Shown: piece by piece, positions 1 through 33,115 of the stretch
How the letters are laid out: every line of letters begins with the position of its first letter
Numbering within the stretch: position 1 is the first letter of the stretch
From: a bacterium
Lineage (GTDB): Bacteria; Pseudomonadota; Gammaproteobacteria; Nevskiales; OUC007
Assembly (NCBI GenBank): GCA_018222345.1
Contig: JAAFAL010000019.1
Span: forward strand, 1 to 33,115
Reading direction: 5' to 3'
Length of the DNA: 33,115 nucleotides
Position numbers and translations under genes: made by a program
The notes under the pieces: model-generated
Seen by the model: only the letters and a program-made list of their open reading frames with translations
Database searches by the model: none
What the model was told of the DNA's origin: nothing

Positions 1-4
1 GTAG

Positions 5-484
5 AGCGCAATAGCGCGCAGTTACCGCTATGTCATTTTCAACCAGCGCGCGCGCTCGGCGGTGTTCGCTGCACGCAGCGCGTGGTGGTCGTATGCGCTG
101 GATGCCCACGCCATGCACACCGCGGCGCAATGTTTGCTCGGCGAGCAGGATTTTTCGTCATTCCGCGCCGCCGAATGCCAATCTCGCACGCCCATGCGCC
201 GCTTGGATGCGATTGCCGTGCGGCGCAACGGCAGTTTTGTTGTTGTTGATGTCACGGCCAATGCCTTTGTGCACCACATGGTGCGCAATATTGTTGGCAG
301 TTTGTTGCAGGTGGGGCAGGGCAAACGCCCGTCCGAGTGGATGGCCGAGCTGCTCGCTGCGCGCGATCGCAACCGCGCTGGCATGACCGCGCCCGCTGCG
401 GGCCTGTACTTGGCTCACGTATCCTATCCAGATGAATTCGAGATTCCCCGTTCCGACGGCATCGACGCGTTGCCAGGTGGGTAA
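5..484 (+). CDS. truA: tRNA pseudouridine(38-40) synthase TruA, 3' part
   Basis: This is the C-terminal part of TruA, which isomerises uridines 38-40 in the anticodon arm of many tRNAs. The frame reads through the family-typical blocks SYRYVIFN (about 20-43), CLLGEQDFSSFRA, CQSRTP, VVDVTANAFVHHMVRNIVGS and AGLYLAHVSYPDEF, and ends with TAA at 482-484. The 5' half, with the catalytic Asp, lies outside the window. The codon at 2-4 is TAG, where homologues such as E. coli TruA have Phe (in F-S-A). So either the first bases are an assembly edge error or the gene carries a nonsense mutation; the sequence cannot decide. trpF follows 21 bases downstream in the same direction. Confidence 0.9.
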   Translation, partial: SAIARSYRYVIFNQRARSAVFAARSAWWSYALDAHAMHTAAQCLLGEQDFSSFRAAECQSRTPMRRLDAIAVRRNGSFVVVDVTANAFVHHMVRNIVGSLLQVGQGKRPSEWMAELLAARDRNRAGMTAPAAGLYLAHVSYPDEFEIPRSDGIDALPGG

Positions 485-505
485 ACAGATATTGGGTGAA
501 CAACC

Positions 506-1144
506 ATGACGCGCATCAAAGTTTGCGGCGTCATGCTGCCTGAGGATGCGGCTGTGGCCGCCTCAGCGGGCGCGGATGCCATCGGCGTGGTGTTTGCACC
601 CAACAGCCCGCGGCGGGTGGATGTGCAGCAGGCGCTGGCGGTTCGCAGTGCGGTGCCGGCCTTGGTCAACGTGGTGGCTTTGTTCATGGACCAGCCAGCC
701 AGCGCGGTACGCGAGATTGCTGACGCGCTCCAGCCCGCCATGTTGCAGTTCCACGGCAGCGAAGATGCGGCGTATTGTCAGCAGTTCGGCCGGCCGTACC
801 TAAAAGCCATCGGCATGGGCGGCGCGGCGCAGGACGATTGCGCGGCGTATCCGGGCGCTGCGGCAGTGCTGCTCGATGGCCATGCGCCCGGTGCCGCCGG
901 CGGTAGTGGTGAAACCTTCGACTGGTCGCGCATCAGTGCTTGGCAACAGGCGCGGCCGCGCCACAGCCCGGTAGTTGTTGCCGGCGGGCTGCATCCGGGC
1001 AACGTTGCCGGCTTGGTCCGCAGCGCCCGCCCGTGGGGCGTGGATGCCAGCAGCGGGTTAGAATCGGCCCCCGGCGTTAAAGACCACGCCAAAATTCACG
1101 CATTTATCGAGGCTGTTCGACGTGTCGATTGCGCAAACGCTTGA
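506..1144 (+). CDS. trpF: Phosphoribosylanthranilate isomerase
   Basis: TrpF performs the Amadori rearrangement of N-(5-phosphoribosyl)anthranilate to CdRP in tryptophan synthesis. It is a cytosolic single-domain TIM barrel of 212 residues, the normal size for a monofunctional enzyme. Visible motifs are IKVCG with the general-base Cys7, LQFHGSE (80-86), LLDGHAP with the likely general acid Asp124, AGGLHPGNV (159-167) and the phosphate-binding GVDASSGLE (178-186). The ATG at 506 puts the IKVCG strand at the very N-terminus, as expected. The gene overlaps the GTG start of trpB by 23 bases, which suggests coupled translation. No trpC or trpD is visible, so the first steps of the pathway are encoded elsewhere. 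Confidence 0.97.
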
Positions 1145-2345
1145 TTTGCAAGCAACTCCAATTGTTGAAACCGATGGCCACTTTGGCCGCTACGGCGGCT
1201 CATTCGTGGCCGAAACCCTGGTTGGCCCGCTGCAGGAGCTGACCCGCGCCTACTACCGCTTGATGGCGGATGCCGATTTCCGCCATGAACTGGACGAGGA
1301 CCTGGCGCACTATGTCGGCAGGCCTAGCCCGCTGTACTACGCCCGCCGCCTGAGCGACAAAGCCGGTGGCGCGCGTATCTGGCTCAAGCGCGAAGATTTG
1401 AACCATACCGGCGCGCACAAGGTGAACAACACCGTAGGCCAGGCGCTGGTGGCCAGCCGCATGGGTAAGCGCCGCATCATTGCCGAAACCGGCGCCGGCC
1501 AGCACGGCGTTGCCACCGCCACCGTCGCCGCGCGGCTGGGGCTGGAATGCGTGGTGTATATGGGCGCCGAGGACATCAAGCGCCAGGCGCCGAATGTCTA
1601 TCGCATGAAGTTGCTCGGCGCCACGGTGGTGCCTGTGACCTCGGGCTCGAAGACGCTCAAGGACGCGCTCAACGAAGCCTTGCGCGACTGGGTGGCCAAT
1701 GTTGATGACACCTTCTACATCATCGGCACGGTTGCCGGCCCACATCCGTATCCGTCGATGGTGCGCGATTTTCAGGCCGTGATCGGCCGCGAGGCACGGG
1801 CGCAGATGCAGCAGCAGGCTGGCGCCTTGCCCGACGCTGTTGTCGCCTGCGTGGGCGGCGGTTCCAATGCGATTGGCATTTTCCATCCGTTCCTCAACGA
1901 CGCCAATGTTCGCCTGATCGGCGTCGAGGCCGCTGGCGACGGCGTTGACACTGGCCGCCACTCGGCGCCGTTGTCCGCGGGCCGCGCCGGCGTGTTGCAT
2001 GGCAACCGCACCTATCTGATCCAGGACGAGCATGGCCAGATCATGCCCACGCATAGCGTGTCGGCTGGTTTGGACTACCCCGGCGTGGGGCCGGAACACG
2101 CACATCTCAAAGACACTGGTCGCGCCGAATACGTTGCCATCACCGACGATCAGGCGATGGCTGCATTCCATCAACTGACGCGCGTCGAGGGCATCATCCC
2201 CGCGCTGGAGAGCGCCCATGCCATTGCCTACGCCACTGAACTGGCCGCGGAACTGGCGCCTGAGCAGAATGTGTTGGTGAATCTGTCCGGTCGTGGCGAC
2301 AAGGACGTGAATACGGTCGCTGAGCGTGATGGGATCGAGCTGTGA
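1122..2345 (+). CDS. trpB: Tryptophan synthase beta chain
   Basis: TrpB condenses indole with L-serine using PLP and works as an alpha2-beta2 complex with TrpA, which channels indole to it. The product has 407 residues. Signature blocks are [13 protein letters not shown] near the N-terminus, [10 protein letters not shown] with the PLP Schiff-base Lys100, [10 protein letters not shown] with catalytic Glu122, the PLP-phosphate loop GGGSNAIG (245-252), [11 protein letters not shown] and [12 protein letters not shown] at the end. Start: GTG at 1122 lies inside the end of trpF; the next in-frame codons do not offer a better start before the conserved FGRYGG block. The stop overlaps the trpA start in a GTGA tetranucleotide. 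Confidence 0.98.
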
Positions 2346-3157
2346 GTAACCGCCTGACCGACACGCTGGCTGCCCTGCAGCCGCGCAAGGCTTTGATTCC
2401 GTACCTGACGGCGGGTGATCCGGCGCCGGAGCAAACCGTTGCCGTCATGCATGCCCTGGTCGAGGCCGGCGCCGACGTGATTGAACTGGGTGTGCCTTTT
2501 TCTGACCCGATGGCTGATGGGCCGGTGATTCAGCGCGCCTGCGAGCGTGCGCTTAGCGCCGGCACAACCTTGAGCACTGTGCTTGAGGACGTTGCCGTAT
2601 TCCGCCGCGACAACAGCCATACGCCGGTTGTGCTGATGGGCTACCTGAACCCCGTCGAAGCCATGGGCTACATGCATTTCGCCGAGCGCGCGCAGGCCGC
2701 CGGGGTTGATGGCGTTTTGCTGGTCGATCTCACGCCAGAAGAGGCGGGTGATATCGCGCCGATGCTCAAGAACCACGGCCTGGCACCCGTGTTTTTGGCC
2801 GCGCCAAACACCGGTGATGAGCGGCTGCAGCTGATCGCTCAGCACGCCGACGGTTATTTGTACTACGTCTCGCTCAAGGGCGTGACGGGTTCGGCAACGC
2901 TGGACACGCAGGCGGTTGGCGCGCGCGTCGCGCAATTGCAGCAACATGTCGAGCTGCCAGTGATGGTGGGCTTTGGCATTAGCGATGCCGATTCGGCTTG
3001 CGCCATCGCGGCAGTGTCGGACGGCGTGATTATTGGTAGCGCACTGATCCAGGCCATGGAAGCTGGTGACAGCGCCGCAGCGCCAGACGCCGCCAAAGCA
3101 TTTCTGGCCAAGATTCGCAGTGCCATGGATGCGCAAAGCTCGGAGCAGGCGGCATGA
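2342..3157 (+). CDS. trpA: Tryptophan synthase alpha chain
   Basis: TrpA cleaves indole-3-glycerol phosphate to indole and glyceraldehyde-3-phosphate. It has 271 residues, the usual length. The catalytic pair is visible in [14 protein letters not shown]: Glu48 and Asp59 correspond to E. coli Glu49 and Asp60. Other family blocks are YLTAGDP (21-27), VLMGYLNP and the phosphate-binding [11 protein letters not shown]. It starts with GTG at 2342, sharing GTGA with the trpB stop, and ends in an ATGA overlap with accD. TrpB and TrpA are therefore made in tandem, which suits assembly of the 1:1 complex. Linkage of trpFBA to accD is common in beta- and gammaproteobacteria. Confidence 0.98.
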
Positions 3158-4035
3158 GTTGGCTAGAGAAAATCATGCCTGCGCAAATGGGCGCCAAGAC
3201 AGCGCCAACACCGAAAAAGGCCGTGCCTGAAGGGCTCTGGGCCAAATGTAATGGTTGTGACTCGATGCTCTACCGCGCCGAGCTGGAGCGCGCGCTGGAG
3301 GTCTGCCCCAAGTGCGGCGCACACCGCGCCATTTCCGCACGCCGGCGCCTGGACGCCTTGTTGGACGAAGCCGGCCGTGAAGAAATTGCCAGCGATGTCG
3401 AGTCGGTGGATCCGCTGAAGTTTCGCGACAGCAAGCGCTACCGCGACCGGCTCGCTGCGGGCACCAAAGCCAGTGGCGAGCGCGATGCGCTGGTGGTGAT
3501 GAAAGGCACCCTGTTGTCTGCGCCGGTCGTTGCCGCTGCGTTCGAATTCAGCTTCATGGCGGGTTCCATGGGCAGTGCGGTGGGTGAACGCTTCGTGCGC
3601 GGCGTCGATGCCTGTATTGCCGAGCAGCGCGCGCTGGTCAGCTTCACCGCCAGTGGCGGCGCGCGTATGCAAGAGGCGCTGTTCAGCCTGTTCCAGATGG
3701 CCAAAACCAGCGCCGCGCTGGCGCGGCTTAGCGACCGTGGCCTGCCGTTTGTGTCGGTGATGACGAACCCGACGACCGGCGGTGTATCGGCCAGCCTAGC
3801 GATGTTGGGTGATGTGAACATAGCCGAGCCTGGCGCGTTAATCGGCTTTGCCGGCCCGCGGGTGATCGAACAAACTGTGCGGCAAAAGCTGCCTGAAGGC
3901 TTCCAGACCGCCGAGTTTTTGCTCGAACACGGCCATATCGACGGCATTCTTGATCGCCGCCAAATGCGGCCGCGCCTGGGCTCGCTGCTGTCCATCCTCA
4001 TGCAGCGGCCGGCGCCGGATGTCACAACCGCCTGA
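3154..4035 (+). CDS. accD: Acetyl-CoA carboxylase carboxyltransferase subunit beta
   Basis: AccD with AccA forms the carboxyltransferase half of acetyl-CoA carboxylase, moving the carboxyl group from biotin to acetyl-CoA to give malonyl-CoA. It has 293 residues. The N-terminal zinc ribbon is complete, with Cys32, Cys35, Cys51 and Cys54. The crotonase-like core follows, with [21 protein letters not shown], the oxyanion-hole type [11 protein letters not shown] and an [13 protein letters not shown] block. Start is the ATG of the ATGA shared with trpA. The 3' end overlaps the folC start by 17 bases. accA is not in the window. Confidence 0.98.
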
Positions 4036-5344
4036 GGCCAGCGCGCCGCCCGCGGGCAGCGTGTTGACAGCTTGGTTGCAATGGCTGGAGGGCCGCGACC
4101 CCAGCCGCATTGAACTTGGCCTTGAACGCGTCAAGCGCGTGTTGCAGCGCCTGGCGCTACCTGCACGCCCATGCCCGCTGATTACGGTGGCCGGCACCAA
4201 CGGCAAAGGCTCGGTCGTGGCCAACCTGGACGCTGTGGCCGGCGCCGCCGGCATGCGCGTCGGTGCTTATTTGTCGCCCCATCTACTGTGCTTTAACGAG
4301 CGCATTCGCATCGGCGGCCAAGATGTCGAGGATGCGCCGCTAGTCGCCGCGTTCGAGCGCGTCGCCGCCGCCGAGCAGGGCGATGTGCTGACTTATTTCG
4401 AGTTTACGACCCTCGCCGCCATTGTTGTCATGCAGGCGGCGGATCTGGACCTTTGGGTGTTGGAGGTCGGCCTCGGCGGGCGCCTTGATGCAGTCAATGT
4501 GCTCGACGCCGATGTGGCGATACTGACCAGCATTGGCCTGGACCACACCGATTGGTTGGGCGACACACTTGCCGGCATCGCGCGCGAAAAATTGGGCGTG
4601 CTGCGTGCGGGCAAGCCCTTGGTGTGTGGTGTCACCGCGGATGCCGACCCCGCGGTACTGACTGAAATTCATCAAACCGCGGCCGGACGCAACGCGCCGC
4701 TGCTGCAACTGGGCGAGCAGATTCGCCTGACGCCGCCCGACGCGCAGGGCCGTTGGGCCGTGACAATAGCCGGCAAGCGCAACGTCGAGAAGCAGTTTGG
4801 CGACTTGTCGCGCTTGTCGCTTGCGGGGCCTGTGCAGCCGGGCAACGCCGCGCTCGCCATCACGGCCCTGGAATATCTTGGCATTGCATTGACTCCACAG
4901 GCGCTTGCCGGGTTGGGCCGCGTGCGCTTGCCTGGCCGTTGCCAGACGATCGCCCGCGATCCAATAACTATTGTCGACCCCGGCCACAACGTCGAAGCCG
5001 CAACGGTTTTGGCCGAAGCTCTCAGCGCGCATACCGACAAGGGCTCAACGCACGCCGTGCTGGGTATGTTGCGCGGCAAGCCGGCTGCGGCGTTTGTTGC
5101 GGCATTGGCGCCGGTGGTCGATGCCTGGCATTTCTGCAGTTTGCCCGGCCCGCGCGGTTTGGCTGCGTACGAGCTTGCCAAGCAGGTTGGCGGCGTGGGG
5201 CAGCAGCATCAATCGGTTGCCGAAGGCTTGTTGGCGGCGCGCCAAGCGGCCGGTGCCAGTGGGCGCGTGCTGGCCGCCGGTTCTTTCCTAACGGTCGAGG
5301 CAGTGCTTAAATCAATGCCTATGGTCGAGGGAGCCACACCATGA
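4019..5344 (+). CDS. folC: Bifunctional dihydrofolate synthase / folylpolyglutamate synthase
   Basis: FolC adds L-glutamate to dihydropteroate and then to tetrahydrofolates, using ATP. It is a Mur-ligase-fold cytosolic enzyme of 441 residues. The P-loop GTNGKGS (59-65), the [14 protein letters not shown] block, [33 protein letters not shown] and IAREKLGV lie in the N-terminal ATPase domain. LPGRCQ and DPGHNVEAA mark the start of the C-terminal domain. An upstream extension to 3950 is open, but it is shadow sequence of accD. The ATG at 4019 begins the family-like segment that leads into TAWLQWLEG. The end shares ATGA with the next gene. Confidence 0.97.
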
Positions 5345-5913
5345 GCGGGATGTCTGATGCGCGCAAAGCGCGGCTGATCGGTGCCTGTGCCCTGGTGCTC
5401 ATCGGCTTTGCCTTGATGTCAGCATTGCTGGGCGGTGGTGACCATGCAGACAAGCCCACGGCGGCGGGTGCTGACGAGAATGTGATCGTATTGCCCGCGC
5501 GGCCATTGCGCACGGCGCAGGTGGGCGACGATGAAGCGCCGCCCCCGGAGTCAGCCAAGCAAGCACAACCCATCAAGCAATCCGCGCCCACCGCGCCGCG
5601 CGAGCCCCAGCCGCGATCCGAGCCAGCGCCCAAACCCAAGCCGCAGCCAGCGGAACCCAAACCGGTCAAAACCGGCTGGTACGTGCAGCTCGGCGTGTTC
5701 GGTAGCCGTGCCAATGCCCTGGCCCTGGCCGACAAAGCCCGCGAGGGCGATTACCGCTGCGAGCTGCGCACCCTGAAGCAGGGCAGCAACACCTTGCACC
5801 GCGTGCTGGTCGGCCCGTATCCCAGCGAAGCAGCCGCCGACTTGCGCGTGCCCAAGCTGCAACGCTGGCTGGGCGAGACCGGCCGCGTGGTCGAATTGGA
5901 GCGCGGGCGCTGA
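5341..5913 (+). CDS. DedD-like SPOR-domain membrane protein
   Basis: SPOR domains bind denuded glycan strands at the division septum, and DedD helps septal peptidoglycan synthesis in E. coli. This protein has 190 residues: a short cytoplasmic N-terminus, one membrane segment (about 11-30, RLIGACALVLIGFALMSALL), a Pro/Lys/Glu-rich periplasmic linker (about 60-110) and a C-terminal SPOR domain (about 111-187, starting TGWYVQLGVFGSRANA and containing RVLVGPYPSEAAA). The folC-dedD-cvpA-purF order is the same as in E. coli, which supports orthology to dedD. It shares ATGA with folC and is probably translated with it. Sequence outside the SPOR domain is low in information, so I give no firm gene symbol. 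Confidence 0.9.
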   Translation: MSGMSDARKARLIGACALVLIGFALMSALLGGGDHADKPTAAGADENVIVLPARPLRTAQVGDDEAPPPESAKQAQPIKQSAPTAPREPQPRSEPAPKPKPQPAEPKPVKTGWYVQLGVFGSRANALALADKAREGDYRCELRTLKQGSNTLHRVLVGPYPSEAAADLRVPKLQRWLGETGRVVELERGR

Positions 5914-5949
5914 GAATACGCAGCCGCTAGTCTGGCGGGCCCCGATTGT

Positions 5950-5958
5950 TGCTAAACT
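5950..5958 (+). promoter_or_regulatory. Possible extended -10 promoter before cvpA
   Basis: The 82-base gap between the dedD-like gene and cvpA is the largest in this operon. It contains TGCTAAACT, which fits an extended -10 element (TGn followed by TAAACT, 5953-5958). No good -35 hexamer lies 16-18 bases upstream. It could give cvpA-purF-metZ some transcription of their own. No PurR-like operator was recognised. This is a pattern match only. Confidence 0.3.
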
Positions 5959-5995
5959 ATGACGGCGCCCGCATCCCCCACCGCCGCCGTCCTTC

Positions 5996-6541
5996 ATGGT
6001 CTGGGTTGACTACTTTATCCTCGCGATTATCGCCATCTCGGCGGTGATCAGTTTGTTCCGTGGTTTCGTCAAGGAACTGCTGTCGCTGGTCACCTGGGTG
6101 CTGGCGTTCTGGGTGGCGATCAAGTTCGCGCCGTGGCTTGAAAGCGCGTTTGCCGGCTACATATCAGCGCCCAGTGCGCGTTTGGGTTTGGCCTATGTGG
6201 TGTTGTTCTTGTTGGTGCTCATCGTTGGCGCCATTGCCACTCACTTCATGACCGAGCTGGTCAAGCGCACGCACTTTTCTGGCACCGACCGCATGGTGGG
6301 CGTACTGTTTGGCATCGGCCGCGGCTTGGTGCTGCTGACCGTGCTGGTGATGTTGGCGCAAGTCTTTACGCCAGTGGAGCAAGACCCGTGGTGGTCGCAA
6401 TCGACCTTCATCCCGCATTTCGAGCGCATGGCCGAGTTCGCTCGCAGCTTTCTACCCGAAGACTGGCAACAAGAGCTCAGCGGCGCGCCAGCCGAGGCGC
6501 CGCCCGAGCCTCAACCCGAAGCGCAACCTAGCAGGCCCTGA
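5996..6541 (+). CDS. cvpA: CvpA family inner-membrane protein
   Basis: CvpA was named for a role in colicin V production; in ordinary cells it is an inner-membrane protein linked to envelope tolerance, with no settled mechanism. The protein has 181 residues. About four hydrophobic segments are visible (roughly 4-24, 29-50, 62-85, 100-122). The family-typical N-terminus V-D-Y-x-I-L-A-I, the loop [13 protein letters not shown], and [15 protein letters not shown] before the last helix are all present. The C-terminal 35 residues are Pro/Glu-rich and probably disordered. It lies 1 base before purF, the conserved pairing seen in E. coli and Pseudomonas. Confidence 0.95.
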
Positions 6542-6542
6542 T

Positions 6543-8054
6543 ATGTGTGGAATTGTCGGACTCGTTGCCAGCACCCCAGTGGCGCAAGACATTTATGACG
6601 CGCTCACCGTGCTGCAGCACCGTGGCCAGGACGCCGCCGGCATCATCACCGACGACGGCGGACGGCTGTACTTGCGCAAGGAAAATGGCCTGGTGCGCGA
6701 CGTTTTCTCGCAGGACAACATGATTGGCCTGCTGGGCAACATGGGTATCGGCCATGTGCGCTATCCCACGGCCGGTTGTGACTCATCGGCCGAGGCGCAG
6801 CCGTTCTATGTCAACTCGCCGTTCGGTATTTCGCTGGCGCACAACGGCAACCTCACCAACAGCGAGGCGCTCAAGCGCGAACTGTTCATTCAGGACCGCC
6901 GGCATATCAACACCGAGTCCGATTCCGAAATCCTGCTCAACGTGTTTGCCCACGAGTTGCTCGAATCAGGCAAATACACGATCGATGGCGACGACATCTT
7001 CGAGGCCATCTCGCGCGTGCATGCCCGCGTGCGCGGCGCCTACGCGGCGGTGTTGATGATCAATGGTGTTGGTGTCGTCGGCTTCCGCGATCCTCACGGC
7101 ATCCGACCGTGCGTATTCGGCAAGCGCGAGACCGGCGCCGGCACCGATTACGCGGTGGCCTCCGAGAGCGTTGCGCTGGACAGCCTGGGTTTCGAACTGA
7201 TCGACGATCTGGAGCCGGGCGAAGCTGTCTTCCTGCCAATTAATGGCGAGGTGCAGCGCCGACTATGTGCGCCTGGGGCATCGCATGCCACTTGCCTGTT
7301 CGAGTACGTGTATCTGGCACGGCCCGACTCGGTAATCGACGACGTTTATGTTTACAAGGCCCGCCTGCGCATGGGGCATCACCTGGCCGAGAAGATCAAG
7401 CGCGACTGGGCCGACCACGATATCGATGTGGTCATCCCGATCCCGGACACCAGCCGAACAGCAGCGCTGCAATTGGCCAATGAACTGGATGTGCCGTTCC
7501 GCGAGGGCTTCATCAAGAATCGCTACATCGGTCGCACGTTCATCATGCCGGGGCAAGCGCAGCGCAAGAAGTCGGTGCGGCAAAAACTGAACCCCATCGA
7601 CCTGGAGTTCAAAGACAAGAACGTGTTGCTGGTCGATGATTCCATCGTCCGTGGCACCACCAGCCGCGAGATCATCCAGATGGCCCGCGACTCGGGTGCG
7701 CGCAAAGTCTATTTCGCCTCGGCTGCGCCGCCCGTGCGCTTTCCGAATGTGTATGGCATCGACATGCCATCGGCCAGTGAACTGATTGCCCACGGCCGCA
7801 CGGTGGAAGAACTGGAGCGCCTGCTGGGCGCCGACAAGCTGATCTACCAAGAGCTCGACGATTTGATCGAGGCGGTGCGCTACGGCAACCCGAACCTGAC
7901 ACGTTTCGACGCGTCGGTATTCAATGGCGAGTACGTCACCCAGGATGTCGATGCAGACTATTTAAACCAGTTGGAGCTGTTCCGCAGCGACGCTGCCAAG
8001 TCGCAGCGCAACAGCGGCGGCCGGCGCGTGGTCGAGTTGCACAATACGGCATGA
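6543..8054 (+). CDS. purF: Amidophosphoribosyltransferase
   Basis: PurF makes 5-phosphoribosylamine from PRPP and glutamine, the committed step of purine synthesis. It has 503 residues, close to the E. coli enzyme. The N-terminal nucleophile is Cys2 in MCGIVGLV, exposed after Met removal. The glutaminase domain shows [20 protein letters not shown] and [11 protein letters not shown]. The phosphoribosyltransferase domain carries the PRPP loop [13 protein letters not shown], preceded by [14 protein letters not shown] and followed by [20 protein letters not shown]. It shares ATGA with metZ, so the purine and methionine genes are translationally linked. Confidence 0.98.
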
Positions 8055-9232
8055 ACAAGCCCAACGATCCCAGTTGGCATGCCGCTACGGCGGCGATTCG
8101 TGCTGCTGAAATGCGCACGGATGTGGGCGAGCATTCGCCTGCAATTTTTGCCACTTCCAGCTTCGTGTTTCCGTCAGCCGAGGCCGCTGCTGCGCGATTT
8201 TCCGGTGACGAAGCCGGGCCGATTTATTCGCGTTTTACCAACCCCACGGTCAGCGCCTTCGAGCAGCGCCTGGCCGTACTCGAAGGCGGTGATGCCTGCG
8301 TTGCCACGGCCTCGGGCATGTCGGCCGTGCTGGCCACCTGTATGGCGCTGTGCGAGCAGGGCGACCACATTGTTGCCGCCAGCGGCCTGTTTGGTTCGAC
8401 CATCGGGCTGTTCGACAACATTCTGGCGCGTTTTGGCGTAAGCACTAATTACGTCGCGCCCACCGATCTCGACGCCTGGCGCGCTGCAGTGACGCCGCAA
8501 ACCAAACTGCTGTTCGCCGAGAGCCCGACCAACCCCTTGACCGAAGTCGTCGATATTGCCGCGCTGGCCGACATCGCCCACGACGCTGGCGCCAGCCTAG
8601 TGCTGGACAATTGTTTTTGCACGCCGGCGCTGCAGCGGCCGCTGGACTTGGGCGCCGACATCATCATCCACTCGGCCACCAAATTTCTGGATGGCCAAGG
8701 GCGTGCGGTGGGCGGCGCCGTCGTCGGCAATGCCGATCAAGTTGGCGAGCAGGTGTTTGCCTTTTTGCGTACCGCCGGCCCTTGCATGAGCCCGTTCAAT
8801 GCATGGATCTTCTTGAAGGGCTTGGAGACGCTGGATTTGCGCATGCGCCAGCAGTCGGCCAATGCCCTGGCCGTCGCGCAGTGGCTGGCCGAGCAGGCCG
8901 GCGTTGCGCGCGTGCTCTACACCGGCTTGGCGTCGCATCCGCAGCATGCGCTTGCCGAAGCACAGCAGTCCGGCCACGGTGCCATCGTCGCGTTTGAACT
9001 CGCCGGCGGCCAGGCCGCGGCGTTCAAGTTGATCAATGCCTTGCAGGTGTTTTCGATCACCGCCAACCTGGGCGACACGCGCAGCACGGTTACCCATCCG
9101 GCAACCACCACGCATTACCGCATCGGCCCCGAGGCGCGCGCCCGGGCTGGTATTAGTGACGGGTTTTTGCGGCTGTCGATTGGCCTGGAGCATCCGGACG
9201 ATCTGATCGCCGACCTGCAGCGCGGGCTGTGA
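8051..9232 (+). CDS. metZ: O-succinylhomoserine sulfhydrylase
   Basis: MetZ makes homocysteine directly from O-succinylhomoserine and sulfide, bypassing cystathionine. It is a Cys/Met-metabolism PLP enzyme of 393 residues. Visible are YSRFTNPT (59-66), the TASGMSAV block, Asp186 in LVLDNCF, and the PLP lysine Lys211 in [11 protein letters not shown]. Near the end [15 protein letters not shown] is characteristic of the family. The purF-metZ pairing is the Pseudomonas arrangement and supports MetZ over MetB or MetY, which share the fold. The end overlaps the next gene in GTGA. Confidence 0.94.
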
Positions 9233-10008
9233 GCTGGGTTGCGGCCGCGCTGGCCGCCTACACGGAAGCTGACCCCGTAGCCAAGGCGCAAACAACGCGC
9301 GCGCTGGCCGAACTTGACGTTCGGGCCGCGCCGCTGCCGGACTTGCCCGAGCAACCTGGCCGGCCGGCGCAACCCGCATTGCTACCACCTGGGCAAGTGC
9401 CGCGCCGAAAACTGGGCAGCACTGAGGGGCGTATCGCGCTGGTGCATGCCATCGCGCATATCGAGTTCAATGCCATCAATCTGGCGCTGGACGCCGCCTT
9501 GCGTTTCGGCGACATGCCCGATGCGTACTACTCCGATTGGATCAGCGTGGCGGTTGACGAAGCGCGGCATTTCGACTTGCTATGCGCCCGGCTGCAGCAG
9601 CTCGGCAGTGACTATGGCGCGCTGCCAGCGCACAACGGCCTGTGGGAAATGGCCGAGAAAACCGCCGATGACCCGCTGACGCGCATGGCGCTCGTGCCGC
9701 GGGTGCTAGAAGCGCGCGGCCTGGATGTAACGCCAGGCATGATCCAGCGGCTCAAAGGCGTCGGCGACCATGAGACGGTCGCCGCGTTGGAAGTCATCCT
9801 GCGTGAGGAAGTCCGGCACGTTGAAATCGGCAGCCGCTGGTTTCGCGCCCTGTGCGCGCAGCGCGAACTGCAGCCCGAAGCGACCTTTATGCGATTGCTC
9901 ACCCAGCACGGCGTGCATTTGGCTGCAGCGCAGTTCAATACCGACGCGCGGCGTGCTGCGGGTTTTAGCGCCGAGGAGCTGACGGCGCTAAGCGTCGCCC
10001 ACGGTTAA
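9229..10008 (+). CDS. DUF455 ferritin-like protein
   Basis: This 259-residue protein matches the DUF455 family of ferritin-like helical proteins, whose biochemical role is not established. It has clusters of potential di-metal ligands on helices: HAIAHIEFNAIN (73-84), DEARHFDLL (110-118) and REEVRHVEIG (192-201). The E-x-x-H pattern in these segments is what ferritin-like di-iron proteins use. The first 60 residues are Pro-rich and include a likely flexible segment. Start is GTG at 9229, overlapping the metZ stop in GTGA; there is no upstream alternative. It ends the long operon. Coupling to metZ hints at a link with sulfur-amino-acid metabolism or metal/redox protection, but that is inference. 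Confidence 0.85.
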   Translation: MSWVAAALAAYTEADPVAKAQTTRALAELDVRAAPLPDLPEQPGRPAQPALLPPGQVPRRKLGSTEGRIALVHAIAHIEFNAINLALDAALRFGDMPDAYYSDWISVAVDEARHFDLLCARLQQLGSDYGALPAHNGLWEMAEKTADDPLTRMALVPRVLEARGLDVTPGMIQRLKGVGDHETVAALEVILREEVRHVEIGSRWFRALCAQRELQPEATFMRLLTQHGVHLAAAQFNTDARRAAGFSAEELTALSVAHG

Positions 10009-10127
10009 GCACGCCCAGATGTTGTGCAAGCGATGCTCAGGTACAAACTGATTTTTCAGGAACTCTGGATTGTTGTTTATAATCAAATTGTTATATGCGC
10101 TAAGAGCGGTCACGTGAAATATTCGGG

Positions 10128-10940
10128 CTACCGATTCACACTGCGCCCGTTGCGGCCACGGTAGCCGCTGATCGCGTTGGATGGTGCCGCGGGTTTCGCG
10201 CCGGCATCGGGGTTGTCGCCGTAGATATCACTGGGTTTGATCGTGCCCGGGATGCGCACCTCGGCAACGACGCGGCGATTGAGTACCCGGCCGTTGACTG
10301 TGTTGTTGCTGGCGATCGGGCTGGATTCGCCAAAGCCCACAGCGATGACACGGCTGGGGTCGATGCCGCCCATGCCCAGCAGTTCGCGGCGGACAACGTG
10401 CGCGCGAGTTTTTGACAACTCAGCGTTGTACAGGTCGGAGCCGCGGCTGTCGGTGTGGCCCTCGAGCACAACGATCAGATCGTCGTAATGCCGTAACAGT
10501 CGCGCCATTTCGGCGAGGTCAACCCGATAACCCGGCAACAGGTTTGCGCGCGCGGTAGCGAACTTCACGTCGAGGCGAATACGCGCAGTCGTTTGCAAGG
10601 CAGTCGGGCAGCCCTTGGCGTCCACCGGCCAGCCGCGCAGGCTGGTGGGGCACAGGTCGTTGCAGTCGGCCACGCCATCGCCGTCAAAATCAGTGCTGCA
10701 GTCGTCCAAGGGGCAACCGCAGCGATCCACCGGCTGGTTTAAGCGTTGCAAGGCCGCAAGCCGCACACCTGCTGTCGCGGGGCAGTTGTCGTCGATGTCG
10801 GCAACGCCGTCACCGTCGCTGTCGCGCAATTCTTCCGGAAATTGGCCAATCTGCTGGCTGGTGGCGAAGCTGGGCAGTGGTGCCAGCAATAGCGCGCCGC
10901 AAATAGCGAGCATGGCAGTGACAATACGATTGGCGGGCAT
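10128..10940 (-). CDS. OmpA-family protein with TSP3-type repeats, no barrel
   Basis: This is a secreted 270-residue protein. A Sec signal peptide (1-26, ending PSFA) is followed by two calcium-binding thrombospondin-3-like repeats, DSDGDGVADIDDNCP and DFDGDGVADCNDLCP, with several Cys that could form disulfides. An OmpA C-terminal peptidoglycan-binding domain (about 115-235) follows, with EGHTDSRGSDLYN, LSKTRAHVV and NRRVVAEV. The Asp and Arg that hold meso-DAP are present. There is no room for an N-terminal beta-barrel, and no lipobox Cys is seen at the cleavage site. The Pro/Asn-rich tail is unusual. It is divergent from the pilus operon and shares a 186-base control region with it. Confidence 0.87.
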   Translation of the reverse strand: MPANRIVTAMLAICGALLLAPLPSFATSQQIGQFPEELRDSDGDGVADIDDNCPATAGVRLAALQRLNQPVDRCGCPLDDCSTDFDGDGVADCNDLCPTSLRGWPVDAKGCPTALQTTARIRLDVKFATARANLLPGYRVDLAEMARLLRHYDDLIVVLEGHTDSRGSDLYNAELSKTRAHVVRRELLGMGGIDPSRVIAVGFGESSPIASNNTVNGRVLNRRVVAEVRIPGTIKPSDIYGDNPDAGAKPAAPSNAISGYRGRNGRSVNR

Positions 10941-11126
10941 GGCGGTGCCGGGGTGTTGGATGGTGTGGGTATTCTGCCAGTGTTCTGGGTTGCAAGCAGC
11001 TACGCCGCTTATCGGAAAACTGAAAGTTTCACGACTTATTTACACCAAACAACACGCAGCCTTTACTGGCGCTTGGTAATAATGGTACGCACCAATAATA
11101 AAAACTTGTTACCCGGTTATAAATCA
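10941..11126. promoter_or_regulatory. Divergent control region, OmpA-like gene / pilus operon
   Basis: This 186-base gap separates the start of the - strand OmpA-like gene from the first pilus gene. It is clearly more AT-rich than its surroundings, especially 11020-11126. TTGGT (11074-11078) and ACCAA (11090-11094) form a short inverted repeat around TAATAATGG, followed by the A/T-rich run ATAATAAAAACTT. This would suit promoters for both directions, but no convincing -35/-10 pair could be fixed by eye. Confidence 0.4.
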
Positions 11127-11861
11127 ATGCCCTGCAATCGTTTGAGTCTTCCCCGTCACGTCACCCGTCTGCTGTTTGCCCTGGCTTTGCTCGCGCCAAC
11201 TGGCTTGGTGATGGGGCAAAGCGTCAACAACACGATGACCAATATCGCAGAGGTGGTGGATGCCTGCGACATTGTCGCCATCGGCATCGACTTTGGTGAG
11301 ATTCCGGCGTCTGTTGGCGCTTCGGCCATCGTGCCCAGCGCCACCGCGAACACGGCACTTGCATCGCAAAATGCGGATCACCCTGATCGCGCTGCCGATG
11401 GCACTGCTGCAAACGATGACGCGTTGTCGATAGCAGCTACCGGCATTGGCGCCGTGGATACGGCTGTCAGCGCCTTGCTCACGGCGATCAATTCCGCGGT
11501 GCCGGGCATTTATGTTGCGTGTACGGCGGCGCCGACGAGTGTGGTGCTGACCACTGCGACAGGTTCGCTGAACTTTCCCACCACTGTTGCCGGCGCGGCA
11601 GCTTTTGCTGCCGCGAACACGGTGGGTGGGCAAATGGATCAAGTCGATGGTGCCGGCGCAATTGTTGCTGGCGGCGACGATCTGGACTACACACTAACGT
11701 TTGTCGGCGCCCCGGCAACAACCGCAGACCTGAATGCGGTCGTCGCACTGATCCCGGCATTTTACGTTGGCATTTTCGCTGCCACTGGCACCATCGATGC
11801 CGGGCAAACGCTGGCGACAGGTTTCTACACCGAGGTGGCGACGGCAACGGTCAATTTCTAG
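11127..11861 (+). CDS. Spore-coat-U (SCPU) family pilin, divergent major subunit
   Basis: First gene of an archaic (Csu-like) chaperone-usher locus, likely a pilus subunit. The product has 244 residues with a Sec signal (about 1-31: basic start, then LLFALALLAPTGLVMG). The start of the SCPU fold is recognisable in ACDIVAIGIDFGEI, and the C-terminal end GQTLATGFYTEVATATVNF matches the usual SCPU ending (aGtYsDtVtVtv.f). Between them lies an Ala/Thr/Val-rich insert making the protein longer than ordinary pilins of about 150-180 residues. Only two Cys remain in the mature part, enough for one disulfide. Start: ATG 11127 chosen because it gives a clean signal peptide; ATG 11082 is an alternative. 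Confidence 0.72.
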   Translation: MPCNRLSLPRHVTRLLFALALLAPTGLVMGQSVNNTMTNIAEVVDACDIVAIGIDFGEIPASVGASAIVPSATANTALASQNADHPDRAADGTAANDDALSIAATGIGAVDTAVSALLTAINSAVPGIYVACTAAPTSVVLTTATGSLNFPTTVAGAAAFAAANTVGGQMDQVDGAGAIVAGGDDLDYTLTFVGAPATTADLNAVVALIPAFYVGIFAATGTIDAGQTLATGFYTEVATATVNF

Positions 11862-11936
11862 CCTGCGCCGTCCGTGCTGGTCCGACTTGTTTGGGCCAGC
11901 GCAGCTTTTTTCACACACCACACAACAGATATCGCC

Positions 11937-12728
11937 ATGTTGCGCACCGCTAAGCTGATCGGTTTGTTGGCGATTTTGCTCGCAGGGCAGGCCAGCGCGT
12001 CGGGTATTCGGGTCGCGCCACTGCGCTTAGTGATCGACGACACAGCCCGCACCGCCAGCTTGACCATCAGTAATTTGAGTACCACAGCCACCGCGGTTGA
12101 GGTCAATCTGGTGAGTTGGCGCCAGGACGCCTCCGGCAGCGATGTCTATGTGCCGTCCTCCGATTTGTTCTTTGCGCCGCCGATTGTTCGCGTGCCGGCG
12201 CGCGGCGATACCACCTTGCGTTTCAGAGCCAAGGCCTTGCCACCTGAAGGCACCGAGGCGACTTACCGTGTGTATGTGCGCGAATTGCCGTCGCAAGTTG
12301 AAAGCCGCGCCGGTGCGAAGATTTCACTGCGTTTTGGCATCCCGGTATTTTTGTACAACGGCGAGCGGCCGGCGCCTGAACTGCACTGGTCGGCCAAACG
12401 CGCAGATGACCAGCTTGACATCAGCTTGACGAATTATGGGCAGGCGCACTTGCGCATCAATGCCTTGCACGCCTATCCGGCGGATGCCGACATCAATGCC
12501 ATCCGCGGCACCGAACCGCTGGCCACGGCGCGCTACAACGATGCCGGGGCGGGTTACTTGATGCCGGGCACGACCCACAACTGGGCCTTACCCATGGCTG
12601 ACGTGCCCGATGACGCCTGGGTGTTGATTGCCACCGACGACACCGCTGGCCAGGCCGCCAAGGGCATGCGAGGCAATGGCCACTTGTGGCTGCGCCTTGG
12701 CGCGTTGTTGCGCGGTTCCGGCAACTGA
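11937..12728 (+). CDS. Periplasmic pilus-assembly chaperone (CsuC/FimC type)
   Basis: Pilus chaperones donate a beta strand to pilin subunits in the periplasm and deliver them to the usher. This one has 263 residues: signal peptide (1-22, ending GQASA), then the first Ig-like domain beginning GIRVAPLRLVIDD. It contains TLTISNLS-like SLTISNLSTTATAVEVNLVSW and the motif FFAPPIVRVPARGDTTLRFRA region with R/K positions that anchor subunit C-termini. YRVYVRELP and GIPVFL end domain 1. Domain 2 is shorter and closes with LRLG. ATG 11937 fits the signal peptide, while the longer open frame from 11874 does not. It sits 75 bases after the pilin and 6 bases before the usher. Confidence 0.9.
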   Translation: MLRTAKLIGLLAILLAGQASASGIRVAPLRLVIDDTARTASLTISNLSTTATAVEVNLVSWRQDASGSDVYVPSSDLFFAPPIVRVPARGDTTLRFRAKALPPEGTEATYRVYVRELPSQVESRAGAKISLRFGIPVFLYNGERPAPELHWSAKRADDQLDISLTNYGQAHLRINALHAYPADADINAIRGTEPLATARYNDAGAGYLMPGTTHNWALPMADVPDDAWVLIATDDTAGQAAKGMRGNGHLWLRLGALLRGSGN

Positions 12729-12734
12729 GCAGCC

Positions 12735-15191
12735 ATGATGTGCAGGGCGCTGCTTGGCCTGATTGCCCTGGTGTTCTGTGCCGGCTCAGCTAGCGCCGCC
12801 CAGTTGCCCAAGCAACCGGACGACGCGGTTTTGGTGGTGCCGCCGGTCGCGCAGGGCGACGAGCCAGGCTGCGATGGCCAGCCGATGATTCCGCGGCTGC
12901 TACGCGCCATCGTCAATGCGTCGGACAGCCAGATCGATTTCGTCTTTTACCAACGGCCTTGCGGCGCACTGTTGGCATCGGTCGATACGCTCAAATCGCT
13001 GCGTATCCGCATTGAAGGCCGGCCCACGGTCGGAATCGATGGCGAGTTGTGGGTCAACCTCAACGCCTATCCCAAGCTCAGCTATGAGCTCGACCTCAGT
13101 CGCCAGCGCGTGCTGTTGGAGGGCGAACCGGACGTGTTCTACCCAACCCTGGTTGACTTCCAGCCCGAGGAACCCGATGTCGCGCCCACCGCCAACCCCG
13201 GCATTGCGCTGAATTATGGCGTCGGCGCGTCGGGCCGGCCAGACGACGGCAGCACGCAGTACTCGGCGTTTCTCAATGCTGCGGCGTTCGCCCGGCCCGG
13301 CGTGATTGTGTCGAATTGGGTGTGGGGGCATGCCGAGGGCCGCACTAGCACGCTGCGGCTACAAACCACCGCGATTCGCGACATGCCGCAACGCATCGCT
13401 GCGCTGCGCATCGGCGATGTGCGCACGCCGTCGGGCGGGTTTGGCGGCTCCTTGCCGGTGGCGGGCGTGCAATACGCCACCAACTTTGGCACCCGGCCAT
13501 ATTTGCAGATCACGCCGACGGCGCTGCTCAGCGCCGCAACCCGCCGCGATGCCGGCTTGCAGATTCGCGTTGACCCGTTTGGTGATGGCAGCGCGCAGGC
13601 GGTGCCGGTGGCCGGCTCGCAAGTGCCTTATGGGCCGGTGGAGGTCGTCAACCTGCCGGTTTATCAGAACGGCCGTTATCGCTTGGTGCTGCGCGACAGT
13701 GCCGGCAATTTGGTGGAGTCATCGCAGGCGAATTTTTTTGCTCGTGGTTTGCTGCGCCAGGGTTTGAGCGAGTTCGACTACGCCATCGGAGCGCGCCGGC
13801 CTTCGATTGCCGACAACCGCTACACCACACCCGCTGCCGGCTTCGACCACCGCTACGGCCTGACCCGTTGGCTGACGCTGGAAGGCCATGTGGAAGCCGA
13901 CCGCGACGTTCAAGTTGCCGGGTTCGGTGGGCGGTTTCGGGTGCCATGGGTGGGTGTTGCGGCGGCAACCGTGGCGGCGTCGCGCAGCGATGACAGCAGC
14001 AGCGACAGCTTTGCCAGCGTTTCGCTCGAGAACCGCTACCAGTCGTTTTCCTACGCCGGCCTGGCGCAGTGCAATGGCCGCGACTTCACCACCATCTCCG
14101 GCCCGCGCGGGCAAACTGCCTGCAGCGCGTTCGCCTCCTTGGGCGCGCCGCTGCCGTGGGGCGACCGCATCAGCACGGTTCTGGGCCAGCGCATCCCGCG
14201 GGACGGCGCCAAGCAGCGCAATTACGGCGTCAATTACGTCACCCATATTCCGCGTATCTCACTCACCGTGTCGGCCGGCGTGTCGTGGTTTGAGACCGCC
14301 GGCGACAGCACCTGGAGCGCGCGTGCCAACATCAACATGCCGTTGGGCGCGCCGTTTCGCCTGGCTGGCAAGCAGCCGCGCAGGCGGCTTCGCTTCCGGC
14401 CTTCGACCACACAAGTCGCCGTCGATGCCACGCAGAGCGAGTTCGCCGACGCGCGCGTACGGCTGCGTAGCGTGACGCGCGGCAACTTCGGTGGGCGCAC
14501 CCTGGCCTTGGGCGCTTCAACCACCTTGGCAGGGCCGAACATCAATACGCTGTCGGCCGGCTGGAGCGGGCGCAAGGTCAATGCAGCGGTCAACGTCACC
14601 GAGAGCGACGGCGACGAGTTGCTGTCGGCCAGCGCCAGCAGCGGCTTGGTCTTTATCGATCGGTCCCTGTTCACCACGCGGCCTGTGCTCAACAGTTTTG
14701 CGCTGGTTGATCTGGGCGAGGACAACGACGGCGTGTTCGTCAATGGTGCGCGCGCCAACAGCCGTGGCAAAGCCTTGGTGACGCCGTTGATCCCGTATGT
14801 GCCGAACAACTTGCGCATCGATGTGACCGACCTGCCGCTCAGCGCCGCTCAGCGCGCGCAAACTATTGCCGTAACACCGCGATTCCGCAGCGGTGTAGTG
14901 CTACGGCCAACGCTGCCGCGCTACCAGGACGCCATCATCAGCATTCAGTTGGCTGCCGCCGATGGCAGCCGCAAGCCATTGCCGTATCGTGCTTACGTGC
15001 AGGTTGCCGCGCCGGCCGAGGTGTCGCCAGTTGGCAGCGACGGCGCCGTGTATGTGACCGGCGAGCAAGGGCCGATGCGCCTCGACGTGTTTGTTGATGG
15101 CGGCCAATGCCGTGTTGATTTCGAATTGCCCGACGGGCCTGAGGACGACAATATTCTGGCCTTGGGCCCTTATCTGTGTGAGCCGTCATGA
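12735..15191 (+). CDS. Outer-membrane usher of archaic chaperone-usher pilus
   Basis: Ushers are outer-membrane barrels that receive chaperone-subunit complexes and secrete the growing pilus. This protein has 818 residues, the length of CsuD-type ushers. A signal peptide (1-21, ending GSASA) precedes an N-terminal subunit-binding domain (about 25-140), then beta-strand-rich barrel sequence (about 155-650). Family-like blocks are LRIGDVRTP and GGSLPVAGVQYATNF early in the barrel, PLPWGDRIS midway, and DGVFVNG ... LIPYVPNNLRIDVTDLPL (about 660-705) at the C-terminal plug or carboxyl domains. ATG 12735 and ATG 12738 are adjacent possible starts. It ends in an ATGA overlap with the last pilus gene. 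Confidence 0.92.
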   Translation: MMCRALLGLIALVFCAGSASAAQLPKQPDDAVLVVPPVAQGDEPGCDGQPMIPRLLRAIVNASDSQIDFVFYQRPCGALLASVDTLKSLRIRIEGRPTVGIDGELWVNLNAYPKLSYELDLSRQRVLLEGEPDVFYPTLVDFQPEEPDVAPTANPGIALNYGVGASGRPDDGSTQYSAFLNAAAFARPGVIVSNWVWGHAEGRTSTLRLQTTAIRDMPQRIAALRIGDVRTPSGGFGGSLPVAGVQYATNFGTRPYLQITPTALLSAATRRDAGLQIRVDPFGDGSAQAVPVAGSQVPYGPVEVVNLPVYQNGRYRLVLRDSAGNLVESSQANFFARGLLRQGLSEFDYAIGARRPSIADNRYTTPAAGFDHRYGLTRWLTLEGHVEADRDVQVAGFGGRFRVPWVGVAAATVAASRSDDSSSDSFASVSLENRYQSFSYAGLAQCNGRDFTTISGPRGQTACSAFASLGAPLPWGDRISTVLGQRIPRDGAKQRNYGVNYVTHIPRISLTVSAGVSWFETAGDSTWSARANINMPLGAPFRLAGKQPRRRLRFRPSTTQVAVDATQSEFADARVRLRSVTRGNFGGRTLALGASTTLAGPNINTLSAGWSGRKVNAAVNVTESDGDELLSASASSGLVFIDRSLFTTRPVLNSFALVDLGEDNDGVFVNGARANSRGKALVTPLIPYVPNNLRIDVTDLPLSAAQRAQTIAVTPRFRSGVVLRPTLPRYQDAIISIQLAAADGSRKPLPYRAYVQVAAPAEVSPVGSDGAVYVTGEQGPMRLDVFVDGGQCRVDFELPDGPEDDNILALGPYLCEPS

Positions 15192-15697
15192 TGAACAGCT
15201 TGGTGCGAGTGTTTGGCCGCATGGGTGGCTTGAGCAGCGGCGGTGTTTTGCTGCTGGCAGCGCTGCTGTGGGCGCAACCCGCCGCGGCGCAGGCCGATAG
15301 CTGTGCGTTCCGCGCGGCATCCGCCACCTTGGTCGATTTCAGTGTTTACTCGGGCGGCTTGTTGCCGGCTGACTCCACCGGCGTGATTCCGCTGACCTGC
15401 ACGCCGGCCATCGCCTTGGGCACAGTGGCTTACACGGTCTCGATCAGCACCGGCTCGTCAGGCAGTTTTTCACCGCGCACGCTGTTGCGCATGGGCGGTG
15501 GCGGCACGCTGAATTACGACATCTATATCGACCCGACACGATTGATCGTGTGGGGCGATGGGTCGCTGGGCACGGGTACGGTTTCTGGCCTGTGCAGTGG
15601 TGATTGCGACGTGCTGGCCTACGGCCGAATACCCGGCGCGCAGGTTGTCCCAAGTGGTAGCTACGCCGACGATGTGCTGATTACGGTTGATTTCTGA
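15188..15697 (+). CDS. SCPU-domain protein, short terminal subunit of the pilus operon
   Basis: Last gene of the pilus operon. It encodes 169 residues: a long signal peptide (about 1-35, ending PAAAQ) and one spore-coat-U domain with CAFRAASATLVDFSVY starting at Cys39, PLTCTPA, a LCSGDCDVLAYGRIPG block and the ending SGSYADDVLITVDF. Position after the usher corresponds to csuE, the tip adhesin of Csu pili, but CsuE has two domains and is roughly twice as long. This protein has only the pilin-like domain. ATG 15188 overlaps the usher stop (ATGA), and ATG 15191 is the alternative. Confidence 0.83.
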   Translation: MMNSLVRVFGRMGGLSSGGVLLLAALLWAQPAAAQADSCAFRAASATLVDFSVYSGGLLPADSTGVIPLTCTPAIALGTVAYTVSISTGSSGSFSPRTLLRMGGGGTLNYDIYIDPTRLIVWGDGSLGTGTVSGLCSGDCDVLAYGRIPGAQVVPSGSYADDVLITVDF

Positions 15698-15722
15698 CCA
15701 CCGCGACACCACTGTTTGCGCG

Positions 15723-16367
15723 ATGCAAGAGCTAGCGCGCCCATTCGACCCCGATTGCACCCAGTGCTCGCGCTTGGCGGCGTTCCTGGCCAACTGCCGG
15801 GCCAAGCACGACGATTATTTTGGCAAGCCGGTACCCAGTTTCGGCCCGGCGGCGGCGCGCCTGTTGATTGTCGGCCTCGCGCCTGGATACCACGGCGCCA
15901 ATGCCACCGGCCGGCCATTTACTGGCGACCATGCCGGCGTGTTGCTGTACGAAACCATGCATCGCCACGGCCTCGCGTCGGCGCCGGTGTCGGAACATGC
16001 CGACGACGGCTTGCAACTACTCGGCTGCCGTATCACCAATGCGGTGCGCTGTGTGCCGCCGCAAAACAAGCCTGTGGGTGCCGAGATCAATGCGTGCAGG
16101 CCTTATTTGCTAGATGAGCTGGAAGCTGTTCCGGCCGGCGGCGCCATGCTGGCGCTGGGCAAGATCGCGCACGATTCGGTCGTGCGAGCACTGGGGTTGC
16201 GGCTGGCGGAGCACAAGTTCGCCCACGCCGCCGAGCATGCGCTGCCCGGCAATCGCACATTGATCGACAGCTATCACTGCAGCCGCTACAACACCAATAC
16301 ACGCAGGCTGACACCGGAGATGTTCGACACGGTGATGGCCCGCGCCGCAGCCTTGTCGCGCCGATGA
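15723..16367 (+). CDS. Uracil-DNA glycosylase, family 5 (UDGb) type
   Basis: This enzyme removes uracil and some other deaminated or damaged bases from DNA. It has 214 residues. The active-site block GLAPGYHGANATGRPFTGD (51-69) is the form found in family 5 rather than the GEAPG form of family 4. The second motif, DSYHCSRYNTNTRRLT (182-197), is also family-5-like. Four Cys (12, 15, 110, 125) are spaced for a [4Fe-4S] cluster. ATG 15723 gives the conserved start just before the CxxC; the open frame from 15687 overlaps the pilus gene and adds unmatched residues. It shares ATGA with uvrC, putting base and nucleotide excision in one unit. Confidence 0.9.
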   Translation: MQELARPFDPDCTQCSRLAAFLANCRAKHDDYFGKPVPSFGPAAARLLIVGLAPGYHGANATGRPFTGDHAGVLLYETMHRHGLASAPVSEHADDGLQLLGCRITNAVRCVPPQNKPVGAEINACRPYLLDELEAVPAGGAMLALGKIAHDSVVRALGLRLAEHKFAHAAEHALPGNRTLIDSYHCSRYNTNTRRLTPEMFDTVMARAAALSRR

Positions 16368-18211
16368 CTGAGGCCGAGCAGGACGAGGGCGGCTTCGACG
16401 CCAAGCGCTTCATCAGCCGGCTGACCAGCAAGCCGGGTGTGTATCAAATGCTCGATGAAGCCGGCGAGGTGATATACGTCGGCAAAGCCAAGAACCTGAA
16501 AAAGCGCGTTTCGAGCTACTTTTTACGCGCTTCGGGCTCGCCGCGCACCGAGGCGATGGTGGAGCGCATTGCCGACATCAGCGTCAACGTGACGCAAACC
16601 GAAGACCAGGCGCTGGTGCTGGAAGCCAACCTGATCAAGCAGTACAAGCCGCACTACAACGTCTTGTTCAAGGACGACAAAAGCTTCCCCTACATTGCCA
16701 TCAGTGGGCATGACTATCCGCGCATCAGTTACCACCGGGGCGCAAAGAAGCGCGGCGCACGTTATTTCGGGCCGTACCCAGGCGCTTGGGCGGCCAAGCA
16801 GACGCTGGCCAGCTTGCAGAAATTGTTCCAGTTGCGGCCGTGCTCGGACAGCTATTTTGCCAACCGCAGCCGGCCGTGCCTGCAGCATCAGATCAAGCGC
16901 TGTAGCGCGCCATGTGTAGGCAAGATTTCCGCCGAAGACTACGCCGCCGATATTGCCAAGGCCGAGCAAGTGCTGCGGGGCAAGAGCCAGCAATTGATCG
17001 AACAATTGGGCGGGCAGATGGAGGCGGCGTCACAGGCGCTGGAGTTCGAACAGGCTGCGCAATTGCGTGACCAGATCGGCAACCTGCGCCGCGTACAGGC
17101 GCAAGGCCAAGCCGTGTCGGGCTCGCGCAGCCTGGATGTCATCCTGGCCCAGCCGCTAGGTGGGGTGTGGGGTGTGATTGTCGGCACCGTGCGCCACGGG
17201 CGGCACCTGGGCCATCGCAGCTACTTCCCCAATGCACCCGCCGGCATTGGCGTGGGCGAATTGTTGGCGGCGTTTGTCAGCCAACATTACCTGCGCGGCC
17301 CGGCCAGCAAGGACGACAGCGTGCCGCGCGAGCTATTGATGCCGGAATTGCCCGACGAACATGAATGGTTGCAAGGCGCGCTGAGCAGCCATGCCGGGCG
17401 CGCCGTCAAGATCAAAGCGGTTGTGCGCGGCGACCGCGCGCGGGTCGTCAAAATGGCCAAGGACAGCCTCGACGAGGCCGTGTCGGCCCGCGTTGCCAGC
17501 CGCAAGTCGCAGCATGCGCGCTTTGCCGCGCTGGCCGAACTGATGGATTTGCCAGAACCGCCGCAGCGGCTGGAATGCTTCGACATCAGCCACACGCGCG
17601 GCGAATCGGCTGTGGCCTCGTGCGTGGTGTTCGACACCGACGGGCCGCTCAAGGCTGCCTATCGGCGCTTCAACATCAAGGACGTGACGCCCGGTGATGA
17701 CTACGCCGCGATACGTCAGGCGGTCTCGCGGCGTTTCGCGCGGCTGAAAGACGGTGAAGCGCCGATGCCGGACATTCTTTTCATCGACGGCGGGCCAGGG
17801 CAGGTGAGCCAAGCCGTGGAGGCGCTGGCCGAGCTTGGAACAGACGGTGTCGTCATTGCCGGTGTTAGCAAAGGCACCGGGCGGCGGCCTGGGCTGGAGC
17901 AGATAGTGCTGCCGGGAAACCCGCAAAAACTACGCCCGGCGGCAGACAACCCCGGCTTGCATCTGATCCAGCAGATTCGCGACGAGGCGCACCGCTTCGC
18001 CATTCAGGGCCATCGTGGCCAGCGCGGCAAGGCCCGGGGCAAGTCGGCGCTGGAGCAGATCGATGGCCTGGGCCCCAAGCGGCGCGCGGCGCTACTCAAG
18101 TCATTTGGCGGCCTGCAGCGCATCGAGCGGGCCGGTGTTGATGAGTTGATGGGGGTCGAAGGTGTGAGCCGCGCGCTGGCGCAACGAATTTACGACCGAT
18201 TTCACGGCTAA
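16364..18211 (+). CDS. uvrC: UvrABC excinuclease subunit C
   Basis: UvrC makes both incisions around DNA damage recognised by UvrA/UvrB. It has 615 residues, full length. Domain order: GIY-YIG nuclease for the 3' cut (about 20-100, GVYQMLDEAGEVIYVGKAK), a Cys-rich region (RPCLQHQIKRCSAPCVG), a UVR motif that binds UvrB (LEFEQAAQLRDQIGNLR, about 225-241), the RNase-H-like 5' nuclease (ECFDISHTRGESAVAS; DGGPGQVSQA) and helix-hairpin-helix motifs at the end (LGPKRRAALLKSFGG; VEGVSRALAQRIYD). It starts in an ATGA overlap with the UDG. In pseudomonads it usually follows the response regulator gacA; here the UDG takes that place. Confidence 0.98.
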   Translation: MTEAEQDEGGFDAKRFISRLTSKPGVYQMLDEAGEVIYVGKAKNLKKRVSSYFLRASGSPRTEAMVERIADISVNVTQTEDQALVLEANLIKQYKPHYNVLFKDDKSFPYIAISGHDYPRISYHRGAKKRGARYFGPYPGAWAAKQTLASLQKLFQLRPCSDSYFANRSRPCLQHQIKRCSAPCVGKISAEDYAADIAKAEQVLRGKSQQLIEQLGGQMEAASQALEFEQAAQLRDQIGNLRRVQAQGQAVSGSRSLDVILAQPLGGVWGVIVGTVRHGRHLGHRSYFPNAPAGIGVGELLAAFVSQHYLRGPASKDDSVPRELLMPELPDEHEWLQGALSSHAGRAVKIKAVVRGDRARVVKMAKDSLDEAVSARVASRKSQHARFAALAELMDLPEPPQRLECFDISHTRGESAVASCVVFDTDGPLKAAYRRFNIKDVTPGDDYAAIRQAVSRRFARLKDGEAPMPDILFIDGGPGQVSQAVEALAELGTDGVVIAGVSKGTGRRPGLEQIVLPGNPQKLRPAADNPGLHLIQQIRDEAHRFAIQGHRGQRGKARGKSALEQIDGLGPKRRAALLKSFGGLQRIERAGVDELMGVEGVSRALAQRIYDRFHG

Positions 18212-18228
18212 CGGTTTAGACTTCGCGC

Positions 18229-18801
18229 ATGCTGATGAATCTGCCCATGTTGCTGACCGTGCTGCGCGTGGTCGCCATCCCTTTCGTGGTGCTGGCGTTC
18301 TACTGGCCTGAGCCGTGGGGCCGGCCGTTGGCCGCCGTTTTGTTCTCGCTGGCGGCCATCACCGACTGGCTGGATGGCTGGTTGGCACGGCGCTGGAACC
18401 AAACCAGTGCGCTCGGCGCATTTCTCGACCCCGTAGCCGACAAACTCATTGTCGCAACGGCGCTGGTCGTGTTGTTGTCGCGCGACCCGACGATTAGTTT
18501 GGCAATTCTCACCGCCATCATCATCGGCCGCGAAATCACCATCTCCGCCCTGCGCGAGTGGATGGCCGAACTCGGCGCGCGCACCAGCGTAGCGGTGAGC
18601 TGGGTGGGTAAGGTCAAGACTACGTTCCAGATGGCGGCGATCATTGGCATGTTGTGGCACGTGCCGCTGTTCGGAATCCCGGTTTATTCCATCGGATATG
18701 GCCTGCTGTTCGCGGCAGCGGCGCTGACCATGTGGTCCATGTTCATTTACCTACGCGCCGCCTGGCCGCTTCTGAGCCGGCACGGCCCCAACAAGGCTTG
18801 A
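18229..18801 (+). CDS. pgsA: CDP-diacylglycerol-glycerol-3-phosphate 3-phosphatidyltransferase
   Basis: PgsA makes phosphatidylglycerophosphate, precursor of phosphatidylglycerol and cardiolipin, in the inner membrane. It has 190 residues and several hydrophobic helices. The CDP-alcohol phosphotransferase signature is complete: Asp46, Asp49-Gly50, Ala53-Arg54, Gly63, Asp67 and Asp71. The segment GREITISALREWMAELG is typical of PgsA. It begins 17 bases after uvrC with two close candidate starts, ATG 18229 and ATG 18235; the first is taken. The uvrC-pgsA-tRNA order matches Pseudomonas. Its stop codon lies within the -35 box of the tRNA promoter. Confidence 0.96.
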   Translation: MLMNLPMLLTVLRVVAIPFVVLAFYWPEPWGRPLAAVLFSLAAITDWLDGWLARRWNQTSALGAFLDPVADKLIVATALVVLLSRDPTISLAILTAIIIGREITISALREWMAELGARTSVAVSWVGKVKTTFQMAAIIGMLWHVPLFGIPVYSIGYGLLFAAAALTMWSMFIYLRAAWPLLSRHGPNKA

Positions 18802-18825
18802 CACCCCATACCAGCACACTAGAAT
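18798..18825 (+). promoter_or_regulatory. Sigma-70 promoter before the tRNA-Gly gene
   Basis: A perfect -35 box TTGACA (18798-18803) is followed after 16 bases by the -10 box TAGAAT (18820-18825). A GC-rich stretch ACGCGTCC follows, as is usual at stringently controlled stable-RNA promoters. It overlaps the end of pgsA and points at tRNA-Gly about 180 bases downstream. The long leader is unusual for a tRNA promoter. Confidence 0.55.
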
Positions 18826-18890
18826 ACGCGTCCTGCTACGACACCAACGCGTAGCGGGCATCGAGTATCGATGATGGGTTCGGACATGGC

Positions 18891-18910
18891 TTGGGCCATG
18901 GATGGCCCAA
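18891..18910. repeat. Hairpin with GGCCAT arms, copy 1
   Basis: Perfect inverted repeat with arms TTGGGCCAT and ATGGCCCAA around GG. Read on the - strand it contains GGCCATCCATGGCC, the same core found three more times in the tRNA island (19095-19112, 19168-19187, 19758-19771). It lies in the leader between the promoter and tRNA-Gly. Confidence 0.7.
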
Positions 18911-19004
18911 CGCGGAGGGCGTAGCCCGAAGCGGAGCTTGATTCGAACTTGTTTCGAACCAAGCGTATTGCGTGAGGCAGGATGCCGAATCGTAATTAAA
19001 ACGT

Positions 19005-19080
19005 GCGGGAATAGCTCAGTTGGTAGAGCGCAACCTTGCCAAGGTTGAGGTCGCCAGTTCGAACCTGGTTTCCCGCTCCA
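19005..19080 (+). tRNA. tRNA-Gly(GCC)
   Basis: A 76-base tRNA with encoded CCA. The acceptor arms GCGGGAA (19005-19011) and TTCCCGC (19070-19076) pair completely. The D-loop block GCTCAGTTGGTAGAGC is standard. The anticodon stem CAACC/GGTTG closes a loop with GCC at 19038-19040, and the T-arm contains AGTTCGAACCT. The sequence is close to E. coli glyV-type tRNAs. A likely terminator follows at 19216-19250, so it may be transcribed apart from the Cys and Leu tRNAs. Confidence 0.98.
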
Positions 19081-19094
19081 TATTTTAGTGCTGA

Positions 19095-19112
19095 TCGGCC
19101 ATCCTTGGCCGA
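19095..19112. repeat. Hairpin with GGCCA arms, copy 2
   Basis: Arms TCGGCCA and TGGCCGA pair perfectly around TCCT. Same core (GGCCATCCNTGGCC) as the copies at 18891, 19168 and 19758. Confidence 0.7.
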
Positions 19113-19121
19113 CGAGCACAC

Positions 19122-19150
19122 GGCAGGATCGAAGCAAGTTCGATTCTGCC
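19122..19150. repeat. Long hairpin in tRNA spacer
   Basis: Arms at 19122-19133 (GGCAGGATCGAA) and 19139-19150 (TTCGATTCTGCC) pair over 12 positions with one G-T pair, closing a 5-base loop (GCAAG). The right arm plus the next bases, TCCA, resembles a tRNA 3' end. It may be a degraded tRNA or a processing signal; I cannot tell. Confidence 0.6.
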
Positions 19151-19167
19151 TCCACCCCTGCGGGGTG

Positions 19168-19187
19168 CTGGGCCATCCGTGGCCCAG
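19168..19187. repeat. Hairpin with GGCCA arms, copy 3
   Basis: Arms CTGGGCCA and TGGCCCAG pair perfectly around TCCG. It directly follows a small CACCCC/GGGGTG hairpin. Same family as copies 1, 2 and 4. Confidence 0.7.
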
Positions 19188-19215
19188 GGGCGCTACAACC
19201 AGCGCTTGGATTAAT

Positions 19216-19250
19216 GCCTCGGCCGGCTTGCCGCCCGGGGCTTTGTTTTT
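19216..19250 (+). terminator. Intrinsic terminator after tRNA-Gly
   Basis: Stem GCCTCGG (19216-19222) pairs with CCGGGGC (19235-19241, one G-T pair). Inside it CGGC and GCCG (19224-19227, 19230-19233) extend the stem. It is followed immediately by TTTGTTTTT. Stem plus T-run on the + strand is the standard Rho-independent form. It would end transcripts from the tRNA-Gly promoter. Confidence 0.6.
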
Positions 19251-19299
19251 CTGGTGCTGCGCGCGTGTTCGGATTGCGTCGCGAGCGCAGGCAGTTTGG

Positions 19300-19369
19300 T
19301 TTTGGCGGAGCGCAGAAAACGGAGCGTACATCAGTACGTGAGTATTTCGAGCAACGTACAAAGCCAAAA
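19300..19369. repeat. REP-like nested palindrome
   Basis: Outer arms TTTTGGC (19300-19306) and GCCAAAA (19363-19369) enclose an inner hairpin, CGTAC (19325-19329) and GTACG (19334-19338), near the centre. GCGCAG occurs just outside on both sides, at about 19285-19290 and again at 19375-19381. Such nested, flank-repeated palindromes are typical of dispersed extragenic repeats. Copy number in the genome cannot be seen from one window. Confidence 0.5.
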
Positions 19370-19440
19370 TGGCAAGCGCAGTAGCAATACGGGCACTCGC
19401 GGGTGTCGGTTACAATGCGCAACGTGAAGTGTGCGGTCAC

Positions 19441-19515
19441 GGCTAGGTGGCAGAGTGGTGATGCAACGGATTGCAAATCCGTACTACGTCGGTTCGATTC
19501 CGGCCCTAGCCTCCA
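19441..19515 (+). tRNA. tRNA-Cys(GCA)
   Basis: A 75-base tRNA with encoded CCA. Acceptor arms GGCTAGG (19441-19447) and CCTAGCC (19505-19511) pair fully. The anticodon arm GCGGATTGCAAATCCGT-like segment (ACGGA/TCCGT) presents GCA at 19473-19475. The T-arm is CGGTTCGATTCCG. It lies 22 bases before tRNA-Leu, and the two are probably cotranscribed. Confidence 0.97.
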
Positions 19516-19537
19516 TACCGTTCGCGGCGCCTAAATG

Positions 19538-19624
19538 GCCCGGATGGCGGAACTGGTAGACGCAAGGGACTTAAAATCCCTCGAAGGTAACTTCGTGCCG
19601 GTTCGATTCCGGCTCCGGGCACCA
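19538..19624 (+). tRNA. tRNA-Leu(UAA)
   Basis: An 87-base class II tRNA with encoded CCA. Acceptor arms GCCCGGA (19538-19544) and TCCGGGC (19614-19620) pair fully. The anticodon arm AGGGA/TCCCT presents TAA at 19572-19574. The variable arm, CGAAGGTAACTTCG, is a good hairpin as expected for leucine tRNAs. It is close to E. coli leuZ. The 3' end is partly repeated 97 bases downstream. Confidence 0.98.
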
Positions 19625-19676
19625 TTATCAAGCTGTGCCGGGTGACTCGGCCCTTCGGGCTCGCCTGCGGCGCTCC

Positions 19677-19700
19677 AAATCGGCTGTCCTGCCGATTTTT
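19677..19700 (+). terminator. Probable terminator of the tRNA-Cys/tRNA-Leu transcript
   Basis: Arms AAATCGGC (19677-19684) and GCCGATTT (19691-19698) pair perfectly around TGTCCT and run into TT, giving five T in a row. It lies 53 bases after tRNA-Leu in the right direction. The T-run is short, so termination may be partial. Confidence 0.5.
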
Positions 19701-19726
19701 CGATTCCGGCTCATGTCGGGGCACCA
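19699..19726 (+). repeat. Partial repeat of the tRNA-Leu 3' end
   Basis: TTCGATTCCGGCTC (19699-19712) is identical to 14 bases of the tRNA-Leu T-arm and acceptor (19602-19615). After a small divergent insert, GGGCACCA (19719-19726) again matches the tRNA end with its CCA. No 5' part of a tRNA precedes it, so it is a fragment, not a gene. A direct repeat of a tRNA 3' end is what tRNA-targeting integration leaves behind, but no integrase is present. Local duplication is equally possible. Confidence 0.6.
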
Positions 19727-19757
19727 ATTCGAGACTTTCTGAGTCGTTCCACTTGTC

Positions 19758-19771
19758 GGCCATCCATGGCC
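19758..19771. repeat. Hairpin with GGCCA arms, copy 4
   Basis: GGCCATCCATGGCC, arms GGCCA and TGGCC around TCCA. Fourth member of the family in the tRNA island. Confidence 0.65.
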
Positions 19772-19794
19772 TCCAAGCCATGTGGTGCTCTCCA

Positions 19795-19847
19795 GCCGGG
19801 CTTCCTGCCCGGCGTTCGTCGGGGCCAATGTCCACTGGACATTGGCC
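19795..19847. repeat. Pair of strong inverted repeats
   Basis: First hairpin: GCCGGGC (19795-19801) and GCCCGGC (19807-19813) around TTCCT. Second: GGCCAATGTCCA (19823-19834) and TGGACATTGGCC (19836-19847) around a single C, twelve perfect base pairs and nearly a full palindrome. The second is strong enough to form a cruciform or to bind a dimeric protein. Confidence 0.65.
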
Positions 19848-19883
19848 TGATCCTCCTCACCCAGCCCGGGAGAAGGGGTATCA

Positions 19884-19924
19884 CCTCTCCCACGGGGGAG
19901 AGGTCGAAATCGCGACGCGATTTC
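19884..19924. repeat. Composite intergenic repeat with two palindromes
   Basis: CCTCTCCC (19884-19891) pairs with GGGAGAGG (19896-19903), followed by GAAATCGCG (19906-19914) and CGCGATTTC (19916-19924) around a single A. The wider stretch (19855-19940), with CCTCACCCAGCCCGGGAG before and GGGTGAGGGG after, is similar to dispersed CTCTCCC/GGGAGAG repeats common in gammaproteobacterial spacers. Copy number cannot be judged here. Confidence 0.55.
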
Positions 19925-19978
19925 GGGTGAGGGGTTGCGGCGTCGGGCTCCCGTGGATTCACAGCCGTGGCGCGGTCG

Positions 19979-20317
19979 TTACGCCAACAGCGCGTCAACC
20001 TTGGCAGCGCAAATGAAGTCGTTCTCGGTGAGGCCGTCGGCGGCGTGGGTTTCGAACAGCACGGTGGCGGTGTTGTAGCCAAAGCTCACATCGGGGTGAT
20101 GGGCTTCGGCCGAGGCAATCCAGATCACGGCGTTGACGAATGCAGTGGTGCGGCAGTAGCCCTTGAACTCGAATGTGGCCTGAATGGCCTTGCCGTCCTT
20201 GATGATGGCCCAGCGCTCTGACAGTTGCGCCAAGTGAGCCTGGGCGTCGTCGGTACTCATGGCCGGCACATCGCCTTCGCACGGCACGCAGTGTTTGCTT
20301 GAAAGCTTGTCGCTCAT
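19979..20317 (-). CDS. phhB: 4a-hydroxytetrahydrobiopterin dehydratase (pterin carbinolamine dehydratase)
   Basis: The enzyme dehydrates the 4a-carbinolamine formed by phenylalanine hydroxylase and regenerates the pterin cofactor. It has 112 residues, the family length. The catalytic signature E-A-H-H-P (71-75) followed by DVSFGYNTATV is clear, and FEFKGYCRTTAFVNAVIWIA precedes it. ATG 20317 fits homologues beginning MSDKLSSKHCVPCEG; the longer open frame upstream runs into the orn promoter region. No phenylalanine hydroxylase gene (phhA) is adjacent, so the partner is elsewhere or the protein serves another pterin pathway. It is divergent from orn. Confidence 0.95.
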   Translation of the reverse strand: MSDKLSSKHCVPCEGDVPAMSTDDAQAHLAQLSERWAIIKDGKAIQATFEFKGYCRTTAFVNAVIWIASAEAHHPDVSFGYNTATVLFETHAADGLTENDFICAAKVDALLA

Positions 20318-20397
20318 CGGGTGGCTCGTAATAGGAATGTCGGCGCACCATAGCTGTGCTGATCGGCGCAGGGCAAGCCGTTGAACTGCTCCGGCAC

Positions 20398-20406
20398 TGC
20401 TAGACT
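20398..20406 (+). promoter_or_regulatory. Possible extended -10 promoter of orn
   Basis: TGCTAGACT in the divergent phhB/orn gap has the extended -10 form (TGn then TAGACT). TTGAAC at 20381-20386 resembles a -35 box, but its spacing of 14 bases is short. It is very similar to the TGCTAAACT element before cvpA. Confidence 0.35.
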
Positions 20407-20435
20407 CCAACCTCCAAAGCCCCTGCGATCTTCCC

Positions 20436-21029
20436 ATGCCCAAAGCCGCCCAATATGACGCTCAAAACCTGATCTGGATCGACCTGGAAATGACCGGGCT
20501 CGACCCGGACAGCGACGTCATCATTGAGATCGCCACGTTGGTCACCGACAAGTACCTGCACGAACTCGCCGTTGGCCCCGTGCTGGCCGTCAGCCAGCCG
20601 CACAGTTACCTGGAAGGCATGGACGAGTGGTGCACCACGCACCACACGCGCTCGGGGCTGGTGCAGCGCGTGATCGATAGCACCGTTGACGCCGCCGAGG
20701 CCGAGCGGCAAACGCTGGAGTTCTTGCGGGGCTGGGTGCCCGAGGGCGTGTCCCCCATGGCCGGCAACAGCATTTGCCAAGACCGGCGCTTTCTGGTGCG
20801 CGGCATGCCGGAGCTCGCCAAATACTTCCACTACCGCAATCTCGACGTCAGTACGCTCAAGGAACTGGCGGCGCGCTGGGCGCCCGACATTGCTGCTGGT
20901 TACCGGAAGGAGTCGGAACATCTTGCGCTGGCCGACATTCGCGACTCGGTGGACGAACTACGTTACTACCGCCAACACTTCATTCGCATGGACGGGCCGG
21001 CGCCGCGGGAAGACTCCGAAGACGGCTAG
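20436..21029 (+). CDS. orn: Oligoribonuclease
   Basis: Orn degrades RNA dinucleotides and pGpG to mononucleotides; in pseudomonads it finishes turnover of cyclic-di-GMP. It has 197 residues and the DEDDh exonuclease motifs: Asp16 and Glu18 in [10 protein letters not shown], Asp116 in [10 protein letters not shown], then His162 and Asp167 in [11 protein letters not shown]. The start at ATG 20436 gives the conserved short lead before [11 protein letters not shown]. It is divergent from phhB. Its TAG stop lies in the palindrome CTAG (21026-21029), which is also the stop of the convergent SDR gene. Confidence 0.98.
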
Positions 21030-21799
21030 CTCAAGTAGCCACCATCAACGGTAATGCAGCTACCGGTCGTATAAGAGGCAGCATCCGACGCCAGATACAA
21101 CACCGCAGGCGCAATCTCCGACGGGTCGGCCACGCGCTGCATGGGAATCAGCGGCAGGAAGCGCTTGAGCAGGTCTTCGTTTTGCGTCAGCGCTGATGCG
21201 AACTTGGTCTCGGTCAGGCCCGGCAGCACCGCGTTCACGCGGATGCCTAGCGGCGCGCATTCCTTGGCGAAGGCCTGCGTGGTGTTGATCACCGCAGCCT
21301 TGGTGACCGAGTAGATGCTCTGGAACTGGCCAGGCTTCACGCCGTTGATGCTGGCCGTGTTCACAATCGCGCCGCCGCCGTTTTTCTTCATCAGGCGGCC
21401 GGCCAATTGGCTCATGACGAAGTAGCCGCGCAGGTTGACTTCGATAGTCTTGTCGATGGCGTCCAGCGGGGTGTCGAGCACATGGCCAAAGAATGGGTTG
21501 GCAGCAGCGTTGTTGACGAGGATGTCGAGCTTGCCGAATTTTTCGGCAATGCCGTCAATCAGCCGTGTCATGTCGTCGATGTCACCGGCGTGGCAGGGCA
21601 TCACATGGGCCTTGCCGCCGTCTGCGACGATGGCGTCGGCGACCACTTGGCAGCCTTCGGCCTTGCGGCTGGACACGATCACCTCGGCGCCATGTGCGGC
21701 GAACAGCTTGGCGATGGCTTCGCCGATGCCACGGCTGGCGCCGGTCACCAGGGCGATTTTGCCGTCTAGGTTGAATACGTTTTTCAGGTCGGTGCTCAT
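21026..21799 (-). CDS. Short-chain dehydrogenase/reductase (SDR)
   Basis: A classical SDR of 257 residues that probably uses NAD(P) to oxidise or reduce a hydroxyl/keto group; substrate unknown. The nucleotide-binding motif TGASRGIG (19-26), NNAAANP (96-102) and the catalytic Ser150, Tyr163 and Lys167 are all present. The segment after them, [16 protein letters not shown], is typical. ATG 21799 is chosen because GGAG lies six bases upstream; an upstream TTG at 21811 has no such site. It follows the APH-like kinase on the same strand after a 115-base gap carrying hairpins, and kinase, phosphatase and SDR probably act in one pathway. Confidence 0.93.
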
Positions 21800-21841
21800 G
21801 GGGTACTCCAAAGATTGAATGCCATGCCGGTGAAGACGGGC

Positions 21842-21898
21842 ATCCAGTTGCTACGTTGCGGCTGGCTGGTGCAACTGGATTCCCGCCTGTGCGGGAAT
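21842..21898. repeat. Inverted repeat plus dRS3-like element
   Basis: ATCCAGTTGC (21842-21851) is repeated inverted as GCAACTGGAT (21871-21880). It overlaps ATTCCC-N8-GGGAAT at 21879-21898, which is exactly the form of the neisserial dRS3 repeat; similar repeats occur in many proteobacteria. It lies between the kinase and SDR genes and could end or weaken transcription of the SDR from the upstream promoter, or serve as an insertion target. Confidence 0.6.
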
Positions 21899-21914
21899 GA
21901 CGGAACGTGGTGAG

Positions 21915-22985
21915 TCAGAGGTCAGATGCGGAAATAATTTCATCAGTGCGCTGAATCAGCAGCCCCACCATTTGCCCAAACGCCGCAAAGCGCTTGTTGG
22001 TGGTTTGGCCGTGGTAGTAACGGTAGTAGATCTGCTGCGCAATCACCGCCAGCCGGAACAGGCCGAAGGTGTAATAGAAGTCGAAGTGATCCATGTTCCG
22101 GCCCGTCAGCTCGGCGTAATGGGCAATCACTTCGTCTCGGGTGAACATGCCGGGCAGATGGGTGGGCATCATGCGCGCCAATTGCATGTAGGGCGGGTCG
22201 CCTCCTTCTACCCAGTAGGCCAGGGTACTTCCCAAGTCCATTAGCGGGTCGCCCAGCGTGGTCATTTCCCAGTCCAGCACGCCGATCACTTCCAGCGGGT
22301 TGTTGGGGTCGAGCACCACATTGTCGAGCTTGTAGTCGTTGTGGATGATGCCGGGGTTGGCGCCGTCGGCCGGTTGCTTGGCCTCCAGCCATGCCATGAC
22401 TTGGGGGTTCTCAGGCACATCACCAGTGCGCGCTTTCGCGTAGCGGCCATTCCAGCCACTGACTTGCCGCGCCACGTAGCCTTCAGGTCTGCCAAGTTCA
22501 GCCAGCCCGGCTTTGGCGTAGTCCACTTGGTGCAGTGTGGCCAGCGTGCCAATCAAGTTGCGACACAGTGCGCCAGCATCCTCCGCGTTTAGTTCCATAC
22601 CCTTGGGCAGGTCGCGGCGCACGATAATGCCACTGAGTTTTTCCATCACGTAGAACTCGGCGCCGATCACGCTGTGGTCGTCGCAGAACACCAATGGCTT
22701 CGGTGCGGGGGCAAAGTGGCCCTGCAGATGGCTGAGCACTTTGTACTCGCGTGCCATGTCGTGGCCGCTTTTGGGTTTGGTGCCGCTGGGCGGGCGGCGC
22801 AGAATCATCTCGCGGTCACCCATGGTCAGTTGGTAGGTGAGGTTGGAGGCACCACCGGCGAACTGGCGGACTGCAAGCTCGCCGCTCAGCCCTTCGATAT
22901 GCTGTTGCAGATAAGCGGCAAGCGCCTCGGTGTCCAGTGCATCGGCCTCGCGTACATCGCCGGCTTGGTCTAGCAGGTCGCTCAT
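21915..22985 (-). CDS. APH-fold phosphotransferase (ACAD10/11 N-terminal-like kinase)
   Basis: A 356-residue aminoglycoside-phosphotransferase-fold kinase. The Brenner motif H-N-D-Y-K-L-D-N (215-222) and the metal-binding Asp238 in VLDWEMTTLGDPLMDLG are complete, so it is probably active. GGASNLTYQL (44-53) forms the nucleotide loop, and ILRRPP and REYKVL supply the Lys/Glu pair region. This subfamily resembles the kinase domain of ACAD10/11 and LvaA of Pseudomonas putida, which phosphorylates 4-hydroxyacyl-CoA. It is not a drug-resistance enzyme in character. GGAG precedes ATG 22985. A histidine phosphatase gene lies upstream and an SDR downstream. Confidence 0.9.
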   Translation of the reverse strand: MSDLLDQAGDVREADALDTEALAAYLQQHIEGLSGELAVRQFAGGASNLTYQLTMGDREMILRRPPSGTKPKSGHDMAREYKVLSHLQGHFAPAPKPLVFCDDHSVIGAEFYVMEKLSGIIVRRDLPKGMELNAEDAGALCRNLIGTLATLHQVDYAKAGLAELGRPEGYVARQVSGWNGRYAKARTGDVPENPQVMAWLEAKQPADGANPGIIHNDYKLDNVVLDPNNPLEVIGVLDWEMTTLGDPLMDLGSTLAYWVEGGDPPYMQLARMMPTHLPGMFTRDEVIAHYAELTGRNMDHFDFYYTFGLFRLAVIAQQIYYRYYHGQTTNKRFAAFGQMVGLLIQRTDEIISASDL

Positions 22986-23013
22986 GGGTGTCTCCGTACT
23001 TGTCTTGGTCGTT

Positions 23014-23033
23014 CTAGGGCGAGCGGGCCCTAG
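23014..23033. other. Hairpin across the phosphatase stop codon
   Basis: CTAGGGC (23014-23020) pairs with GCCCTAG (23027-23033) around GAGCGG. It spans the stop codon of the histidine phosphatase gene (23030-23032) and lies 29 bases before the kinase start. No T-run follows on the - strand, so it is more likely an mRNA stability or attenuation element than a terminator. Confidence 0.45.
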
Positions 23034-23749
23034 CGGTGGGTCAGCAGGCCGGCGGGCTCGTCGGCAGCGGCATCAGCCTGGCGCAGGTAGCTCACGTCGT
23101 TGAAGCCTAGCAGCGCCGCCTGCACGCCTTCATCTTTGCGGCGCAGGCGCAGCTCGGTAATCGAGGCGTTGTAGATGCGCCAATTCAGATGAAATGTCGC
23201 CGTGTCGGTCAAGCCCAACGCATGACGCACGCAAACGGAGATCGGCCCGCCAGAGGTGACCACGGCAACGCTTGCGCCATCATCAAATTGCTCAGTAACT
23301 TGCGCCAGGCCATCGGTGACGCGGGCGCAAAACTGGGTCCAGGTTTCCGTCAATGGAGCGACGGCGTCGGTGGCCGGAATCCAATGCGCGATGACCGCTT
23401 CGAACGCGTGTTGGAAACTTTTGCGGTCGGCGAAAATGTCACGCGGATTGCGCGGCAAGCTGGGGTCGTCGCGCATGGCCAGTGGCAGATAGGTTTGGAA
23501 CAGCGCCTCGGCATCAAACTCGTCGAACTGCGGCAATATGACCGGCGCCGGCGCGTCAATCAGCCCCGCTGCAGTGTCAATCTGCCGCTGCATGCGGCCG
23601 GTTACGACGCCGTCGAGGTGCCGACCGATCGCGGCAAAATGCTCGCCTAGGTGCTGCGCCTGCGTGTGGCCCAAGGCCGACAGTTTGTCGTAGTTGCTGC
23701 TGCCGAACGAGGCTTGGCCGTGGCGAACCAGAAACAGTTTAATGGCCAT
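23030..23749 (-). CDS. Histidine phosphatase superfamily protein (second His replaced)
   Basis: A 239-residue phosphoglycerate-mutase-like protein. The phospho-accepting motif L-V-R-H-G (His10) is intact, Arg53 in TGRMQRQIDTA and Glu77 in FDEFD fit the pocket. In the second motif, where most members have (T/S)HGG, it has VVTSGGPIS, with Ser166 in the place of the usual catalytic His. I recall the same TSGG form from relatives encoded next to APH-like kinases, so it may be a subfamily trait rather than damage. Substrate unknown; the adjacent kinase suggests opposing or sequential phosphate transfer in acyl-CoA metabolism. Start ATG 23749 is directly before the conserved KLFLVRHGQ. Confidence 0.85.
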   Translation of the reverse strand: MAIKLFLVRHGQASFGSSNYDKLSALGHTQAQHLGEHFAAIGRHLDGVVTGRMQRQIDTAAGLIDAPAPVILPQFDEFDAEALFQTYLPLAMRDDPSLPRNPRDIFADRKSFQHAFEAVIAHWIPATDAVAPLTETWTQFCARVTDGLAQVTEQFDDGASVAVVTSGGPISVCVRHALGLTDTATFHLNWRIYNASITELRLRRKDEGVQAALLGFNDVSYLRQADAAADEPAGLLTHR

Positions 23750-23778
23750 GCAAAATCCGTATTGCAGGCGGACGGCTC

Positions 23779-23799
23779 GGAGCAGGGCACGCCTGCTCC
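23779..23799. terminator. Possible terminator after the Ser/Asp/Tyr-rich gene
   Basis: GGAGCAGG (23779-23786) and CCTGCTCC (23792-23799) pair perfectly around GCACG. It lies 35 bases past the stop of the 362-residue gene on the - strand and before the phosphatase gene. There is no T-run, so the call is tentative. Confidence 0.35.
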
Positions 23800-23806
23800 G
23801 GCGCCT

Positions 23807-23848
23807 TAGTTGATGAACGCTAGTCGATGAGCACTAGTCAATGAATAC
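23807..23848. repeat. Three tandem imperfect 14-base repeats
   Basis: TAGTTGATGAACGC, TAGTCGATGAGCAC and TAGTCAATGAATAC follow one another without gaps. The last unit (23835-23848) contains the end of the 362-residue coding sequence (Phe-Ile-Asp-stop on the - strand). The other two lie just past the stop, each again able to read as TTCATCAACTAA- or CTCATCGACTAG-like ends. Probably replication slippage at the 3' end. Confidence 0.6.
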
Positions 23849-24922
23849 CGGCCCTTCGATGTCCAGCGTCTGGGTGCGGCCCTGGGCTGATTGCAAGCCG
23901 GGCTTGAGTTGCACCAAATACCGCCCGGCAGGCAGCGCGCTACTTTTCAGCAAGGCTGGATTGTTGGCCGGCGACCAGTCGGTAGCGACCGCTTCGCCCT
24001 TGTCGTTCATCACCGAGATGAAGTCGCCAAAGCTTTGGCCAGACTTGACCGCGCCGTCGAACAACACGCCGATGCCTTTGCCGCTGCCGCCAGCGAAGGT
24101 GCCGGCGTAGAGCACTTTCAGTGCGCCGCTGGATTGTTCCGTGGCTGGCGGCCACCACGGCACCACTGCGGTTGCAGGGCGCGGCGCTTTGCCGCTGACA
24201 ACGGGTTCGGGTTCATTCGGGTCGCTGCGCGCGGGCGCCGAGGCGGTTTGCGTGCTGGTGCTGCTGTCGTCTGCGGCGTAATCGTCGCTTGAATAGCTAT
24301 CGCTGCCATAGTCGTCAGACGCGTAATCATCGGTGGCGTAGTCGTCCGAGGCGTAGGCATCGTCAGCGCTGGCCGAGTCGGTTCCGGCGGAGCCGTAGTC
24401 ATCGCTGGAGTCGTCGTCAGAAGCGGCCGAACTGCTGTCGGTGTCGTATGCGCTATCGCTGGAGGCCGACTCGGTGTCGTCGCTACCGTAGTCGTAACTT
24501 CCACTGTCGTAGCCATCACTGCTGTACGCGTCGCTGCCACTGGCATCTGCGGTTTCAGTGTCGCCGCTGCTGGCGCTGTCGTTGCCATAGCTGCCGTAGT
24601 CAGTTGTTTCGGCACTGGCGTAGCTGTCGCCGTAAAGCGCTGCGCCGCCACTGGCTTGGGCGACGTCCAAAGCGGTTTGGTAGCCGACTTCGCGGGCAAC
24701 TTTGGCGCCTTCTTCGCGGCCAATGCGCTCGGCATCCGCTTTGCTCAGGCCTTGTGATTCGCTGCTGGCTTGTTGTTTGGCATTGTCGTCACCACCCAAC
24801 ATGGAGGTCACGGCAAAGTAGGTGGCGCCGCCCACAGCGGCAATCACGATCAAGGTGATCAGCATGCCGGCAATGCCGCCGTGCATGCGCGAGGGCAGTT
24901 TCAGATCGCTAGGTGTAGTCAT
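23834..24922 (-). CDS. Unrecognised membrane-anchored protein with Ser/Asp/Tyr-rich tract
   Basis: I do not recognise this 362-residue protein. It has a short cytoplasmic start, one membrane segment (about 17-38, ending GGATYFAVTSMLGG) and a helical piece (58-90, KADAERIGREEGAK...). A strongly acidic Ser/Asp/Tyr/Ala tract follows (about 98-225), including six near-perfect pentapeptides ASDDY/ATDDY/GSDSY/SSDDY at 191-220. A Pro-rich hinge leads to a C-terminal domain of about 105 residues that looks beta-rich (ALKVLYAGTFAGG; GRYLVQLKPG). The orientation is probably C-terminus in the periplasm. The membrane segment resembles that of the next gene upstream. The acidic tract could bind cations or be a flexible spacer; this is inference. 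Confidence 0.75.
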   Translation of the reverse strand: MTTPSDLKLPSRMHGGIAGMLITLIVIAAVGGATYFAVTSMLGGDDNAKQQASSESQGLSKADAERIGREEGAKVAREVGYQTALDVAQASGGAALYGDSYASAETTDYGSYGNDSASSGDTETADASGSDAYSSDGYDSGSYDYGSDDTESASSDSAYDTDSSSAASDDDSSDDYGSAGTDSASADDAYASDDYATDDYASDDYGSDSYSSDDYAADDSSTSTQTASAPARSDPNEPEPVVSGKAPRPATAVVPWWPPATEQSSGALKVLYAGTFAGGSGKGIGVLFDGAVKSGQSFGDFISVMNDKGEAVATDWSPANNPALLKSSALPAGRYLVQLKPGLQSAQGRTQTLDIEGPVFID

Positions 24923-24930
24923 GGCTGGGC

Positions 24931-25350
24931 TTATCCGAGTTGATCTTCGATGACCTTGCGCGCGGTCTCGGCGGCGACACGGCGTGCTTCGGTAATGGCG
25001 GCGGCGCGGGCGACAGCCTCCAGGTCAGCGTCGTTGGCGGCGCTGGTGCTGTTTGGCGTGTAGGTTTCGCCATCCAATGCAGCTTGCGCGGCAGCCTCGG
25101 CAGCTTCGCGTGCTGCGCCCTCGGCGGCGGCGCGCGCGGCGCTACGCAGGGCGCGCTCTTCGCTGCTCATTGTGCTTCCTGACGCCGTCAGGCCACTACT
25201 TGCATTGCTTGAGAACACTTCCTCGGCAGTTGGGCCGTCGTCAGTTTCTTCGACTTTTTCGCCGCCGAAGAATTTCTCCATTGCGAAATAGGTGCCTGCG
25301 GTGATGGCTACCACCACCAGCAGCATGAAAATGGTCGATTTACGCAGCAT
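24931..25350 (-). CDS. Unrecognised small membrane-anchored Ala-rich protein
   Basis: A 139-residue protein with one N-terminal membrane segment (about 7-23, ending TAGTYFAMEKFFGGE), an acidic linker (30-60) and Ala/Glu/Arg-rich helices (63-93 and 108-138) likely to form a coiled coil. I do not recognise a family. The TYFA...GG-acid pattern after the membrane segment is shared with the 362-residue protein, and both have AxxxAREx-like helices, which suggests a common origin of the anchor part. Start ATG 25350 has AGGGGGAA six to ten bases upstream. Eight bases separate it from the next gene, so the two form an operon. Confidence 0.75.
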   Translation of the reverse strand: MLRKSTIFMLLVVVAITAGTYFAMEKFFGGEKVEETDDGPTAEEVFSSNASSGLTASGSTMSSEERALRSAARAAAEGAAREAAEAAAQAALDGETYTPNSTSAANDADLEAVARAAAITEARRVAAETARKVIEDQLG

Positions 25351-25578
25351 AGTTCCCCCTGAACTGATCCCAGATCGGTTTAAGTGCCCGATGATTTGTT
25401 GTTTGTAGTCGCGCGGATCGTCCCAATATCAACCACATAGCAGTGCGAGTCAATCCGCGCGCGAGGCGCAGCATGGCGATCACACTTTTAGTCTATGCGA
25501 ATGCGGCCTATCATGCGCTGCAACATTGCACCTGCGCAGCGCGCAGTGCCCGAATCCCCACGACTGACACGTAACTTT
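25351..25578. promoter_or_regulatory. Divergent control region with long-spaced inverted repeat
   Basis: A 228-base gap separates the membrane-protein pair (- strand) from the FabG-type gene (+ strand). CGCGCGGAT (25410-25418) is repeated inverted as ATCCGCGCG (25453-25461), with 34 bases between. The arrangement would suit a dimeric regulator binding two sites, or a loop in a leader RNA. No clear -35/-10 boxes were identified. Confidence 0.35.
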
Positions 25579-27015
25579 ATGTCTGATTTTTATCTGGAAC
25601 TCACGCAGTCGCCGGTTGGCCGCCGCGTGGTCTCATCCTTGGGTTTGCCAACCCCGCCGTCGCTGGCGCGCAACGACGCCGCCTGGCCGGAGCAACCGCT
25701 GACCGACGCAACCGTAGCGCTGGGCGCCGGCCCTGGTGGGCGCGTTACCACGCAGTTGGCTGATGCCGTCACCGGCATGGGTGGCGCGGTCGTCACTGTC
25801 GAGGGCTTCGATAATGGCTCTGACGTGCCAGCCAGCGGCACCGCAACTGCGGGCAGCGACGATACCCCTGGCACCAAGCTGCATGCTGCCGTGTTCGACG
25901 CCACTGGGCTGTCGTCACCGGCCGAGCTGCGCGCCTTGTATGACTTTTACCACCCGATCGCGCGCCAAGTGCAGGCGAATGGCCGCTTGCTTGTGGTCGG
26001 CACGCCGCCGGAATCGGCCAAAGGCGTGGCCGCCAAAACCGCCGCGCGCGCGCTCGAAGGTTTTGTGCGCAGCCTGGGCAAGGAATTTGGCAAGAAGGGC
26101 ATTACCGCAATGTTGATTCTGGTCGAGCCCGGCGCCGAGGCCCATCTGGCCGGGCCTGTGCGTTTCGCACTCAGCAAACCGTCGGCGTTTGTGACTGGCC
26201 AGACCATGGTCGTCAGCAACACCGCCAAAGGCGAGGCGGCGACAACATGGGCTGCACCGTTGGCTGGCAAAGTCGCGTTGGTCACCGGCGCCGCGCGCGG
26301 CATTGGCGAAGCGATTGCCGTGGCGCTGGCCCGTGAAGGCGCGCAAGTGATCTGCCTCGACCGGCCCGGCGAAGAAGAGGCCTTGGCTGAAGTGACGGCC
26401 AACTTGGCGACACCGGGCGGCAAGCCATTGGCGGTGGATATCACTTCGGAGCATGCGCCCAGCCGCATCGCCGCCTTCGTTACCGAGCAATTCAGCGGTG
26501 TCGATATCGTCGTCCACAACGCCGGCGTGACGCGCGACAAAACCTTGGCGCGCATGAGCGAACAATGGTGGGACATGGTGCTGGACATCAACCTGGGCTC
26601 GATCCTCGAGATTAACGACGCCCTGACCACAGCGCCCAAAGGCAAAAAAGCCCCGCTGCGCGATGGCGGCCGGGTGATATGCGTGTCGTCCATCGGCGGC
26701 ATTGCAGGCAACTTTGGCCAGACCAACTACGCGGCCTCCAAGGCTGGCGTGATTGGCTATGTCGCGGCCCTGTCGGAAACGCTGGCCAAGCGCGGTATTA
26801 CTGTCAATGCCGCTGCACCGGGCTTTATCGAAACCCGCATGACGGCGGCCATGCCGTTTGGTGTGCGCGAAGCCGGCCGGCGCCTCAACGCCTTGTCGCA
26901 AGGTGGTATGCCCGAGGATGTGGCCGAGTTGATCACCTTCTTCGCCACGCCGGGTGCGCAGGGCGTTACCGGGCAAACCGTGCGCGTGTGCGGCCAGAAC
27001 TTGGTTGGAGCATAG
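25579..27015 (+). CDS. Two-domain 3-oxoacyl-ACP/CoA reductase, FabG4 type
   Basis: A 478-residue protein with an N-terminal degenerate Rossmann-like domain (about 40-215) and a C-terminal SDR domain. The latter has TGAARGIG (236-243), HNAGVTRDKTL (313-323), the serine pair in VSSIGG (369-374), Tyr384 and Lys388. This arrangement is that of high-molecular-weight FabG proteins such as mycobacterial FabG4, which reduce 3-oxoacyl-CoA or -ACP with NAD(P)H. ATG 25579 begins MSDFYLELTQSPVGR, the usual start of proteobacterial members; upstream in-frame codons to 25495 look non-coding. In many relatives it is next to thiolase and MaoC genes; here it stands alone before pyrD. Confidence 0.9.
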   Translation: MSDFYLELTQSPVGRRVVSSLGLPTPPSLARNDAAWPEQPLTDATVALGAGPGGRVTTQLADAVTGMGGAVVTVEGFDNGSDVPASGTATAGSDDTPGTKLHAAVFDATGLSSPAELRALYDFYHPIARQVQANGRLLVVGTPPESAKGVAAKTAARALEGFVRSLGKEFGKKGITAMLILVEPGAEAHLAGPVRFALSKPSAFVTGQTMVVSNTAKGEAATTWAAPLAGKVALVTGAARGIGEAIAVALAREGAQVICLDRPGEEEALAEVTANLATPGGKPLAVDITSEHAPSRIAAFVTEQFSGVDIVVHNAGVTRDKTLARMSEQWWDMVLDINLGSILEINDALTTAPKGKKAPLRDGGRVICVSSIGGIAGNFGQTNYAASKAGVIGYVAALSETLAKRGITVNAAAPGFIETRMTAAMPFGVREAGRRLNALSQGGMPEDVAELITFFATPGAQGVTGQTVRVCGQNLVGA

Positions 27016-27048
27016 GGGGTTGGAGCGCCGGGCGCTGGGCCGCGCCAC

Positions 27049-28074
27049 ATGATCCCGTCAGCCTGTTACGGCCTGGCGCGTAAGGCGCTATTTGCGCTGG
27101 ATGCCGAGCATGCCCATCACCTGACCATCGCCAGCCTGGCGCGTGCGCCGTTTACTGGCGCTGCGTTCGGCCGCGCTGGTGACGACCCGGTTGAGGTGAT
27201 GGGCCTGCAGTTTCGCAACCGCATCGGCCTGGCGGCCGGGCTGGACAAGAACGCCGAGTGCATTCCGGCCTGGAACGCCATGGGTTTCGGCTTTGCCGAG
27301 GTCGGTACCATTACGCCCAAGCCGCAACCGGGCAATGCCAAGCCGCGCATGTTCCGCCTGCCGGCCAAGACGGCGCTGATCAACCGCCTGGGGTTCAATA
27401 ATGTCGGGCTCGACAAAGCCTTGAGCAATGTCCGCAGCGCGCGCCGCGGCAACATGGTGCTGGGCATCAATATTGGCAAAAATGCCGCGACGCCTGCGCA
27501 GCAGGCCGTCGATGACTACGTCACAGGCTTGATGGCGGCCTGGCCGCTGGCCGACTACATCACCGTCAATGTGTCGTCGCCAAACACCAAAGGCCTGCGT
27601 GACCTGCAAGCCGGTGATGCCCGCGACGCCTTGTTGGGTGCGCTCAGCGCCAGCCGCGTGAGGCTGCAAGATGCGACCGGCCAGAACGTGCCCATTGCAA
27701 TCAAGATTGCGCCTGACATGGATGACGATGGCGTGCGCGCCATGGCCGATGCTGCCGTGGCCAACGGCCTGGACGCCATTGTTGCCACCAACACCACGCT
27801 GGCCCGCGATGCCGTGCAAGGCTTGTCGCATGCCGACGAGGTTGGTGGTTTGAGCGGCGCGCCGGTACGCGAGCGGGCGACCGCCGTGGTGCGTGTGCTG
27901 GCCGAGCACTTGGGTGGGCGCTTGCCTATCATCGGCGTTGGCGGCGTCACGCAGCCCGAACACGCGGTGGAAAAGCTGCAGGCGGGCGCCAGCCTGGTGC
28001 AAATCTATACCGGGCTCATTTACGCCGGCCCAGCGTTGGTGCGTCACGCGGTGCGTGCAGCCAAACAGTCATAA
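27049..28074 (+). CDS. pyrD: Dihydroorotate dehydrogenase (quinone), class 2
   Basis: PyrD oxidises dihydroorotate to orotate in pyrimidine synthesis, passing electrons to quinone at the inner membrane. It has 341 residues. The amphipathic N-terminal helices that dock to the membrane are present (LARKALFALDAEHAHHLTI). FMN-site blocks GLAAGLDKNAE (60-70), INRLGFNN (111-118) and NVSSPNTKGLRDLQ (174-187, with the catalytic Ser) mark class 2. Near the end come IGVGGV and SLVQIYTGLIY. Only a weak ribosome-binding site is seen before ATG 27049. It lies 33 bases after the FabG-type gene. Confidence 0.98.
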   Translation: MIPSACYGLARKALFALDAEHAHHLTIASLARAPFTGAAFGRAGDDPVEVMGLQFRNRIGLAAGLDKNAECIPAWNAMGFGFAEVGTITPKPQPGNAKPRMFRLPAKTALINRLGFNNVGLDKALSNVRSARRGNMVLGINIGKNAATPAQQAVDDYVTGLMAAWPLADYITVNVSSPNTKGLRDLQAGDARDALLGALSASRVRLQDATGQNVPIAIKIAPDMDDDGVRAMADAAVANGLDAIVATNTTLARDAVQGLSHADEVGGLSGAPVRERATAVVRVLAEHLGGRLPIIGVGGVTQPEHAVEKLQAGASLVQIYTGLIYAGPALVRHAVRAAKQS

Positions 28075-28195
28075 ATGTGCATTATCATCCGCACACTCGC
28101 CAAAGTTGTGTTGCAGTTTTGGCCTACATGCGCACAATAGCGCGCAGCGCCTCGGGGACAACGTGGGCGCTCACATTCAATCCGGACGAATGATT

Positions 28196-29395
28196 ATGAA
28201 GGGACTTCTCAACCGCGCTGCCTTGGTCAGTGGCCTTGTTGCCTGCGCAGCCGTAACAACCGCACAGGCAGTCAGTGCCCCCGGCTACGACATCCCGTAT
28301 GTCGAACTGGGCGGCGAGTTTGTGTCGGTAGATGACATCCGCGCCAATGACGACGGCATCGGTGGCCGCCTGCGCTTGGGCTTCCCCATTGGCATTGCCA
28401 ACAGCGCCATCGAACTGAGCATTTACGACAATGTGTTCGAGCGCGACCTAGACGGCGATGACGACTACCAGAGCGGTTTTTTCGTCAATTATGTGTATGA
28501 CCTCGGCGGCCTGCTCAATACGCGCGTGCGCCCCTTCGTACTCGGTGGTCTGGGCTTTGCCGAAGACGACATCCTCGGCAACAACGACACTCACCTGGGC
28601 CTCGACGCTGGCTTGGGCGCGCTGGTGCCACTGGGCTTGCCGTTTGCCAAGGGGCTGAGCCTGCGGGCCGATGCGCGCTACCAATACCAGTTCAACAAAG
28701 AACATTATCCCGGTGAAGACTCGGTGGCCGATGTACGCTTTTTTGTTGGCGCGCACATTCCCTTGTCGGCTTATTTTGAAGCCAAGGGCAAGCCGCAGAA
28801 AACACGCGACTGCGAGTTGGCCGTGGTTGACCCGACCACTGGCCGCACCGACTGCGTGAGCGATTCCGACCGCGACGGCGTGATTGATGGCCGCGACAAA
28901 TGCCCCGGCACGCGCCGCGGCGCAAGCGTCAACGCCAATGGCTGTGTGGCCTCCGGGCCTGACAGCGATGGCGACGGCGTGCCGGACAACTTCGATCGCT
29001 GCCCCGAGACTGTGGTTGGCGCTGCTGTGGATGGCAACGGTTGCCCAGTGCGGCAAATCGTCGTGCTCAATGGTGTGAACTTCAACACCGGCTCGGCAGC
29101 GCTCACCGATGGCGCCAAACAAGTGTTGGATGGGGTCGTTGAAACCCTGCGCAGCCAGCGCGCATCGCTGATCGAAATTGCCGGCCACACCGACTCGCGT
29201 GGCGACGCCCAAAGCAACTTGGCGCTATCGCAAAAACGTGCCGAGTCGGTGCGTGACTACCTGATCGAGCGTGGCATCACCGCTAGCCGGCTGACCGCGC
29301 GTGGCTATGGCGAGTATGAGCCGATTGCCAGCAACGACACCGCCGGTGGCCGCGAAGAGAACCGCCGGGTCGAGTTCCGGGTGGTTGCCAACTAG
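28196..29395 (+). CDS. OmpA-family outer-membrane protein
   Basis: A 399-residue envelope protein. A signal peptide (about 1-25, ending TAQA) is followed by a beta-barrel-like domain (about 30-200, with alternating strands such as YVELGGEFVSVDD and RPFVLGGLGF). Two TSP3-type calcium repeats follow, DSDRDGVIDGRDKCPGT and DSDGDGVPDNFDRCPET, then an OmpA peptidoglycan-binding domain (about 290-399) with GHTDSRGDAQSN, LSQKRAESVRDYL and ENRRVEFRV. It anchors the outer membrane to the wall. ATG 28196 gives a clean signal peptide, while ATG 28190 two codons upstream is equally in frame. A strong hairpin follows its stop. Confidence 0.92.
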   Translation: MKGLLNRAALVSGLVACAAVTTAQAVSAPGYDIPYVELGGEFVSVDDIRANDDGIGGRLRLGFPIGIANSAIELSIYDNVFERDLDGDDDYQSGFFVNYVYDLGGLLNTRVRPFVLGGLGFAEDDILGNNDTHLGLDAGLGALVPLGLPFAKGLSLRADARYQYQFNKEHYPGEDSVADVRFFVGAHIPLSAYFEAKGKPQKTRDCELAVVDPTTGRTDCVSDSDRDGVIDGRDKCPGTRRGASVNANGCVASGPDSDGDGVPDNFDRCPETVVGAAVDGNGCPVRQIVVLNGVNFNTGSAALTDGAKQVLDGVVETLRSQRASLIEIAGHTDSRGDAQSNLALSQKRAESVRDYLIERGITASRLTARGYGEYEPIASNDTAGGREENRRVEFRVVAN

Positions 29396-29420
29396 GGCAG
29401 CGCATCTGGCTCTTGAGCAC

Positions 29421-29451
29421 GACAACGCCCCGGCTAGCCCGGGGCGTTGTC
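29421..29451. terminator. Strong terminator-like hairpin after the OmpA gene
   Basis: GACAACGCCCCGG (29421-29433) and CCGGGGCGTTGTC (29439-29451) form a perfect 13-pair stem around CTAGC, 26 bases after the OmpA stop. Only GTTCT follows, so the U-run is poor, but the stem is very stable. It separates the OmpA gene from the next transcript. Confidence 0.7.
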
Positions 29452-29540
29452 GTTCTGGGCCGATCGGATAGCCGCGTATGTTGGCGGCGCCGGGCGCAAC
29501 TGGTTAGGCTAGCGCGCTGATTCTTTAGTAAGGACGCCCC

Positions 29541-30761
29541 ATGCCCAAGCCCAGTTACGACATCATCGTGTTCGGCGCGACGAGTTTCGTCGGCCAGATT
29601 CTCACGCGCTACCTGCTTGACCGGCACGGGGTCAGTGGTGGCGAAGTCAGTTGGGCAATTGCTGGGCGCTCGCAGGCCAAGCTTGATGCCGTCAAGGACG
29701 AGCAGGGCGCCAAGGACTTGCCGACCCTCGTCGCCGACGCCGCAGATGAGGCCGCGCTGCAGGCCATGTGCGCGCAGGCCAGCACCATCATCAGCACCGT
29801 CGGCCCGTACGCGCTGTATGGCTCGCCGCTGGTCAAAATCTGCGCCGAGACTGGCACCGATTATTGCGATCTGACTGGCGAAGTGCAGTGGATCCGCAAG
29901 ATGATTACCGAGCACGAAGCCGCGGCGAAAAAATCCGGCGCGCGCATCGTGCATTGCTGCGGCTTTGATTCCATCCCGTCCGATCTGGGAGTTTTCTACA
30001 CCCAGCAGCAGGCCAAGGCCGAGTTTGGCGCGCCGGCGTCGCGCATCAAGATGCGCGTACGCCGCATCAAGGGCGGCGCCTCCGGCGGCACCGTGGCCAG
30101 CCTGATGAATGTGGTCAAAGAAGCCTCGCGTGACTCTGCGCTGCGCAAGGAGTTGGCCAACCCGTATTCCGTCGCTGGCAAAACCCAGCCCACACGCCAA
30201 CCCAGCGTGAAAATGGCCGAGCACGATGCACATGCGCAAAGTTGGCTGACGCCGTTCGTCATGGCCGCCATCAACACCCGCATCGTGCATCGCTCGAACG
30301 CAGTTGCCGGCTACCCGTACGGCGAAGACTTTGTTTATGACGAAGCGGTAATGACTGGCGGCGGCTTCAAGGGCCGCATGCGCGCGACGACCGCCGCTGC
30401 CGGGCTCGGCGGCTTCATGGTTGCTGCTGGCATCCCGCCAACCCGCTGGTTGCTGGAAAAGGTCGTGCCCAAACCCGGCGAAGGCCCGAGCCCAGCCGAG
30501 CAAGAGGCCGGCATGTACGACCTGCGCTTTTTTGCCATCGGGGCCGACGGTAAAACCCTGCAAACCAAGGTGTATGGCGACCGCGACCCCGGTTACGGCT
30601 CCACCGCAAAAATGCTCGGCGAGGCGGGCGTGTGCCTGGCTTTGGACTGCAAGCGCGACGACACGCCGGGCGGTTTCTGGACACCTGCGACAGCGTTCGG
30701 TGATGCGCTGATCAAGCGGCTGGAAGCCCACGCGGGCCTGAGCTTCGAGCGGATCGACTGA
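29541..30761 (+). CDS. Saccharopine-dehydrogenase-like NAD(P)-binding reductase
   Basis: A 406-residue protein of the saccharopine dehydrogenase-like NAD(P)-binding family, related to eukaryotic SCCPDH and to the trans-acting enoyl reductase of mycobacteria. The Rossmann motif VFGATSFVGQ (10-19) is at the N-terminus, followed by AGRSQAKL, STVGPYALYG and YCDLTGEVQWIRKM (about 110-124), and CCGFDSIPSDLG. These blocks are typical of the whole family. A true lysine-pathway role is unlikely from the sequence; a lipid or acyl-chain reductase is more likely, but substrate is unknown. AAGGA at 29530-29534 lies six bases before ATG 29541. Confidence 0.88.
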   Translation: MPKPSYDIIVFGATSFVGQILTRYLLDRHGVSGGEVSWAIAGRSQAKLDAVKDEQGAKDLPTLVADAADEAALQAMCAQASTIISTVGPYALYGSPLVKICAETGTDYCDLTGEVQWIRKMITEHEAAAKKSGARIVHCCGFDSIPSDLGVFYTQQQAKAEFGAPASRIKMRVRRIKGGASGGTVASLMNVVKEASRDSALRKELANPYSVAGKTQPTRQPSVKMAEHDAHAQSWLTPFVMAAINTRIVHRSNAVAGYPYGEDFVYDEAVMTGGGFKGRMRATTAAAGLGGFMVAAGIPPTRWLLEKVVPKPGEGPSPAEQEAGMYDLRFFAIGADGKTLQTKVYGDRDPGYGSTAKMLGEAGVCLALDCKRDDTPGGFWTPATAFGDALIKRLEAHAGLSFERID

Positions 30762-30828
30762 TCGGGTCAATTAGGCAGCAGCATGAGCGCGCCATGAGTT
30801 GCGCGGAGCGGCTTGATAAAATGAGGCG

Positions 30829-31788
30829 ATGAGCGAAAACCCGCTAGAGCGCACTGTTGTCGCGGCGCTATATCAGTTTGCGCCGCTGCCGGATTGCGCA
30901 GACTTGCGCGAACCGCTGCTGCGCGTCGCTGCGGATGCCGGTGTTTGCGGCACCTTGTTGCTGGCGCCGGAAGGCATCAATGGCACCATCGCAGGCAGCC
31001 GCGCAGGTATCGACGCGGTGTTGGCCCATTTGCGCGCCGACCCGCGCTTTGCCGCGCTGGAGCACAAGGAATCCTGGGCGTTGGCTCAGCCGTTCAACCG
31101 GCTCAAGGTCAAGCTCAAGGCCGAGATCGTCACCATGGGTGTGCCGGACATCGACCCGACCGCCTCGGTGGGCACCTATGTTGACCCGCAAGACTGGAAT
31201 GCGCTGATCAGCGACCCCGATGTATTGGTGATCGACACGCGCAATGATTACGAGGTTGAGATCGGCCAGTTCGCCGGCGCGGAAAACCCCGAGACCACCA
31301 GCTTCCGCGAGTTTCCGCAGTACGTCGATCAAGCCTTGGCCGGGCAGCAAAAGCGCAAGGTTGCGATGTACTGCACTGGCGGTATTCGCTGCGAAAAATC
31401 GACTGCACTGCTGCGCCAGCAGGGCTTCGAGCAGGTGTTTCACCTGCGCGGCGGCATCCTCAAATACTTGGAAACGGTGCCCGAAGAACAAAGCCTGTGG
31501 CAGGGCGAGTGCTTCGTGTTTGATGAGCGCGTGGCTGTGCGCCATGGCTTGGAGCTGGGCAGTTATGACCAGTGTTATGGCTGCCGCTACCCGGTGTCCG
31601 ACGCCGATAAGCAGGCGCCGGAATACGAGCCCGGCGTGAGTTGCGCCCGCTGCTTTGATGCGCTCACTGACGCTGAGCGCGCCGGCCGCCGCGAGCGCCA
31701 CAAACAAGTGCTGCTGGCCAAAGCCCGTGGCCAGCGCCACGTGGGTAATACGCAAGCACCCAAAGCCGATGAGGCCGGGCGCGTATGA
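30829..31788 (+). CDS. trhO: tRNA uridine(34) hydroxylase (rhodanese family)
   Basis: TrhO (YceA) hydroxylates U34 of certain tRNAs with oxygen, the first step towards cmo5U/mcmo5U wobble modification. It has 319 residues. An N-terminal UPF0176 domain (about 10-105, with [11 protein letters not shown]) is followed by a rhodanese domain with [13 protein letters not shown] (134-146) and the active-site [10 protein letters not shown], Cys182. A C-terminal Cys cluster (CYGCR, then SCARC) probably binds zinc. Start ATG 30829 gives a normal N-terminus. It shares ATGA with the GST gene that follows. Confidence 0.95.
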
Positions 31789-32453
31789 GCGAGCAACTGC
31801 CAATTCTTTACAGTTTTCGCCGCTGCCCCTACGCCATGCGCGCACGCCTGGCGCTGGCCATCGCCGGCCAAGCCGTGGAGCTACGCGAAGTGCTGCTGCG
31901 CGACAAGCCGATTGGCATGTTGGCCAAGTCGCCCAAGGGCACAGTGCCGGTGTTGGTGTTGCCGGACGGTGCAGTAATCGATGAAAGCCTGGCGATCATG
32001 CGCTGGGCCTTACAGCGCAACGACCCCGACGCCTGGTTGGATGTTGATGGAGCGGCGTTAATCGCTGCCAACGATGGCGCATTCAAACAGGCGCTTGATC
32101 GCTACAAGTACCCCAACCGCTACGACGATGTTGACCCCGCGGCGCAGCGCGATACCGCTTGCCAGTTCATCAGCCAGCTAGACCAGGCCTTGCAAACCCA
32201 TGGTGATGCATTGGTGGCGGCGCGCCCGACGCTGGCGGATTACGCCATCTTTCCATTCGTGCGGCAGTTCGCCGCGGTTGATCGCGACTGGTGGGCCGCG
32301 GCGCCGTATGCCGCCGTTCGCCATTGGTTGCGTGCTCACCTCGATAGCACCTTGTTTGCCCGCATCATGCGTAAACGCGAACCGTGGGCGCCCGGGGATG
32401 CCGTGGAGATCGAACACTGGCCCGTGCCGCAAGACTTGGAGCAAGCTGCATGA
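31785..32453 (+). CDS. Glutathione S-transferase family protein
   Basis: A 222-residue soluble GST-fold protein. The N-terminal thioredoxin-like domain starts [17 protein letters not shown], with a Cys-Pro-Tyr motif that could take part in thiol exchange, and contains the cis-Pro segment [12 protein letters not shown] followed by [10 protein letters not shown]. The C-terminal helical domain is present ([14 protein letters not shown]). Substrate cannot be predicted. It is tightly coupled to trhO and to the following cupredoxin-like gene through ATGA overlaps. A redox repair role near trhO is inference. Confidence 0.92.
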
Positions 32454-32917
32454 AAGCATTCATCACAATTGCCTTGACAGCGGTGCTGCTATTGGCGGCG
32501 TGGCAACTATTCAAACCGGCGCCGGGTGATACGCAGCTTCCCCCTGCAAACCAGCCGGCAGCCACATTGCCCAATGCGCAAACCGACACAAGCAATGAAC
32601 CGCAGGCCACAGCGCCGGAGCCCCCGCAGCCGGCCACGCCAGCTATAGTCGAGGCTAGCATCGAGCTGCGTGATGGCCGCTTGGCCGAAGGCCCGGAGGC
32701 CGTGCGTGTTGTGCAAGGGCAGACTGTCGAACTCACTGTGCTGAGTGACCGCAACGATGAATTACATCTGCATGGCTATGACGTCACGCTGCAACTGCAA
32801 GCCAACAAACCGGCGACGCTGGCAGTCGAAGCAACGCGCAGCGGCCGGTTTGAGTACGAAATTCACAGTTCGCATAGCGGTGTGGGTGCATTAGAGGTCT
32901 ATCCAGCGCAACAATGA
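32450..32917 (+). CDS. Cupredoxin-like exported protein without Cys
   Basis: A 155-residue protein with an N-terminal hydrophobic segment (about 3-19, signal or membrane anchor), a Pro/Thr/Gln-rich linker (25-68) and a cupredoxin-like beta domain (about 70-155). Histidines occur in ELHLHGYDVTLQL and YEIHSSHSGVG, a pattern like the EfeO/cupredoxin-1 type domains. There is no Cys anywhere in the protein, so it is not a classic blue (type 1) copper protein; any copper would be bound by the histidines. ATG 32450 overlaps the GST stop (ATGA). A role in metal handling is inference. Confidence 0.82.
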   Translation: MKAFITIALTAVLLLAAWQLFKPAPGDTQLPPANQPAATLPNAQTDTSNEPQATAPEPPQPATPAIVEASIELRDGRLAEGPEAVRVVQGQTVELTVLSDRNDELHLHGYDVTLQLQANKPATLAVEATRSGRFEYEIHSSHSGVGALEVYPAQQ

Positions 32918-33014
32918 CGCCCGCACCCGCCCATAACTGGGTACACTACGCGCTTCCTGGCTGATGGGGCAGTCAACACGGTGAAGGGCTGAACGGTTGA
33001 ATAGCGACGGGCAC

Positions 33015-33115
33015 GTGAAAGACGAAGATGAAACTGCTGCCGCCTCGGATGAGGTTGGCCAGAACGACGCTGAGACCAGTAAATCCCCTGAGAAACCGCT
33101 AGAGCCCGATGAGGC
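33015..33115 (+). CDS. Start of an acidic open frame, cut by the window edge
   Basis: An open frame begins at GTG 33015 (TTG 32997 is an in-frame alternative) and runs off the end. The 33 visible residues are rich in Asp, Glu and Ser (for example DEDETAAASDEVGQND) and look like a disordered N-terminal tail. No family can be named. The 97-base gap before it, which has an imperfect -10-like TACACT (32942-32947), suggests a separate transcript from the trhO group. Confidence 0.4.
   Translation, partial: MKDEDETAAASDEVGQNDAETSKSPEKPLEPDE

Follow-up and report, generated by a model that had tools for sequence, protein, structure and literature searches.

The window, the whole stretch of 33,115 nucleotides that was analysed, carries two adjacent minus-strand genes separated by 8 bases, as the original prediction had described. 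The upstream gene, P0002, is an ORF of 139 aa (24931-25350), and the downstream gene, P0001, is an ORF of 362 aa (23834-24922) whose start at 24922 is backed by homologs that open with MT...(R)MRGG. Hydropathy analysis gives each protein one strong hydrophobic segment, at the N-terminus, in line with the single membrane segment originally proposed for each. The proposed common pattern TYFA-x(6-7)-GG-acid is literally present in both, as TYFAVTSMLGGDD and TYFAMEKFFGGEK. The two genes have no detected intrinsic terminator separating them, and the sole promoter-like site lies upstream of P0002, with the number of such sites equal to the chance expectation. Searched singly against Pfam and NCBIfam, neither P0001 nor P0002 gave a significant match.

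P0002, the small partner protein, combines an N-terminal membrane anchor with Ala-rich helices, and its single-sequence model has four helices. The membrane segment predicted from hydropathy (about residues 6-25; 25276-25335, minus strand) is positive on its N side and falls within a modelled helix of residues 2-28. It is followed by the motif GPTAEEVFS (residues 39-47; 25210-25236, minus strand), which bears the (D/E)xVF(G/S/A) signature found after the anchor in single-gene members of the family described below. Helix 1 (residues 63-92; 25075-25164, minus strand) appears in the single-sequence model and has AAxx tetrads, with a 90-degree periodicity that none of 1000 shuffles matched in strength. 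Helix 2 (residues 102-138; 24937-25047, minus strand) is also modelled and is the conserved partner helix of the RMARIVAEQAA... type, matched at E 1.5e-14 by a profile whose seed includes the window sequence itself.

P0001 is built of a membrane anchor, a helix, a long S/D/Y linker and a C-terminal bMG1-like domain. Its membrane segment (about residues 17-37; 24812-24874, minus strand) is predicted from hydropathy and from the layout of its relatives. The helix LSKADAERIGREEGAKVAREVGYQTALDVAQA (residues 58-91; 24650-24751, minus strand) is of the EARKIAEEVGRKVA type, which co-occurs with the partner gene. The S/D/Y/A tract (residues 96-226; 24245-24637, minus strand) is recognized by composition as a low-complexity spacer, and the Ig-like, bMG1-type domain (residues 250-362; 23837-24175, minus strand) is assigned from profile comparisons. 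In the helices of the pair, residues recur in tetrads at close to 90 degrees per residue, and P0002 helix 1 shows this most strongly.

The order-wide family and its C-terminal domain

Protein searches found relatives of P0001 in 45 of 100 relative genomes. A profile of the C-terminal domain, with 109 positions and built from an alignment of 30 rows (A1), detected stand-alone proteins with an anchor, a linker and a bMG1-type domain in 63 of the 85 genomes of the order. They are present in 63 of the 68 genomes outside family f6 and in none of its 17 genomes. The layout is constant in members: the anchor is N-terminal, a low-complexity linker follows, and the domain forms the extreme C-terminus. 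P0001 shares this anchor and the WW, G, GxW, N, GRY and GPV positions of the terminal domain that define the family. In samples of 274 genomes from the class and 299 from the phylum, the profile gave 29 matches outside the order, all in ORFs of 724-1788 aa and 28 of them in ORFs of at least 1500 aa; the stand-alone form thus turned up in this order alone. The size of the long ORFs is as expected of alpha-2-macroglobulins (A2Ms). A genome may carry up to six copies of the bMG1 protein. The six copies in one genome (G046, L118-L123) lie in six different contexts, and two other genomes (G022, G057) have four each.

Because the larger protein is found across nearly the whole order, its role in the cell envelope is probably a general one. 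In 58 of 78 members the anchor has the higher net charge on its N side. In the paralogs L135 and L149, a lipobox-like LGGC or LVGC followed by NRHQAHDEDED takes the place of a membrane helix, and these two are possibly lipoproteins; both observations favour a periplasmic location of the domain.

The C-terminal beta-like domain of the original prediction is real, and it is conserved in the alignment of relatives. The WW directly ahead of the domain is invariant, as are G25, G60, W67, G84, Y86, G108 and V110, and F39, N72, R85, G99 and P109 are nearly so; WW, GxW and GRY are the invariant motifs of the P0001 domain, which is predicted to be all-beta (single-sequence model poor, pLDDT 49). When members are scanned singly, 25 of 30 match Pfam bMG1 (PF17970), counted at E values up to 1 and with a best E of 1.9e-9, and 13 of 30 match Big_5 (PF13205), with a best E of 3.4e-5. 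One full-length relative lies above the bMG1 gathering cut-off (26.8 versus 26.4 bits). In the PDB, the family profile matches bacterial A2Ms (4zjg, 4u4j, 4u48, 5a42, 4ziq and 4rtd; E 8e-6 to 1e-4), including the solved A2Ms of E. coli and Salmonella. Aligned by hhalign with the N-terminal domains of A2M-sized proteins, the family domain scores 98.5% (E 2.8e-15), and a profile limited to P0001 and the three relatives closest to it scores 93% (E 3e-7); this comparison set was gathered with the family profile itself, and the independent evidence is that from Pfam and the PDB. P0001 by itself gave no significant match in Pfam or the PDB, bMG1 included. On these profile comparisons, the C-terminal domain of P0001 is predicted to be a diverged bMG1/Big_5-type Ig-like domain. 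Big_5 belongs to the same Ig-like fold class, but fewer members match it than bMG1, and with poorer scores. Most Big_5 proteins are surface proteins with several domains. Weak matches to Por_Secre_tail, a T9SS sorting domain, in 7 of 30 members, versus 25 for bMG1, were taken as Ig-fold cross-matches.

The original prediction knew no family of this layout; the larger gene in fact sits in an order-wide family, and a known-family match exists for the C-terminal domain only, solely via relatives. In Pfam and NCBIfam no model covers the whole protein, and the open-access literature, searched for the Pfam accession and for stand-alone MG1 proteins, yielded no account of such a family. P0001 belongs to a conserved, apparently undescribed family of envelope proteins that uses a known domain as a building block and seems to have P0002 as a helper; the pair, too, is apparently undescribed. 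The first domain of bacterial A2Ms, on this evidence, is able to exist alone. The family usually occupies one and the same position in the chromosome, and an envelope protein so nearly universal in, and specific to, the order would be a good knock-out target for learning what these bacteria add to the standard Gram-negative envelope.

The partner gene and the divided anchor

The canonical place of the family is conserved across families of the order, with divergent FabG, RibA, PyrD and OmpA genes on one side and a histidine phosphatase, APH-type kinase or SDR gene directly downstream; neighbouring genes were called by a simple GC-position score and, except for some in the window, named by eye. 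In the window, the FabG-type short-chain dehydrogenase, which is divergent and the commonest neighbour of the family, lies at 25495-27015 (plus strand), and the OmpA-family outer-membrane protein of the same conserved block at 28193-29395 (plus strand, start not fixed).

A P0002-like gene lies directly upstream of the bMG1 gene in 23 of 59 informative canonical loci. It is present in family f1 (4/4), family f3 (1/1, a weak profile match) and two genera of family f2, g3 (4/4, counting loci with sequence available) and g11 (14/16, with at least two losses of the partner inside this genus), and was not found at the canonical loci of the remaining genera. Relatives therefore keep the pair, as a genome-context search proposed earlier was meant to reveal, and the chance proximity envisaged as an alternative does not hold. 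Three P0002 matches in family f6 resemble ZipA when their sequences are judged by eye, and cover the membrane region only; the ZipA C-terminal domain was not found in P0002, and the anchor profile of the family gives ZipA N-termini low scores.

Every P0002-like protein has a hydrophobic segment at its N-terminus and, at its C-terminus, a helix of RMARIVAEQAAITAEATAR type, and where the partner exists the bMG1 protein carries the helix EARKIAEEVGRKVATQVA. Across the 59 canonical loci, the EARKIAEEVGRKVA-type helix and the partner gene occur together in 23, the helix occurs alone in one (L055), the partner never occurs alone, and both are missing from 35. On a tree of FabG, PyrD and RibA, the two traits, helix and partner, need 5 and 4 changes, and among independent pairs on the tree three changed the same way, none the opposite way and one was unchanged (p 0.25). 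These data are consistent with the co-occurrence but underpowered, with only about 4-5 independent changes. The recurrence of the pair in several lineages and the co-occurrence of partner and helix fit the joint function originally suggested; that this joint work extends across the envelope, as was also suggested, we infer.

Evidence that the two anchors are paralogous, another element of the original prediction, came from a profile built on the N-termini of single-gene members, a stretch that covers the anchor and (D/E)xVF(G/S/A). This profile scores P0002 at 48.6 bits (3e-15), the g3 partners at 41-44 bits and P0001 at 19.1 bits, compared with 11.8 and 5.6 bits for ZipA controls. These scores indicate that, in lineages with the pair, the ancestral anchor is on the small protein and the domain on the large one.

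Proposed function and its alternatives

The best explanation, to which we give a probability of about one half, is that the pair forms an order-specific, two-subunit envelope tether of the inner membrane that presents an Ig-like domain in the periplasm. P0001 would be anchored in the inner membrane, its N-terminus on the inner side, and a flexible linker of about 130-200 residues would allow its C-terminal domain to extend across the periplasm and dock on a partner, whose most plausible site is the peptidoglycan or the outer membrane. P0002 would be a helper, a paralog in which the ancestral anchor and the VF motif persist and the domain is lost, and its tetrad-repeat helices may pack against the matching helix of P0001. 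The data establish the family, the relationship of the domain, the paralogy of the anchors, the conserved pairing and the joint occurrence of helix and partner gene; cellular topology, packing of the two proteins and the tether role are inferred. Inner-membrane proteins of the TonB, TolA and DedD type likewise have an N-terminal anchor, a long low-complexity or helical periplasmic linker and a small C-terminal docking domain. The likeness of P0001 to these proteins is in layout alone, since the C-terminal domain differs and no motor or SPOR context was seen.

The best lead for a docking partner would be an OmpA-type protein. Outside the canonical block, an OmpA-type gene neighbours 4 of 18 paralog loci and 0 of 40 control regions (p 0.007), in a test that was chosen after the canonical block had been seen and that involves four loci only, three of them in one genus. 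A doubtful extension of the tether model is that it links the inner membrane specifically to OmpA-type outer-membrane proteins, the anchor-MG1 part of an A2M having become detached, its anchor split onto a second protein, and the whole multiplied to as many as six paralogs per genome. As a separate observation, one paralog with a seeming signal peptide follows an OmpA-type gene and an apparent DUF1302/DUF1329/YCF48/MMPL lipid-transport cluster, named by eye (L065, 8397-15259).

The genes around the canonical place allow a similarly doubtful alternative, in which the protein acts in the envelope with a link to the metabolism of fatty acids or acyl-CoA, and is regulated and works together with the genes around it for FabG, SDR, APH-type kinase and histidine phosphatase. 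Most canonical loci have the gene divergent from FabG, many have a gene for a histidine phosphatase, SDR or APH as its immediate downstream neighbour, sometimes a few bases off, and some paralogs adjoin CoA-transferase, CitE or MaoC genes. However, paralog loci are not enriched in lipid-metabolism genes (7/18 versus 10/40 control regions, p 0.22; some of the queries came from those loci), and gene order can stay conserved without shared function. In the window, SDR, APH-type kinase and histidine phosphatase genes form a cluster at 21026-23749 (minus strand), which we take to resemble clusters for hydroxy-acyl catabolism. Three paralogs (L058, L122, L136) lie at the end of operons with genes resembling, by eye, CoA transferase, CitE-like lyase, MaoC-like hydratase and acyl-CoA dehydrogenase. 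Elsewhere in the window (11874-15694, plus strand) are chaperone-usher pilus genes of a Csu-like kind with a spore-coat-U type subunit (PapD_N, Usher/PapC_C, SCPU).

The relationship of the domain to bacterial A2Ms raises a further alternative, which we consider unlikely, that the family is a remnant or helper of A2M defence whose anchor-MG1 part docks and recruits an A2M or its penicillin-binding partner. The family domain is homologous at the profile level to the membrane-proximal MG1 (PF17970) of type I bacterial A2Ms (YfhM/ECAM and Salmonella A2M), which likewise follows an N-terminal anchor and faces the periplasm, and the order of anchor and MG1 corresponds to the first part of those proteins. 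There is also a parallel in Pseudomonas aeruginosa, where the membrane-spanning protein MagB, reported to have a membrane helix, works with the macroglobulin-type protein MagD and holds it at the inner membrane (PMC5764988). The likeness here is one of arrangement, and the window's genome has no A2M. Unlike bacterial A2Ms, which are multi-domain proteins of about 1,500-2,000 aa with a thioester domain, P0001 has 362 aa and lacks the bait region, the thioester and every other A2M domain; in the family the single domain is C-terminal, after a long disordered linker, and adds an invariant WW ahead of the domain and a C-terminal GPVYV. A profile search found no PF00207 in the window's own genome. 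The model occurs in 42 of the 85 genomes of the order, and 23 of the 63 family-bearing genomes, the window's among them, have no A2M match, which weakens the A2M-helper reading. No A2M or PBP1C was recognized by eye beside any examined member. P0001 is neither an A2M nor dependent on one. The order's own A2Ms, mostly of 1,860-2,100 aa, gave no bMG1 match with the family profile except one on a contig of genome G007, unlike A2M-sized proteins elsewhere; the lone domain and the order's large A2Ms may have separated long ago.

It is quite improbable that the two proteins share no function, P0002 being a decaying duplicate of the P0001 anchor. The shared anchor and the many genera without P0002 would fit decay, but P0002-like genes keep an intact frame, the anchor and the conserved C-terminal helix in f1 and f2 (g3, g11), the match in f3 being weaker. 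They also co-occur with the P0001 helix.

In the two-subunit tether, the S/D/Y tract of P0001 would serve as the spacer. It measures 131 residues (S35, D33, A19, Y16, T11, G11), close to the roughly 130 originally described, and it holds five (A/G/S)(S/T)DDY pentapeptides in place of the six that had been counted, one at residue 172 and four inside a five-unit run at 191-215 (ASDDY-ATDDY-ASDDY-GSDSY-SSDDY). Five exceeds chance, with a mean of 0.18 in composition-preserving shuffles and 0 of 5000 reaching five; the copies use different codons, so the repeat is no recent expansion at the DNA level. At the same place, relatives have mostly Ala/Pro/Lys/Glu-rich linkers or other types, and the S/D/Y tract is peculiar to the window's genome. 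Because relatives differ in linker composition, with disorder and length alone conserved, the tract is best read as a variable spacer and not a conserved ion binder; the cation-binding role first suggested for it is unlikely, and a conserved sorting feature was rejected for the same reason. A search of genome contigs with P0001 gave two matching loci only, both to the repeat tract and in Firmicutes, which were treated as low-complexity matches. Least probable of all is that the tract, as a cation-binding or phase-separating acidic-aromatic element, is the working part, next to which the beta domain would be no more than a fold or sorting element, as might be suggested by the excess of repeat units and a partly similar acidic D/S-W linker in two members of another family, given that most relatives' linkers are Ala/Pro/Lys-rich and lack aromatics and that the C-terminal domain is conserved in all relatives. 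Those two members belong to genus g9 of family f4 (L050, 8156-9106, minus strand, and L156), and the acidic part of their linker, EDWSSDTDSWDTQSDNWDSTQEHWDD, is a possible parallel to the S/D/Y tract.
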